Shown here: positions 1-50,769 of the stretch, one piece after another
How the letters are laid out: each line of letters opens with the position of its first letter
Position numbering within the stretch: position 1 is the stretch's first letter
DNA from: Candidatus Woesearchaeota archaeon
GTDB taxonomy: Archaea; Nanobdellota; Nanobdellia; Woesearchaeales; DSVV01
Assembly (NCBI GenBank): GCA_016192995.1
Contig: JACPTB010000008.1
Coordinates: 1-50,769 of the forward strand
DNA length: 50,769 nucleotides
Reading direction: 5' to 3'
Notes under the pieces: model-generated
Databases searched by the model: none
What the model was told of the DNA's origin: nothing
What the model saw: only the letters and a program-made list of their open reading frames with translations
Program-made: the position numbers and the translations under genes

Positions 1-222
1 AGCGCAGGAAAAAGCGCTTATGATATGGTGTTTAGAAGAACACTGCATTTAGATACTTTAAAGAAGAATCATAACAAGCTTCATTTTCTTAAACAAAGAA
101 TTAAACTTCTTACTGACGAAATTATGGAAATGAATAGAAAAGTCACTGATAAACAAAGACTGGAAGCAATTAAAGAAGAGCTTACCTTTCTAAAGACCAA
201 GATACAATTATTAAAATGTTAG
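1..222 (+). CDS. 3' end of an unidentified coiled-coil protein
   Basis: The frame is open from the first base of the window, so this is probably the C-terminal end of a longer gene that starts upstream; an ATG at position 25 would give a stand-alone 65-residue protein. The visible part is rich in Lys, Glu and Leu with heptad-like spacing, consistent with a coiled coil. I do not recognise the family. Its stop codon lies only 7 bp before the family A mobile element at 230. Confidence 0.5.
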   Translation, partial: SAGKSAYDMVFRRTLHLDTLKKNHNKLHFLKQRIKLLTDEIMEMNRKVTDKQRLEAIKEELTFLKTKIQLLKC

Positions 223-229
223 ATATTTA

Positions 230-385
230 GTACGTAATAAGTCTTCTTTAGGTTTTAGCGCCGGTTCAGCTTTTGATGTGATTATTGATTGGATTTTTCT
301 CTCTGGAACTCCGAAAAATCCCCAATATAAATTTAAGAAGAGCTTCACGAAAGTAGGCGCTAAAACCCCCAGACTTATTACGTAC
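230..385 (+). mobile_element. Family A nested-hairpin element, copy 1
   Basis: A 156-bp element with no coding capacity. The outer arms GTACGTAATAAGTC and GACTTATTACGTAC are exact reverse complements. The middle arms GGTTTTAGCGCC/GGCGCTAAAACC also pair. The apical stem GGATTTTTC (291-299)/GAAAAATCC (313-321) closes a 13-nt loop, TCTCTGGAACTCC. It is flanked on both sides by the 8-bp direct repeat GATATTTA (222-229 and 386-393), which looks like a target-site duplication. It lies just after the stop codon at 222. Confidence 0.85.
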
Positions 386-406
386 GATATTTAAATTAAT
401 AAAAAA

Positions 407-571
407 TCAAAGATCTTTTGCCATTACTGTTTTTCGTCCATTGGCTTCTGCTCTTGAACAAGCATCTTTTATTAACTGCTCAACTTTGTTGCTCAATGTA
501 TCGGCAAAATCACCGCTAACATTAAATCCTTTCGCAACATCTTTTATTTTAGCTTTTACAATGACTGACAT
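407..571 (-). CDS. 54-residue histone-fold protein
   Basis: Read from ATG at 571 to TGA at 407, preceded by a GAGGTGA ribosome-binding site. The protein begins MSVIVKAKIKDVAKGF and ends with NGRKTVMAKDL. The pattern (a first helix, a long central helix with KVEQLIKDACSRAEANG, then RKTV and the KDL end) matches the histone fold of short archaeal histone or DUF1931-like proteins, where the RKTVxxxDL end is typical. It is shorter than a canonical archaeal histone of about 66 residues. A probable role is DNA binding and chromatin organisation, which I infer. It diverges from the HTH gene at 703, and a TATA-like AATATTTATATA lies upstream of it around 630-640. Confidence 0.7.
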   Translation of the reverse strand: MSVIVKAKIKDVAKGFNVSGDFADTLSNKVEQLIKDACSRAEANGRKTVMAKDL

Positions 572-659
572 ACACTTCACCTCTCATTCACTACATTTTA
601 TGTTAGCGTAGTACACCACCTAAGAGTATATAAATATTTGTCTCTTCAAATCCACAATA

Positions 660-685
660 TTTATAAATTAGTTCACAATAGTGAA
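660..685 (+). promoter_or_regulatory. TATA box and overlapping dyad before the HTH gene
   Basis: A TATA-like TTTATAAATTA at about 659-669 is followed at once by the dyad TTCAC-AATA-GTGAA (672-685). The dyad lies between the TATA box and the expected transcription start, a position typical of a repressor site. That the downstream regulator binds here is inference. Confidence 0.4.
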
Positions 686-702
686 GATTAAGGTTATGTA
701 AC

Positions 703-1119
703 ATGGCAAGTGTAGATTTATTGTTATTGCAGGAAGTTGAAGTTATGTATATTATTCCGACTATTAGAAGATATCTTGCTTTATATCTCAAGGAACTGGG
801 GAGATCACAAAAAACAATTGCTGAAATCCTGGCTTTGAGAGAATCAACGGTAAGCCAATATATGAGTAATAAGCGTGGCTGTAAAATTGAGTTAAGCCAA
901 GAAACTCTTGCAGCGATCAAAACTGCTGCAAGCCATATCCAAAAAAAATTTGATACTATTCGCGAAATTCAAAGGATCTTAAAACATATTAGAAATAGTG
1001 AAGAGATTTGCAAGATTCATAAGCAAGTTGCTGATATGCCTGAACAATGTAATCCTATTGAATTAGGATGTATTCATCATGATAACTATCCAGCTACACT
1101 TCATAAAGTGAGAGTATAG
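703..1119 (+). CDS. XRE-like HTH regulator with C-terminal cysteines
   Basis: A 138-residue protein; an ATG at 745 (MYIIPTIRRYLALYL) is an alternative start with an AGGAAG-type site before it, and the recognisable part begins there. The HTH reads LGRSQKTIAEILALRESTVSQYMSNKRG, like the archaeal COG2522-type regulators. The C-terminal part has three cysteines (EEICK, PEQCN, LGCIHH), which could hold a metal or Fe-S cluster as in related archaeal regulators. The gene directly precedes the SUF operon in the same direction, with a strong inverted repeat between them. It is a good candidate for a SUF regulator that senses Fe-S status; this function is inference. It could equally be an autoregulated unrelated factor. 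Confidence 0.65.
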   Translation: MASVDLLLLQEVEVMYIIPTIRRYLALYLKELGRSQKTIAEILALRESTVSQYMSNKRGCKIELSQETLAAIKTAASHIQKKFDTIREIQRILKHIRNSEEICKIHKQVADMPEQCNPIELGCIHHDNYPATLHKVRV

Positions 1120-1123
1120 AGAG

Positions 1124-1173
1124 TTGTCGCATAATCTGCGTTGCAATAATGATGGTGGCAGATTATGCGACAA
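1124..1173. promoter_or_regulatory. 16-bp perfect inverted repeat upstream of sufB
   Basis: TTGTCGCATAATCTGC (1124-1139) and GCAGATTATGCGACAA (1158-1173) are exact reverse complements separated by 18 nt. The repeat occupies nearly the whole gap between the HTH gene and sufB. It could be an operator, an RNA hairpin in the sufB leader, or a terminator-attenuator. There is no T-run directly after it, which argues against a simple terminator. Confidence 0.6.
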
Positions 1174-1194
1174 ACACATTGAGGTGAATAAAAT

Positions 1195-2628
1195 ATGAGT
1201 TCAGCTTCCCAAACACAAATAGTGGAGGAGTATAAAGAATATAAGATCAACAGAGATATGTTTGATCATAAAAACACTCCGCGGTCGGTCTTTAAAACAG
1301 ACGAAGGACTGCATGAAGAGATTGTGAGGACTATTTCACATGAAAAAAAAGAACCTGCATGGATGCTCCAAAAAAGATTGCAAGCTTTGGAAATCTTCAA
1401 ACAATTGCCGATTCCAACCTGGGGACCAAGTTTGGATAAACTCGATTTAAACAAGATTACCTATTTCTTTAAGCCTGATAGTGCAGAGAACGCTACAACA
1501 TGGGATGAAGTTCCTGAAGATATAAAACGAACCTTTGAAAAATTAGGGATTCCTGAAGCAGAACGAACAAGCCTTGCAGGAGTTGGGGCACAATATGAAT
1601 CATCCATGGCGTATCATAACTTAAAAGAAGAATGGGAAAAAAAGGGAGTTATTTTTGAAAACATGGATGTAGCTTTGCAAAAATATCCAGAAATGGTGAA
1701 GAAATTTTTTATGACAAATTGCGTTCCTATTGGTGATCACAAATTTGCAGCGCTTCACGCTGCTGTTTGGAGCGGCGGGACATTTATTTATGTTCCTCCA
1801 AACGTGAAAGTTGATGTTCCCTTACAAGCGTATTTCAGAATGAATGCTCCTGGTTTAGGACAGTTTGAACATACCTTAATCATTGCTGATAAAGGATGTG
1901 AAGTACATTATATTGAAGGTTGTTCAGCGCCGCATTATTCAAAAAACAACCTTCATGCTGGTTGTGTAGAAATTTATGTTATGGAAGGCGCAAGAGTAAG
2001 GTACTCCAGCGTAGAAAACTGGAGTAAAAATACTTATAACTTGAATACAAAACGAGCTGTTGTTGAGAAAAATGGGATTATGGAATGGATTAATGGTAAT
2101 TTAGGAAGTTGTGTAACCATGCTCTACCCTTGCACTATTTTGAAAGGAGATCACAGCCGGGGAGATTCTATTGGCATTGCATTTGCAGGCGAAGGACAGA
2201 ACCAAGATACTGGCATGAAAGTGATCCACATTGGGAAAAATACCACCTCAGTCATAAAATCAAAATCACTAAGCAAAGATGGTGGAATAACAACGTATAG
2301 GGGATTGCTTAAGATTATTAAGGGCGCTGAAGGCGCTAAAGCATCAGTGCAATGCGATGCATTGTTAATCGATGAAAAATCTGTTTCTAATACTATTCCC
2401 TTTAATGAAATTAAAGAAGATACCGTAGAAGTAGCGCATGAAGCAACTGTTGGTAAAATCAATGATGAACATTTATTTTATCTTATGAGCCGTGGATTAA
2501 CTGAAGAACAGGCAATGAAAATGATTGTTTCAGGATTTATTGAGCCAATAACTAAGCTTCTTCCAGGAGAATATGCTATTGAATTAAATCGACTGATCGA
2601 ACTTGAAATGGAGAATAGCATAGGCTAA
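1195..2628 (+). CDS. sufB: Fe-S cluster assembly scaffold protein SufB
   Basis: A 477-residue cytosolic SufB, part of the SufBCD scaffold that builds Fe-S clusters de novo. The length fits the family. Recognisable regions are the N-terminal KEPAWMLQKRLQALEIF, the central TNCVPIGDHKFAALHAAVWSG-type segment, and the beta-helix core ending in VQCDALLIDEKS, AHEATVGKI and FYLMSRGLTEEQAMKMIV. The Cys in VQCDALL is at the position of the conserved core cysteine of SufB. The start is set by GAGGTG nine nt before ATG. It is the first gene of a tightly spaced five-gene operon, 17 bp before sufD. The order sufB-D-S-U-C differs from the common bacterial sufC-D-S-U-B. Confidence 0.95.
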   Translation: MSSASQTQIVEEYKEYKINRDMFDHKNTPRSVFKTDEGLHEEIVRTISHEKKEPAWMLQKRLQALEIFKQLPIPTWGPSLDKLDLNKITYFFKPDSAENATTWDEVPEDIKRTFEKLGIPEAERTSLAGVGAQYESSMAYHNLKEEWEKKGVIFENMDVALQKYPEMVKKFFMTNCVPIGDHKFAALHAAVWSGGTFIYVPPNVKVDVPLQAYFRMNAPGLGQFEHTLIIADKGCEVHYIEGCSAPHYSKNNLHAGCVEIYVMEGARVRYSSVENWSKNTYNLNTKRAVVEKNGIMEWINGNLGSCVTMLYPCTILKGDHSRGDSIGIAFAGEGQNQDTGMKVIHIGKNTTSVIKSKSLSKDGGITTYRGLLKIIKGAEGAKASVQCDALLIDEKSVSNTIPFNEIKEDTVEVAHEATVGKINDEHLFYLMSRGLTEEQAMKMIVSGFIEPITKLLPGEYAIELNRLIELEMENSIG

Positions 2629-2645
2629 ATAATGACGTGATCATA

Positions 2646-3974
2646 ATGAATAGGCTCTCTGAAATAACTCCATCTATGGAATTTATTGAAAAATTGGCTG
2701 AAGAATGGCAGGAACCTTCATGGCTTATAAAAAAAAGAAAAGAAGCATACAATAAATATTGCGAACTGCTGAAACCACAGATGAAGTATGGAACAACTAT
2801 TCTTTTTTCACTACATAATCTTGATCTTGATACCTTGCAATTGAATCCTGCTATTCAATCGCTTACCATCACCAATAACCATAACAACAGCAATAATAAT
2901 AATAATAATAATAATGACGATAATAATGAAACTAGTGATGAAAGTAATGATAATCACATCGTTGCACTTGATCTTCATCAAGCTCTACAGGATGAGAAAT
3001 ATCAAGCGATGATAAAACAATATTTATTCAAAAGTATTAATCTAAGTACTGATCACCATAATTATCTTGAACATGATGAAACAAAATGGTTTAAATTTAA
3101 TTGTTTTCATACAAGTTTTTTTATGAGGGGCGCATTTGTTTTTATTCCAAAAAATATTGTTGTTGAACAACCGATCTATCTTGATTTTTCAACATTAAAT
3201 AAAACACAGCTTGACCATACATTGATTATTGCTGAAGAAGGAAGTGCTGCTACCATTATATTTACTAATCGCGTTCCAAATAATGAAGAACTATTCAGAA
3301 CGAATTATGTCGAAGTTATTGTCAAAGAAAATGCCAGTATAAAAATCGTCAAAACACAGAACTATGCAAAACATATTTACAGCTTTGAACAAAACAATGC
3401 TGTTATTGGCAATGATGCAACTATTAATTGGTATATTGGAACTTTTGGCAGCGGTTATGTAAAAGCTGATACCAGAACAGAACTTGCAGGCAATGGAAGT
3501 GTATGCAATATTCATGGATTATTTCTTGCAAGTAAACAGCAACAATTCGATCTTAATACCGCTATTGTTCATAAAGGCAACCATACCCATTCAGAAATTT
3601 TTGCGCGAGGCGCTGTTAAAGAGAAGGCAAAAGCATTGTATAGAGGGCTTGTTGATATTAAAGAACATGCATTCCAAAGCAAGGGAAATCAAAAAGAAGA
3701 CATCCTTATTTTAAATAAAGGAGCAGAAGCAGATGCAATTCCTAAATTATTAATTGCTCAAAATGATGTAAAGTGCAATCATGGCGCATCAATTGGCCAA
3801 GTTGATCAAGAAAAATTATTTTATCTTATGTCACGAGGAATAGCCGAAGAAAAAGCAAAACATATGATCGTCGAAGGGTTTTTTTCACAAGTATTAGACC
3901 ACTTTCCTCAGCAAAGCATTATTGATGAGATGAAAGAAATTATTCATCAACAAATTGTTCAGGAGGCGCATTAA
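2646..3974 (+). CDS. sufD: Fe-S cluster assembly protein SufD
   Basis: About 442 residues; a GTG at 2637 is a possible earlier start. It is the SufB paralogue that pairs with SufB in the SufBC2D complex. The N-terminal EEWQEPSWLIKKRKEAYNKY and C-terminal HGASIGQVDQEKLFYLMSRG with EEKAKHMIVEGFF are typical of SufD/SufB. The unusual part is a low-complexity insertion at about residues 78-105, rich in Asn, Asp, Ser and His, encoded by an (AAT)8 run and related triplets at 2870-2960. The insertion lies in the less conserved N-terminal region, ahead of the beta-helix core, so it is probably tolerated as a flexible loop. The gene ends one base before the sufS start. Confidence 0.92.
   Translation: MNRLSEITPSMEFIEKLAEEWQEPSWLIKKRKEAYNKYCELLKPQMKYGTTILFSLHNLDLDTLQLNPAIQSLTITNNHNNSNNNNNNNNDDNNETSDESNDNHIVALDLHQALQDEKYQAMIKQYLFKSINLSTDHHNYLEHDETKWFKFNCFHTSFFMRGAFVFIPKNIVVEQPIYLDFSTLNKTQLDHTLIIAEEGSAATIIFTNRVPNNEELFRTNYVEVIVKENASIKIVKTQNYAKHIYSFEQNNAVIGNDATINWYIGTFGSGYVKADTRTELAGNGSVCNIHGLFLASKQQQFDLNTAIVHKGNHTHSEIFARGAVKEKAKALYRGLVDIKEHAFQSKGNQKEDILILNKGAEADAIPKLLIAQNDVKCNHGASIGQVDQEKLFYLMSRGIAEEKAKHMIVEGFFSQVLDHFPQQSIIDEMKEIIHQQIVQEAH
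2892..2915 (+). repeat. (AAT)8 microsatellite inside sufD
   Basis: Eight exact AAT units in frame as Asn codons, flanked by imperfect triplets that also encode Asn, Asp and Ser. A second exact (AAT)8 run lies in sufU of the same operon. Confidence 0.9.
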
Positions 3975-3975
3975 G

Positions 3976-5208
3976 ATGCAAATAAATATGGAGAGGAATA
4001 TTGAAAGAATAAGAAAAGATTTTCCTGTGTTAAAAAGAAAAGTGCATGGTAAACCATTAGTTTATTTAGATAATGCTGCGACAACACAGAAACCTCGAAT
4101 AGTAATAAAAGCTATGAATGATTATTATGAGCAATTCAATGCCAATATTCATCGAGGAATCCACACCTTAAGCGAAGAAGCGACACTTGCCTATGAAGAA
4201 AGCCATAAAAAAACTGCGGATTTTATCAATGCAAGCAGTGACGAAATTATTTTTACTAAAAACACAACTGAAAGCATTAATTTATTAGCTTATTCACTAG
4301 CGCAGCAACTGAAAAAAGGCGATGAAATTCTCATTACTGAGATGGAGCATCATTCTAATTTTGTGCCATGGCAGCAGATGGCATTAAAGTATGGGTTTAA
4401 ACTAAATTTTATTCCTGTAAAAAAAGATGGTATGCTTGATATGAACCATGCTAGCCATTTTTTTTCAAAGAAAACTAAAATTGTTTCTGTAAGCCATGTT
4501 TCAAATGCACTTGGCACTATTAATGATGTTCGACAAATTACTAAAATGGCTCATGAAGTTGGAGCATTAAGCATTATTGATGCTGCGCAAAGTGTGCCGC
4601 ATATGCCGGTAGATGTGAAAAAAATAAATGGTGATTTTTTGGTATTTTCAAGCCATAAAATGTGCGGTCCAACAGGAATAGGGATATTATATGGACGAAG
4701 ATTTCTCCTTGATACCATGGAGCCATTTTTATTTGGCGGAGATATGATCAGGCAAGTAACAAAAGAAAAAACTACCTGGAATGATCTCCCTTGGAAATTT
4801 GAAGCAGGCACGCCAAATATTGCTGGTGCCATAGGACATAGCGCTGGCCTTAAGTATCTGCAGAAAATTGGTTTGGAAAAGATTAGAAAACATGAAGTTA
4901 GTTTAACGAAATATGCGCATGAACAACTTGGAAAATTGAAAGGAATAACCATCTACGGTGTACCTGAGGGTGAAGGAAAAGGCGGGATTGTATCATTTAA
5001 TCTTGATAATATTCATCCTCATGATGTCGCTACAATTCTTGATACTGAGGGAATAGCTATTCGCGCAGGAAATCACTGTGCAATGCCATTGATGAAAGTT
5101 CTTGGTATCCAAGGAACATCGCGCGCAAGTTTCTATGTGTATAATACTTTTGAAGAGATTGATAAGCTTGTTGCTGGATTGCAAAAAGCCAGCAAAATTT
5201 TTGGGTGA
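3976..5208 (+). CDS. sufS: Cysteine desulfurase SufS
   Basis: About 410 residues, a PLP-dependent class V aminotransferase-fold enzyme that takes sulfur from L-cysteine for Fe-S assembly. Visible motifs are VYLDNAATTQKP near the N-terminus, NIHRGIHTLSEEAT, EMEHHSNFVPWQ, the PLP lysine in VFSSHKMCGPTGIGILYG, and the catalytic cysteine in AGNHCAMPLMKVLG near residue 360. The start is set by AGGAGG five nt before ATG at 3976; reading could be extended upstream to a TTG at 3955, but that overlaps sufD and the Shine-Dalgarno site. Persulfide is expected to pass to SufU, encoded next. Confidence 0.95.
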   Translation: MQINMERNIERIRKDFPVLKRKVHGKPLVYLDNAATTQKPRIVIKAMNDYYEQFNANIHRGIHTLSEEATLAYEESHKKTADFINASSDEIIFTKNTTESINLLAYSLAQQLKKGDEILITEMEHHSNFVPWQQMALKYGFKLNFIPVKKDGMLDMNHASHFFSKKTKIVSVSHVSNALGTINDVRQITKMAHEVGALSIIDAAQSVPHMPVDVKKINGDFLVFSSHKMCGPTGIGILYGRRFLLDTMEPFLFGGDMIRQVTKEKTTWNDLPWKFEAGTPNIAGAIGHSAGLKYLQKIGLEKIRKHEVSLTKYAHEQLGKLKGITIYGVPEGEGKGGIVSFNLDNIHPHDVATILDTEGIAIRAGNHCAMPLMKVLGIQGTSRASFYVYNTFEEIDKLVAGLQKASKIFG

Positions 5209-5213
5209 ATAAT

Positions 5214-5636
5214 ATGGACATGTATATGGAAGAAATACTCGATCATTATAAACATCCCCATAATAAAGGGACTGTTCCAAATCCAGGACTTCATCTGTTT
5301 GATTCAAATCCTTTATGCGGCGATGAACAAGAAGTTTTTATCCAACTTGATTATAATCAGAATAATAATAATAATAATAATAATTATAATAAAACAGCTA
5401 TCAAAGAATTGAAATTCACGGGAAAAGGCTGCGCAATATCAATTGCTGCAACATCTATGTTGACTGATGAATTAAGAGGAAAAAATATTGAAGAGGTTTT
5501 GCGGCTGCCAAATAAGTTTGTGTTAGACTTGCTTGGTGTAAAGGTTAGTGCAATGCGTATGAAATGTGCGCTGCTTGGATTAAAAACTATACAAAAAGCA
5601 ATTATACAGTATCTTGGAGGCAAGGAATATGAATAA
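5214..5636 (+). CDS. sufU: SufU/IscU-like sulfur acceptor
   Basis: About 140 residues. The three conserved cysteines are present in NPLCGDEQ, GKGCAISIAATSMLTD and RMKCALLGLKTI, with the Asp of CGDE; these are the zinc or cluster ligands of the SufU/IscU fold. SufU normally receives persulfide from SufS. Between the first two cysteines is a poly-Asn loop encoded by an exact (AAT)8 run at 5361-5384. The preferred start is ATG 5214, preceded by GGGTGA; an in-frame GTG at 5205 would overlap the end of sufS. The gene overlaps sufC by 8 bp. Confidence 0.93.
   Translation: MDMYMEEILDHYKHPHNKGTVPNPGLHLFDSNPLCGDEQEVFIQLDYNQNNNNNNNNYNKTAIKELKFTGKGCAISIAATSMLTDELRGKNIEEVLRLPNKFVLDLLGVKVSAMRMKCALLGLKTIQKAIIQYLGGKEYE
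5361..5384 (+). repeat. (AAT)8 microsatellite inside sufU
   Basis: Eight exact AAT units encoding eight Asn residues in a loop between conserved cysteines of SufU. It has the same unit and copy number as the run in sufD about 2.5 kb upstream. Confidence 0.9.
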
Positions 5637-6426
5637 AAGTATCAATAATTTAGTTGTTAAAGATCTCCATGTTTCTGTTGATGGCAAAAAAATACTTAAT
5701 GGCGTCAATATAGAGGCGCTTAGTGGAAAAATCACGGTATTAATGGGGCCAAATGGCTCAGGTAAATCAACCCTTGCACAGGTTATTATGGGACATCCGC
5801 GTTACACTGTTGAGAAAGGCAGTGTTCTGTTTAATAATCAGGATGTTTTTAACTTGAAAGTGCATGAGCGCGCAAAAGCAGGACTATTTCTTAGTTTCCA
5901 ATATCCTTCAGAAGTTAGCGGTGTTAGTGTTGCTAATTTTCTGCGCACTGCGCTCAATGCTGTTCAAAATAAACATCTTTCAGTGAGTGAATTTAGAACG
6001 CTGCTTCATGAAAAAATGAAATGGCTCCATATTGATGAATCATTTGTTAACCGGTCATTAAATGAAGGTTTTTCAGGTGGAGAAAAGAAAAAATGCGAGA
6101 TTTTACAGCTTGCTCTCCTGCAGCCAAAGCTTGCAATTTTAGATGAAACTGATTCTGGCTTGGATATTGATGCATTAAAAATAGTTGCAGAAGGTATAAA
6201 CAAAGTAAAAGAGCAACATCCAGAAATGGGTGTTTTACTTATTACTCACTACAATCGCATTTTACAATATATTAAGCCTGATGCTGTGCATGTTATGATC
6301 CATGGAAAAATTGTTATGTCTGGGAATAATGAATTAGTAAAACAGCTTGAAGAAAAAGGATATGATTGGGTGAGGAAGCAGACTGATGAGAAGGTTAGGT
6401 TGAAGATGATATCAGATGATAGATAA
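5629..6426 (+). CDS. sufC: Fe-S assembly ATPase SufC
   Basis: About 265 residues, an ABC-type ATPase that drives conformational change in SufBC2D. It has the Walker A GPNGSGKST (about residue 42), Q-loop FQYPSEVSG, the signature NEGFSGGEKKKCEILQ, Walker B LAILDETDSGLDIDALK and the switch His in LLITHYNRIL, all typical of SufC. The GGAGG site 8 nt upstream fixes the start at 5629; a TTG start at 5614 would cover that site. It is the last gene of the operon and ends 13 bp before the convergent gene at 6440. Confidence 0.95.
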   Translation: MNKSINNLVVKDLHVSVDGKKILNGVNIEALSGKITVLMGPNGSGKSTLAQVIMGHPRYTVEKGSVLFNNQDVFNLKVHERAKAGLFLSFQYPSEVSGVSVANFLRTALNAVQNKHLSVSEFRTLLHEKMKWLHIDESFVNRSLNEGFSGGEKKKCEILQLALLQPKLAILDETDSGLDIDALKIVAEGINKVKEQHPEMGVLLITHYNRILQYIKPDAVHVMIHGKIVMSGNNELVKQLEEKGYDWVRKQTDEKVRLKMISDDR

Positions 6427-6439
6427 TGAAGAAGTGAAC

Positions 6440-6637
6440 TTAAATAAGACCCATTTCTCGGAGATATTTTCGAGCATTTTCTTTAAAATTTTTCTTGCCA
6501 AGTTTATTAAGAAAGAATGATGAACTACTTTTCATTTGTGATTCAATTAACATTTTTTGTTGTTTGAAAAGTGTATTATCTTCTTTAATCTTTTCAGAAT
6601 AAAATTCAACAAACTCAAGGGAAGTTAAATTCTTCAT
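6440..6637 (-). CDS. 65-residue partner of a nucleotidyltransferase
   Basis: A small Lys/Glu/Ser-rich protein that begins MKNLTSLEFVEFYSEKIKED and ends with REMGLI. No family recognised; predicted mostly helical. It overlaps the upstream nucleotidyltransferase-like gene by 4 bp (ATGA), so the two are probably translated together. The pairing resembles two-gene toxin-antitoxin modules in which one partner is a nucleotidyltransferase, but I see no independent proof of such a role. Confidence 0.6.
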   Translation of the reverse strand: MKNLTSLEFVEFYSEKIKEDNTLFKQQKMLIESQMKSSSSFFLNKLGKKNFKENARKYLREMGLI

Positions 6638-7227
6638 TGGTGTTCACTCCTTATAAGCTGTTCATACTCTTTAAATTTTTCGCTTTTAAGAATATCAGAA
6701 AACATTACTCTGAGATGTTTTGCATCTGCTTTGTCTTTTTCACTGCCTAAAACAATTTCCTTATATAAAATCTCAAATTCCAATGGTGATATTTTAAAAT
6801 GGAAGCCTTTAATTTGTATTTCTTGTGGATGATTCAATTCAAAAAATTGTAATCTCTTTTCTTTAGTAACTGGAATAAATTCAATATTAGGAAATATTTC
6901 ATTAATTCTTGCAAAGCGAATATTTATTTTTTTTAAAAGGTATTTATAAGCCTCTTCGGGGTTATTTGTTTGATAACACCAAAAAAGGTTTTTTTCCAGT
7001 TCTCTAAAAAGGGTGACAAAAGTAGTTTTGTCAAGTAATGGAACAAGCAGATCAATATCTTCAGTTGCTCGTGTTCTTCCAGTGCAAATACTTACATAAC
7101 CACTTACTAGAAGATACGTGCTATATTTCTTTAATACTTTTAAGAAGTCACGGACAAAAATATCAAGTTGAGTCAAATCCCTATTAATGATAAGTATATT
7201 ATTGTCTAATATGTATGCTTTAGTCAT
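6634..7227 (-). CDS. Nucleotidyltransferase-fold protein (AbiEii/DUF6036-like)
   Basis: About 197 residues. The central segment LVSGYVSICTGRTRATEDIDLLVP is the signature of minimal nucleotidyltransferase-like proteins, in which a G-containing loop precedes a D-x-D pair (EDIDLLV). A second acidic residue is likely in NIEFIPVTKE. Similar genes occur as chromosomal toxin-antitoxin or defence genes; the actual substrate cannot be told from sequence. The start chosen is ATG 7227 (MTKAYILDNN); a TTG at 7245 is possible. It is the first gene of a two-gene unit with the 65-residue protein and runs convergently towards sufC. Confidence 0.6.
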   Translation of the reverse strand: MTKAYILDNNILIINRDLTQLDIFVRDFLKVLKKYSTYLLVSGYVSICTGRTRATEDIDLLVPLLDKTTFVTLFRELEKNLFWCYQTNNPEEAYKYLLKKINIRFARINEIFPNIEFIPVTKEKRLQFFELNHPQEIQIKGFHFKISPLEFEILYKEIVLGSEKDKADAKHLRVMFSDILKSEKFKEYEQLIRSEHQ

Positions 7228-7331
7228 AATTAAACGAATAATCAATTCTATTTAAATTTAATGCAAATATGACGAAAGAGCAATATTTAGCAATGAAATT
7301 AGTTACAAAAAAATAAAAAAAAGAACAAACA

Positions 7332-8597
7332 TTATTTATAGCTTGATCTTCTAAAGCCATTAAACAAGACTTTCAGCACAGGTTCTTGTACTTTGCCATG
7401 CTGCGCTTGATACTGCTGCGCTTTTTGAATCAAAGTGTCACCAGGCTGCGCTAAAATATCCCTGACATTCATCAAGGATCCAACGTCAGTGTACATTTTG
7501 GAGAGATCCATTTTCTTGCTTAATGCATTAATTACATCATGGGCTTTGATCCAATCTTCTTCATACCTTCCGCAGACACCATGAACTGGAATTACTCTTC
7601 TCCCAGCTTGCTGATGATAGCTTCCTTTTTGCGATTGAAGAACAAATTGATTAAGAGATTTTTGTCCATCAATAAAATTAAGTGTTGCATTTGATTGATC
7701 TTTCCCATGATAAAGTCCAAATAAAATAACATTTGCAAATGGATCAGATGCAATTCCTTCTGATAATTGGAGATCATGTTTTCCTCTAACGCGATTTAAT
7801 CCAGCATAGATCATTTCTGGATCACCACTGGTTTCAATCCAAAGATTTGCTGGAGGAAGTGCTTGAAGTTCTTGATTACCATAAACACCTTCAAAAATCC
7901 CAAGAGATCTTGCAAAATCTCGCCGCGCTTGACTGCGTTGAATACCAGAGATATGTTCGAATCTATAATAATGCTTGAGAATTGCTCCAATCATATTGCC
8001 TTGAAAGCCAAGTCCTGAAACAACAGCCGCATCATCTTTGCTTCCAAATTGATTTGCAACAGATGCAACTCTAATCGCATTTCCTAATGGTTCCCATAAA
8101 GATAAAGGCCACAATTTGGCATATTCAGGTAAAACTCCAATTACAACATTCGAAGGAACTGTAATATATTCTACCCACGTTCCTTGAGGAATTTTTCCGT
8201 CAACACCTGCCCGAAAACCTTGGATGGCTGCAAAAGAATCTTTGCCAATATCATATTTTTTCTCATCTCGATGGGATTCCAACGCAACAAAATCTCCCAC
8301 ATTCAAGTGAGAAACATTTTCTCCAATTGCAACAATTTCTCCGCCACCTTCATGTCCTGCAACAACGCCTTCTAAATCTGGACGAAGTGAAGGATTAACT
8401 AAGTAAGGCATATCACTGCCGCAAGCGCTGTAATGAGTAAGTTTTACTAACACTGCATCTTGATCGTCTTTATCGTTATCATCCAATTGTGAAACCGATA
8501 TTCGTTCAAGACGCAATCCATCCTTTCGATAGACAAATGCATCCATTCCTGATTCCCATTTCTGTTTTCTTGCTTCATCTAAAACAACGTCTACCAT
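7332..8597 (-). CDS. Zinc-dependent alcohol/threonine dehydrogenase-like (MDR)
   Basis: About 421 residues, a medium-chain dehydrogenase/reductase. The catalytic zinc site is visible: Cys in HYSACGSDMPY, GHEGGGEIVAIG (His-Glu), and a Glu in SLWEPLGNAI. The nucleotide-binding domain has AVVSGLGFQGNMIGAI, close to the GxGxxG Rossmann motif. The four-cysteine structural zinc lobe of classical ADHs is absent. The N-terminus carries about 40 extra residues compared with usual MDRs. The start at 8597 is supported by GGAGTG 8-10 nt upstream; a GTG at 8612 lies over that site. The substrate is unknown. A 420-bp leader region with strong RNA-like structure lies upstream, between this gene and an HTH_10 regulator. 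Confidence 0.8.
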   Translation of the reverse strand: MVDVVLDEARKQKWESGMDAFVYRKDGLRLERISVSQLDDNDKDDQDAVLVKLTHYSACGSDMPYLVNPSLRPDLEGVVAGHEGGGEIVAIGENVSHLNVGDFVALESHRDEKKYDIGKDSFAAIQGFRAGVDGKIPQGTWVEYITVPSNVVIGVLPEYAKLWPLSLWEPLGNAIRVASVANQFGSKDDAAVVSGLGFQGNMIGAILKHYYRFEHISGIQRSQARRDFARSLGIFEGVYGNQELQALPPANLWIETSGDPEMIYAGLNRVRGKHDLQLSEGIASDPFANVILFGLYHGKDQSNATLNFIDGQKSLNQFVLQSQKGSYHQQAGRRVIPVHGVCGRYEEDWIKAHDVINALSKKMDLSKMYTDVGSLMNVRDILAQPGDTLIQKAQQYQAQHGKVQEPVLKVLFNGFRRSSYK

Positions 8598-8833
8598 AAA
8601 GACACACTCCACGATTTTGTCGTTGAGAAAGGTAAGAAGAAGAAGTAGATTATTTTTTAGCTAACATTGGTTAGAGATTATCATCTTTAGTTGAATGCGA
8701 ATATTCCATCTAATTTTTGACGAGTGGTTTGAGAATGATCAATAACTTTGAAAATATTCGATATCCTATCCACCATTGAAACAATGGATAGAATCTCGGT
8801 TGTTTGAATGATTTTTGAACTTTTAACGTACTC
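8598..8833. other. Intergenic region upstream of the dehydrogenase
   Basis: AT-rich leader region without a convincing gene. It holds an imperfect hairpin around 8767-8793 (CTATCC ... CATTG aaa CAATG ... GATAG). Promoter elements for the dehydrogenase on the minus strand are expected here, but I cannot single out one TATA box with confidence. Confidence 0.4.
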
Positions 8834-8963
8834 GAAAAAAATAATAATATCGGCAGGCAAACCGCTTTTACTGCGGTAGTACTAAAAAATCAAAGATTTT
8901 TGGTACCCTGCAAGAGGGAAGCTCGAAATGAAGCATTTCGTTTGCGCCAATATTATTTTTCTC
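8834..8963 (-). ncRNA. Candidate structured RNA between regulator and dehydrogenase
   Basis: A closing helix (GAAAAAAATAATAATAT at 8834-8850 with AATATTATTTTTCTC at 8949-8963, one triplet bulged) surrounds several nested stems. GCAGG (8853-8857)/CCTGC (8907-8911) encloses two hairpins: ACCGC/GCGGT (8861-8877), and GTAC + AAAAATC/GATTTTT + GTAC (8879-8906). Next comes CGAAAT/ATTTCG (8924-8940). The result is a compact multibranched fold. The strand is given as minus because it would be the leader or a separate transcript upstream of the dehydrogenase. No known RNA family is recognised and there is no 8-bp flanking repeat. Confidence 0.45.
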
Positions 8964-9016
8964 CTCAACGCTTTATTAACACGAATTAGCAAACGCAAAA
9001 ACATGCACACTATTGG

Positions 9017-9685
9017 TTAATCACTAATATTAGTTGGCAATGAATGCGCAAAGAAAGGAAACAATTTGCTTTCTGCTTTTCTCAAATGCTCTCGATAACC
9101 CATTCTTGAAAGTTGCATGTGTTTTGCAAGGTTATGCAAATGGATTTTTTGCGGATAATCATAATAGCCAAATTCAAGAGCAAGATCAAATGCGCGTTTT
9201 TGCTGCCGGGAAAGCTGAGGCATAATTCTGGGATAAAATATATCAAATACTTGCTCTTCCTGCAATTTTAAAATCTCAATTGAGCCTACTTGCTGCGTTC
9301 GTTCATAAAATTCAACTAATTTTTCACGGTTCCATGATGCCACATGCCAGTATTCATAACCATGCTCGTGCAATATTGGCTCCATTAAAAACAATTCATG
9401 GGAAAAATTGCTTGATACATGTTTTTTATTTTTGCCAACTTTCGTTAAGGTGATTAACTGCCCGCCATGCTCTTCTATATTGATCACTTCAGCATCTTGT
9501 TTCATGTCATTGATAAATTGTATAATCCGCTCTTCAGAACCAATAGGAATGAGAAACGTAGTATAGTACAAACTATCATTATCTTCGTGAATGCCTAAGA
9601 CATAGGCAAGCACTTTGATGTTGTTTTGCTCCATTTTATTTAAAATGAAACAGTCATGTTTGATTTTGAATTTTCCAATCCACAT
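9017..9685 (-). CDS. HTH_10 (Bat-like) transcriptional regulator
   Basis: 222 residues. The C-terminal 60 residues (LSRQQKRAFDLALEFGYYDYP ... NLAKHMQLSRMGYREHLRKAESKLFPFF) match the HTH_10 domain (PF04967) of archaeal bacterio-opsin activator-like regulators. The N-terminal part is a probable sensor or ligand-binding domain without recognised motifs. It lies upstream of, and in the same direction as, the dehydrogenase gene, which it may regulate; this is inference. No membrane segment or PAS/GAF signature is evident. Confidence 0.75.
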   Translation of the reverse strand: MWIGKFKIKHDCFILNKMEQNNIKVLAYVLGIHEDNDSLYYTTFLIPIGSEERIIQFINDMKQDAEVINIEEHGGQLITLTKVGKNKKHVSSNFSHELFLMEPILHEHGYEYWHVASWNREKLVEFYERTQQVGSIEILKLQEEQVFDIFYPRIMPQLSRQQKRAFDLALEFGYYDYPQKIHLHNLAKHMQLSRMGYREHLRKAESKLFPFFAHSLPTNISD

Positions 9686-9819
9686 AGGGCACCGTTATTT
9701 TAATTACATTGTTTAGTTGTATTTTATTTGATTAGATAATAAAGCAATGATAATGTAATTCAGAATAATCTTATCTTATATTGGAGTAAAAGTGGCCAAC
9801 AGAAAAGACTATGAACTAC

Positions 9820-9894
9820 TTACAGAGTAGTTGTAGTTGTGGGAGTTATAACAAGACGAGAATATACCGTTACCATTTGTTTTGCATTATCCAT
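9820..9894 (-). CDS. Possible 24-residue small protein
   Basis: ATG at 9894, preceded by AAGGTGGT and, further up, a TATA-like TTTATATATA. The product begins MDNAKQMVTVYSRLV and ends with a Thr run (TPTTTTTL). The promoter, ribosome-binding site and ORF are correctly ordered, but the ORF is very short and could be chance. No family recognised. Confidence 0.3.
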   Translation of the reverse strand: MDNAKQMVTVYSRLVITPTTTTTL

Positions 9895-10052
9895 AGCTAC
9901 CACCTTAATTAATCATATAGGTAAGCCTTCCGTATATATAAATTTACCTAACATAGGTTAGTGTTTGAAAACAACATAAAGTGAAAGTTCTAACTAATAT
10001 TGATATGCTTAGACTGTCAGAAAAAGCTAAAAAATAGTTATAAAAAATAGTG

Positions 10053-10277
10053 TTATGATAATCGTTTTTGTACTTCTTCTCTTTCAAAATACTTCTTATT
10101 CCCCTTACCATGATTAACTATCTTCTCACAAAACATCTTTCCTAGCCATGTTCTTCCTGCAACTGATAGAATATCATCTTTTTTTGCTTGTTTAGCAATA
10201 GTATAGAGATATTTTTTTAACGATATTTTTGAGAGTATGATCCATAATAACCACTGCTTAAGTGAAAAGAATATAAA
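10053..10277 (-). pseudogene. Gene-like reading frame without a start codon
   Basis: A 74-codon open frame on the minus strand, between a stop at 10278 and one at 10053, with no ATG near its 5' end. The translation has protein-like composition, for example DDILSVAGRTWLGKMFCEKI and NKKYFEREEVQKRLS. Its 5' part (SLKQWLLW) weakly resembles the region after the HTH of the regulator at 28932-29444 (YLKRWLLL). It may be the C-terminal remnant of a lost regulator-like gene. The rest of 9895-10298 shows only promoter-like AT-rich sequence for the Nudix gene. Confidence 0.3.
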
Positions 10278-10298
10278 TTACTTTGTATTTTCAATAGT

Positions 10299-10724
10299 AT
10301 GTATCCTGGAAAAGATCATATTGGTGTTGGTTGCGGCGCTGTTATTCTTAATGAAAAGAATGAAGTTCTTTTAATGAAGCGAGGCAAAGCATGCAGAAGT
10401 AAAGTTGGGTGGTGGAGTATTCCAGGTGGAGCCGTTGAATTCTTTGAAAAGATTGAAGATGCACTGAAGCGAGAAGTTAAAGAAGAAGTAGGCTTGGATA
10501 TTGAAATTATTAAAACACTTTGTTTAACTGAATATTTCAATAAAGAAGAGGGTCAGCATTGGGTTTCTCCCCAATACCTCTGCAAAATAATGAGTGGAAC
10601 TATTGAAAATAAAGAACCTGAAAAATGTGAAGAGATCGCATGGTTCAACCTTGACAAACTTCCTGAGAAATTAGTGTTTCCTGCAGTGAATGCATTAGAT
10701 GCATTAAAAAACAATAGTACGTAA
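10299..10724 (+). CDS. Nudix hydrolase
   Basis: 141 residues. The full Nudix box is present: GG-AVEFFE ... LKREVKEEVGLDI, matching GX5EX7REUXEEXGU at about residues 45-67. These enzymes hydrolyse nucleoside diphosphates linked to another group, often for sanitation of modified nucleotides; the substrate is not predictable. The family A element copy 2 starts at 10717, inside the coding frame, and provides the present stop codon (TAA at 10722-10724). Without the element the frame would run on for about seven other codons into downstream DNA. The C-terminal change is minor and outside the catalytic fold. Confidence 0.9.
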   Translation: MYPGKDHIGVGCGAVILNEKNEVLLMKRGKACRSKVGWWSIPGGAVEFFEKIEDALKREVKEEVGLDIEIIKTLCLTEYFNKEEGQHWVSPQYLCKIMSGTIENKEPEKCEEIAWFNLDKLPEKLVFPAVNALDALKNNST

Positions 10725-10871
10725 TAAGTCCTCCTTAGGTTTTAGCGCCGGTTCAGCTTTTGAAGTGTTCTTCAATTGGATTTTTCTCTCTGGAACTCCG
10801 AAAAATCCTCAATGCGCTAAATCTTAGAGCTTCACAAAAGTAGGCGCTAAAACCCCAGACTTATTACGTAC
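10717..10871 (+). mobile_element. Family A nested-hairpin element, copy 2
   Basis: 155 bp, with outer arms GTACGTAATAAGTC/GACTTATTACGTAC, middle arms GGTTTTAGCGCC/GGCGCTAAAACC, and the apical stem GGATTTTTC/GAAAAATCC around TCTCTGGAACTCC. It is flanked by AAACAATA (10709-10716) and TAACAATA (10872-10879), a 7-of-8 match. The sequence between the right apical stem and the middle arm has diverged from copy 1. It sits at the very end of the Nudix gene. Confidence 0.85.
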
Positions 10872-10915
10872 TAACAATAAAAACATTAATAAATAAACGT
10901 AGTTATATTATTTGT

Positions 10916-11413
10916 ATGCCCGAAGAAAAATCAAAATTAGAAACAATAGTATTTCCGTTGCTCATAGTAATATTATTCATCCCTTTAGCTCTTTTTGCTG
11001 CAAATACAATCTTCCCTCAATACAAAGATTATTATCAATATCAAGATTGTTATGCTCCATACATGGCAAAACCAATGCCTGCCGATTATACACAAATGAA
11101 TGAAACGCAGCGTTCTGAATGGCAAAAATGCCAGAAAGAACAGGAAGAAAAGCAGAAAGAATATGAAGCAATGAAAGAAAAATATGATATGTACCGTTTC
11201 TTTATTGTCTTGGGATTGTCAATTGTTGCTTTATTAGTAACTTTGTTTCTCACTTTAAGAAAAGAGATTCATAACGGCTTGTTCATTGGATCAGTATTAG
11301 CAACGGTTGTAGGATTAGTCATGTACTTTAAATCTACTTCATGGATTGCGTTGGGATTGCTCGTAATTCTATTTATCAGTGTTCTTTGGTTTATGAACAG
11401 AAGGACTCAATAG
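10916..11413 (+). CDS. Membrane protein with four predicted helices
   Basis: 165 residues. A transmembrane helix near residues 11-30 is followed by an extracytoplasmic or loop region of about 65 residues with a Cys pair (QDCYAP, QKCQKE) and a charged QEEKQKEYEAMKEKY coiled stretch. Then come three more hydrophobic segments (about 97-113, 121-137 and 141-160). No family recognised. The two cysteines in the loop could form a disulfide. It stands alone, between a family A element and the small family C element at 11440. Confidence 0.7.
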   Translation: MPEEKSKLETIVFPLLIVILFIPLALFAANTIFPQYKDYYQYQDCYAPYMAKPMPADYTQMNETQRSEWQKCQKEQEEKQKEYEAMKEKYDMYRFFIVLGLSIVALLVTLFLTLRKEIHNGLFIGSVLATVVGLVMYFKSTSWIALGLLVILFISVLWFMNRRTQ

Positions 11414-11439
11414 AAAATATAGAAAATGTAGTTTTTGGC

Positions 11440-11498
11440 AGGCTCTATCCCAAATCTCGGCATAGCCTCGGTTTTGGTGCCGTGATTTGGGACAGAGC
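11440..11498 (+). mobile_element. Minimal 59-bp family C element
   Basis: The outer arms GGCTCTATCCCAAATC and GATTTGGGACAGAGCC pair with one mismatch. Between them is an inner hairpin CGGCAT/GTGCCG enclosing the family C core word CCTCGGTTTTG. It is flanked by TTTTGGCA (11432-11439) and TTTTGACA (11499-11506), a 7-of-8 direct repeat. It shares its left half almost exactly with the longer C copies at 14253 and 24066 but lacks their central part. It lies 27 bp after the stop codon at 11413. Confidence 0.75.
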
Positions 11499-11539
11499 CT
11501 TTTGACATATATCTTTATAAATAAACTCCTTTTTCTTTA

Positions 11540-11791
11540 TTGAAGCTATCAAAATCTCCGAGCCGCTATTTTAATAATCCTAACAGCAATCTGGCAAAAT
11601 ATCACCACCTATTTACGCAATTAGCATGGAATTTAGATGAAATATCAAAAGAAGCTCATGCTATTGGTTGGGAAAATCCATCAACGAATGGTTATTTTTT
11701 AACTATCTCTGAACGTGCGCAAAAATTAAGCGCGGCATTTAAAACGAAATTAGTAGAATACATGCCAGAACAATATGAAGCTGCAAAGTAA
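11540..11791 (+). CDS. 83-residue hypothetical protein
   Basis: It begins with a TTG codon (MKLSKSPSRYFNNPNSN) about 26 nt after a TATA box (TTTATAAATA near 11513-11522), which fits leaderless transcription; no ATG is available nearby. The protein is helical and soluble (LFTQLAWNLDEISKEAHAIG, ISERAQKLSAAFKTKLVEYM). No family recognised. The unusual start codon lowers confidence, but the promoter spacing and protein-like composition support it. Confidence 0.55.
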   Translation: MKLSKSPSRYFNNPNSNLAKYHHLFTQLAWNLDEISKEAHAIGWENPSTNGYFLTISERAQKLSAAFKTKLVEYMPEQYEAAK

Positions 11792-11855
11792 ACTACATTT
11801 TCTACAGAGCCAAAATAACAATAATCTTTATTAAATATTAAACTATTCAATATCT

Positions 11856-12278
11856 ATGACTCTCAATGACAAGCATTATTGCGCCATCTGGCTTAAACAC
11901 GACAATCCTCGGATTATCCAAGTGATTGATCAAAGATTTCTTCCAGATCGTTCTGTCATAGAAAATCTTCATTCAGTGAATGATGTTGTCATGGCAATCA
12001 AGGATATGCATATTCAACATGCAGAATTGATAGACGCAGCTGCTGGGTATGCCATGTATTTAGCTGCATTATCTGCTCCGCAAAATAATGAATTTGATCG
12101 TTTTATTTTTGATGCTGGCGCACGATTGCAAGCAATAATGCCAACGGCAGTTAATTTAGCATCAGTAATTGAACGGCAGCTCATTGCAATTTGTCATGGC
12201 AGAACCTATGATGAAAAAATAACCATTGCATTAAGAACTGCTCAACGAATAGCTGCTTATCATAATAAAACTATTTAA
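11856..12278 (+). CDS. Stand-alone MtnA/eIF2B-type N-terminal domain
   Basis: 140 residues. It resembles only the N-terminal part of methylthioribose-1-phosphate isomerase and aIF2B-like proteins: VIDQRFLPDRS recalls the LDQxxLP motif, VVMAIKDMHIQHAELIDAAAGYAMYLAAL recalls the AIxDMxVRGAPAIGxAAAYG motif, and PTAVNLASVIERQL recalls the RPTAVNLxxAxxRM motif. The catalytic C-terminal Rossmann domain of about 200 residues is missing, and the RGAP segment is altered to QHAE. It is therefore unlikely to be an active isomerase. It may be a degenerate remnant or a regulatory domain. The start is leaderless (TATA-like TTATTAAATATTAA upstream). Confidence 0.6.
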   Translation: MTLNDKHYCAIWLKHDNPRIIQVIDQRFLPDRSVIENLHSVNDVVMAIKDMHIQHAELIDAAAGYAMYLAALSAPQNNEFDRFIFDAGARLQAIMPTAVNLASVIERQLIAICHGRTYDEKITIALRTAQRIAAYHNKTI

Positions 12279-12304
12279 AATAATAGGAACCTTATCTTAT
12301 AATT

Positions 12305-13057
12305 ATGGCTATTCAGGCAACAATCACACCAGGTATAGAATTAATAGATTTAGGAATCTATCTTCAAAAACACCATGCAGTTGTTATTTCAGATATTCAC
12401 CTGGGTTTTGAAGAAGCAATGAAGGGTGTTATGCTGCCAAGATTTCAATTAGTTGATACTATACAACGGCTTGATAAAATATTTGGTGAAATTAAGACAA
12501 AATTTAACAAAAAGGTTCTTGAAAAGATTGTAATTACCGGCGATTTAAAGCATGAATTTGGAAAGATTCTTGTCCAAGAATGGCGAAATGTGCTGAAATT
12601 TATTGATTATCTACAACAACATTGTCATGAGATTGTCCTTATCAAAGGCAACCACGATATTATGCTTGATCCTGTTTTAAAAAAAAGAACATTAACGTAT
12701 GTTGATTATGTTAAAATAGATGATATTCTTATATGTCATGGCGATGCAATTAAAGAAAAAGAAATGACCAAAGAGATTAACACCATTATTATTGGTCATG
12801 AACATTGCGCCATTGGATTGCAGAAAGGAAATAGAATTGAGCGATATAAATGCTTTCTTGTCGGCACCTTTAAAAAAAGAATGCTTATTGCAATGCCTTC
12901 ATTGAATTTATTAACTATTGGCACTGATGTTCTTCATTATGATCTCCTCAGTCCCTATCTGCAAGGCAATATTGATAATTTTAAAGTATATATTGTTGAA
13001 GACACTGTTTATGACTTTGGCACTATCAAATCGATTAAACATTTAAATAACCTATAA
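12305..13057 (+). CDS. Metallophosphoesterase (COG1407-like)
   Basis: 250 residues. The calcineurin-like motifs occur in order: SDIHLGFEEAM, GDLKHEFG, KGNHDIML, ICHGDAI and IGHEHCAIG, forming the two-metal centre. The extra GFEEAM after DIHLG is typical of archaeal COG1407 proteins, often encoded near DNA or RNA helicases; here a Ski2-like helicase follows about 1.4 kb downstream. The target may be nucleotides or nucleic acid, which is unresolved. Its last codons (AAC CTA TAA) lie inside a 58-bp perfect palindrome. Confidence 0.85.
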   Translation: MAIQATITPGIELIDLGIYLQKHHAVVISDIHLGFEEAMKGVMLPRFQLVDTIQRLDKIFGEIKTKFNKKVLEKIVITGDLKHEFGKILVQEWRNVLKFIDYLQQHCHEIVLIKGNHDIMLDPVLKKRTLTYVDYVKIDDILICHGDAIKEKEMTKEINTIIIGHEHCAIGLQKGNRIERYKCFLVGTFKKRMLIAMPSLNLLTIGTDVLHYDLLSPYLQGNIDNFKVYIVEDTVYDFGTIKSIKHLNNL

Positions 13058-13103
13058 TTAAAGAGTACATTATGCATAATGTACTCTTTAATTATAGGTT
13101 ATT
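13046..13103. repeat. 58-bp perfect palindrome spanning a gene junction
   Basis: Every base from 13046 to 13103 pairs with its mirror partner about a centre between 13074 and 13075, with no spacer. The left half contains the last four codons and stop of the phosphoesterase. The right half encodes the first residues of the lipoprotein, whose ATG (13072-13074) is at the exact centre. It may be a strong hairpin, a recent inverted duplication, or an assembly or amplification artefact. Confidence 0.9.
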
Positions 13104-13605
13104 AATCGTTCTTTTATCACTAACTCTGTTAGTGAGCTGCGGTGATAATTCTGAAGATAAAGCGCCTGTTAAAGATCTTAAACCAGAGCCTCAACAAGTA
13201 TTTATTCCTTATCTTTCTGATATTTTTAATCAAAATATTCAAGTAAAATGCTTATTTGCTGATAAGAAAAATAATGAAGGAGTTGTTTATGCTAAAAACA
13301 GGAATTACCATATTGAAGTAATTGATCCAGAAATTGGAAAAATTATTACTCTTGTAACTGGAGGAAGGATTTATTCTATGCCCTTAAGCGGCACTTCAGG
13401 AACAACTTTAAACTTAACAGCGTTGGATTTATCAGGAAACAATACCATTCCCCTGGCATTGAATGCTGCACGGCATGTTTGCTTTAATGTTTCAGTTTCA
13501 GATGAATTATTCAAGATTCCATCTGATGTTGCATTTGTTGATGTGACCGACAAATATCTGGGCAAGACCAAGAATAGCATAAAAAATGGCAACACTACAA
13601 CCTAA
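13072..13605 (+). CDS. Lipoprotein, paralogue 1
   Basis: 177 residues with a lipoprotein signal peptide: NYRLLIVLLSLTLLVSCG, lipobox LVSC at about residues 20-23. The mature part is a beta-rich domain of about 130 residues with the motifs VKCLFADKKNNEGVVYA, YHIEVIDPEIGKIITLV, IYSMPLSGTSGT and SDELFKIPSDV. The same pattern appears in the next gene, so the two are a tandem duplication. It may be a LolA-like or small extracytoplasmic binding protein; function unknown. The first residues come from a perfect palindrome, so the native start may have been altered. Confidence 0.7.
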   Translation: MHNVLFNYRLLIVLLSLTLLVSCGDNSEDKAPVKDLKPEPQQVFIPYLSDIFNQNIQVKCLFADKKNNEGVVYAKNRNYHIEVIDPEIGKIITLVTGGRIYSMPLSGTSGTTLNLTALDLSGNNTIPLALNAARHVCFNVSVSDELFKIPSDVAFVDVTDKYLGKTKNSIKNGNTTT

Positions 13606-14248
13606 AGAGAACTTTGCAAAATACTCGCAAAGCTCGGGTTACTGCCAGTTCGCATTGAGATCTCTGTTTAACAAAGCAATTTTCTCTCTGGAACCTCGAA
13701 AATTGCCCGATAAGTCTTTCGAAAATGCTCACGAAATTGGCAGTAACCATAATTTTGCAAAGTTCTCTAAAACAAGATCATTTTATACACCATTATTCAT
13801 TTCAATCTTGCTTGTCTTAATTATTTTTCTTGCAGGCTGCAAGTCTCAAGAACACAAAGAAATACCATTGTCTTCATTGCAGGACCTCTTTAAAAAATCA
13901 TTAAAATCTGAATGTACCTATACTGATCCTGACGGCAATAAAGGAAAAGTTTTCTCTGATGGTTTCCACTACAGAATTGAAACTAATAATCCTAACCTTG
14001 GAATGTTGGTGACAATCTATCATGATAGTGCTTTGTATTCTTTCAGTCCTGATCAAAAAATAGGAACAGTTCTCAATCTCTCTTTACTTCCTTCGCTGGA
14101 TGCTTCAGAATCTCTGTCTTATTTTAATATTAAAAATACCGATTTCAAATGTGTTACAGCATCGTTATCCGATGAATTATTTCTCGTTCCTCAAGATATA
14201 GTTGTCAAAGATGTAACAGGGGAATTTAAAGGATATGTCGATGACTAA
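13586..14248 (+). CDS. Lipoprotein, paralogue 2, with element-derived N-terminus
   Basis: The frame opens at ATG 13586, overlapping the end of the previous gene, and reads straight through the family B element (13606-13768). The first ~60 residues are therefore element translation (for example NFAKYSQSSGYCQFA). A true signal segment follows, FYTPLFISILLVLIIFLAGC, with lipobox LAGC. The mature domain mirrors paralogue 1: SECTYTDPDGNKGKVFS, YRIETNNPNLGMLVTIY, SDELFLVPQDI. No ATG, GTG or TTG lies between the element and the signal segment, so insertion seems to have removed the native start. Either the long fusion is made, or the gene is broken. Confidence 0.55.
   Translation: MATLQPKENFAKYSQSSGYCQFALRSLFNKAIFSLEPRKLPDKSFENAHEIGSNHNFAKFSKTRSFYTPLFISILLVLIIFLAGCKSQEHKEIPLSSLQDLFKKSLKSECTYTDPDGNKGKVFSDGFHYRIETNNPNLGMLVTIYHDSALYSFSPDQKIGTVLNLSLLPSLDASESLSYFNIKNTDFKCVTASLSDELFLVPQDIVVKDVTGEFKGYVDD
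13606..13768 (+). repeat. Family B nested-hairpin element, copy 1
   Basis: 163 bp. The outer arms AGAGAACTTTGCAAAAT and ATTTTGCAAAGTTCTCT are a perfect 17-bp inverted repeat. The middle arms GGTTACTGCCA/TGGCAGTAACC pair perfectly. The apical stem GCAATTTTC (13676-13684)/GAAAATTGC (13698-13706) encloses TCTCTGGAACCTC. No convincing 8-bp flanking duplication is seen. It starts directly after the stop of lipoprotein 1. Confidence 0.85.
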
Positions 14249-14252
14249 ACAG

Positions 14253-14415
14253 GGGCTCCGGTGAAAATCTCGGCATAGCCTCGGTTTTGGTGCCGTGATT
14301 ATCCCACTTATTGATAAAAAGGAAAAAATTCCCATTGTAATTTCCTTTTTTCTCACTCATTAATTTGAAGGATAATCACCAGCATGGCACCAAAAACTAC
14401 ATTTTCACCGAACCC
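14253..14415 (+). mobile_element. Family C nested-hairpin element, copy 1
   Basis: 163 bp, ends uncertain by 1-2 bp. Outer arms GGTGAAAAT/ATTTTCACC; middle arms TTTTGGTGCC and TGATTATCC against GGATAATCA and TGGCACCAAAA; central hairpin AAGGAAA..AATT/AATTTCCTTTTT around CCCATTGT. It is flanked by CTAAACAG at 14245-14252 and 14416-14423; the direct repeat extends to 10 bp as CTAAACAGGG. It lies 5 bp after the stop of lipoprotein 2 and just before the helicase promoter. Confidence 0.8.
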
Positions 14416-14451
14416 CTAAACAGGGATAAATATATAAACCAACCAAGGAAA

Positions 14452-16392
14452 ATGCACTGTATGCAATACAAAGGCTATACTTTAGATCAATTTCAAATAG
14501 ATGCTATAAATGCTATTGAACAGAACCATTCTGTTGTTGTTTCTGCGCAGACAGGCACTGGTAAAACACTAGTTGCTGACTATCTTATCAACAAATTTGT
14601 AGGTTTAAACAAAAAAGTAGTATATACGGCGCCAATCAAGGCGCTGTCAAATCAAAAATATAAGGATTTTAAACAGGATTTTGGTGTTGAACGAGTAGGT
14701 ATTATTACCGGAGATGTCGTAATCAACAGCACTGCTGAAATTCTAGTTATGACGACAGAAATCTATCGAAATATGCTAATCACTCGGGATCCAGCTGTTC
14801 AAGATATTGCTTTTGTTGTTTTTGATGAAATCCATTATATTAATGATATTGAACGAGGCACGGTCTGGGAAGAATCAATTATATTCTCTCCTGAACATAT
14901 ACGTTTTCTTTGCCTTTCTGCAACTATTCCTAATGCGCGAGAATTTGCCGAATGGATTGCTTCCATTAAACATCATAATGTTGAGGTTGTTAAATATGAA
15001 AAACGGGCTGTTCCTTTAGAGCATTTTGTCTATGACCCTCGGGTAGGATTAGTGACTGCGCAGGAATTTAAGCATATGAAAGATGTCCCAGTCTACGACG
15101 AAGCTATGGGAAACAAAAAGAAACAGCAGAAACATCACTTAAAAAAGCTTCCTAAAACAATCCATCTTGATTTAATTAAGGAAATTAAAAATAAATTGCC
15201 AGCAGTATTCTTTGTTTTTTCAAGAAAAGAATGCGAAGTTAAAGCAAAGGAGCTTGTTTTAAAAGAAAATTTTACAACCCCTGAAGAAAAAAAAACAATT
15301 ATTGAATTATTCAATAGAAAAATAACTGAAGAAGTAAAAAACCTGAGATCAGTGCATCAATTAAAAAATATTATCACTAAAGGAATTGCTTACCATCATG
15401 CAGGTTTATTGCCTGTTCTTAAAGATATTGTTGAAGAACTCTTTGCCATGAACTTGATTAAAGTTCTTTATTGCACTGAAACCTTTGCTGTTGGCGTCAA
15501 TTATCCCGCTAAAACCGTTTGTTTTGACGCGCTGGAAAAATATGATGGCATTTCATTTAGATACCTTAATTCAAAAGAATATTTCCAATTAGCCGGCCGT
15601 GCAGGAAGGCGAGGCATTGATACGGTAGGATATGCCATAGCCATTGTTGACAAGAATTATGCTGACCTTGACAAAATTATACGATTTACTTCTCGGGATG
15701 TTGATCCTATTATCTCTCAGTTTAAATTAACCTTTAATACTGTTTTAAATCTGATTAAAAATCATACGCCTGAAGAAATTGAGATCATTTTAAAGAGTAA
15801 TTTTGATTATTATCTCCGAAAAAAACAAAATAAAAATGTGCGAATTATGGCTACTTTTAACCATAAATTAGAGTTATTGCACAAAAAAAAGTATATAACC
15901 AGCCATGGCGCTACTAACACGCTTACAGAAAAAGGGGAATTCACTACCCATATATTTTTTAATGAATTGCTTATAGCAGAGCTTTTTGCAACTGACTTTC
16001 ACCAGCATTTTACCCAGTTTGAATTATTAATTCTCATTGCGGCTATTATTTATGAGCCGAGAAGAGCAGACGAATTTTCCTTCAGAAACACAACACAAGC
16101 CTATAAATCAATTTGCAAAAAGTTAGAACAAGATGATTTTATCAACAAAAATATTAATAAAACAAACCTGCATAGGATGATTGCTTTTATAACCCATTGG
16201 GCTTCTGGAGGAAGTTTTGAAGAATTATTAACCTTATCAAATTATTTAGAAGGCGATATCATCCGAATGTTTAGAAGATTACTTGATATTATACGGCAAT
16301 TAAGGCGAGCAACCACTGATTATGATTTAAGTTCAATTCTCAAAGACTGCGCTGATCGAATTGATCGAGACGTTATAACCGTTGAATTCTAA
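14452..16392 (+). CDS. Ski2-like DExH helicase with DSHCT-type C-terminus
   Basis: About 646 residues. Superfamily 2 motifs are clear: motif I SAQTGTGKTLVADYL, Ia YTAPIKALSNQKYKDF, II VFDEIHYIND, III CLSATIPNAREFAEWI, IV AVFFVFSRKECE, V AYHHAGLLPVLKDIV and CTETFAVGVNYPAKTVCFD, and VI FQLAGRAGRRGID. The YHHAGLLP and GVNxPAxT signatures place it in the Ski2/Mtr4/HelY group of RNA helicases; the C-terminal FTQFELLILIAAIIYEPRR resembles the DSHCT domain. A role in RNA turnover is likely by family. The TATA-like ATAAATATATAAA at 14425-14437 favours a leaderless start at 14452 or 14461; an upstream ATG at 14365 lies within the family C element and is unlikely. Confidence 0.9.
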   Translation: MHCMQYKGYTLDQFQIDAINAIEQNHSVVVSAQTGTGKTLVADYLINKFVGLNKKVVYTAPIKALSNQKYKDFKQDFGVERVGIITGDVVINSTAEILVMTTEIYRNMLITRDPAVQDIAFVVFDEIHYINDIERGTVWEESIIFSPEHIRFLCLSATIPNAREFAEWIASIKHHNVEVVKYEKRAVPLEHFVYDPRVGLVTAQEFKHMKDVPVYDEAMGNKKKQQKHHLKKLPKTIHLDLIKEIKNKLPAVFFVFSRKECEVKAKELVLKENFTTPEEKKTIIELFNRKITEEVKNLRSVHQLKNIITKGIAYHHAGLLPVLKDIVEELFAMNLIKVLYCTETFAVGVNYPAKTVCFDALEKYDGISFRYLNSKEYFQLAGRAGRRGIDTVGYAIAIVDKNYADLDKIIRFTSRDVDPIISQFKLTFNTVLNLIKNHTPEEIEIILKSNFDYYLRKKQNKNVRIMATFNHKLELLHKKKYITSHGATNTLTEKGEFTTHIFFNELLIAELFATDFHQHFTQFELLILIAAIIYEPRRADEFSFRNTTQAYKSICKKLEQDDFINKNINKTNLHRMIAFITHWASGGSFEELLTLSNYLEGDIIRMFRRLLDIIRQLRRATTDYDLSSILKDCADRIDRDVITVEF

Positions 16393-16480
16393 GCTATTAG
16401 GCTTTTTACCATAATCTTTAAATATGAGTTACTATTTTGAAATAGGAATAGGTGTTATATAGTGAAAAAAAGGTGAAATT

Positions 16481-17278
16481 ATGAGAAAAATTTGTGTTGT
16501 TAATGAGAAAGGCGGTGTTGGAAAAACAACAACTGCCGTAAATATCGGCGCTGGACTTTCTCGCATGGATAAAAAAGTGCTTCTTATTGATCTTGATCCA
16601 CAAGGCAGTGTTGGAACCTGCTTAAATGATATTTCTCAAAAAGATATGTTTGATCTTCTTATGGAGGGCGCTGATATCAGAGAATGCATCAAGCCTCTTG
16701 GAAAAAACTTTGATATTATCACCAGCAAAGATAATTTGATTGATGCTGAATTATCATTAGTAACTAAAAAAAATAATCTTGCATTATTGCGAACGAAATT
16801 AATTAACTTAACAGATTATGATTATGTTATTATCGACTGCCCGCCGTCATTAAGTCTTTTAACGCAGAATGCTCTCTTATTTGCCCATGAAGCATTTATT
16901 CCAGTATCTACTGATTTTCTAGGACTTAAAGGATTGCATAAAGTTCATAAAATGGTAAAAGAATTTGCTGAAAAGTTTGATCATGATATTAAAGTAACAA
17001 AAATTGTGCCGACGCTTTTTGATGGGCGTTCACGACATTGCATTAAAATATTAAATGATATCAAAAATGAATATTATGAACTGGTTTCTGATCCTATCCG
17101 GGTTAATACTAAACTAAAAGAAGCTCCCCAGCATGGAAAATCAATTTTCAAGTATGCTAATTCCTCCCGAGGAGCAAAGGATTATTTGAAGCTTGTTCAA
17201 AGTGTAGTCTATGACGAGCCTCGTTATAATATTAAGGTAAAAACAACTAACGGCAAAGCAGCAATGGCTGCTAATTAG
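16481..17278 (+). CDS. ParA/Soj-family partition ATPase
   Basis: 265 residues, deviant Walker A ENEKGGVGKTTTAVNIG-type motif at the N-terminus (KGGVGKTT), Walker A' LLIDLDPQGSVG and Walker B YVIIDCPPSLSLL. This matches ParA/Soj chromosome and plasmid partition ATPases rather than MinD (no C-terminal membrane helix). An AAGGTGA site precedes ATG 16481. No ParB gene is adjacent; the downstream convergent gene is a basic protein with a coiled region that could be a partner, but there is no sequence support for that. Chromosome or cargo positioning is the likely role. Confidence 0.9.
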   Translation: MRKICVVNEKGGVGKTTTAVNIGAGLSRMDKKVLLIDLDPQGSVGTCLNDISQKDMFDLLMEGADIRECIKPLGKNFDIITSKDNLIDAELSLVTKKNNLALLRTKLINLTDYDYVIIDCPPSLSLLTQNALLFAHEAFIPVSTDFLGLKGLHKVHKMVKEFAEKFDHDIKVTKIVPTLFDGRSRHCIKILNDIKNEYYELVSDPIRVNTKLKEAPQHGKSIFKYANSSRGAKDYLKLVQSVVYDEPRYNIKVKTTNGKAAMAAN

Positions 17279-17287
17279 AAAGATTTT

Positions 17288-17306
17288 TTACATTATTTTC
17301 ATGTAA
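17288..17306. terminator. Weak hairpin between convergent genes
   Basis: TTACAT/ATGTAA with a 7-nt loop, with T-runs on both sides, lies between the parA stop at 17278 and the stop of the convergent gene at 17321. Short stem, so only tentative. Confidence 0.3.
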
Positions 17307-17320
17307 CATTATTTTTTACC

Positions 17321-18043
17321 TTAATCTAATCTCAGATCTCTCACTATATATCTCAAATTATTAATAGAGTTATATGCACCCCTGATAGGATCATCTCGAT
17401 TATATGGTAATTGATCATTTAAACCTAAATGTAATACTGCTCCTAAATTTAAAGTACGTTGATAATCCAACACTTCTTTTGTTGCTTCAATATATTCCTT
17501 TAATCTATACAGAGGAAATCTCTGTTTTGCTTCTACCTTTGCACGCTGAGCTTCTTCAGCATTTATTCTTTTGAATGGATGCCACAAACTATACTGCTTC
17601 CCTGCTTCAGGATTAGTAACTACAGCATATAAAGCCTGAGCTGTTTCATAAGCTCCTTTAATACGATCATGCATAGCTACAAAAGCATCATATCTACTGG
17701 TTTCATATCTTGCTCTATCTCTTTTCACATCTTCAAAAACAGGTTTAATTATATTATAAATCCTTCCTAAACCAGTACTTATTTGTTCTAATAATGATTC
17801 GACTGTTTCTTCTCTGTTTACATGAGGATTAGAGGGATAAGTTTGTCCTGCTAAAACGGCTTGAAAAGATCCTCCTGGAATAAATGGACCACCAGTTACT
17901 CTGTGTTCAAGGTTTCCATCACCGTTTGGAGTAGGTATAGCAGCATCAGAAGAAGTTACTATGGTTGCTGCTGCTCTTCTTTCAGCAGTTTTCCTTTCTC
18001 TTCGTCTCTGTGCTCTTCGGTTAATGGTTTCTCTGCTTGCCAT
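17321..18043 (-). CDS. Hypothetical protein with a basic N-terminus
   Basis: 240 residues, soluble. The first 25 residues are very rich in Arg (RRAQRRRERKTAERRA), followed by a Pro/Gly-rich linker and a helical domain from about residue 80 (LLEQISTGLGRIYNIIKPVFEDV). No family recognised. The basic tail suggests contact with nucleic acid or an acidic partner, which is inference. The ATG at 18043 lies about 25 nt after TTTATAAATA on the minus strand, fitting a leaderless start. It runs convergently to parA. Confidence 0.6.
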   Translation of the reverse strand: MASRETINRRAQRRRERKTAERRAAATIVTSSDAAIPTPNGDGNLEHRVTGGPFIPGGSFQAVLAGQTYPSNPHVNREETVESLLEQISTGLGRIYNIIKPVFEDVKRDRARYETSRYDAFVAMHDRIKGAYETAQALYAVVTNPEAGKQYSLWHPFKRINAEEAQRAKVEAKQRFPLYRLKEYIEATKEVLDYQRTLNLGAVLHLGLNDQLPYNRDDPIRGAYNSINNLRYIVRDLRLD

Positions 18044-18139
18044 ACAAATAGGGTAATAAATGTTTATTTATAAAATTTTGTGAAAATAGAAACCTTTAAA
18101 TAAAACAAGTTATTACATGTATATACAACGAGGAGTACG

Positions 18140-18376
18140 GTGGTAACTAAAGACGATCTTTTGATGACAAAGCATGCACAGGATGAAGCAAACGATGACG
18201 GTATCTCTCGCGTAGAAATAGCTGAGGCAATTAGCAGAGGACCGCGAGTGATTGAAGGAAAGCATTTTGTAACAGTATACCGAGATTTTACCGTAGTTTA
18301 TGAAAAAGTAGATGATGCTCGTTTCAAGGTAATAACTGTTCATTTAGGAAGACCAAAAGGGTGGAATATAAAATGA
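18140..18376 (+). CDS. DUF4258-type putative toxin
   Basis: 78 residues from a GTG preceded by AGGAG. The pattern TKHAQDEANDDGISRVEIAEAI ... VIEGKHFVTVYRDFTVVYEK ... FKVITVHLGRP fits DUF4258 (PF14076), a RelE/BrnT-like fold. Such proteins are commonly encoded next to zinc-finger antitoxins. It overlaps the next gene by 4 bp (ATGA). By analogy it would be an mRNA-targeting or ribosome-dependent toxin; no catalytic residues are certain from sequence alone. Confidence 0.7.
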   Translation: MVTKDDLLMTKHAQDEANDDGISRVEIAEAISRGPRVIEGKHFVTVYRDFTVVYEKVDDARFKVITVHLGRPKGWNIK

Positions 18377-18702
18377 AATGTACAAATTGTAATAAAGGAA
18401 ACTATCAGAAAAAGAAAGTGTCTTATTTTTTTCTCGGTGAAAAAATAGGAGTTTTTGATGCGTTAGTTTGTAATCAATGCAATGAAACCTTGTTTGAATC
18501 AGATGCTTCGAATAAAATTGAAGCAGAAGTTAAAAACAGAGGGTTATGGGGATTACGTGCTCGAACTAAAATTTCAGAAGTTGGTAATGCATTAGACGTA
18601 AGAATCCCAAGCAATCTTGCTCGATTTTTTTCCTTGAAAAAAGGTAAAGAAGTCATTTTAGAGCCAATTGATAAAAATAAATTGCAAATAATAGTTAACT
18701 AA
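18373..18702 (+). CDS. YgiT-type zinc finger plus AbrB-like antitoxin
   Basis: About 109 residues. The N-terminal half has two Cys pairs (MKCTNCNKG and LVCNQCNETLF) as in YgiT/MqsA zinc-finger domains. The C-terminal half (EVGNALDVRIPSNLARFFSLKKGKEVILEP) is an AbrB/SpoVT-type swapped-hairpin DNA-binding domain. This combination is typical of antitoxins paired with DUF4258-like or MqsR-like toxins, and would autoregulate the operon. The start at 18373 overlaps the toxin stop; a GTG at 18361 is less likely. Confidence 0.75.
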   Translation: MKCTNCNKGNYQKKKVSYFFLGEKIGVFDALVCNQCNETLFESDASNKIEAEVKNRGLWGLRARTKISEVGNALDVRIPSNLARFFSLKKGKEVILEPIDKNKLQIIVN

Positions 18703-18703
18703 C

Positions 18704-19447
18704 ATGGCAAACTTTTGGAAACTAGTTAATGAAGTTATCGACAGAGCTGACCTTTTGTTAATAGTATTAGATGCTCGGCTTGTTGATGAAACACGAAATA
18801 TAGAATTAGAAAAAAAAATAACTGTAAAGGGCAAGCCCTTTATCTTAGTATTAAACAAATGCGATCTTACTTCTAAGGAATACCTTGAGAAAAAGAAAAA
18901 AACCTTGAAAAATGCTGTTTTTATTTCTTCATTGCAACATTTAGGCACTACCATGTTGCGGGATAAAATATTTGCTACAGCTAAAAAGAAAAAAAATGAG
19001 AAAATAACTGTTGGTGTTGTTGGATATCCTAATACCGGCAAAAGCTCGGTGATTAATGCCTTAAAAGGACAGAAATCAGCTCCTGCATCTTCGCAAAGCG
19101 GTTATACTAAAGCCATACAGCTTGTTAGAGCTGATAATAGAATTTATTTGATTGATACTCCGGGAGTAATTCCTTTTGAAGAAAAAGATCAGATTAAGCA
19201 TGCATTAATGGGTGCAATAGATGCAACAAAAGTCAAAGATCCTGATGTTGCAGCGATGAGGTTAATTGAGATTCTTGAAGGAAAAGCAGAAGCTCATTAT
19301 GGTTTAGAAAAGCAATCAGATAGTGAAGTTGCATTAGAAAAAATAGCAAAAAAGCTTAACAAACTTAAAAAACACAACGAACTTGATCTTGAACTTGTCG
19401 GAAGGCTTATTCTTCAGGACTGGCAAAAAGGAAAGATAAAGCTATAA
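18704..19447 (+). CDS. Circularly permuted GTPase (YlqF/RbgA-like)
   Basis: 247 residues. The G motifs occur in permuted order: G4 LNKCDL, then G5-like FISSLQ, G1 GYPNTGKSSVINAL, G2 region SQSGYTKAIQLV and G3 LIDTPGVIPF. That order defines the YlqF/YawG class, which acts in ribosome assembly. The N-terminal VIDRADLLLIVLDARLVDETRN is also typical. It begins right after the antitoxin stop, so it may be co-transcribed with the toxin-antitoxin pair. The family A copy 3 element starts 3 bp after its stop. Confidence 0.9.
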   Translation: MANFWKLVNEVIDRADLLLIVLDARLVDETRNIELEKKITVKGKPFILVLNKCDLTSKEYLEKKKKTLKNAVFISSLQHLGTTMLRDKIFATAKKKKNEKITVGVVGYPNTGKSSVINALKGQKSAPASSQSGYTKAIQLVRADNRIYLIDTPGVIPFEEKDQIKHALMGAIDATKVKDPDVAAMRLIEILEGKAEAHYGLEKQSDSEVALEKIAKKLNKLKKHNELDLELVGRLILQDWQKGKIKL

Positions 19448-19450
19448 TTA

Positions 19451-19602
19451 GTACCTATTAAGTCTGGGGTTTTAGCGCCTACCTTTGTGAAGCTCTTCTT
19501 AATTTCACTTCGGGGATTTTTCGGAGTGCCAGAGAGAAAAATCCCCGAAGTACTCTTCAAAAGCTGAACCGGCGCTAAAACCATGGAAGACTTAATAGGT
19601 AC
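19451..19602 (-). mobile_element. Family A nested-hairpin element, copy 3 (inverted)
   Basis: 152 bp, opposite orientation to the other A copies. Its outer arms are GTACCTATTAAGTC and GACTTAATAGGTAC: both positions that differ from the other copies have changed on both arms, so pairing is kept. The apical stem is extended (GGGGATTTTTC/GAAAAATCCCC) and the loop is TCTCTGGCACTCC. Flanks TATAATTA (19443-19450) and TACAATCA (19603-19610) match at 6 of 8 positions. Confidence 0.8.
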
Positions 19603-19618
19603 TACAATCAAATATCAT

Positions 19619-20587
19619 TTAAGTCTTAATGCTCAATTCTCCTTCCTCCAATAACATGCTTCCAATACCTTTCCCCAGGTAAAATGATCTCTGTAATGAC
19701 GCTTGAGCAAGCAATTGAAAGAAACTTAATTGATCTTTCATCTCTACAAACTCAACGGTTGTTCCTAATTTTTGCTCTAAATATTTTTTTACTGTATCTT
19801 TATTGCCAAGTTCATCGACTAAACCAATCTCATATGCTTCCACACCAAGAAAAATTCTTCCTGTAGCAAGCTCACGAACTTTAGCTGCATCCATGTTTCT
19901 ATTATGAGCAACTTCCTCAATAAAGTAATTATGAATTTTGTCAAGCGATACTTGAAACAGCGCGCGTTCTTCTTCAGTCAATTCTTTAAAAGGGCTTCCT
20001 AAATCCTTATGTTTTCCTGCAACCATTCTTTCATAGGTTACGCCGTATTTGTCCATCAACCCAGTGAACTGAAGGTACGATGCAATGACACCAATACTGC
20101 CTGTAATTGACATTCTATTTGCAACAATATGGTCTGCAGCGCTTGCAATCCAATACCCACCTGATGCGCCAACTTCTCTGATTAAAGCGACTGTTGTTTT
20201 ATTTGCTTGCTTAAGAGCAAGAGCAATTTCATCTGAGGCTACTGCGCTTCCACCCGGGGAGTTGATATCTAATACAATTGCTTTGACTGAATTATCTTCA
20301 TTTGCTTGTTTTATTTTTTCAATAATCTTCGGCGAAGCAATATATGAACTTCCAAATAATCCTGGCATATCTTCAGTAACAATAACGCCATGCAACGGAA
20401 TAACTGCGACGTTTCCTGACCTAGAAAAATTATTTGATGCGGTGAACATAACTCCAAAAATAACCAGAGCAATAAGCACAACAATAATCAACCCTATAAT
20501 ACCTAGCACGATAAAAATCTTTTTTCCTGTTCCCGATTCTTTAATCATTGCATCTTTTGGAATTGCTTTCACCATGATTATCACCAT
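19619..20587 (-). CDS. sppA: Signal peptide peptidase SppA
   Basis: 322 residues, short (36K-type) SppA, a membrane-anchored Ser/Lys protease that degrades signal peptides. One transmembrane helix at about residues 27-50 is followed by VAVIPLHGVI, VLDINSPGGSAVASDEIALAL, the nucleophile region EVGASGGYWIASAADHIVAN, ITGSIGVIASY and the catalytic lysine in ERMVAGKHKDLGSPF. The active domain would face outside. The ATG lies 24-25 nt from the centre of the symmetrical TATA box shared with aIF1A. A second in-frame ATG is at 20575. Confidence 0.9.
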   Translation of the reverse strand: MVIIMVKAIPKDAMIKESGTGKKIFIVLGIIGLIIVVLIALVIFGVMFTASNNFSRSGNVAVIPLHGVIVTEDMPGLFGSSYIASPKIIEKIKQANEDNSVKAIVLDINSPGGSAVASDEIALALKQANKTTVALIREVGASGGYWIASAADHIVANRMSITGSIGVIASYLQFTGLMDKYGVTYERMVAGKHKDLGSPFKELTEEERALFQVSLDKIHNYFIEEVAHNRNMDAAKVRELATGRIFLGVEAYEIGLVDELGNKDTVKKYLEQKLGTTVEFVEMKDQLSFFQLLAQASLQRSFYLGKGIGSMLLEEGELSIKT

Positions 20588-20606
20588 GTTCTTGGCAGGT
20601 GAGAAG

Positions 20607-20616
20607 ATTTATAAAT
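20607..20616. promoter_or_regulatory. Symmetrical TATA box for divergent sppA and aIF1A
   Basis: ATTTATAAAT is a perfect 10-bp palindrome, so it reads as the same TATA box on both strands. Its centre is about 25 nt from the sppA ATG (20587) and 26 nt from the aIF1A ATG (20638), the usual archaeal spacing for leaderless starts. Only about 50 bp separate the two start codons. Confidence 0.65.
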
Positions 20617-20637
20617 ACTTTGGTTTTTTATTCAATA

Positions 20638-20997
20638 ATGAACAAACCTATGCGTGATAAGCACGGCAATATTCTTTCTGCTGAGGAAGAAGCTCAAGAA
20701 GAAATCAGACGGGCTCGACTTCCTAAAGGCAATCAAACATTTGGTGTTCTTGAACAACGTCTTGGCGGCTCTCGGAATAGAGTGCGCTGTATGGATGGCA
20801 AAACACGGATTTGCAGAATACCAGGAAGATTAAAAAGAAAACTGTGGGTTAGGGAAGGAGATATTTTGCTTGTTGAACCATGGACTGATGGCGGTGATGA
20901 ACGCGGCGATATTGTGTTTAAATACAAGCAAAATCAAGTAGAGCATCTTAAAAAAAATGGTCTTCTTAATAATTTGAATGAGTTTGAAGAATTTTGA
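20638..20997 (+). CDS. Translation initiation factor aIF1A
   Basis: About 119 residues. The S1-type OB fold is recognisable: FGVLEQRLGGSRNRVRCMDGKTRICRIPGRLKRKLWVREGDILLVEPW, followed by the GGDERGDIVFKYKQNQVEHLKKNG tail. It binds the A-site region of the small ribosomal subunit during initiation. The start at 20638 is set by TATA spacing; reading the frame back to an ATG at 20599 would place the start upstream of the promoter. It ends inside a shared terminator hairpin with the convergent GDPD gene. Confidence 0.93.
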   Translation: MNKPMRDKHGNILSAEEEAQEEIRRARLPKGNQTFGVLEQRLGGSRNRVRCMDGKTRICRIPGRLKRKLWVREGDILLVEPWTDGGDERGDIVFKYKQNQVEHLKKNGLLNNLNEFEEF

Positions 20998-21030
20998 TAA
21001 ATTAAAAATCACTATTTTTAATTTATCAAA
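20993..21030. terminator. Bidirectional hairpin between convergent genes
   Basis: TTTGATAAATTAAAAAT (20993-21009) pairs exactly with ATTTTTAATTTATCAAA (21014-21030), leaving a 4-nt loop. The hairpin includes the stop codons of both aIF1A and the GDPD gene. It reads A-rich/T-rich in both directions, as expected of a shared terminator. Confidence 0.65.
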
Positions 21031-21713
21031 CGATCAGGAAAATCACTCATGATCCCATCAACACCTTTTTCTTTAAGTTTTTCAACTTTTTTTGCATCAT
21101 TAATAGTATACACCAAAACCTGATGGCCTTTTTTCTGCACACTTGAAATATCTCTAAAAATAAGAAATCTGTCGCTAATTACTAAGCAATCAGCTTGCGC
21201 TTTTTCAACCACAGCAGTAAGATTTACCGGTACGCCATATAAGGTAACTCCTGTTTTGATTTTTGGATCAAGTTCTTTGATTTTTAAAACTCGGTCATGA
21301 CGAAAGGAAATAACAACAGCATTATTATGGAAATTGTTTTTTTGAATACTATCAACCATTGGTTGTTCAAGGTCGCAGCCTTTTAATTCAATATACACTT
21401 TGAAGTTTTCAGAAGCTTTAGCTTTAATAAGATCAATGACCTGCTGAAATGTAGGGATGGTATGACTCGTTTCTTCCCCTTTAAACCATAATCTTAATTG
21501 CTGTAATTCTTCCAATGTTTTTTCATAAACTAAACCGGCAGTTATCGTTAATCTATCAAGAAATTGATCATGAAATACAATTAATTCACCTGATTTACAC
21601 TGCCAGATGTCTAACTCAATGCCATCAGCACCCATCATTATTGCTTTCTCAAAAGCTGCAAGAGAATTCTCTACTTCATGGCCTGAGGCTCCACGATGAG
21701 CAATTTTGAGCAT
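21018..21713 (-). CDS. Glycerophosphodiester phosphodiesterase
   Basis: About 231 residues, TIM-barrel GDPD family. Motifs: KIAHRGASGHEVENSLAAFEKAI, GADGIELDIWQCKSGELIVFHD, YIELKG and VYTINDAKKVEKLKEKGVDGIMSDFPD. The HR...E..NT-like start and ELD/HD metal ligands are all present. It hydrolyses glycerophosphodiesters to glycerol phosphate and an alcohol. ATG 21713 is preferred because a TATA box (TTTATAAAATA) lies about 26 nt upstream; ATGs at 21722 and 21728 are in frame but too close to it. Confidence 0.9.
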   Translation of the reverse strand: MLKIAHRGASGHEVENSLAAFEKAIMMGADGIELDIWQCKSGELIVFHDQFLDRLTITAGLVYEKTLEELQQLRLWFKGEETSHTIPTFQQVIDLIKAKASENFKVYIELKGCDLEQPMVDSIQKNNFHNNAVVISFRHDRVLKIKELDPKIKTGVTLYGVPVNLTAVVEKAQADCLVISDRFLIFRDISSVQKKGHQVLVYTINDAKKVEKLKEKGVDGIMSDFPDRLIN

Positions 21714-21785
21714 AGCAACCATTTTCATGCTTTATTTTATAAATTTTTTCTAAGAATAAAATATTAAATAATAAAAAATAAAAAA

Positions 21786-23783
21786 TTATTTTCTAACCAT
21801 CAACATAGCTACCATAAAGCCAACTAATCCAAGTAATACTATCACTAATCCAATGACTAATGCAATGTATACTGGACTGTCTTTAAAGTCAACTTCAACA
21901 GGTGTGTCAACAGCAGGTGTAGTGCTTATAACTGGTTGCTGAGGCATAACTGGTGTATCAACAACTTGCACTTGCACATTTTCAGGCTGTGTTTTTTGTG
22001 TAGTTGTGCCTACAGTAACTTTTTTGCCTGAAGTGGTTGATGGACTTGTATAACTGTTTGAGTTATCACTTGGTGTAAAACCCTTGTCGCCTGAACTTGA
22101 TTCAAACTTTTCAGGATGCAAGATTTTATCAATGTCATCTAATACATCATTGATGTCATCTTGTAAATCTTGTGCATCATCTTCTAGTTTGTTATCAGTT
22201 GTAGCTCGTTTAAAGTCTTTAACATCATCTTCTAACTCTTGCAGGTCATCTTCTAAATCTCTTAAGTCATCTTCAGCATCATCAATGTCATTTTTGTCAT
22301 CATCGTCAACTGCTTCTTCGTAGTCATCTTCTAATTTAAACCAATCTTTTTCAAGCTTGTCAAATCTATCTTGTAATTCTTTGAATTTAGCAGCGTCAGT
22401 TGTTGGAGCTGGTGTTGCAGCAACAGTAACTGTTTTAGTTGCAGTTGTCTGTGCTTTTCCATCACTTACTGTAAACGTAACTGTATAGGCTCCTGTTGCA
22501 GTGTACGTATGTGTAGGACTAAGTACTGTACTGGTAGCGGTATCGCCAAAGTTCCATACATAGGTTAAAGCATCATTGTTTGCATCTGATACAATTCCGG
22601 TGAATGGTACTGCTTGATTTACGACAGCTGCTCCGACAGTGAAATCTGCTGTTGGCGCAGTGTTAGGATTTTGCACAGGTTTCAATCCAAGAGCTACATC
22701 TACTTTTGCAAGAAGAGCATTGTAGTCATTTATCATGTTATTAAAACTGGTTACAACTCCAGAAAGAACATCAATGATTTTCTGAACATCTGGGTTTTCT
22801 GCTTTTTGAACTTCATATTGTTTAATAATTGTATTAAATTGAATAACACTTGTTTGTAAAACATTTAAATTGGCTAAAATTTTACTACGAAGCTCACTAA
22901 GTTCATCTTTGTTGTTATCTTCTATTGCATCAGCTACATCCAATTTAAGATCATCTAATACTTTTTGTTGTTGTAGTACAAGTGCATCATCAGTTACACT
23001 AATACATTTAACTTCTCCAAATAGTTTAGCACAGGCAAATTCTTCTCCTTGAGTAATTTGTGTTTCTAATGCTTCAAGATCATTTTCAAGTTGAGCAACT
23101 TTCTGATCAATCTTTTTGAAAAGCGTATCTAAAACTGTTTCAGGACCTACGTCGCTTTTTAATTCATTGAAACTATTACTTAAATCATCTAAATTGAATA
23201 ATACTGGTTTAACATCTTCTAAGTATTCTGCTTGAACAAGATCATTGTTTTTATTTGGTTCAGCAGCGAAATTATCTGAAATATGATTATATGCCTTTTC
23301 TACTTCAACAAGATTCTTTTCAATATCTAATGCTTCTTCTAATAATTCACTACCACAAACATGGGAAGTAGCAAAAAGAGCTACCATATTTGGATCTTCA
23401 ACCCAATTATTATCCGGTTTAAAAGCAATGAATCCATTACTCTTATCAAGCGTGAACGTATATTTATTTGTCAACATATCAGTAACTTCTACTTGTAATT
23501 TTTGGTTAGTATATGACTTTTCAGTACATAAATTACCTAAATTAATATTTTCTAAAGAATAATCAACAAACTGGCAATATTTTTCTCCGCTGCAAGGAAT
23601 TTGCCCAACACCATTAAGTGTTACAGAAAAAATACCATCATCATTAGTAAGCGTGTACGTTAATGTTGGTTCATCTTGAAGCAGATAAACATACGCGTTT
23701 CCTTCAAGAGGTGCTTCAGCACTGACAAAGCTTGCTAAAACAACCATTAATACAATAAATAACATACTTTTGATATATTTCAT
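21786..23783 (-). CDS. PKD-domain surface protein with acidic coiled coil
   Basis: 665 residues. An N-terminal signal peptide (MKYIKSMLFIVLMVVLASFVSAEA) and a C-terminal membrane helix (about residues 640-662, followed by MVRK) make it an anchored cell-surface protein. A PKD domain lies at about residues 375-455 (PTADFTVGAAVVNQ, YVWNFGDTATST, HTYTATGAYTVTFTV). It is followed by a long, very acidic coiled coil at about 465-565, dense in Asp and Leu (EDDLRDLEDDLQELEDDVKD). Proline/threonine-rich stalk sequence leads to the membrane. The N-terminal 370 residues have four or more cysteines and further helical segments. A role in cell-cell contact is plausible but inferred. Confidence 0.8.
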   Translation of the reverse strand: MKYIKSMLFIVLMVVLASFVSAEAPLEGNAYVYLLQDEPTLTYTLTNDDGIFSVTLNGVGQIPCSGEKYCQFVDYSLENINLGNLCTEKSYTNQKLQVEVTDMLTNKYTFTLDKSNGFIAFKPDNNWVEDPNMVALFATSHVCGSELLEEALDIEKNLVEVEKAYNHISDNFAAEPNKNNDLVQAEYLEDVKPVLFNLDDLSNSFNELKSDVGPETVLDTLFKKIDQKVAQLENDLEALETQITQGEEFACAKLFGEVKCISVTDDALVLQQQKVLDDLKLDVADAIEDNNKDELSELRSKILANLNVLQTSVIQFNTIIKQYEVQKAENPDVQKIIDVLSGVVTSFNNMINDYNALLAKVDVALGLKPVQNPNTAPTADFTVGAAVVNQAVPFTGIVSDANNDALTYVWNFGDTATSTVLSPTHTYTATGAYTVTFTVSDGKAQTTATKTVTVAATPAPTTDAAKFKELQDRFDKLEKDWFKLEDDYEEAVDDDDKNDIDDAEDDLRDLEDDLQELEDDVKDFKRATTDNKLEDDAQDLQDDINDVLDDIDKILHPEKFESSSGDKGFTPSDNSNSYTSPSTTSGKKVTVGTTTQKTQPENVQVQVVDTPVMPQQPVISTTPAVDTPVEVDFKDSPVYIALVIGLVIVLLGLVGFMVAMLMVRK

Positions 23784-23908
23784 GTGAGTCTACCCCCTCA
23801 ACTAAACACTACAACATAGCAGTGCTACTGGGTAGTAATCATTAACTAATATATAAATGTTATGTATCTTTTACACTATGTAGTGGTGAATTAATGGTTT
23901 TAGTTCCC

Positions 23909-24019
23909 CTACTTTTGCCATCGTTCTGCATGTCTCTTGCGGGCTTCTGCTAAAGAGATAGTATTCTCTGAAGAAAGGAGAAATTCACGTAATTGCTCTT
24001 TAATAGCTGTTGTTACCAT
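23909..24019 (-). CDS. 36-residue small protein
   Basis: The product is MVTTAIKEQLREFLLSSENT followed by ISLAEARKRHAERWQK. An ATG at 24019 sits about 26-30 nt after a TATA-like AATTTATATC on the minus strand, suggesting a leaderless mRNA. The amphipathic helix and SLAEARKRH end resemble short antitoxin-like peptides, but no toxin gene is next to it. Reading further upstream enters the family C element and is not credible. Confidence 0.45.
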   Translation of the reverse strand: MVTTAIKEQLREFLLSSENTISLAEARKRHAERWQK

Positions 24020-24065
24020 CCTATAACAGCTATAGCTACTATAGATATAAATTTTTCGAACAAAT

Positions 24066-24206
24066 GGCTCTGTCCCGAATCTCGGCTTACGCCTCGGTTT
24101 TGGTGCCGTGATTATCCCACTTGTTGATAAGAAGGAAAAAATTCCCATTGGAATTCCCTTTTTTCTCGATTATTTATTCTTAAGATAATCACAAGCATGG
24201 CACCAA
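24066..24206 (+). mobile_element. Family C element, right end missing
   Basis: It begins GGCTCTGTCCCGAAT like the 59-bp copy at 11440 and contains the complete C middle and core found at 14253 (GGTTTTGGTGCCGTGATTAT, AAGGAAAAAATT, CCCATTG). The expected closing arm ATTCGGGACAGAGCC stops after ATTC, where family D sequence takes over. No matching 8-bp flank is seen, as expected when one end is lost. Confidence 0.75.
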
Positions 24207-24357
24207 TTCAGCAACCACCATCAGCTCGGCTTAAGATGCAGTTATCGATTGTGCTATCCTCTCTGGAACCTCGGATAGCACTCGATGAAAGATAAGAAGA
24301 GCCTCGCAAAAAAGATGGTGGCACTTTTCGCAATATCACTTACAAATTGGATTGTGC
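24207..24357 (+). mobile_element. Family D element, left end missing
   Basis: Nearly identical to the reverse complement of the complete D copy at 45671-45860, with C/T changes near the junction, but lacking the outer left arm and left inner arm. It retains CCACCATC/GATGGTGG, the apical GTGCTATCC/GGATAGCAC stem around TCTCTGGAACCTC, and the right end GGATTGTGC. It is joined directly to the truncated family C element, so the pair forms a C-D chimera upstream of the gene at 24418. Confidence 0.8.
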
Positions 24358-24417
24358 GAGTGATGGTAATATTTATATACTACTTTCCTGTAAAAAGGTG
24401 CTTAAAGAGGTGTTGGT

Positions 24418-26505
24418 GTGCAGAAAAGGCATATTCACAAACTAGTGATCATTCTTATTTTTGCACTATTATTAATTGATAGTGCAATAGCATTTTCTTT
24501 CAAAAATTGGCTTACTGGCTTTATTGCCTATGATTTAGAAACACAAAAATGTGAGGATCAGAATTCTGTTTGTAAAAAAGATTGTCTTACCCCTTATACT
24601 TCTTGTTTAAGGACATGCGATGCCAAAACTACATCGGTACCAGATAGTTGTTTAATTAGCTGTAACACCCAAAGTACTAGTTGTAGCACCACTTGCAGAC
24701 AAACCCATGCAAGTTGTGTAGAATCAGTCCGTGCTGGTACTACTAGAATGACCTTAACAATATGCGATCAAAATGCAAGAGCATGTTCTAACACTTGTGC
24801 ACAGAGTAAAACTAGTTGTACGGTGTCATGCAATTCAGAATTTAATCTAACTGCTTGTAAGGATGTCTGTACTCAAACAGAAAATAAGTGTAACCAAAAT
24901 AATAAAATTTGCGATGACCAACTTCTTACCTGTAAACAACAAGTAGAACAACAATATCCGCCCAAAGACTGTTCTTTAGAAAATATGAAGCATAATGAAT
25001 TTAAATGCAAAACAACAAGAATTTTACAGCAGTGTATTGATGGAACATTGATTAATATTCCCTGCGAAAATGGCTGTAATTCAGTGCAAAATATATGCAA
25101 TGCTCCAATTGTACCAAGATCTATAATTCCCTCTAATCAATCAAAGTCAAGCACAAGAGCCGAAGTGCCTCAAAGAACACTACCATCTGAAATTCAAACA
25201 TCATCTACTGCCACTCAACCCACAACGACAAGAACAGAACCTTTAGTAACAAGGCAACTCTCCATAACTCAACAAGAAAATCTTAAAAAAAGAATAGACC
25301 AATTGCTTGAATCTAAACAAGCAGGAAGAATAACTGATGAAGAGTTTGATCAAGAAATCAAAAGCAAAACACAAAGTAGTGAGGAGATTTGTTCGGTCAT
25401 GACTGATTATACTCCCGACGATCCTTGTTATCAACAAGTTATTGCTCAAGACGATGTTTGCTGCACTGGTGAACAAGGATGGGACAATTTTTGTGAAAAT
25501 TCTTATGCTGCTTGCGCAGATCCTGAAAGTTTTAATAACAAAGTATGCCAAGGTACATCACCTTATAACAATCAGAATGGATGTTATATTGAAACTATAA
25601 AGCTTGATGTTATGTGCTGTGATGAAGGATGGGATGAATTTTGCCAGGAAGAATATGACGCGCTTTTACAAAACGGTGATTGTGAAGTACCTGAGGAATT
25701 AGACGATGATATAAAAGATGATGATTTTGAATATGATGAAGAAGATTTTACTGTTCCGGATGTCTTTGGTTTTGATGTTGATATTAACAGTGAATTTGAA
25801 GATAATTTAGAGGTTGAAAGAATTAGGGAGGATTTTGAATTTGATCCAGAAGCAGAAGGGATTGATTTTGGTGACGAACTGGAGCAACAAGCAAGCGATC
25901 AACTAGCTGAGGAAATTATTCTTGAAGAGCTTAAACAAGCTTCTCCTGAATCACTCGAAGAACAAGAAGAGCTTGAAATTCAAAAAAGACTGGCAAATAA
26001 TAGGTTTGTAGTGCTTAAAACAGAAGGAGACAATAATATCAGGTTGGGACGAAACCAGCATCGAATTCTTGAAAAAGGAACCTCATTAGCTCAAGGGAGC
26101 AGGCTGCAAACAGGAACTCTAGGAATTATTATCTTAGCCACTAATGAATTAAAAATTCGTGCTGAACCAGCATCAAAAATAGAAATTAAAAAAATAAAAC
26201 AAAAAAAGACTATAAAAGAATTGGAAATAAGCCTTGAATATGGTCTTATAAAAATGAATAAAAACAAAGATGCATTATCAAAGGTTATTGTTGAAACACC
26301 AAATGCAATTATTGAAGTTAATGGCGGTGTAGAGATCTCCTATAATCAGAATGATACAACAACAAATGTCAAGGTTGCTGATGGATCTGCGCTTGTTAAA
26401 AGCAAAGTAGAATCACAAGTAACAGAAGTATTTAAAAATACTGAAACCAACGTAGAAGGAACTCCAAATATATTATTAAGATTTGCGTATTTTATTAAAG
26501 GATAA
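24418..26505 (+). CDS. Secreted Cys-rich / acidic / FecR-like protein 1
   Basis: 695 residues from GTG, preceded by GAGGTG. Signal segment about residues 8-26. Residues about 40-185 are Cys-rich with recurrent C-x3-C spacings (CKKDC, CLRTC, CSTTC, CSNTC). Residues about 340-420 carry two DxxCCxxxWDxxC motifs (DVCCTGEQGWDNFC, DVMCCDEGWDEFC). A very acidic stretch follows (about 425-500). The C-terminal 170 residues form a FecR-like beta domain (SLAQGSRLQTGTLGIIILAT, IKKIKQKKTIKELEISLEYG, VETPNAIIEVNGGVEI). Paralogue of the next gene, which begins 10 bp after it. Probable envelope structural or signalling protein. Confidence 0.75.
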   Translation: MQKRHIHKLVIILIFALLLIDSAIAFSFKNWLTGFIAYDLETQKCEDQNSVCKKDCLTPYTSCLRTCDAKTTSVPDSCLISCNTQSTSCSTTCRQTHASCVESVRAGTTRMTLTICDQNARACSNTCAQSKTSCTVSCNSEFNLTACKDVCTQTENKCNQNNKICDDQLLTCKQQVEQQYPPKDCSLENMKHNEFKCKTTRILQQCIDGTLINIPCENGCNSVQNICNAPIVPRSIIPSNQSKSSTRAEVPQRTLPSEIQTSSTATQPTTTRTEPLVTRQLSITQQENLKKRIDQLLESKQAGRITDEEFDQEIKSKTQSSEEICSVMTDYTPDDPCYQQVIAQDDVCCTGEQGWDNFCENSYAACADPESFNNKVCQGTSPYNNQNGCYIETIKLDVMCCDEGWDEFCQEEYDALLQNGDCEVPEELDDDIKDDDFEYDEEDFTVPDVFGFDVDINSEFEDNLEVERIREDFEFDPEAEGIDFGDELEQQASDQLAEEIILEELKQASPESLEEQEELEIQKRLANNRFVVLKTEGDNNIRLGRNQHRILEKGTSLAQGSRLQTGTLGIIILATNELKIRAEPASKIEIKKIKQKKTIKELEISLEYGLIKMNKNKDALSKVIVETPNAIIEVNGGVEISYNQNDTTTNVKVADGSALVKSKVESQVTEVFKNTETNVEGTPNILLRFAYFIKG

Positions 26506-26514
26506 GTGAAGACT

Positions 26515-28653
26515 ATGAAAAAGTATTTAATTATCATGATCAGCGGCATATTCATAAGCTTATTACTCTTAACAGGGAGTATGATTCTTTCGTCACCTTC
26601 TTGCGTGGGTTCCTTAAAACAAAGCATGACTGGTTTTGTTGCTGCAGAACTTACTCAAAATCAATGTGAAACAGTGTTTAATAGCTGTTCAACTGACTGC
26701 AATGCATGGTTAGATACCTGCAATCAAAAATGCGATTCTGGTTCAATTATTGAAGAGTGTTATAGCTACTGCAGTAAGCAAGACCCAAACTGTTCAGGAA
26801 AATGCGCTACAACCTACGATACTTGTTTCAAGGCAGAGCGTCAAAAACGAACACCTCTTAGTGAAATTACTAAACTATGCACCCAACAGAAAAATACCTG
26901 TGAACAAGAATGCAATCCTAAAATAGGTGAATGTCGAGAAAGCTGCAAGCAAAAAACAGATCCAGCAAGCTGTAAACAAAAGTGTGCAACTAAAAAACAG
27001 GAAACATGCGACAAGAGTTGTAATACAGGGTTAGAACAATGTAAAGTTGCTTCTACTTCAACTCGAATTGGAGAAGAAATAGTCTCAACTTCACGCGGAA
27101 GGCAGACGCAGCAACAAGTAGCTTCAACTCTTGAAGTAAGAACAGAGAACAGAGGGAGTGAAGTTGCTTCTGTAACACCGCAACAGACTGCAGCGCGTCC
27201 TCAACAATCAATACCAACAACATCTCAACAGCAACCTCAACCACAAATAAAAGTTGATGATTACAAAAAAAGAATTGATGCTTTATTAGACGCTGTAAAA
27301 AATGGCAAAGTTACTGATGAAAATTTTGCTAAGAACATGGAACGTTTGCAAAAAACATTTCCGCAACTTAATACAACTCAAGCAGCATCGCTTTTGAAAG
27401 ATATTAAAGCTGGGGTTAAAACATACGATGATTTAAAACAATTACTCTACCAATCAATTGAAACACCAGATACTCAATCTTTATCTCAAAAGTCTGAATA
27501 TAAGGAAAAAGATAATAAACAAGAACAAGGAGATTTAGAAGAAGCTCCTGATGATGAAAATACTGTTGACGAAGAAAAAAATAAACTTCAAGAAGAAACT
27601 GATGATGCGATCAAAGATGCCATCAAGCAAGATGCAAATGTTGAAGAATCTGACTTAAACCCAGAAGAAGATGATTTAGAACAATGGCTGGATGAAGAAT
27701 TTACCGATGATACTGCAGATACAACAACTAGTGTTGAAGATGAATTTACAAATGATGAAAGTGATGCATTCGGATCAGATGACGAATTTGATATCAGCAC
27801 CTTTGAAGAAGAATTTAATACTGATGATTATGGATTTGATGATTTTGGTACAGATGATGCAGATTCTTTTGGAGATGAGTTTAACAATGAAGCAACAGAT
27901 GAGTTTTCTGATACCGAACTAACTGATCAAAGCGAGGGGTCGCTTGAAGGTATTGATGCTACAACAGATCAAGCTCCTTTTACAGATGGTGAACTTACTT
28001 CCGAAGAAGATCTCTCTTTAGAACAAGCATTAGGTGAAGAAGTACTTGAAGAAGAAACACCTGCAGTAGATGAAACTCAAGCTGACGCTGAACAACAAAC
28101 AACAGAAGAAGAGAAAAAAGATCTGGAAGCAGCAAGTACTGGGGATAAAATAATTATTAAACAAATTGATGGCACTGATGTAAGAATAATTGATGAAACT
28201 ATTACCCAAGCGCACACTGGTGCGATAGTAAGAGAGAAAACAAGAATAGTTACCGGACAGGAAAGTTCAACCAATATTGATTACAAGAAAAACATACAGG
28301 CAAGAATTGATCAAAATTCTGAAGTTTTAGTTAAAAAATTAGAAAAGAAGAATTTTGTTGAATCTGTTCGTTTAAAACAAGAAACAGGCACAAGCACCTA
28401 TAAAATAACAAAAACACCGGAAATTAAGCCTGATATTGAAACACCAAATGCTATTGTAAGAATAGATGGCGTTGTTGAAGTTAATTACCATCGAGATTCA
28501 TTAACAACAACGGTCAGAGTATTTGAAGGAAAAGCATATGTAACCAGTTTAGTAAAAAAAAGCGCAACACCTGAACCATTAACCGAAAAACAACAAACAA
28601 CTATTAAGGGCAAGCCTAATTTACTTATGAGAATTGCGAATGCATTACGTTAA
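26515..28653 (+). CDS. Secreted Cys-rich / acidic / FecR-like protein 2
   Basis: About 712 residues. Same layout as the preceding gene: N-terminal membrane signal (MKKYLIIMISGIFISLLLLT), a Cys-rich domain with CSTDC, CNQKC, CSGKC, CEQEC and CRESC spacings, a Gln/Thr/Pro-rich linker, a helical KKRIDALLDAVKNGKVTDE segment shared with protein 1 (KKRIDQLLESKQAGRITDE), a long Asp/Glu-rich stretch, and a FecR-like end (TGAIVREKTRIVTGQES, DIETPNAIVRIDGVVEVNY). It lacks the CC-WD-C motifs of protein 1. Start ATG 26515; GTG 26506 possible. The pair is probably co-transcribed. Confidence 0.75.
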   Translation: MKKYLIIMISGIFISLLLLTGSMILSSPSCVGSLKQSMTGFVAAELTQNQCETVFNSCSTDCNAWLDTCNQKCDSGSIIEECYSYCSKQDPNCSGKCATTYDTCFKAERQKRTPLSEITKLCTQQKNTCEQECNPKIGECRESCKQKTDPASCKQKCATKKQETCDKSCNTGLEQCKVASTSTRIGEEIVSTSRGRQTQQQVASTLEVRTENRGSEVASVTPQQTAARPQQSIPTTSQQQPQPQIKVDDYKKRIDALLDAVKNGKVTDENFAKNMERLQKTFPQLNTTQAASLLKDIKAGVKTYDDLKQLLYQSIETPDTQSLSQKSEYKEKDNKQEQGDLEEAPDDENTVDEEKNKLQEETDDAIKDAIKQDANVEESDLNPEEDDLEQWLDEEFTDDTADTTTSVEDEFTNDESDAFGSDDEFDISTFEEEFNTDDYGFDDFGTDDADSFGDEFNNEATDEFSDTELTDQSEGSLEGIDATTDQAPFTDGELTSEEDLSLEQALGEEVLEEETPAVDETQADAEQQTTEEEKKDLEAASTGDKIIIKQIDGTDVRIIDETITQAHTGAIVREKTRIVTGQESSTNIDYKKNIQARIDQNSEVLVKKLEKKNFVESVRLKQETGTSTYKITKTPEIKPDIETPNAIVRIDGVVEVNYHRDSLTTTVRVFEGKAYVTSLVKKSATPEPLTEKQQTTIKGKPNLLMRIANALR

Positions 28654-28742
28654 AATATTTATAAACTTTCTGTTTTAATGCTATTATTTAAGAAAAGTTT
28701 TCCGTTTTAATAGCGTTATTTCTGAAAGGTGGGTTAGTAATA

Positions 28743-28768
28743 GTGGCATTTAGTAGAAAGAAACTTTT
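28743..28768 (+). pseudogene. Possible 5' remnant of a gene cut by a family B element
   Basis: A TATA-like AATATTTATAAAC near 28654 and an AAAGGTGG site are followed by GTG at 28743 and eight codons (MAFSRKKL) before the family B element begins. Beyond that, the open frame up to 29042 is only translation of the element and antisense of the next gene. This looks like a promoter and start whose gene has been lost. The leader also contains a degenerate direct repeat (GTTTTAATGCTATTATTT and GTTTTAATAGCGTTATTT). Confidence 0.3.
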
Positions 28769-28931
28769 AGAGAACTTTGCAAAATACTCGCAAAGCTCGG
28801 GTTACTGCCAGTTCGCATGGAGATATATCTTTAACAAAGCAATTTTCTCTCTGGAACCTCGAAAATTGCTTGATATACATTTCGAAAATGCTCACAAAAT
28901 CGGCAGTAACCATAATTTTGCAAAGTTCTCC
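28769..28931 (-). repeat. Family B nested-hairpin element, copy 2
   Basis: 163 bp with AGAGAACTTTGCAAAAT at one end and ATTTTGCAAAGTTCTCC at the other, middle arms GGTTACTGCC/GGCAGTAACC, and apical stem GCAATTTTC/GAAAATTGC around TCTCTGGAACCTC. The sequence is written in the same orientation as copy 1, but it is assigned to the minus strand because it abuts the stop codon of the minus-strand gene that ends at 28932. No flanking duplication is seen. Confidence 0.8.
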
Positions 28932-29444
28932 TTACATAATAGGCATTTCTTTTTCTTGATTTTTCTCTTGAACAGTCTGACTAATCTTTTCATTCTTAAT
29001 GGATTTCTGCAATTCAACAATATATCGTTGAGTTGCATCTAAATTATCCAATATTCTTTTCTTTGATTTTTCAAACGCATTTTCCAGCGTAGAACCATTC
29101 ATTTTATAGCCAATAACCATCTTCTTTTCAGCACTGACAAAACTGGTTTTAGTAATGAAATCCAATAATAACCATCGTTTAAGATAATCATACATGGTTT
29201 GGCGGGTGATGCCAGCATACATAGCCATTTCTTCAACAGTAATGATTGCTTTGGAAGGATCCTTTTCTCTCAACGCTGTTTTCTGACGTTCGTATAATTC
29301 TAATAATACTTTGTGTATTTTATCTGTAGCATTGTTTTTTCTTGGCAGTAAACCTATTCTTGCAATGATAATTTGAGCTAATTGCTCAGCATCAGGATTA
29401 AGACTTGGTTCATGATTGGTTAAGATTATTTTTTCTTGGGGCAT
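28932..29444 (-). CDS. HTH transcriptional regulator
   Basis: About 170 residues. A winged-helix-like segment, ITVEEMAMYAGITRQTMYDYLKRWLLLDFI, lies in the middle (about 66-95). The C-terminal part is a charged helix (KSKKRILDNLDATQRYIVELQKSI) likely to mediate dimerisation. No named family recognised. ATG 29444 (MPQEKIILTNHEPSLNP) is preferred over a TTG at 29453. A TATA-like ACTATATATAG lies about 33 nt upstream. The family B copy 2 element begins immediately after its stop codon. Confidence 0.7.
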   Translation of the reverse strand: MPQEKIILTNHEPSLNPDAEQLAQIIIARIGLLPRKNNATDKIHKVLLELYERQKTALREKDPSKAIITVEEMAMYAGITRQTMYDYLKRWLLLDFITKTSFVSAEKKMVIGYKMNGSTLENAFEKSKKRILDNLDATQRYIVELQKSIKNEKISQTVQEKNQEKEMPIM

Positions 29445-29558
29445 ACATATCAAAATAAATTCTGATACAATACCTATATATAGTTTGTGATTATACCGAC
29501 AAATAGTTTAATAAATGATTGAAAGATTTAAGAAATAGATCAACTTGCACTGATTAAT

Positions 29559-30617
29559 TTATTTAAAATCATACTTTACTAAACAATTCCATCGTCTATA
29601 AAACTCTGCATTAAATACGCTTTGTGCTTCTCTTGTTAAATTAGTGCAACTAACAAAAATTTGTAAATCTTTAAGATGAGGTAGAACTAAAATATCATAA
29701 GTGATATCTAAATCTGATTTTAATCGTTTATGTACTCTTTGCAGAGCACGATGTAAATATTTATCTACTAACCTATAACATTTATCAGGATCACTTATTT
29801 TCGAAGTTTTAAACATAAATGTATAACTACTATGATTATCTTCTTCCCATGTTAAACCATCATAAGGTCTTGACCTTACACGTGATCTTTGAAAATATTC
29901 TTCAGCAGATGTAGCCAAGACTCGCCAAACTCGAGGAATAAGCCTACCTAATAGATTAGATCCATTAATAGGATTTTCTAAATAACTTTCTTTGCCACTA
30001 TTTACAATATTAGCTTTCGCTTCAGTTTGCAACCAATCCAATGCAGATTCAAAATTTCCCTGTTCAATAATTAATCTTTCTAAAGCTATTCCTTTAAATC
30101 CACGCGTAAAACCACCATAAAGTCCATTTCGCATAACATATAATCTTAATGCTCGAATATCTCGCCTTATAACAGGTGGTATATCAGGATATTGGCGAGA
30201 ATAAACAATAGGGGGCAAGTGATCAGCTTCTTTTACAGAAAGTATAGCCATATTAATAGGAAATTTTTGAGTAATTGCTCGGCGTTCTACACGACCATTG
30301 GTACGGAAAGTTGAACCAGTAGGTAACAAATGTTCTACTATCCTCACTTTATGCTCTAAATCTAATTCGTCTTCAGTAATCACACCTATATCAAAATCAG
30401 ATTGATATCTATCATCTGGAGCTTTAGGATCAACAACTGCAGTCAAACGTTCCAAACTTGTAGATCCCAAATACATAATTTCAAACTTAGTCTCAATAAG
30501 TTTTCTTCTCTCACTTAACTCTTGTCGTAAACTTCGACCAATACGTTCGATTCTCCTTACAAAAGTTTCAGATTTAGCAAGATCATCATTAAATTCTGCA
30601 ATAGATGAATAAACCAT
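29559..30617 (-). CDS. CCA-adding/OAS-like nucleotidyltransferase
   Basis: 352 residues. The active-site-like segment IMYLGSTSLERLTAV ... YQSDFDIGVI has the GS...D-x-D arrangement of polymerase beta-type nucleotidyltransferases. Further on, FTRGFKGIALERLIIEQGNFESALDWL closely resembles the RGFSGYLLELLIIxYGSF segment of archaeal CCA-adding enzymes and OAS-like proteins. It is shorter than a typical archaeal CCA enzyme (about 440). The N-terminal heptad segment (VRRIERIGRSLRQELSERR) is Arg-rich. It could be a diverged CCA enzyme or a different nucleotidyltransferase, including a defence-type one. It is bordered upstream by a 1-kb gene-free stretch. Confidence 0.6.
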   Translation of the reverse strand: MVYSSIAEFNDDLAKSETFVRRIERIGRSLRQELSERRKLIETKFEIMYLGSTSLERLTAVVDPKAPDDRYQSDFDIGVITEDELDLEHKVRIVEHLLPTGSTFRTNGRVERRAITQKFPINMAILSVKEADHLPPIVYSRQYPDIPPVIRRDIRALRLYVMRNGLYGGFTRGFKGIALERLIIEQGNFESALDWLQTEAKANIVNSGKESYLENPINGSNLLGRLIPRVWRVLATSAEEYFQRSRVRSRPYDGLTWEEDNHSSYTFMFKTSKISDPDKCYRLVDKYLHRALQRVHKRLKSDLDITYDILVLPHLKDLQIFVSCTNLTREAQSVFNAEFYRRWNCLVKYDFK

Positions 30618-31663
30618 AATATCACTTTAATTTATGTCACTGTTTTAATTTAAAAAATACAAACAAGTGGATTATATAAATCTTTCTAATATTAACTATT
30701 TATTAGTAACAATAATGACTGATGAATAAACTAAATTATTTAGCTTAAACTCACTTTTATCACTAAATTAATGGTGCCTAATTCTAAGTTTCACAAATTA
30801 TTCATTTTCTGAAATTTTAGCTGTTACTGTAACTATTAAAATTGGCAAAACTAACAGTTCAAATCAAGACATATATCAGATTACATATTTTAATCAAAAA
30901 CATATCGAAAAGTTAAGTTAAATAAATCTAAGGTCTAACTGATAACAACAAACCATGTAAAATCAAGACAAATTTGCTTAAAACTTTTTAGCAGTTAGTT
31001 GAGATTAAATCGCTTAAAATATTTTAGCAGAAATTGACAAAAAATCTCAATTAATTAGAGATAAAAAAATCAACTAAAAGCACAATAGTTAAGTAGATAT
31101 ATCAGACCCATACACTAATAGTCTCACTAATTAAGTGAAATTAGATAAATTTAAGCTTATAATATTCAATTAAAGATTAAATATTATTATCAAAACTAAT
31201 TAAACCTCAAATAAACAAAAAATACAGCTTAAAACCACTTAAACCACGTTTAAAACGCCTATAAAACCTCATTTCCACCTAATAAATTAGCAGATTCGGC
31301 ATTATTCCTAACTAACAAAAAACATTAAAACTGCCTTTTTCTTGGATCATACCGAATTTCAAACAAATTTCGTTAAAAATACCATAAATTCATCCAAAAT
31401 ACCGACTTTATAATCAAAACTAGTTTACTTTCCTTTGATTGATGAAGCCCCCCTTAACAACAAAAAGTATGGCCAACTCATGATTTTTGATGGTTTAATA
31501 TTAATGTAGTGTAAAATACCGACAAACTAAACTATTTAAGCAAAAATTGAACTTTTAAAACAATTTTTCGATGATGTGATTTATTGAAAAATAGGGAAGA
31601 TATATACTAAAAACTATAAATATTTATAAAATAGATATGTAGCTACTTTATGAAGGTGAAAAT
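30618..31663. other. 1-kb AT-rich gene-free region with short repeats
   Basis: No credible gene on either strand. It is strongly AT-rich, and parts of the plus strand are A- and C-rich with few G. Contents: a direct repeat GCTTAAAACTTTTTAGCAG (30976-30994) and GCTTAAAATATTTTAGCAG (31012-31030); TTGAGATT/AATCTCAA flanking the second copy; loosely repeated AAAACC-type words at 31228-31270; and three TACCGAC words (about 31402 and 31519 here, one at about 29493). Possible origin, centromere-like or decayed DNA. Confidence 0.5.
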
Positions 31664-31870
31664 ATGTTTGACAATAAAAACTCCCAGATAAAACATGCAT
31701 TCAACAAGGTAAAAAGTGATATAAGCGGTTTAAACGCTAATATGCAAGCTATAAAAGCGAATAGCAATGATTGGATTATGTATCTTAATGCTGAAAACAA
31801 ACAACTTCAGGTCAAAGTAATCCAATTAGAAACACGACTTAAACTATTAGAAGAAACTATTCAAAGATAG
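31664..31870 (+). CDS. Small coiled-coil protein
   Basis: 68 residues. AAGGTG lies 6 nt before the ATG and a TATA-like AAATATTTATAAAATAG further upstream. Residues about 35-68 (YLNAENKQLQVKVIQLETRL) form a leucine-zipper-like coiled coil. No family recognised. Such short coiled-coil proteins are often structural or oligomerisation modules. It ends in a hairpin terminator that overlaps its stop codon. Confidence 0.65.
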   Translation: MFDNKNSQIKHAFNKVKSDISGLNANMQAIKANSNDWIMYLNAENKQLQVKVIQLETRLKLLEETIQR

Positions 31871-31885
31871 CTGTAGAACAGCTAT
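31867..31885 (+). terminator. Hairpin at the 3' end of the coiled-coil gene
   Basis: ATAGCTGT aga ACAGCTAT, 8-bp perfect stem and 3-nt loop, includes the TAG stop codon at 31868-31870. Confidence 0.5.
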
Positions 31886-32260
31886 AACATCATAATTTAG
31901 CTATATTTTTACTTAAAATATTCAAGCAAAAACAATATTTATTAAAATAACAATATTGCTCACGAATAAAAATAGTATATAATTCCGACTAAAATAAAAA
32001 ACTGCTAAAAATTTATTAGCAGGGTATTTTATGAATAAAATCAAAAATTGATAAAAATATTTAAGCAATAAAAATATAAAAAGTGAGAGATAGTAATAAA
32101 GCAAAAAGTAACAAAAGACTATTGTTCCAAATAGCTTCACATAAAACACGAAGCAGAAGATGTAAAAACATCCAGATTATTTATGTTGTTTATAATAAAG
32201 ATGAAAAACACTATTAATAGTTACCCACCATGTGTTTTGGATAGAAAAGTGAGAGATTTT
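31886..32260. other. AT-rich gap before the methyltransferase
   Basis: No convincing gene. Two hairpins stand out: CAATATT/AATATTG near 31932-31957 and CTGCTAA/TTAGCAG near 32001-32021. The TTAGCAG word also occurs in the 1-kb gap upstream. The TATA-like TTTATAATA at about 32190 probably serves the gene at 32261. Confidence 0.4.
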
Positions 32261-33160
32261 ATGGTTAAACTGACACCAACAATAGTAGAACATTATCAAG
32301 AACTTTTTGATCTGGGTAAACCTGGAGATTTATTTAAAGATCCTTCAGTTGCGCAAAGATACGAACAGGATGCAGCTGCTGTATTTGGAAAAGAGCTTGC
32401 AGGTTATGATGATGAGATTGATGGAGTTTTAAATATTACAACATACTCCCCAGATGATACTATTGTTGATCTTGGTTGTGGAACTGGACTTTCTACAAGA
32501 AGAATTCTGGAAAAAAATCCAAGAAAAGTGATAGGTATTGATTTTTCTGAAGCAATGTTAGCTGAAGCAGGAAAAAAGTTTGAACATGAGCCAAAAATTG
32601 AACTTAAAATAGGTAATGCAGAAGAACTCTCTGATCTTGTTCAAGAAGTTGATAAAGTTGTTTCAGTAGCAGTTTTCAAGTATTTTCCAGATCTTGATAA
32701 AGTATTACCGCAGATTTATGCTGTACTTAAACCAGAAGGAGAGTATGTTTTTAGCGTACCTATTATTGATCAAGAACATCCATCACTTGAAAGATCATTT
32801 CTCAAGACTGTTGAAGAAGTACTTTTAGATATGTTTGGCAAAAAAGTGGAATTACCATGTCCAAATACAGGACAAGAACCAAAATATGCAAAACAAGATC
32901 TTGAAACAAAGGTACGCAGAAATGGATTTACTTTAAAAGTATATAAAGAAGTTCCTTTAGCTTATTCTAAGAATAATCTTATGACCATGTACCAGAATAT
33001 GTTAACGTATCTTGAAGCTGGATTAGAATATAGTTTATCTGATAAACAAAAAGCACAAGAAATTACCACAAGAGTACGAGAGAAATTAGAACACAGTTAT
33101 CGTGAAGATAAGGAATATGTATTTGGCAAAGAAGCATATGTTTGTTTGGTTAAAAGATAA
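32261..33160 (+). CDS. Class I SAM-dependent methyltransferase
   Basis: About 299 residues. Motif I is IVDLGCGTGLSTRRIL, followed by VIGIDFSEAMLAEAGKKF (acidic end of strand 2) and the post-motif DKVVSVAVFKYFPDLDKVLPQI. It belongs to the UbiE/Methyltransf_11 type; the substrate is unknown. ATG 32261 (MVKLTPTIVEHYQELFD) is preferred, with a GTGAGAG site upstream and the conserved part starting there; in-frame ATGs at 32201 and 32183 would extend into the promoter region. Its stop codon is directly adjacent to the convergent PAC2 gene. Confidence 0.85.
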   Translation: MVKLTPTIVEHYQELFDLGKPGDLFKDPSVAQRYEQDAAAVFGKELAGYDDEIDGVLNITTYSPDDTIVDLGCGTGLSTRRILEKNPRKVIGIDFSEAMLAEAGKKFEHEPKIELKIGNAEELSDLVQEVDKVVSVAVFKYFPDLDKVLPQIYAVLKPEGEYVFSVPIIDQEHPSLERSFLKTVEEVLLDMFGKKVELPCPNTGQEPKYAKQDLETKVRRNGFTLKVYKEVPLAYSKNNLMTMYQNMLTYLEAGLEYSLSDKQKAQEITTRVREKLEHSYREDKEYVFGKEAYVCLVKR

Positions 33161-33871
33161 CTATCCAACATAACTCAATTGCTTTTTCTTAGCATCTTCT
33201 TGTACATTTGCTGATTGTTCAAGAAGTCCTTTTATTTTTTCTTCAAATTTCTTTGCCATTTCCAATAATGGTTTTGTATCAACATCTATGCCAAGATAAC
33301 CATGCAATAACTCAATTAATTTAGCTGCTGCTTTGCTGTCAGGAAGAGAACTTGCTGTATCTGCAAATAAGGCTACCACAGGAACACTATTTGTTTTTAA
33401 CAATAAAGCTGATGTTATTCCAATAATAATCCCTTCGTTTAATGGTTCAGATAAAACAGATAATTTTTTTGCTGCTGGCTGATGCTTGGTATAATAAAAT
33501 GATTTTGGCTGGCGTAATGGCTGTGTTGAACCAACACCTTCCAAACTGATAATTTCTTTTGCTTTTGTTTGTTGAGCAATATCTTCTATAATTTTCTGTA
33601 ATTTCCATTCTATGCCAGAAGTGCTTATAATTGAATGAATAATGACCAGATTATACTTTTTATTATAATAAATGCTTAACGGATATAATATCTTACCACC
33701 GTGTATGGTTAATGTTGCAGCTAATTCTTCAAATATATGATATCCAATTAATTCACATTCTAAATGCTGAAGAAGATATTCTGTTGTTATGGTACCAACC
33801 AAGCCAAACCCTGGAAAACCTTCGACAATAATAACATTGGTTGGTTTTTTTGTCAAACTAATTAAAGCCAT
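33161..33871 (-). CDS. PAC2-family protein (proteasome assembly chaperone-like)
   Basis: 236 residues. The N-terminal VIIVEGFPGFGLVGTITTEYLLQHL and the central KEIISLEGVGS are typical of the PAC2 family (COG2047), archaeal relatives of eukaryotic proteasome assembly chaperones. The later segment GIIIGITSALLLKT and PVVALFADTASSLPDSKAAAKLI also fits. C-terminal helix EMAKKFEEKIKGLLEQSANV. Archaeal members may assist proteasome assembly; no proteasome gene lies in this window. Confidence 0.9.
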   Translation of the reverse strand: MALISLTKKPTNVIIVEGFPGFGLVGTITTEYLLQHLECELIGYHIFEELAATLTIHGGKILYPLSIYYNKKYNLVIIHSIISTSGIEWKLQKIIEDIAQQTKAKEIISLEGVGSTQPLRQPKSFYYTKHQPAAKKLSVLSEPLNEGIIIGITSALLLKTNSVPVVALFADTASSLPDSKAAAKLIELLHGYLGIDVDTKPLLEMAKKFEEKIKGLLEQSANVQEDAKKKQLSYVG

Positions 33872-33906
33872 ATTATTTTTGATAACTTATGGTATTTAAG
33901 TGTTTT

Positions 33907-33970
33907 GTTTTTTTATTAAAGTACTACTCAAAAATAGAAACTATTTATAGATAGTACTTTAATAAAAAAC
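33907..33970. promoter_or_regulatory. Inverted repeat between divergent genes
   Basis: GTTTTTTTATTAAAGTACTA (33907-33926) pairs with TAGTACTTTAATAAAAAAC (33952-33970), one T bulged, around a 25-nt spacer. It lies between the divergent PAC2 and 34010 genes, where a shared operator or promoter would be expected. Confidence 0.45.
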
Positions 33971-34009
33971 TGACATAAAACATATAAACATAGTTACCTG
34001 TAAATACCC

Positions 34010-34351
34010 ATGCACCCATCCATAGAAATTGTAGATATTGAAACAAGAAAACAAAGATTGTTCAGATTTATTAAAAGAGGACCAATTTTAGCAGCAATTA
34101 TCCTAGATGTTGTTGATATGATTGCTGCTAATTTCGCGTATTTTAACCTTAGTTGGGATATTGTATCTTATATTTTATTATACCGGGTATTACATAATAA
34201 ATATTTAGCAAATATTATGATAATTGAATTCTTTTTAACAAGTGATTCTGTTCTTGGCCAAATTGATGCAATCATACCATTAGCAATAATTATTGCATTA
34301 GTCGATCATGTTCTTAATACCTATACTATTGAATCTTTTTGTAGAATGTAA
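34010..34351 (+). CDS. Small membrane protein
   Basis: 113 residues with about three hydrophobic segments (ILAAIILDVVDMIAANFAYF, IMIIEFFLTSD, AIIPLAIIIALVDHVL). An N-terminal basic stretch (RKQRLFRFIKRG) suggests a cytoplasmic N-terminus. No family recognised. A TATA-like sequence about 27 nt upstream supports a leaderless ATG at 34010. Its 3' end overlaps the convergent giant gene by 26 bp. Confidence 0.6.
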   Translation: MHPSIEIVDIETRKQRLFRFIKRGPILAAIILDVVDMIAANFAYFNLSWDIVSYILLYRVLHNKYLANIMIIEFFLTSDSVLGQIDAIIPLAIIIALVDHVLNTYTIESFCRM

Positions 34352-37300
34352 CAAATCGTGAAAGCTGCTGTTTATATTTTTGAGGTAAAAAGGTATGCGC
34401 CTCTTTTGAAAATAATTGCTCCACTTTTTCTTGCGGCCAACCAACAGAACTAAGGTTTTTGATAATATGTTCTTTAGTATAACCTTTATCTAATTCTACT
34501 TGAATATAATGCTGCAATTGATTATCAAATGCAGGATTTGAAGTGTGAACTTGGGGAATATCACTAAGTGATTCTCTAGAAGAAGATGTATGCTGGCTCA
34601 GCTGAGCAAATCGCCCATGCTGTTCAGGACTATCATTTTTACCAACAGACAATGATCCTAAATTTAAACCATGATTGTCGTATATATTACCTCTAACAGA
34701 TTTAATTAAAAGCATAAGTAACAATCCTATCACTAAGACAACGGGAATTAAGATATATAACCATGTTTTCCAAGGAGATGAACAGACTTCACAACTGCCG
34801 CCGCAATCTACTCCTTCTTCATCTTGATTTTGTATTTCATCAAAGCATGATTCACAGGCATTGCAAGGTCCTCCGCAGTCCAATCCTGCTTCACCTTGAT
34901 TTTGTATACCATCGTAACAGGATGCTTCCTTAAATTCAGGTTGTGTAAACTTTGGTTGTGACGGTGTTAATGTTGATTGTGGAACAGTGCCTTTCTTAAT
35001 GGTTAATGGTACACATAATTTTGCACATAAACCGCCGCAATCAACACCTTTTTCATTTTGATTTTTAATACCATCGGTGCAAGTTGCCTTAGTTGTTCCA
35101 TATGCTTGGTTCGAAGTGTCACAGGTTATTTGTAATATGCCGCCATCCCTATAACAATCATTTAATGGCTTGCATTTTATTGTTTGTATGCCATTAATGC
35201 ATTTTTGCTTTTTAGCATCATTATAACACGATTGGGCATATTTAGGTTCACAATCTTTATCTTTTTTCTTCTTTTTCTTTTTGTTTAGATCTTTGTTATC
35301 ATCGTTATCATCATCATCTGCTGTTTTTAGAACCTGACAAATATTATTTTTACATTCACTAGAAGTGCATTGGCTGTTATCAATGCATGTTTCCCCAGAT
35401 TTAATGCAAACATTTGATGCACAGGTCAATCCTTCAGGACATTTTTTATCACCTGAACAATCAATCATACAAATATTTCCCGTGCAAACATTTCCTGCTC
35501 CGCAAAAATTAAAAGGACTATCTTTATTACAGGTTTCTAATTTTAGCTTGCAAATCGGTACTTTTTCAGCAATATCACAGAATTCATAGGAATACTTGCA
35601 AGTTCCCTGTTTATCATTAGCAGTTTTTGTATAACAGTAATTAGCTGGTAGAGTTCCACAACTGCACACCCCTGGATGCCCGGATACAACTGATTTAATC
35701 TGATCATTTGCAACATTGACATAGAAATCATTTTCTTTTTCAAGATAATATTGATATTGATTACCAGCATTGTCTTCAATAATAACGCCAGTGATTGAGG
35801 AACTACAAGATTGACTGCAAACCCCTGAAATACCATCTTTAACAACAAAAGTAAATGAATTAGTTTCTTTGCCGCATGTTCCTTGTTCAACATTAGCACC
35901 AAAACAACCGATTAATAATGCAGATTCTTTTTTATCTGATGAAATTTCTTTTTTGCTTAAATCATAATACAATAATACAGCTTTTACACCATCATCATCT
36001 TTAATAGTTACATTTAATTTTTGGTTTCCATCAGAAGCAGTGTAATAATACAATTCTCCTGTTGGGAGTTTATCCACTTTTAAGCTGCATTTATTTGAAG
36101 TACAGGTATATTTTGAATCTTTGCAGTCGACATCAGCTGAACATGTTTTTGAGATTAATGGCTTGCATACTTTATCGGATCCGCAATAGTAATTATTGCT
36201 GTTGCATGAAGCATCATCAGTACAGCTTGATGGTAAAGGTGTGCAAAGTGGGAGTATGAGTAGATCACCATACTGCGGACAGTAATAACCACTTCCACAA
36301 TCACTATCTTGATTGCAGGATGTCTTTCCTTTAGTATCTATGTCAAGAACACATCCACCATTTTCACATTTCTCTCCAGATGTGCAGTGTATGTCTTTAG
36401 TGCATTCTGGAATTTCATCAGGAATTATGCAATTTTTATTCTCGCATATTGCTGGGAATGGGCATTGATCATTAGTAGTGCATGAAATATCATCTAATGG
36501 AGATACATCAGGTTTGCAATAGTTTTCTGTTCCTGAATTAAAACAAGTAAATCCATTTGGACATGGTTGTGTTACACTGCAAGGTTGTTTACAATAACCA
36601 TCTACACATCCATGTTCGCAATCTTGTTGATCATAATCTAATATATTTGAATTAAGATCACACATAAATTCCATGAGATTATTCTCATCTACACAATAAT
36701 CTAAATTAGTATCTACAGTATTAAGTGCAGGATAATATCCTTTTGCTATACCAGGAACTCCAGTATTATAATAAGCATAGTTTTCAAATTTAGGTCCAAC
36801 ATCACTATCAACACAATTAAAATCTTGGTTACCAGTTAAAACACAGTCGCCACTTTCACAAGTATAAAATTGAGGGCAATCATTTGCACCAGAACATGAA
36901 TCAGGCAAAGCTAAACATAGTCCACCCACAAAATAACCAGCTTGATATTCCGGTTTGCAATAAAATCCATCATCACAGTCAGAAGCTTGTTCACATTCCG
37001 ATTCAAAAGTCCCTAATGTACTTTTTAAAACACAAGTATCTACATTACAAACATATTCGTCATTTAAACAATCAGCATCACTATTACAAGGAGTTTTATA
37101 ATCTCCTCCTTCACAGCTTAGCTTTGCTCCTTTTAATTCGTTAATATCAGCCTCATATTGTTCTTTTTTAGGTGCTATAATTCCAACATATTGTTGTGTA
37201 TTAAAATCATAATATTTGTACATGACATCAAACTCAGATGGAGTTTGGAAGCACATATCTTCAACAAAAATCTTCTGTTCTTGATCTACAAGAATATCTT

Positions 37301-40181
37301 CTGTTGCATAATTTTTAGTATTATGTTTAACACCAATAATATAATCAGGTTGAAATACATCGTTCTGTAATTTTGGTTGGATATAATTATCATCTTTCTT
37401 AGCAAAACCAAAATAAATCTTTTTATTATTTTTATCAGGAGCTGTATATTCAGCATACACTTTATCAATACTATCATTAACCGTAATTGTTGCAAAATAA
37501 GCAGGTGTTTGATCAAGATGCAGCACTTTCGGATCAAAAGTATAGTAAAATGCTCCTACAGAGCCAGATAATTGAATTTTATCTTCTGGAATGCTGATAA
37601 AATAATTAGCTAATTCATTATCTTCAAAATAAAGTGGTTCATTAAGTATTTCTTCATTAGTAAACATTCCACCAGTAACACCTAAGAAATTTGGCTGAAT
37701 TGTTGTTTGATAACTATTAGATACAAACATTGGTTTTTCCAAGGTATCAGCACCTACTGAGGGAAGTGCAAAATTATTATTAATCACTACAAGATTACCA
37801 ACTGATTCAAAAAATACCGCATCTGCTTGGCTTGGATATTTTAATGGTGCAAACGTGTTGTCTGAAACTGAAACTACTTTTGAATCTGAAAACTCATAAT
37901 AACCGCCTTGAAGATTATTTTTGTAGATGATATGATTGCTGCCACCATTGAATTTTACTGTGCCGCTTATGTACAGATTATTATTAATAAAAGTAACGAG
38001 ATCAACATTATTAAAGAACAGAGTGCCTGCACTGTTAGTTACTTTTCCATCAGGAGCTGTATATTTTGAACTCATAACATTGTTCCCATCAAAAATAATA
38101 CCTTTACTATAATCAAATTGAGCGATTGTTGCAACATTAGTGAATTTATTGTTCAAGAATGCAATGTTTTTTCCATATGATGCTCCAAATACCGTATTAA
38201 ACCCTTCAAAATTGCAGTTTTTAATGATGAGATTTTCACCTGCATCCAAAGGAGTAATAAAAGGAGTAGTAAAATAGGTATTTGATGCGTACTTTACTGT
38301 TGAACCTTGGCAATCTAATACTAAATCCTTGCCTTTCTCTTTAGACATAAATATCAATGGTTTATCAAATTGATATGTTCCTGGACACAGTTTTACTGAC
38401 TGATCAACAAACCGATATTCCTGATTATTTCCTTTTGATTCAAATGGTTTGAATGTTGTAGCCCCTGTTGTAGGATCTATGATATAAGGAAGTTGATTAG
38501 CACAACCATTTTCATCTGCTAGACCTTTTTGCTGTGGACAATAATTGTCAGTGCAGCCTTGAGGGATACAGAATTTATAATTAGGATTTTGTTTACAAGC
38601 TTCAACACATTCAGGATAATCACCACGTCCATCACAAGAAATACATGAATGCTTGTAATTACAAGTAGTAGGATATATTTGTCCTAATCCTTGATTACAC
38701 ATAAATCCTTTGCTATAATAAAAGTGTAATCCATTATCTTCAAAATCTAATTCTTCATTACAGGGGATACAATATTTTCCTGTACTTGTTACTGATTGAC
38801 CATAAGGACCTATTGGACCTGTTTTACCAGTTAATTCAGTACATAGTTCACTACTACATTGTGCATCAGTATTACATTTTGCATAATTGGCTAATTTCTC
38901 TGCTGGATTAGATTGAGTTATTAGTTTTATTTTTCCATTTTCACATTGAACATTACTGAGCAATGGATCATAAGGATCGTGTATTGCATCGTTATTCCAA
39001 TCTGATGAACCATAAAAATAATTATTATCAGCATTTAAGTCGATTGAAAAAGTAGGTGCAAATACATCGTTGGGTTCATATAAAAAATCAATTAATACTG
39101 TAAGAGGCATACACCAACTCATGGGTTTAATCTTTATTTTTCCTTGTCCACCTATAAGACATTTTCCATTTGAACAGGTTAGTTTAGATTCACTTTCTGT
39201 ATTATCTGTATATTTAACTATGACTTGATCTAATTCTGCAAACTCTTTTTCAGATCCTAAGTAATAAGGTTTATCATCAAATTCACCATATAAGTACAAA
39301 CCTGATTCTGGTGTTGTATCATAACGGAGATATACTTTTCCTGAAAGAGTAGAAGATGTTGCTTGCTGAGCTTTGCATGTTGTAGTTCCTTTTTGACATC
39401 CATTAGGACAATCCTTTAAGAGAAGAAGTTTTCCATCATGGCATCGTGTAATATCATTTCCATCCCAACAACCTACACCACCTTGAGGAGCACCATATAA
39501 ACTTTGGCAGGTGCCAGTAGGTTGGTTACAGGTATCAGTATTTACATCACATCCTAGATTATTACAAGTATTAACTATATCAGTACCTGCTACACCTTTG
39601 CCATAATCTTTACATTTGACTATCTTTTGACCATTCTCACAAAAAGGAACTCCTATTGAAACACCATAATTAAATTGACAAATATCAATGGTTCCACCAC
39701 CTAATCCAACTAAATCAGTTCTTGGAATAGTGGTATCATGGACAAACAGCGTTGCTATTTGTTGATCATACAGGGGTACATAAAACTCAAGAAATTGCTC
39801 GGTGATTGATTTTCCCGTAGATGAGTAAGAAATAATAAAAGGGATTAATGTTTGGAACTTATTAATTGATTGCCCAAATATTTGCAGCGTATAAAACTGT
39901 TCAAACAATAACTTGGTTTTTTCTGGAGGCAACTGTTGATTGAGAAAAGTGGTAAATTCAGAATCTAACATAGAATAACTTGGTTGAGAGAATGGAGCAC
40001 TTACTATGCTTCCACCTTTTCCAGCTAAATCTTCTTTCAAAAGCCAATTAATTGCTTTCCCAAACATATCTTTATCTCGCTGTTCTGGAGTTAAGTCAAT
40101 GTATATGGTAAAATAGAAGGTAAATATGATTATAATAATCAAATAAACTATGGTTAAGCCTATTTTATGTTTATGCTTCAT
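34326..40181 (-). CDS. Giant Cys-rich surface protein with beta-helix
   Basis: 1951 residues. An N-terminal membrane/signal segment (about 8-30) begins it. Residues about 600-800 form a right-handed beta-helix-like region with N-rich turns (LVLDCQG, LIIKNCNFEG, IAFLNNKF, IIFDGNNV). Large tracts before and after are Cys-rich with recurring C-x5-C-x5-C units (CTKDIHCTSGEKCENGGC, CNQDSDCGSGYYC). Three DCGG-C-x2-C motifs near residues 1714, 1768 and 1793 precede a membrane helix (about 1805-1832). The cytoplasmic tail has a YTKEHIIKNLSSVGWPQEKV motif. Likely the largest cell-surface or S-layer-associated protein here; possibly adhesive. Paired with the 1178-residue protein. Confidence 0.8.
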   Translation of the reverse strand: MKHKHKIGLTIVYLIIIIIFTFYFTIYIDLTPEQRDKDMFGKAINWLLKEDLAGKGGSIVSAPFSQPSYSMLDSEFTTFLNQQLPPEKTKLLFEQFYTLQIFGQSINKFQTLIPFIISYSSTGKSITEQFLEFYVPLYDQQIATLFVHDTTIPRTDLVGLGGGTIDICQFNYGVSIGVPFCENGQKIVKCKDYGKGVAGTDIVNTCNNLGCDVNTDTCNQPTGTCQSLYGAPQGGVGCWDGNDITRCHDGKLLLLKDCPNGCQKGTTTCKAQQATSSTLSGKVYLRYDTTPESGLYLYGEFDDKPYYLGSEKEFAELDQVIVKYTDNTESESKLTCSNGKCLIGGQGKIKIKPMSWCMPLTVLIDFLYEPNDVFAPTFSIDLNADNNYFYGSSDWNNDAIHDPYDPLLSNVQCENGKIKLITQSNPAEKLANYAKCNTDAQCSSELCTELTGKTGPIGPYGQSVTSTGKYCIPCNEELDFEDNGLHFYYSKGFMCNQGLGQIYPTTCNYKHSCISCDGRGDYPECVEACKQNPNYKFCIPQGCTDNYCPQQKGLADENGCANQLPYIIDPTTGATTFKPFESKGNNQEYRFVDQSVKLCPGTYQFDKPLIFMSKEKGKDLVLDCQGSTVKYASNTYFTTPFITPLDAGENLIIKNCNFEGFNTVFGASYGKNIAFLNNKFTNVATIAQFDYSKGIIFDGNNVMSSKYTAPDGKVTNSAGTLFFNNVDLVTFINNNLYISGTVKFNGGSNHIIYKNNLQGGYYEFSDSKVVSVSDNTFAPLKYPSQADAVFFESVGNLVVINNNFALPSVGADTLEKPMFVSNSYQTTIQPNFLGVTGGMFTNEEILNEPLYFEDNELANYFISIPEDKIQLSGSVGAFYYTFDPKVLHLDQTPAYFATITVNDSIDKVYAEYTAPDKNNKKIYFGFAKKDDNYIQPKLQNDVFQPDYIIGVKHNTKNYATEDILVDQEQKIFVEDMCFQTPSEFDVMYKYYDFNTQQYVGIIAPKKEQYEADINELKGAKLSCEGGDYKTPCNSDADCLNDEYVCNVDTCVLKSTLGTFESECEQASDCDDGFYCKPEYQAGYFVGGLCLALPDSCSGANDCPQFYTCESGDCVLTGNQDFNCVDSDVGPKFENYAYYNTGVPGIAKGYYPALNTVDTNLDYCVDENNLMEFMCDLNSNILDYDQQDCEHGCVDGYCKQPCSVTQPCPNGFTCFNSGTENYCKPDVSPLDDISCTTNDQCPFPAICENKNCIIPDEIPECTKDIHCTSGEKCENGGCVLDIDTKGKTSCNQDSDCGSGYYCPQYGDLLILPLCTPLPSSCTDDASCNSNNYYCGSDKVCKPLISKTCSADVDCKDSKYTCTSNKCSLKVDKLPTGELYYYTASDGNQKLNVTIKDDDGVKAVLLYYDLSKKEISSDKKESALLIGCFGANVEQGTCGKETNSFTFVVKDGISGVCSQSCSSSITGVIIEDNAGNQYQYYLEKENDFYVNVANDQIKSVVSGHPGVCSCGTLPANYCYTKTANDKQGTCKYSYEFCDIAEKVPICKLKLETCNKDSPFNFCGAGNVCTGNICMIDCSGDKKCPEGLTCASNVCIKSGETCIDNSQCTSSECKNNICQVLKTADDDDNDDNKDLNKKKKKKKDKDCEPKYAQSCYNDAKKQKCINGIQTIKCKPLNDCYRDGGILQITCDTSNQAYGTTKATCTDGIKNQNEKGVDCGGLCAKLCVPLTIKKGTVPQSTLTPSQPKFTQPEFKEASCYDGIQNQGEAGLDCGGPCNACESCFDEIQNQDEEGVDCGGSCEVCSSPWKTWLYILIPVVLVIGLLLMLLIKSVRGNIYDNHGLNLGSLSVGKNDSPEQHGRFAQLSQHTSSSRESLSDIPQVHTSNPAFDNQLQHYIQVELDKGYTKEHIIKNLSSVGWPQEKVEQLFSKEAHTFLPQKYKQQLSRFVTFYKKIQ

Positions 40182-40240
40182 CCCTACACACTCTTTTTTA
40201 TTGATTTTTATCTTTGAACTTTATAAATGTATTGGATAAG

Positions 40241-43200
40241 TTATTTCCCTAATAACTTATCCAATACATCCTTATCCCATCCGCCGTCTTCTAACGTCTG
40301 CTTAATTTCTTCAGAAGACATGCCTTTCTTCTTATAATAATCAACAAATTTAGTGAGCTGTGCTTTGTCGCGTTCTGACAACATATGCTCAAAATGTTTG
40401 TCAAAAAGATTATGAATAAACTCTTCATCCCATCCTGCAGCAAGCATATGATCAATAATTTCATCTTTTTTAATGCCCTGATTAAGCTGTTCTTTCATAA
40501 ATGCAAGAGCGCCATCTTCTTTAGGCACAATAGTTGTTTGCGGTACTTGTTTTGAGGTTGTTAATTTAGGAGTGCGTGAAAATAAGTTATAAACACGTGC
40601 TTCACCAATTAATACTAGAATACCAAATAAGCTTACAGCTAGCACAACCCATATCCACCAGCGCGCAAGTTTCGCTTGTTCTTCACTGCAAGGTTCGCAT
40701 GAACCGCCACAGTCTATATTGGTTTCGTCTTGATTTTTGATGTTGTCAGAACAAGTTGGTTTAACTGCTTCCTCCTTAATAGCTTTTGTTTGCTGAATAA
40801 CAGGTTTTGATGCAGCTGCTTTAGCGCTTGATTTTTGTTTTTTCTCTAGTTTAGTTATGCTAAAATAATTAGGTTTATTCTTTGAAACAACTGAAGCGCT
40901 TGACGTTGTTTTATCAAATATATTGCCTTTATACAAATTACTAGGTGTTTTCTTGCCACCTTTTTTATCATCGCTGTTATCTTTTTTAACATCTTGCTGA
41001 GGTTGATTCTTTTGGATCTCAACTTGATCATAAGATTTAATATTTTTATTTATAACCAGCTTTCCTTGATCATCATACACATACACTACAACTTTCCATA
41101 CATCTCCTGCACTAGTAAGACTTTCATGAATTGTATCAAATCCTTTAACATTTTTCTTAAGTTGCATCTCTGGAACTAAGAAAGAATACATGCGTAACTC
41201 GTCTAGATAACCCTCAAAGGCTTGTTTCTTTTCTGGTGATAAACCAATATAGAGATCGTTCTCAATATCCTGCATAACCACCTTACTCGATTCTGTTGCA
41301 ACAAGAGTTCCATCAACAAATAAAGATAATTCTGAGCCTTGGATTTTTGCTGTATATTGGAGTGCTACATGATACCACTGTTTTTCTTTTAGCGGTGCCA
41401 AGGATACATTTGCTGTTCCTCCTTTAACACCATGAATAGTAAACAATAATCCTTTTTCTGAATCATGAATCAGGCTAAATGCATTTTCAACACCAATAAT
41501 ATATCTTTTACCCGTTAATTTTTGCGGATTAATCATCAATTCCAGAGTAAATGCATCAACATTTAATTCAGAACTAAAAGGTATTTTAAGATATTCATTA
41601 TTGCCTGAAATGGATAAACTGTACTTATCCGTTGGCAAGCTTGCATCTGAATAAAGCTGACCACCATATTTTTCTACAAATAAATTATTCCCACTAATAT
41701 CTTTGATACTATTTTTAGTTTCCTTAACGTGGGATGCATCAACAGGAATATTAAAAACAGTAATTGAATTGTTATTTTTATACCAATTATAAACAGTAAC
41801 TGCATCCTCAACAATTCCTTTACCACCATATGCTGAAGAACTAGCAGTAAGAGCTTCAGAATCAAAAGGTTCTTTTGGAGAAATTGTTACACCATACATT
41901 GGTTGGCAAATATTTTCAGCGCAATAGTAATATCCTTTACAAACTTTTTCTGCATTACAATTGGTAGGCTCACATTGTTTGCTGTTACTGTTACATTCTG
42001 AATTCTCAGGACAAAGAGGATCTTGCTTTGAAGAGCAGGTAATCTTAGCGCAAATATTTTGCTGGCATGATAAACCTGCTGCGCAAGATTTGCTGTCAAT
42101 ACAAGTATCACCTTCACTAGGAAGTGCATCTTCTTTTGGTGTTTGAGCTGGATTTATAACAACATCATCAGCTAAAAGGCATTCTTTATTTAAGCAGATA
42201 TTATCTTTTGGACATGCATTGCTACAGGTTCCATCACCAAGGCTTCCATCAGGATTTTTATTCAAGCAAATTCCTTTCAAACATGCTTGATTTGCCAGAC
42301 AATTAATGTTTTTGCACAAGTCAACTTTATTTTTTTCCAGTAGTTTTCCAATGTCTTGTGGCAGTGATGTAATTCCTGAACATATTCCCCTAAAACAAAC
42401 AGTATTAAAAGGACATTTTTCAGCACAAGTATTTTCACCAATGTTTCCTTTATTGTCTGTTTGATAACAATTTCCTGCGAAACAGCTGCTTCCTGCAGGA
42501 CATTTGATAGCTAATGCTAAACAAAGATCAACAGGTTCTTGTTTTGGAGTTGGAATCAGAGCATCTGTTGAAATGCAGGCACCTTTGTCAGGATTGCACC
42601 GCGTTGCTTGAGGGCAAACCATTTGGATTTTCCCTGGAAGATTAGTTTTCACGTCACAAAAATATTCGGTTAAATATATGCCTGAACAAGCATCTGTGTA
42701 ATTTTGTTCATTATAATAAACAGTACCTTTGACGCCATAGTTAACATAAGTTGTTTGGCTTAAAGAAGGAACTATCCCTGAAGAGAGCGGATCATTTTGA
42801 GAAATAATATCTGTGTCTTGACAATTTCCTTTAAGGGGGGGCTGAAGAAATGTTTCAGGAATGCACTCTCCTCGACTGCAGATTTCATCTTCAGGACAAA
42901 GGTATTTTAAGGTTCCATGTTGTTTTGTTGTCGGATCGCAAAATTGTTCAATAAGATACATAGTACCAGTAATATTCATACATGCATCAGAAAAATTATT
43001 CGATTCTGTAGTCACTTTGCCAGGTTCATGATAATTGATATATTGGGCTTGGTCAAGGGAAACATCTATTCCTCCCGGAAGAAGATCATTGCTGCTAATA
43101 ACATCGGTATCAACACAAATAACATCTTTTTCATTGACACATTGATTGTTCTCACATACTTTTCCTTCACTACAATCACTATGTTGAATACAATCTTCTA

Positions 43201-43777
43201 AAAGCGGTGATGATATAATGCACTTCCCCGATGAAATTTCACAGATTTCTTTCTCAGTACAGTCTGCGTCAGTTAAACAGGGAGGAATAATGGGTTCAAA
43301 GCAAAAGCCTTGATCCAAAGTAACTGACATACCATAAGAATATGCTGCTATTTGTCCATTAATCATATTTTTGTCTTCTTCGAGACATTCTCCATTATTT
43401 ATATTGCACCATTTGAAATGCGTTTTACAAGAATCTGGAATATCTCCTTTTCCAACAAGGGTAACCTCAAGTGTATGGTCAGCGGTATTTAACTCAGTAG
43501 TACTGCCTTCGGACAAAGAAACAAGCTGATCTTTATTCGCTTGATCAGTAATTTTGTAATCACAAACAACTTCCCCGCATTGGAGACTACCAAAATAACC
43601 TTTTCCTGAAATATCTTTTGATGATGAAAGAGACAACTCGCCTGATTTAAATATAGAAAAATAAAAAAGCACTAAAGAGATCACAACTACAAACACTAAG
43701 ATATGCGTATTTCTTTCATTAGGAGATTTTGATGAAGATAATCGTTTACGAGCTGCTTTTTTCTTAGCTTTACGCAT
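40241..43777 (-). CDS. Cys-rich surface protein with LamG-like domain
   Basis: 1178 residues, same architecture as the 1951-residue protein. Membrane segment at about 25-45 after a basic start (RKAKKKAARKRLSSSK). Many Cys-rich units (CTEKEICEISSGKC, CSEGKVCENNQC, CPFNTVCFRGIC). A LamG/concanavalin-like domain at about 725-860 (YLKIPFSSELNVDAFTLEL, WYHVALQYT, LSLFVDGTLVA, EGYLDELRMYS). One DCGGSCEPC motif near 1023, a membrane helix at about 1037-1062, then two tail motifs ending in AAGWDEEFI and DGGWDKDVL. Carbohydrate or protein binding at the surface is likely for the LamG part. Confidence 0.8.
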   Translation of the reverse strand: MRKAKKKAARKRLSSSKSPNERNTHILVFVVVISLVLFYFSIFKSGELSLSSSKDISGKGYFGSLQCGEVVCDYKITDQANKDQLVSLSEGSTTELNTADHTLEVTLVGKGDIPDSCKTHFKWCNINNGECLEEDKNMINGQIAAYSYGMSVTLDQGFCFEPIIPPCLTDADCTEKEICEISSGKCIISSPLLEDCIQHSDCSEGKVCENNQCVNEKDVICVDTDVISSNDLLPGGIDVSLDQAQYINYHEPGKVTTESNNFSDACMNITGTMYLIEQFCDPTTKQHGTLKYLCPEDEICSRGECIPETFLQPPLKGNCQDTDIISQNDPLSSGIVPSLSQTTYVNYGVKGTVYYNEQNYTDACSGIYLTEYFCDVKTNLPGKIQMVCPQATRCNPDKGACISTDALIPTPKQEPVDLCLALAIKCPAGSSCFAGNCYQTDNKGNIGENTCAEKCPFNTVCFRGICSGITSLPQDIGKLLEKNKVDLCKNINCLANQACLKGICLNKNPDGSLGDGTCSNACPKDNICLNKECLLADDVVINPAQTPKEDALPSEGDTCIDSKSCAAGLSCQQNICAKITCSSKQDPLCPENSECNSNSKQCEPTNCNAEKVCKGYYYCAENICQPMYGVTISPKEPFDSEALTASSSAYGGKGIVEDAVTVYNWYKNNNSITVFNIPVDASHVKETKNSIKDISGNNLFVEKYGGQLYSDASLPTDKYSLSISGNNEYLKIPFSSELNVDAFTLELMINPQKLTGKRYIIGVENAFSLIHDSEKGLLFTIHGVKGGTANVSLAPLKEKQWYHVALQYTAKIQGSELSLFVDGTLVATESSKVVMQDIENDLYIGLSPEKKQAFEGYLDELRMYSFLVPEMQLKKNVKGFDTIHESLTSAGDVWKVVVYVYDDQGKLVINKNIKSYDQVEIQKNQPQQDVKKDNSDDKKGGKKTPSNLYKGNIFDKTTSSASVVSKNKPNYFSITKLEKKQKSSAKAAASKPVIQQTKAIKEEAVKPTCSDNIKNQDETNIDCGGSCEPCSEEQAKLARWWIWVVLAVSLFGILVLIGEARVYNLFSRTPKLTTSKQVPQTTIVPKEDGALAFMKEQLNQGIKKDEIIDHMLAAGWDEEFIHNLFDKHFEHMLSERDKAQLTKFVDYYKKKGMSSEEIKQTLEDGGWDKDVLDKLLGK

Positions 43778-43801
43778 TACATACCAACCTTTTTTAAATA
43801 G

Positions 43802-43856
43802 TTTATATAACTAAAGTTCTTAAATTTTATAAATTTGAGAACTTTAGTTATATAAA
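43802..43856. promoter_or_regulatory. 19-bp perfect inverted repeat containing TATA boxes
   Basis: TTTATATAACTAAAGTTCT (43802-43820) and its exact reverse complement (43838-43856) flank a 17-nt AT-rich spacer. Each arm carries TTTATATA, so the region has mirrored TATA boxes. The minus-strand box could drive the 1178-residue gene from about 43825; no plus-strand gene follows. It may also be the terminator of the 43869 gene. Confidence 0.5.
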
Positions 43857-43868
43857 TATATCGTAAAA

Positions 43869-44105
43869 TTAAGTATGATCTAGATTTCTAATATGACGGT
43901 AGGGGTCAATTGGTTTAGTTTTCCCCTTTTTGTGACATTCTTGGCAAAAACGAAAGAATTTTGGGACATTTCTACCTGGCCCAGCAGAAATTTCCTGATC
44001 GACACGATGATTTTCACAAGTGTATCGCCTACAATGGTCGCAATAAAATTCAGTTTGTATACCACAAACATAACATAATCCATCAGTTTGATAGCGAAAA
44101 CCCAT
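43869..44105 (-). CDS. Small zinc-binding protein
   Basis: 78 residues. Cys/His pattern: LCYVCGIQ, FYCDHCRRYTCENH and FCQECHKKG, enough for two zinc sites and similar to B-box or treble-clef zinc ribbons. Basic in between (HRVDQ, GRNVPKF). No named family recognised. A nucleic-acid or protein adaptor role is possible but inferred. The ATG at 44105 is about 27 nt from the TATA-like CTTTATATACT on the minus strand, the same box that may serve the divergent gene at 44181. Confidence 0.65.
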   Translation of the reverse strand: MGFRYQTDGLCYVCGIQTEFYCDHCRRYTCENHRVDQEISAGPGRNVPKFFRFCQECHKKGKTKPIDPYRHIRNLDHT

Positions 44106-44180
44106 AATGTTACTTAAAGAAGTAAGTAGTATATAAAGATTAATATTTAAAAGATATGACCTGTTTCTTAGTATTATACT

Positions 44181-44648
44181 ATGGAGTTTGCTGAAGTTAC
44201 TGAGTGGGGAGAACTTGAAGAGGTGTTACGCAGCACGAATAGTTGTATAACCCCTGATTCATCGTTTGGTTCAGTATTTCCAGCATATGATAAGAGTAAA
44301 ATTGCGTGTGATGATTTTCAACATAATCCTGCAGTAAAATATTTCATTTATTTAGATGGTGACACTAAAGGATATATTAGAATATTCAAACAACATGAAG
44401 ACGATGGTGACACTGGTTTTATTGATTATATTTGTCCGTTATATGGATGTCCAGTAGTACTATTGAAATTATTATTAAGGCAAACAACAATGCAAAGATT
44501 GTATCTTAATCCTCGACGTATAACTAATAGTGTTCCACCGTTAGCTGCTGAAATTAAAACATTACATTTAGAACTATCACCTCAACACGCAGATTATTTT
44601 CCTTCTAATCATAGAAGTTATCAGGTACTTGTTCTTCCGAAAGAATAA
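44181..44648 (+). CDS. 155-residue hypothetical protein
   Basis: Soluble mixed alpha/beta protein. A central strand pair, VKYFIYLDGDTKGYIRIFKQ and GFIDYICPLYGCPVVLLKLLL, recalls the middle of GNAT acetyltransferase folds, but the acetyl-CoA signature (Q/RxxGxG/A) is not visible, so I do not assign it. Two cysteines (ICPLYGC) are close together. It lies 2 bp before the family B copy 3 element. Confidence 0.55.
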   Translation: MEFAEVTEWGELEEVLRSTNSCITPDSSFGSVFPAYDKSKIACDDFQHNPAVKYFIYLDGDTKGYIRIFKQHEDDGDTGFIDYICPLYGCPVVLLKLLLRQTTMQRLYLNPRRITNSVPPLAAEIKTLHLELSPQHADYFPSNHRSYQVLVLPKE

Positions 44649-44649
44649 A

Positions 44650-44811
44650 GAGAACTTTGCAAAATTATGGTTACTGCCAAAATGGTGAGCATTTTCGAAA
44701 TACTTATTGAGCAATTTTCAGAGTTCCAGAGAGAAAATTGCTTTGTTAAATGGAAATCTCAATGCGAACTGGCAGTAACCCGAGCTATGCGAGTATTTTG
44801 CAAAGTTCTCT
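44650..44811 (-). repeat. Family B nested-hairpin element, copy 3 (inverted)
   Basis: 162 bp, opposite orientation to copies 1 and 2. Outer arms AGAGAACTTTGCAAAAT and ATTTTGCAAAGTTCTCT complete; middle arms GGTTACTGCCA/TGGCAGTAACC; apical GCAATTTTC/GAAAATTGC around TCTCTGGAACTCT. The frame that is open in copies 1 and 2 has a TGA here, so the element is not maintained as a protein. No clear flanking duplication. It starts 2 bp after the stop at 44648. Confidence 0.8.
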
Positions 44812-44853
44812 AAAGAGAGCATCAGGAAAAATAAGAAAATAATAACATAGTAG

Positions 44854-45144
44854 TTATAACAACTGATCTAATTTACCTGAAGCTGATGCTGGTTTCTTCT
44901 CAGTTCCTTGCTGTTTTTTTGCCATTTCACGCGCCTGCGCTTCTAAATCAATACCAAGGTCTTTCAAGGCTTTAATATGCATCTGCATAAGCTGTTCAAC
45001 AATAGAAATTATTTTAACCATTTCTTCACGTTCTTTTGCTAAAGTAGCCAAAGCCCCTTTATGAAAACCAACTTGTTCATCCTTGCTAACATTTGCTGGA
45101 GCAACTGATTCCTGCTTTTCTTGTTTATCTTGTTTTGTAACCAT
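44854..45144 (-). CDS. Small charged coiled-coil protein
   Basis: 96 residues with AAGGTGA before ATG 45144. The N- and C-terminal thirds are polar and rich in Lys, Gln, Ala and Ser; the middle (TLAKEREEMVKIISIVEQLMQMHIKAL) is a predicted coiled coil. No family recognised. It ends with SGKLDQLL. Probably downstream of, and perhaps co-transcribed with, the acyltransferase gene, although a hairpin lies between them. Confidence 0.6.
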   Translation of the reverse strand: MVTKQDKQEKQESVAPANVSKDEQVGFHKGALATLAKEREEMVKIISIVEQLMQMHIKALKDLGIDLEAQAREMAKKQQGTEKKPASASGKLDQLL

Positions 45145-45156
45145 TGTTTCACCTTA

Positions 45157-45177
45157 GATAAAGACGAAGTCTTTATC
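45157..45177 (-). terminator. Hairpin between acyltransferase and coiled-coil genes
   Basis: GATAAAGAC gaa GTCTTTATC, 9-bp perfect stem and 3-nt loop, sits 6 bp after the acyltransferase stop and 12 bp before the next start. It may end the first transcript or act as a leader hairpin or operator for the second. Confidence 0.5.
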
Positions 45178-45182
45178 TCCTT

Positions 45183-45626
45183 CTATTTTAATCTTTTGAT
45201 TATTTGCGCTGGAACTCCTGCAACAATCACCTTATTGGGAACATCTTTAGTGACAACTGCGCCAGCGCCAATAATAGAGTTCTCTCCAATAGTTACTGGC
45301 ATAATCGTTGCATTACTCCCTATAGAAACACCTTTTTTAATAAGTGTTGGTTTCCAATTATCCTTTCCTCCAGGAGGTTTAATATCGTTAATAAACATCA
45401 CACCATGTCCAACAAAAACATTGTCTTCAATAGTGACTAACGAACAGATAAAAGTATGTGATTGAATTCTGCAATTATTGCCAATCTTGACTTCTGGTTG
45501 TATCTCAACAAAACTACCGACCATAGAATTATTACCTATTTCACAGCCATAAAGATTAACATAATGCCATATTTTAGTATCTTTACCTATCTTGCAATCT
45601 TTAATCAATTGGTATTGCCCTGGCAT
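45183..45626 (-). CDS. Hexapeptide-repeat acyltransferase (WxcM/WlbB-like)
   Basis: 147 residues of left-handed beta-helix repeats: ([LIV]-G-x4) units such as CEIGNNSMVGSFVEI, VKIGNNCRIQS and VTIEDNVFVGHG, a loop with FINDIKPPGGKDNWKPT, then VSIGSNATIMPVTIGENSIIGAGAVVTKDVP. It resembles sugar N-acetyltransferases of the WbpD/WlbB/WxcM group that acetylate amino-sugar nucleotides for surface glycans; a role in glycan synthesis is inferred. ATG 45626 (MPGQYQLIKDCKIG) is preferred; the frame upstream reads into a family D element. Confidence 0.85.
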   Translation of the reverse strand: MPGQYQLIKDCKIGKDTKIWHYVNLYGCEIGNNSMVGSFVEIQPEVKIGNNCRIQSHTFICSLVTIEDNVFVGHGVMFINDIKPPGGKDNWKPTLIKKGVSIGSNATIMPVTIGENSIIGAGAVVTKDVPNKVIVAGVPAQIIKRLK

Positions 45627-45670
45627 CTTAGGAATAATTAGGTAGTTATTTAAAAGGTTTACGTAAATCT

Positions 45671-45860
45671 GGCACAATCCAATTTGTAAGTGATATTGCG
45701 AAAAGTGCCACCATCTTTTTTGCGAGGCTCTTCTTATCTTTCATCGAGTGCTATCCGAGGTTCCAGAGAGGATAGCACAATCGATAACTGCATCTTAAGC
45801 CGAGCCGATGGTGGCTGCCGAAAGCATTTTCGCAATATCACTCGTTTTTTGGATTGTGCC
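45671..45860 (-). mobile_element. Complete family D nested-hairpin element
   Basis: 190 bp. The outer arms GGCACAATCC (45671-45680)/GGATTGTGCC (45851-45860) and inner arms AGTGATATTGCGAAAA (45689-45704)/TTTTCGCAATATCACT (45827-45842) are perfect inverted repeats. GCCACCATC/GATGGTGGC forms a further stem. The apical stem GTGCTATCC/GGATAGCAC (45748-45778) encloses TCTCTGGAACCTC on the minus strand. It is flanked by GTAAATCT at 45663-45670 and 45861-45868, a perfect 8-bp duplication. Confidence 0.9.
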
Positions 45861-45868
45861 GTAAATCT

Positions 45869-46023
45869 GTACGTAATAAGTCCCCTTTTGGTTTTAGCGC
45901 CGGTTCAACTTTTTAAGTGGATTTCGGTTGGATTTTTCTCTCTGGAACTCCGAAAAATCCTCACAGCAAATATAAGAAAAGCTTCACAAAAGTAGGTGCT
46001 AAAACTCCAGACTTATTACGTAC
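45869..46023 (+). mobile_element. Family A nested-hairpin element, copy 4
   Basis: 155 bp, arms as in copy 1 (GTACGTAATAAGTC/GACTTATTACGTAC) with apical GGATTTTTC/GAAAAATCC around TCTCTGGAACTCC. One middle-arm position has diverged (GGTGCTAAAAC). It is flanked by GTAAATCT at 45861-45868 and 46024-46031, a perfect 8-bp duplication whose left copy is also the right flank of the adjoining D element. It lies 6 bp after the stop of the minus-strand gene ending at 46030. Confidence 0.9.
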
Positions 46024-46029
46024 GTAAAT

Positions 46030-46830
46030 CTATACCTTTCTTCCGCATACTGCATTCATTGCAGCAATAAACTCCTTGGCATCAGTTATCATTTTATCTA
46101 ATTGCTCGCCTTTAATCTCTTTTAGTTCTCGGTGAAGTATTTTTTTAGAGATATCATAAAATTTTCTCAACATTTCAGGATATTTTTTATCCAATTTATT
46201 GGTTTTTACAAATCGTTCGTATAATTTATCAGCAGTTCCTTGCGGTGTTGCAGGAATTTCACCAGCATGCATTAATGCAGCATGAGCGCAATCCATTACT
46301 GCCCAATATAAATCCATAACGCCCTGCATCATTCTTGATCTGGCGCTGTAATATGCTGCCTTGCTTTTCCCAAAATAAGCATTGACTGATTCTGGTGTTG
46401 GTCGTATTCTTCCTTCAAATAATAATAATTGCAAGGGAAAGACAAAACCTGTGTCAATTAATCCAACGCCTGATCTGAGCATATTCATAATGATAGGATC
46501 ACCAATGCGGACATATTCCCAAAAACTGGTAAGCCTTAATGTAGTTATATGCAATCTATTTGAGGTTTCAATTGCGCATTTCTCAACAATAATGCGATAT
46601 GTTTCTATAATTTCAGGAGTTAAATAAAATGAAACATTATCAACAATGATAAGAATATCAATATCTCCTTTGGTGTTCATCTGAGATCCACCGCCAAAAA
46701 TCATAATTGCACGTATAAATCCACCAAACTCATTATACACTTTAGTGCTAAAACTACGGGCAACATCATAATCCTCAGTAGTATAATTTGCTTTATAAGG
46801 AGGTTCTTTACGTTTAATCTCAGACTTCAT
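46030..46830 (-). CDS. MNT-HEPN fusion protein
   Basis: 266 residues. The N-terminal half has the minimal nucleotidyltransferase motif MIFGGGSQMNTKGDIDILIIVD (GGGS ... DID). The C-terminal half, from SVNAYFGKSKAAYYSARSRMM to DAKEFIAAM, is helical and matches a HEPN-like domain with HAALMHAGEIPATPQGTADKL. MNT and HEPN are usually separate antitoxin and toxin proteins; here they are fused. The R-x4-H RNase motif of active HEPN toxins is not obvious, so it may not be a toxin. The stop codon lies within the GTAAATCT duplication next to the family A element. Confidence 0.75.
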   Translation of the reverse strand: MKSEIKRKEPPYKANYTTEDYDVARSFSTKVYNEFGGFIRAIMIFGGGSQMNTKGDIDILIIVDNVSFYLTPEIIETYRIIVEKCAIETSNRLHITTLRLTSFWEYVRIGDPIIMNMLRSGVGLIDTGFVFPLQLLLFEGRIRPTPESVNAYFGKSKAAYYSARSRMMQGVMDLYWAVMDCAHAALMHAGEIPATPQGTADKLYERFVKTNKLDKKYPEMLRKFYDISKKILHRELKEIKGEQLDKMITDAKEFIAAMNAVCGRKV

Positions 46831-46918
46831 TATTTCATCCCATATTGAAGTACGTATATAAACGTTTATTATTATTGTGGAATAGTAACTTAATATTTAT
46901 AAAGTTCCGTGATCATAG

Positions 46919-47578
46919 ATGTTAAACATGGTAGCAAAACAAGCATTAGAAGAAGTCATTACTAAAAAAGTAAAACCTATTATTAAAGAAACAACAAGCA
47001 AATTCCTTGGCGTTTCAGTTGAGAAATTGAATGAAGATATAACCTCATTGCTTCACAAGCCAACTTTATTAGGAATTAAAATCGACATGACACTTCCATT
47101 TAAAGATGCAAAAAAAAAATTTAAACAGCAATATTTAGAAAAATTATTGAAATTACACTTTGGCAATATTACTGAAGTTGCTCGTTTAACGCAGACTGAT
47201 CGGCGTTCTATTCATCGCTTACTCAATGATTTACATATTGATGCACATAAAATAAAACAAGAGATGGTAAAGCCTTATGCAGTACAGTTGTCTGCGTTAA
47301 ATGTTGAAATTGAACAGGTTCTTGACAAATACAAAGAAGTGCTGCATCCTGAGAAGCTACGAAGCTTGTATAGAAATGTTGATGTTCTTTCAGATGAAAT
47401 TCTTAAAGAATTACCTGAACAGCCATTATCATTAAGCGAAGCATTACTGGAATTTGAAAAGAAATATGTAGAAGAAGCTTTGAAATTTCACGAACATAAC
47501 ATAGCTAAAACAGCGCGTACTATAGGATTGCGGTATGAAGTATTACATAGAAAAGCTAAGAAGTTGAAGTTGATATGA
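46919..47578 (+). CDS. Protein with two Fis-type helix-turn-helices
   Basis: 219 residues. The first HTH is at about 70-105 (LEKLLKLHFGNITEVARLTQTDRRSIHRLLNDL), the second at the C-terminus (YVEEALKFHEHNIAKTARTIGLRYEVLHRKAKKL). Both follow the Fis/NtrC C-terminal pattern (LxxxxxNxxxxAxxxGxxRxxLxxxxKxL). Fis-like HTHs are common in bacterial sigma-54 activators but unusual in archaea; there is no AAA+ domain here. It probably binds DNA as a dimer. ATG 46928 is an alternative; a TATA-like ATATTTATAAAG at about 46890 supports a leaderless start in this region. Confidence 0.75.
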   Translation: MLNMVAKQALEEVITKKVKPIIKETTSKFLGVSVEKLNEDITSLLHKPTLLGIKIDMTLPFKDAKKKFKQQYLEKLLKLHFGNITEVARLTQTDRRSIHRLLNDLHIDAHKIKQEMVKPYAVQLSALNVEIEQVLDKYKEVLHPEKLRSLYRNVDVLSDEILKELPEQPLSLSEALLEFEKKYVEEALKFHEHNIAKTARTIGLRYEVLHRKAKKLKLI

Positions 47579-47581
47579 ACA

Positions 47582-47962
47582 TCATACAAGTTCTTCTCTA
47601 GGAATTTCAAGATTATTAAAATCATGATCGTAACTTAAAACACTATCACAATCTTCTAAAAGAGCAATCGTATAATGAATTAAATCAATAAACTTGAGTT
47701 GAGGATATTTGTTAGCTCTTTTTAACGACTCAAAAATAATATTAATATTAACCTCTTTAATAGTGATATTTGATTTTAATAGAGCTTTAATGCAGAGAGT
47801 TGCATTTTCTCTTGATGTTTGAAATTCAATGATGTTAAATGCTTCAACTAAAACAATTGCATCAGTAATGAGGTTTTCTTCTCTGATTGTCCTCTGACAT
47901 TTCTCTTGAAATTCATTTGCATAAAATGCATACGCTACAATATTACTATCAACAAATTTCAT
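47582..47962 (-). CDS. PIN-domain toxin (VapC-like)
   Basis: 126 residues. PIN motifs: MKFVDSNIVAYAF (first Asp), DAIVLVEAFNII (Glu), and a late acidic group KFIDLIHYTIALLEDCDSVLSYDHDFNNL. This gives a probable metal site as in VapC RNases. It overlaps the upstream AbrB-type antitoxin gene by 4 bp. It would cleave RNA unless neutralised; this follows from family knowledge. Confidence 0.85.
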   Translation of the reverse strand: MKFVDSNIVAYAFYANEFQEKCQRTIREENLITDAIVLVEAFNIIEFQTSRENATLCIKALLKSNITIKEVNINIIFESLKRANKYPQLKFIDLIHYTIALLEDCDSVLSYDHDFNNLEIPREELV

Positions 47963-48192
47963 CTGAACATCTTCTCATTGTAGTTATCCATCTCTTGAGC
48001 AGTTAGTACTTTTTTTGGTTGAATATGCTTTGTTTTTTCAAACATTTTTTCTAATTCATTACCTATAGGTTTTATTAGTAACATATTATCTTTTTCTTCA
48101 ATCTCTACTTTGCTACCTATTTTTAATCCTAATGCACTTCTCAATTTTGCAGGTATGGTTATTTGTTGACCCCTACTTATAGTTACAATCAT
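47959..48192 (-). CDS. AbrB/SpoVT-type antitoxin (VapB-like)
   Basis: About 77 residues. The N-terminal MIVTISRGQQITIPAKLRSALGLKIGSKVEIEEKDNMLLIKPI is an AbrB/SpoVT swapped-hairpin DNA-binding domain. The C-terminal part (NELEKMFEKTKHIQPKKVLT) should contact the toxin. Start 48192 has AGGGAT a few bases upstream; ATG 48204 is in frame but less likely. First gene of the pair and probable autorepressor. Confidence 0.85.
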   Translation of the reverse strand: MIVTISRGQQITIPAKLRSALGLKIGSKVEIEEKDNMLLIKPIGNELEKMFEKTKHIQPKKVLTAQEMDNYNEKMFR

Positions 48193-48392
48193 GTTATCCC
48201 TCATTATTCATGATTAATGATACATTAATATATAAACTTTTCTATGATTTATTAGTCCCACTAACTGTTATTAGAATCCCTAATTCTTTAAATATCCGTT
48301 TGATTTATACTGTGACAGATAGATCATATTAGCACATTAAACGATTATATGGCAACTTATAACAATGGCATATATTATAATGGTGAATAACT

Positions 48393-48653
48393 ATGGCTGA
48401 ATTATATATAAGCATCTTGCAAACACCGCCTTCAATGCCTACAGCACAGGCATATGGCAGTTTTGGATTAAGTCACGGAAGTCCACTTAGTTATAACGGT
48501 AGCAGTATGGTTCAAGGTTATGATCCTATTGCACAAATGACAAATAGATCAACAGGAACATTACCGGAAACTGTGAAGAAATCTCTAGGGATTATAGATA
48601 TGAATCAGAAATTACCAGGTTATGGAGACATATCTTTGCAAAATGGTAAATAA
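48393..48653 (+). CDS. 86-residue hypothetical protein
   Basis: Ser/Gly/Pro/Tyr-rich and probably unstructured (PPSMPTAQAYGSFGLSHGSP, MTNRSTGTLPETVKKSLG). GGTGA lies 7 nt before the ATG. It stops one base before the zincin gene begins, so the two may be co-translated. No family recognised; possibly a substrate or partner of the downstream metalloprotein. Confidence 0.5.
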   Translation: MAELYISILQTPPSMPTAQAYGSFGLSHGSPLSYNGSSMVQGYDPIAQMTNRSTGTLPETVKKSLGIIDMNQKLPGYGDISLQNGK

Positions 48654-48654
48654 C

Positions 48655-49443
48655 ATGATTTATCAACAACAAGTTTATGTTCCTAACCATACTTCTTTCT
48701 CAAATACTTATCACTCTGATTCTTCTCCAGGACTTGATGATCTTGTTTTTCATTATGTATCCCCTAGTACTAGGGCTTCAGATTCCCAAACTGAAGTAAT
48801 TAATTTAGATAGTATCCATCAAAAACAACAATATTATGGAGTTAAGAGCTGTTTATCTGCGTACCTACCGCACCCACCTCGTGAATATCATCATGTTGTT
48901 GATAATTTTCTTCATATTTATCGACCAGTAACGCAGTTTATTGGCAATGCTGAACAGATTAAACAGTATATTCTGGAAGCATTTAAATTAACAACGGGAA
49001 ATGAATTACCTGACGACATATCAATTACGATATCCTCAGCAGAGCAATTGCAGAGAATACATGGACAATTCAGCAGCGAATGGAGCAATGGCATCCAAGG
49101 ATTTTCTTTAAATAAAACACGGCAAGTATTTGTCAAAGAAGGAGATTTAGATAGAGTTATGCTTGTTGTTGGTCATGAAATCGGCCATGTATTATCTAAT
49201 ACTCTTGACAACAAGCATGACGAGGAAGCAAAAGCATTTGCCTTTGAGATTCCATGGATGGAAGCAATTATTAAACATAACATTGCCAATCTTAAAGATA
49301 ATATTAATTTGGATTTTATTCCTGCAAACAATGGATTACATGACATTGCGTTTGGTTTTGTAAAGAAAGTAATCAACTCTGGAAAACAAGCATTGGAATT
49401 ATTTAAAGATTTGATTAAAGGAGAGGCTCCGGTAAAAATGTAG
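48655..49443 (+). CDS. Zincin-like metalloprotein
   Basis: About 262 residues. HEIGHVL at about residues 177-183 is an HExxH zinc site, with a possible third ligand in DEEAKAFAFEIPW downstream, as in gluzincins. No signal peptide is visible, and no further family features are recognised. The first 60 residues are low in structure (Ser/Tyr/His-rich). ATG 48655 is preferred over an upstream ATG at 48622 that overlaps the preceding gene. Protease activity is likely from the motif but not proven. Confidence 0.65.
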   Translation: MIYQQQVYVPNHTSFSNTYHSDSSPGLDDLVFHYVSPSTRASDSQTEVINLDSIHQKQQYYGVKSCLSAYLPHPPREYHHVVDNFLHIYRPVTQFIGNAEQIKQYILEAFKLTTGNELPDDISITISSAEQLQRIHGQFSSEWSNGIQGFSLNKTRQVFVKEGDLDRVMLVVGHEIGHVLSNTLDNKHDEEAKAFAFEIPWMEAIIKHNIANLKDNINLDFIPANNGLHDIAFGFVKKVINSGKQALELFKDLIKGEAPVKM

Positions 49444-49446
49444 TTT

Positions 49447-50658
49447 TTACCCTATAAAATACACTATAACTGGCACTAACAAACATCCCATGAGATGATT
49501 CTTGCCAATTTTTTGCAATGATGCTGTTATGCCAACTGCTGTTGCAGTACCTAATATCAATAATCCAATCAAACCATCAAAGTAAAAACTTAATAATATA
49601 ATAAATATTATAATACCTGTAATTATTTTTGCATAAGGCGCTTTTGAAATAAGATACGCAAATATTTTAGATAATGACAATGACAGTAATGCAGCAATTC
49701 CAGCAACTATAATACTAACTATTAAAAATAATATCATCACTTCAAAAGAAACTTTCCCCATTATTTTCCCCACCGTTAAAACAGCACCATTTCTTGCTTT
49801 TTCTAAAAGATAAATAGTAGCAATTGAAACAACCATATTCACGGTATTGATACCTCCCACTAATATGAGAAAACCTTTATCTTCTATATTTTTAAGAAAT
49901 GTTTGAGCAACGATTGCAGCCTGGCTGCTCCCAAAACCAGGAAGAAAGCCTGCAAAGTACCCTGCAAGCACAGCTCCGATGGTGCTTTTTATTAAAATAA
50001 GTTTTGAAATGATAATCTCTTGAACTGATGTTTGTTGAGGAATAGTTGATTTTTCCAAAATACTCATCACTAATAAACTTAATCCAAACAAGCCGCTCAG
50101 CAGATGAAATAATGGCTGTTTTATCTCAGGAAAATTTAACACCAAGATACCTAAAATACCTGAAGTGAAAAATAACATAAAACTCCAGCATTTTTTATGC
50201 AAAGTTGGTTCTCTGAAAATAAGAAAACAAACTACTATGACTAGAGCAATGCCCATGTAATCTTTAGTCAAGGGATAAAGAAAGTCCATACTTTTTATTA
50301 TCACCGGAAAAAATATTATTGTCATTATTAATCCAAAAAAACTGCCTATAATGGTTAAAACAACTGCTTCATGGGCTTTTCCTTCCAAGAGCATCCTATG
50401 TCCTGGCAATGCATTTAATATTTGATCTTCAGATGGCGCGCCTAAATAAATACTCGGTAATGCATCAAGAAATGTATGGGTTATTGCCATTGCAATAGTA
50501 AAACATCCTAAACTAAGCGGAGAAATATATTTTAAAATAAGTGAGCTTGCTGTCAACACTACCGCGCAAACTAAATTGATATGGATACCGGGAGTTAAGC
50601 CGGTGATGATCCCGGCGGTTATACCAACCAATGTTGCTAAAAGTATTTCTATGAACAT
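49447..50658 (-). CDS. TctA/DUF112-like membrane protein
   Basis: About 403 residues with roughly ten membrane helices. Two internally related motifs, GLTPGIHINL near the N-terminus and GFLPGFGSSQAAI near the middle, are typical of the TctA family (PF01970/COG1784), the large membrane subunit of tripartite tricarboxylate transporters; archaeal members are often without TctB/TctC, as here. The substrate is unknown. ATG 50658 has an AAAGG site upstream; frames reaching further upstream (to 50742) would run into the tRNA gene and are rejected. Confidence 0.8.
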   Translation of the reverse strand: MFIEILLATLVGITAGIITGLTPGIHINLVCAVVLTASSLILKYISPLSLGCFTIAMAITHTFLDALPSIYLGAPSEDQILNALPGHRMLLEGKAHEAVVLTIIGSFFGLIMTIIFFPVIIKSMDFLYPLTKDYMGIALVIVVCFLIFREPTLHKKCWSFMLFFTSGILGILVLNFPEIKQPLFHLLSGLFGLSLLVMSILEKSTIPQQTSVQEIIISKLILIKSTIGAVLAGYFAGFLPGFGSSQAAIVAQTFLKNIEDKGFLILVGGINTVNMVVSIATIYLLEKARNGAVLTVGKIMGKVSFEVMILFLIVSIIVAGIAALLSLSLSKIFAYLISKAPYAKIITGIIIFIILLSFYFDGLIGLLILGTATAVGITASLQKIGKNHLMGCLLVPVIVYFIG

Positions 50659-50690
50659 TTTTAAACCTTTATTTTTATCCATGTATAGAG

Positions 50691-50769
50691 CGGAGTGGGC
50701 GGGACTTCCAAATCTCAAGGGATGCAAGATTTTTGAACCCACATGAGATGGTTAATCTCACCATGGCAT
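50691..50769 (-). tRNA. 3' part of a class II tRNA, probably tRNA-Ser, with a T-loop intron
   Basis: Read on the minus strand. The end of an anticodon stem (ATGCCA) is followed by a long variable arm (TGAGAT TAACC ATCTCA), T-stem GTGGG (50738-50742) and CCCGC (50699-50703), acceptor strand CCACTCC (50692-50698) and discriminator G (50691). CCA is not encoded. The T-loop is broken after TTCAAA by about 27 nt (50705-50731); removal restores TTCAAAT. A long variable arm plus discriminator G fits tRNA-Ser. The anticodon and 5' half lie beyond the window. Confidence 0.6.

Follow-up and report, generated by a model that had tools for sequence, protein, structure and literature searches.

Matched arm changes in a palindromic MITE-like element of an archaeal genome: a probably inherited variant, one-arm decay and a probable case of arm-to-arm copying

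The 152-bp palindrome A3 is best explained here as a non-autonomous, MITE-like insertion element whose matched arms reflect transposition of an already matched source, with template switching and a constrained fold also contributing, a reading to which we assign a probability of about two in three. The feature that drew attention to this copy, two substitutions that each occur on both arms, is real but has in part an ordinary explanation. The first-pass annotation offered two causes for it, selection on the fold or correction of the arms by a hairpin-based step of replication or repair; both find some support, although it does not come from the outer-arm change of A3 itself. The window analyzed, a stretch of 50,769 nucleotides, is contig 8 of 16 in a 1.617-Mb Woesearchaeales-type genome, and its host is a tiny-celled archaeon.

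A3 occupies positions 19451-19602 of the forward strand, has matched ends, belongs to a family with at least 40 copies, and carries its conserved core on the reverse strand. Its left outer arm, GTACCTATTAAGTC (19451-19464), is changed at 19455 and 19458, and its right outer arm, GACTTAATAGGTAC (19589-19602), is changed to match at 19598 and 19595. Relative to the outer arm GTACGTAATAAGTC, which all three other A copies of the window share (230-385, 10717-10871, and 45869-46023), these are G>C at 19455 with C>G at 19598 and A>T at 19458 with T>A at 19595. All 14 pairs of the outer stem are still Watson-Crick, so that the letters confirm two paired changes in an unbroken stem, as had been noted. 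The element begins 3 bp past the stop codon of a GTPase gene, between convergent genes, and is flanked by an 8-bp target duplication whose left copy, TATAATTA (19443-19450), includes that stop codon and is identical to the right copy, TACAATCA (19603-19610), at six of eight positions.

A3 is one of a superfamily of non-coding palindromic insertion elements, mostly 150 to 250 bp in length, commonly 152 to 166 bp, and up to about 336 bp with insertions. The superfamily shares several defining features of MITEs, being short, non-coding, and multicopy, with terminal inverted repeats and target duplications of fixed length. The genome has 40 or more A repeats, and the tip motif was found 168 times compared with none for the reversed pattern. 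Our unbiased sample comprises 850 kb including the window, about half of the genome, and genome-wide counts combine such stretches with searches; extrapolated from the density in this sample, about 310 elements would make up about 3% of the sequence. Some A copies were retrieved with the A or tip sequence as query and are thus ascertained by similarity to it. An exact 8-bp duplication flanks 31 of 64 A copies (shuffled expectation, 0.5). In the window, it is intact in copy 1 (TAAATATC/GATATTTA) and copy 4, or A4 (GTAAATCT), and matches at seven of eight positions in copy 2, all three of which lie on the reverse strand. A scan of the 850 kb for 14-bp matched ends with exact 8- to 9-bp duplications returned 54 matches, almost all of which belong to the superfamily; no long member that carries genes was among them. 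Elements lie predominantly between open reading frames (121 of 133; median distance, 44 bp). Nested elements are seen at L121:7104-7425 and L125:16679-17003, namely B within A and D within A, and each seems to have a duplication of its own.

Comparison across the A family places the change in A3 into context. Among the arm cells of 62 copies, 13 are paired, with both sides changed, and 15 are changed on one arm only. When right arms were shuffled among copies in 5000 trials, the mean number of paired cells was 1.7 and the maximum 7. In this larger alignment, unpaired changes do not predominate, yet they roughly equal paired ones in number, which is a mixed answer by the criterion of the first-pass annotation. 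Arms are matched in 29 of 31 copies with intact duplications and in 20 of 31 with decayed ones; correspondingly, unmatched arms occur in 2 of 31 and 11 of 31 (Fisher p = 0.011), a comparison to be read with the decay of the duplication as an imperfect clock; recombination between copies can remove duplications as well. The pile-up of one-arm changes in copies with decayed duplications bears out the earlier statement that random decay strikes one arm only. These counts are most simply read with matched variants as subfamilies inherited through transposition and unmatched arms as later decay.

The A3 variant itself, GTACCTATT, illustrates the point. The same two paired changes are present in a copy on another contig (L002, G000:C6:149976-150129), and the compensation is therefore not private to A3. 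The L002 copy has a perfect 8-bp target duplication, AAAAAATA, and the combination of the A3 pairs with an intact duplication indicates that it transposed in that form. The paired change thus pre-existed in a transposing source, as the mark of a subfamily, and the double change in A3 is most simply an inherited variant spread by transposition. On a tree of the element interiors, whose support is rough, A3 and L002 fall within one weakly supported clade of six and are not exact sisters. A related variant, GTACGTATT, requires at least two changes on this tree, and an A subfamily with these arms has an inner stem shorter by one base on each strand. For A8T, matched and one-arm states are both present, and some of the one-arm copies look recombinant.

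One direct trace of arm-to-arm copying is found at the tip of A3, in a feature that the first-pass annotation had not reported. Two strands, ACTTCGGGGATTTTT (19507-19521) and AAAAATCCCCGAAGT (19537-19551), enclose the 15-nt tip loop CGGAGTGCCAGAGAG (19522-19536; CTCTCTGGCACTCCG on the core strand), which is near-invariant across the superfamily. The stem below this loop has 8 bp in 91 of 114 cores; it reaches 15 bp in A3 and exceeds 10 bp in no other core. Where many A copies have TTTCGATTGGATTTTT on the core strand, A3 has ACTTCGGGGATTTTT, which is shorter by two bases and is the reverse complement of the opposite side, AAAAATCCCCGAAGT; the side at 19537-19551 is the one that appears changed, or copied, on that strand. 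When left and right strands were combined across copies, at least 12 pairs formed in 7 of 12,882 combinations, all seven with the left strand of A3, which is the trace expected if a right strand was copied onto the left. The left tip strand of A3 finds its longest match, of 16, in the right strand of a different copy (L128). An imperfect inverted repeat has thus become more perfect in the way expected when one arm serves as template for the other, and the letters indicate that quasipalindrome template switching probably took place in the A3 tip stem, as a single case based on one copy compared with its relatives.

Quasipalindrome template switching is documented in E. coli (PMC7202029), and template switching has been proposed for RNA stems, with stem extension among its footprints (PMC8794818). 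The A3 tip stem resembles such mutations in its longer perfect palindrome, with one strand copied from the other, as well as in its clustered change and its shortening by 2 nt. Unlike the quasipalindrome mutations that have been observed directly, the case in A3 is deduced from one copy and its relatives. For the outer arms of A3, an origin by template switching is compatible with the sequence. The proposal of hairpin-based correction thus gains from a footprint within the same copy, and the arm change on which it was built is compatible with it. As the conserved internal loops remain asymmetric, such correction cannot be rampant.

The other proposed cause, selection on the fold, can be considered in light of a core shared by elements whose arms differ. 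Elements that bear the tip have in common an inner stem, a GYTC/TCRC motif beside a short helix, and the hairpin loop CTCTCTGGMACYYCG. In A3, the inner stem P3 is formed by GGTTTTAGCGCC (19468-19479) and GGCGCTAAAACC (19571-19582) and covaries across families. Covariation likewise involves the short helix and the motif's Y-R pair; on the forward strand, motif and helix read GTGA followed by AGCT (19487-19494; AGCT-TCAC on the reverse strand) and AGCT followed by GAAC (19562-19569; GTTC-AGCT on the reverse strand). Core stems are 96 to 99% Watson-Crick compared with 63 to 77% after shuffling, with at least two pair types at most positions, and the Y-R pair is T-A in 72 cases and C-G in 18. Elements that differ in their ends and have 4-, 8-, or 9-bp duplications thus retain the folded core, which covaries strongly. 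Constraint on the fold is therefore supported for the inner stems, and this support does not come from the outer-arm change of A3.

Two segments of 18 to 21 nt each, not complementary to one another, separate the short helix from the tip stem. These internal loop segments are near-constant in length and hypervariable in sequence, reassort between copies, and in A copies diverge from the consensus at 24 to 35% of sites, compared with 0 to 4% for the arms, motif, and tip stem. A guide-like role for the segments was considered, and in the sampled half of the genome they gave no 14- to 15-nt matches beyond other copies. Further modules are present: there is a second type of tip, the tip loop can be greatly extended, and F elements have a core of another kind. 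The extension, of 80 to 90 nt, lies between CTCTCT and GGAAC in an A element at L095:3454-3697, and similar ones are seen in A elements of L105, L106, L111, L115, L116, L120, and L128. A related extension in an F element (L123) appears as if it were a separate module; the extension has no Rfam match.

Ends and duplications of several kinds accompany this core. Within the window, B elements with ends GAGAACTTTGCAAAAT lie at 13607-13767 (forward strand, 4-bp duplication TAAA), 28770-28930 (forward strand, duplication not visible), and 44650-44810 (reverse strand, duplication TAAA), and a C element with ends GGCACAATCC adjoins A4 at 45671-45860 (reverse strand); all have the same core. A D element at 14254-14415 (forward strand) has the second tip type and the 9-bp duplication CTAAACAGG. 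Compared with shuffled controls, duplication lengths are 8 bp for A, 4 bp for B, 8 to 9 bp for D, and 9 bp for F. In D elements, a similar interior is enclosed by ten kinds of matched arms, among them GGCTCTGGTG, GGCTTCGGTG, GGCTCTGTAG, and GGCTCTGTCCC. At 45661-46031, A4 and the C element are arranged as AGATTTAC-A4-AGATTTAC-C-AGATTTAC, and the shared target word indicates that the duplication made by one of the two served as the insertion site for the other. A minimal D-type element at 11441-11499 has arms GGCTCTATCCCAAAT/ATTTGGGACAGAGCC with only a side hairpin between them, apparently through internal deletion. A perfect 58-bp palindrome at 13046-13103, with 29-bp arms and no spacer, lies at the junction of two open reading frames and is unrelated to these elements.

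Of 353 genomes of the order, 10 matched the tip motif, although one of these ten hits (L134) lacks the core and arose by chance; 10 other genomes of the source's own family gave no match. Pattern matches come from metagenome assemblies of Nanoarchaeota and Woesearchaeota. Two matches in a viral collection were rejected as chance, as the core is absent from both. A genome of another family in the same order (G245) contains A-like elements with GTAAGTAATATGTC on both arms and their own duplications. The same genome has elements with GGCGTTATTGAAAAGT-type ends around a third, unrelated-looking core (L171:1352-1516 and L175), from which it follows that ends and cores may combine freely.

How the elements are moved can be approached through their ends. 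It could be argued that transposition by end-specific enzymes is sufficient, each arm variant being the site of a different transposase lineage and pairing a by-product that requires no hairpin step. Matched ends and fixed duplications of 4, 8, and 9 bp do point to transposases, and the occurrence of GGCGTTATTGAAAAG ends in several genomes of the order is expected if a specific enzyme reads them; the different duplication lengths of B, A, and D elements around one core suggest more than one transposase. However, HMM searches for four DDE families, namely IS1595, IS6/IS240, DDE_Tnp_1, and Mutator-type transposases, found none in the element's own genome, and transposases of these families in relatives are not flanked by the ends of these elements. 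No autonomous partner is present in the 850 kb. Furthermore, the variation of D arms around a similar interior is the reverse of the usual end-only recognition, the inner stems covary as well as the ends, and the A3 tip stem is unaccounted for, so we regard this explanation as rather unlikely. Genome G193 encodes, in a single copy at L151:904-2046, an IS6/IS240-like transposase of 380 aa that has a zinc ribbon as well as a SWIM-like motif; it has no recognizable inverted ends and is possibly domesticated or trans-acting.

If the core rather than the ends were recognized, an enzyme might read the fold and cut at the base of the hairpin, leaving the arms to vary freely while pairing. The single core with several unrelated ends would be in keeping with this, as would the segments of fixed length and free sequence and a tip stem and motif that stay near-invariant beside them. 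Duplication lengths that differ by element type nevertheless suggest more than one enzyme, the same ends occur on elements with other cores, and no enzyme of this kind is known, which leaves the idea highly improbable. A related notion, in which the shared DNA core, with its hypervariable internal loop of fixed size and its near-invariant tip loop, is read as structure during mobilization and the arms are rematched in each round by hairpin-templated copying, seems to us distinctly unlikely; if true, one core would serve very different but always complementary ends. It is quite improbable, too, that the paired changes represent classical compensation in a structured RNA made from the core strand. 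Covariation and the conserved loop and motif would fit such an RNA; against it, folding energy is equal for both strands, mismatches are without strand asymmetry (12 G.T and 14 A.C), orientation between co-directional genes is split 39 to 26, and the copies spread as insertions, as their target duplications show. Pairing was not conserved in the strand-specific manner of tolerated G-U pairs on one strand, and an Rfam search of the element gave nothing at the gathering score. Chance or an assembly artifact in copy 3 is barely credible: the assembly is in multiple contigs, but the identical variant lies on another contig and paired cells far exceed those obtained by shuffling.

For our preferred reading, in which transposition, template switching, and fold constraint act together, the following course can be proposed. 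A transposase acting in trans on A elements would have inserted A3 beside the stop codon, duplicating 8 bp of target. In an ancestral copy, one arm may have mutated and the other then been rewritten from it as replication switched templates inside the hairpin; alternatively, selection may have kept only matched arms. Transposition would multiply the matched form, and the arms would later lose their match one side at a time while the duplication decays. Inner stems and loops would in addition be constrained to keep the fold, which probably serves mobility; the constrained molecule is more likely DNA than a one-strand RNA.

Matched changes in inverted repeats are often taken as proof of selection on the fold. 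Here, a single genome allows three processes to be separated, namely transposition of a matched variant, one-arm decay after insertion, for which the target duplication serves as a timer, and arm-to-arm copying. The analysis also reveals a modular hairpin superfamily that makes up about 3% of an archaeal genome, with a core common to elements of 4-, 8-, and 9-bp duplications, for which no earlier description was found in the literature searched. REP units are much shorter and are linked to tyrosine transposases. Unlike REP, whole elements here are about 160 bp with clear target duplications; the interspersed palindromic modules in many combinations are similar to the REP/BIME elements of bacteria (mentioned in PMC2817692). 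A parallel may also be drawn with the prokaryotic MITEs, including Correia elements, ERIC, and QMITE2 (reviewed in PMC10969869), which are likewise under 500 bp, non-coding, mostly intergenic, and of high copy number, with inverted ends, a hairpin fold, and target duplications that fade with age. In contrast to those MITEs, the elements described here have no autonomous relative in the sequence and transposase families searched (850 kb; four families), and they combine a conserved folded core with differing ends and duplication lengths, the ends varying as matched pairs.

Follow-up and report, generated by a model that had tools for sequence, protein, structure and literature searches.

Probable successive insertion of unrelated MITEs into one 8-bp target upstream of an archaeal promoter, and a TATA-spaced insertion preference shared with IS5-family elements

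The window, i.e., the whole analysed stretch of 50,769 nucleotides, is contig 8 out of 16 in the 1.62 Mb genome assembly of Candidatus Woesearchaeota archaeon. Two short elements, D and A, and three copies of the word GTAAATCT lie in it between an acetyltransferase gene and the gene upstream of it on the same strand:

45183–45626, minus strand: gene of a hexapeptide-repeat (LbH) acetyltransferase, downstream of the targeted promoter (PF00132 Hexapep, E 3.2e-25)
45647–45654, minus strand: TATA box TTTAAATA of the acetyltransferase gene, exact match to TTTAWATA at offset 9
45663–45670, unstranded: target copy 1 (GTAAATCT), TATA-proximal, exact match
45671–45860, plus strand: element D, MITE of 190 bp with TIR GGCACAATCC...GGATTGTGCC, probably the second (younger) insertion
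45861–45868, unstranded: target copy 2 (GTAAATCT), between D and A, exact match
45869–46023, plus strand: element A, MITE of 155 bp with TIR GTACGTAATAAGTC...GACTTATTACGTAC, probably the first insertion
46024–46031, unstranded: target copy 3 (GTAAATCT), TATA-distal, the last two bases lying within the stop codon of the upstream gene
46030–46830, minus strand: upstream gene ending at the distal target copy, with only a weak, below-cut-off, nucleotidyltransferase-like match

The original prediction described the interval 45663–46031 as a stack of D and A with three target copies, and indeed all three copies are exact and coincide with the element edges. In the whole window, the word occurs at no unusual frequency (six matches vs. 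2.85 expected), and its presence exactly at the element edges three times is far beyond chance. The edge of the target site duplication (TSD) lies 8 bp upstream of the TATA box, the modal spacing in these families being 6, and 37 nt from the acetyltransferase ATG at 45626, a start distance like that of other targets. Element D is 98% identical to C1:70034–70220, and A diverges by 9% from its family consensus; both fold on themselves (z −8.4 and −4.8, respectively), and neither contains a transposase ORF. Rfam yielded no match at the D/A locus; TIGR00024, an archaeal family, matched within the window, and this match, together with the TATA boxes and leaderless promoters, points to an archaeal host.

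Both elements have the features of MITEs: they are short and non-coding, have TIRs of at least 14 bp (A) and at least 10 bp (D), and occur in multiple copies with target site duplications. Family A has 204 TIR matches genome-wide (about 100 copies), family D has about 20 copies, and the ends of both are corroborated by other genomic copies. Duplications of 8 bp are left by families A, D, B, and E alike; among paired copies with both ends, they are found with at most one mismatch in 40 out of 64 for A, nine out of 12 for D, and nine out of 27 for E (TIR GGCTCTGTCCCGAA), whose repeats are often degraded. The clean repeats differ from copy to copy, e.g., GATAGCCA, AAATTTGC, and CATAAATA, and thus GTAAATCT is a target and not a terminus; as the original prediction presupposed, it is not fixed in the termini of other A and D copies, which carry other 8-bp repeats. 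Further copies in the window are:

230–385, plus strand: A-family copy, TSD GATATTTA
10717–10871, plus strand: A-family copy, TSD AAACAATA/TAACAATA
19451–19602, minus strand: A-family copy, degraded TSD
24207–24358, minus strand: D-family fragment joined to B/E-type sequence (chimeric element 24066–24358)

In the chimeric element (24066–24360 of the window), an E-type end is joined to a B-type interior and to the greater part of a D element; at C4:91.5 kb and C14:3.1 kb, B-type ends enclose an A-like interior; and the internal hairpins of A, D, and a further family, C, contain the motif CTCTCTGGAAC despite different ends (in the window, at 299–311, 10786–10798, 13684–13696, 24259–24271, 28847–28859, 44721–44733, 45758–45770, and 45938–45950). 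Judging from the sequences, interiors and termini seem to have been exchanged between MITE families. In three places (C6:76679–77003, C6:155162 onward, and C2:16930–17154), E is situated at one identical internal point of A, which suggests that an A–E composite may have multiplied as a unit. A 48-bp miniature E-like element (GGCTCTGTTCAGAA...TTCGGAACAGAGCC) adjoins an A copy at C3:4776–4823.

Three-copy target stacks were found at eight loci in all, in five family pairings, the census covering stretches around the listed element copies; the seven besides the D/A locus likewise show two successive insertions into one 8-bp target, and so bear out what had been proposed for D and A. A pattern search for A and D joined by 8 bp yielded only two junctions, both without mismatch, namely, the D/A locus and C7:103539–103564, the latter in the stack C7:103348–103738 with repeats AACGGGTT, AATGGGTA, and AACGGGTA. 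Six further stacks, found from the neighbours of other copies, represent the pairings E/D, E/A, B/A, and B/D, with repeats CATAAATT/CATAAATA/CATAAATA; AATAAATA three times; GATAGCCA three times; TATTTAGT/ATTTGAT/TATTTGAT; AATCATAG/GATCATAG/GATCATAG; and TACAGAAC/TATAGAGC/TACAGAGC; in a few of them, one element end is irregular by 1 bp. A strict permutation test for a third copy recovers the two cleanest stacks only (four sides vs. 0.55 expected, maximum of three in 200 permutations), since it demands exact ends and repeats with at most one mismatch; the remaining stacks were read by eye and are weaker evidence. No clear third repeat is seen for the neighbouring elements at C3:4776, C5:213276, and C1:257882, which were therefore not counted as stacks.

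For TTTAWATA with at most one mismatch, 116 flanks of 58 clean elements were scanned. Matches peak at offset 7 (26 matches), with ten at offset 9, two at offset 6, and none at offset 8; many of those at offset 9 are the same TATA box as at offset 7, read two bases on. When flanks abutting another element are removed, a TATA box at offset 7 is present in 22 out of 89 flanks, vs. a background of 0.45 per offset. Counted per element, 33 out of 58 have a match at offsets 5–9, compared to two to five out of 58 for other offset ranges of the same span; about 43% of the clean elements have no match at these offsets with at most one mismatch, and hence the spacing rule is strong but not absolute. If flanks are oriented by the gene start alone, the base profile spells TTTAWATA at positions +7 to +14, with gap position 4 rich in A, and the start codon lies 36–39 nt from the repeat in 11 out of 16 TATA-bearing cases. 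On the sequence evidence, this geometry matches that of leaderless archaeal promoters, the duplication directly preceding the predicted BRE. The common target preference suggested by the original prediction does exist, but it concerns a position and not the word GTAAATCT: on one of its sides, the duplication preferentially ends at a near-fixed distance, mostly 6 bp and sometimes 8 bp, from an archaeal TATA box that lies downstream. The elements thus keep a fixed distance to a core promoter element, a TnGBS-like behaviour for which family C served as a negative control.

Family C is a MITE of about 157–165 bp, its copies mostly 92–99% identical, with ends GAGAACTTTGC and repeats of apparently 4 bp, e.g., TACA and TTCA; it is found in the window at 13605–13768, 28769–28930, and 44649–44811, and in about 30 more places in the genome. 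Among 30 fetched loci of this family, no TATA peak was seen at any offset, the difference in TATA association from the elements with 8-bp TSDs being significant (Fisher P 5e-6). Thus, the TATA peak is not a by-product of where the genome tolerates MITEs. Family C has probably been active recently, with a different mechanism.

The same spacing is found in autonomous elements. All five complete GG-ended IS5-family elements with 8-bp TSDs, which come from five other genomes of other genera of the phylum and were located blind to TATA, have a TATA box at offset 7; in relatives with 9–10-bp repeats, it is mostly within 2 bp of that offset. These five elements encode quite different transposases; NF033579 is the best match for each of them (2.3e-23 to 1.9e-40, though below the curated cut-off), PF01609 scores above cut-off in four out of five, and the autonomous relatives thereby carry IS5-family DDE transposases. 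TIRs in common with IS5-type autonomous elements are seen for E and B, autonomous elements with B-type ends being present in two other genomes. Contig ends interrupt the autonomous E-type element of the studied genome itself: the repeat ATTATTTC is found at both of its termini, one on C15 and one on C9, and is followed on the C9 side by GTAATC and then TTTATATA. Its transposase was matched to the IS5 family via a homologue in an order-level relative, where an IS remnant reads AATTAATA, CCAATA, TTTATAAA. The assembly breaks inside copies of an autonomous IS5-type element at the ends of contigs C2, C4, C7, C9, and C15 (element ends GGCGTTGTCCCGAA / GGCTCTGTCCCGAG).

Two IS5-like elements with TGCTGTGTTG ends (L187, L202) have 8–9-bp repeats and no TATA box at a fixed distance; elements of this type may be outside the spacing rule, and lend themselves to a comparison aimed at the targeting determinant. 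No autonomous partner with the TIR of A or D was found among the sequences searched, and therefore it is TSD length and TATA spacing that connect A and D with IS5 transposases. An IS6/IS26 (IS6/IS240) transposase had been suspected from the E termini (8-bp TSD, GGC.CTGT TIR), and PF13610 has no match in the genome; membership in the TnGBS/p-MULT family was rejected as well, as the transposases match IS5/DDE_Tnp_1 models and not the Mutator superfamily. The shared transposition machinery that had been suggested for D and A holds only loosely, given that the TIRs differ and the autonomous relatives have several different IS5-family transposases.

Taking all this into account, A and D are non-autonomous MITEs that were quite probably inserted successively at the same promoter-proximal position. 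The first element, A, would have duplicated the 8-mer upstream of the acetyltransferase promoter, displacing the TATA-distal repeat, so that only the TATA-side copy would keep the preferred distance to the TATA box; D would then have entered that TATA-side 8-mer, yielding the third copy. As the TATA-proximal repeat occupies the original target position, a further insertion would copy this very 8-mer once more, and as targeting acts at a near-fixed distance from the promoter, the same spot would be preferred again, and unrelated MITEs would be stacked back to back. By rough estimate, about 200 elements among about 1,000 promoters would give about 20 coincidences, and sites picked at random in 1.6 Mb about 0.01. 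Such a model predicts that the younger element should be the TATA-proximal one. In both A/D stacks, D is TATA-proximal, and it is 98–100% identical to sister copies, while A copies are more diverged, age being judged by identity to the nearest copy; family divergence failed as an age measure for D, which has two subfamilies. Moreover, in the three informative stacks, i.e., those with exactly one odd repeat, the odd one is the TATA-distal repeat in three out of three. These observations point to A as the first insertion and D as the second.

The one-sided fixed spacing would be most easily explained if the transposase docks on TBP/TFB bound to TATA and BRE, and insertion just outside their footprint would let the core promoter survive. 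That archaeal IS5-type transposases are recruited by promoter-bound TBP/TFB, as a DNA-transposon counterpart of Ty3, is a reading of the target geometry to which we give about as much credence as doubt. Target specificity set by DNA alone exists in other transposons, and here too the transposases might read a DNA motif by themselves (8 bp, about 6 bp, AT-rich TTTAWATA), stacking following from that and transcription factors playing no part. The motif is visible in the DNA and the TSDs are mildly AT-rich, as this would require; however, the motif is one-sided and outside the duplication, whereas a symmetric transpososome that reads the DNA directly would usually do so with symmetry around its cut sites; the motif is common to several quite different IS5-family transposases and TIRs, and the enrichment of A at gap position 4 is what a BRE-like contact would produce. 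We consider reading of the DNA alone possible but rather unlikely.

Insertion might also be random or intergenic, with purifying selection retaining the copies just upstream of promoters and the stacks being survivors. Judging from the geometry, insertion upstream of BRE/TATA spares the core promoter and should be tolerated, but selection would give a minimum distance and not a single-base peak flanked by two matches on one side and none on the other; family C, with a similar copy number among those scored in the same genome, has no such peak, and random insertion predicts about 0.01 exact re-uses genome-wide (an estimate) vs. the eight seen, which makes this explanation very improbable. That the triple repeat is a coincidence, or results from recombination joining alleles with independent A and D or from movement of D and A as a composite, is hardly credible: nested A–E composites that seemingly moved as units do occur in the genome, but a composite predicts a constant middle 8-mer with new outer repeats, whereas the three copies of the D/A locus agree and the C7 stack was formed on another 8-mer, and coincidence is excluded by eight stacks in five pairings. 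With successive insertion at a promoter-fixed position, what looked like a local peculiarity becomes a targeting rule that can be tested in a widespread group of archaeal transposons. Such a rule would explain how intergenic regions of small archaeal genomes fill with MITEs without killing genes, and in uncultivated archaea, promoters and leaderless starts could be recognized by the edges of the elements. If the transposases are recruited by TBP/TFB, promoters would serve permanently as docking sites, used again and again, where elements pile up with the core promoter left intact.

Archaeal MITEs are known as short, non-coding elements with TIRs and TSDs, mobilised in trans; the parts consulted of the Haloquadratum study (PMC3119063) and of a review of prokaryotic MITEs (PMC10969869) describe neither stacking in one target nor insertion at a fixed distance from TATA. 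For archaeal ISH6, a promoter preference through an AT-rich target has been mentioned as speculation only (PMC3942029). The IS5 family (NCBIfam NF033579; PF01609), with GG-starting TIRs and 8–9-bp TSDs, includes the transposases of those elements that share the TATA spacing. We found no report of fixed-distance promoter targeting for IS5-family or archaeal elements in the open-licence literature, and a subscription paper may exist.

Promoter-targeted transposition as such is already known in bacteria (TnGBS/ISLre2) and yeast (Ty3). Prokaryotic Mutator-like transposases of the TnGBS, ISLre2, and ISKra4 group insert their elements 15–17 bp upstream of the −35 box of sigma-A promoters, in both orientations when the TIRs are symmetric, and contact with the transcription initiation complex has been proposed (PMC3942029). 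Like A and D, these elements are inserted at a fixed distance upstream of promoters; the difference is that the promoters are bacterial sigma-A ones and the transposases belong to the Mutator superfamily, whereas here the promoters are archaeal, of the TATA/BRE type, and the elements are MITEs and IS5-family (DDE_Tnp_1) transposons. The retrotransposon Ty3 integrates precisely at Pol III genes, the position being set by TBP-containing TFIIIB upstream of the gene (PMC8632968). Our data suggest that in archaea, as in yeast, transposons may use the basal transcription machinery for docking, the archaeal ones being DNA transposons for which docking is inferred only, and Ty3 a eukaryotic element with a retroviral-type integrase.
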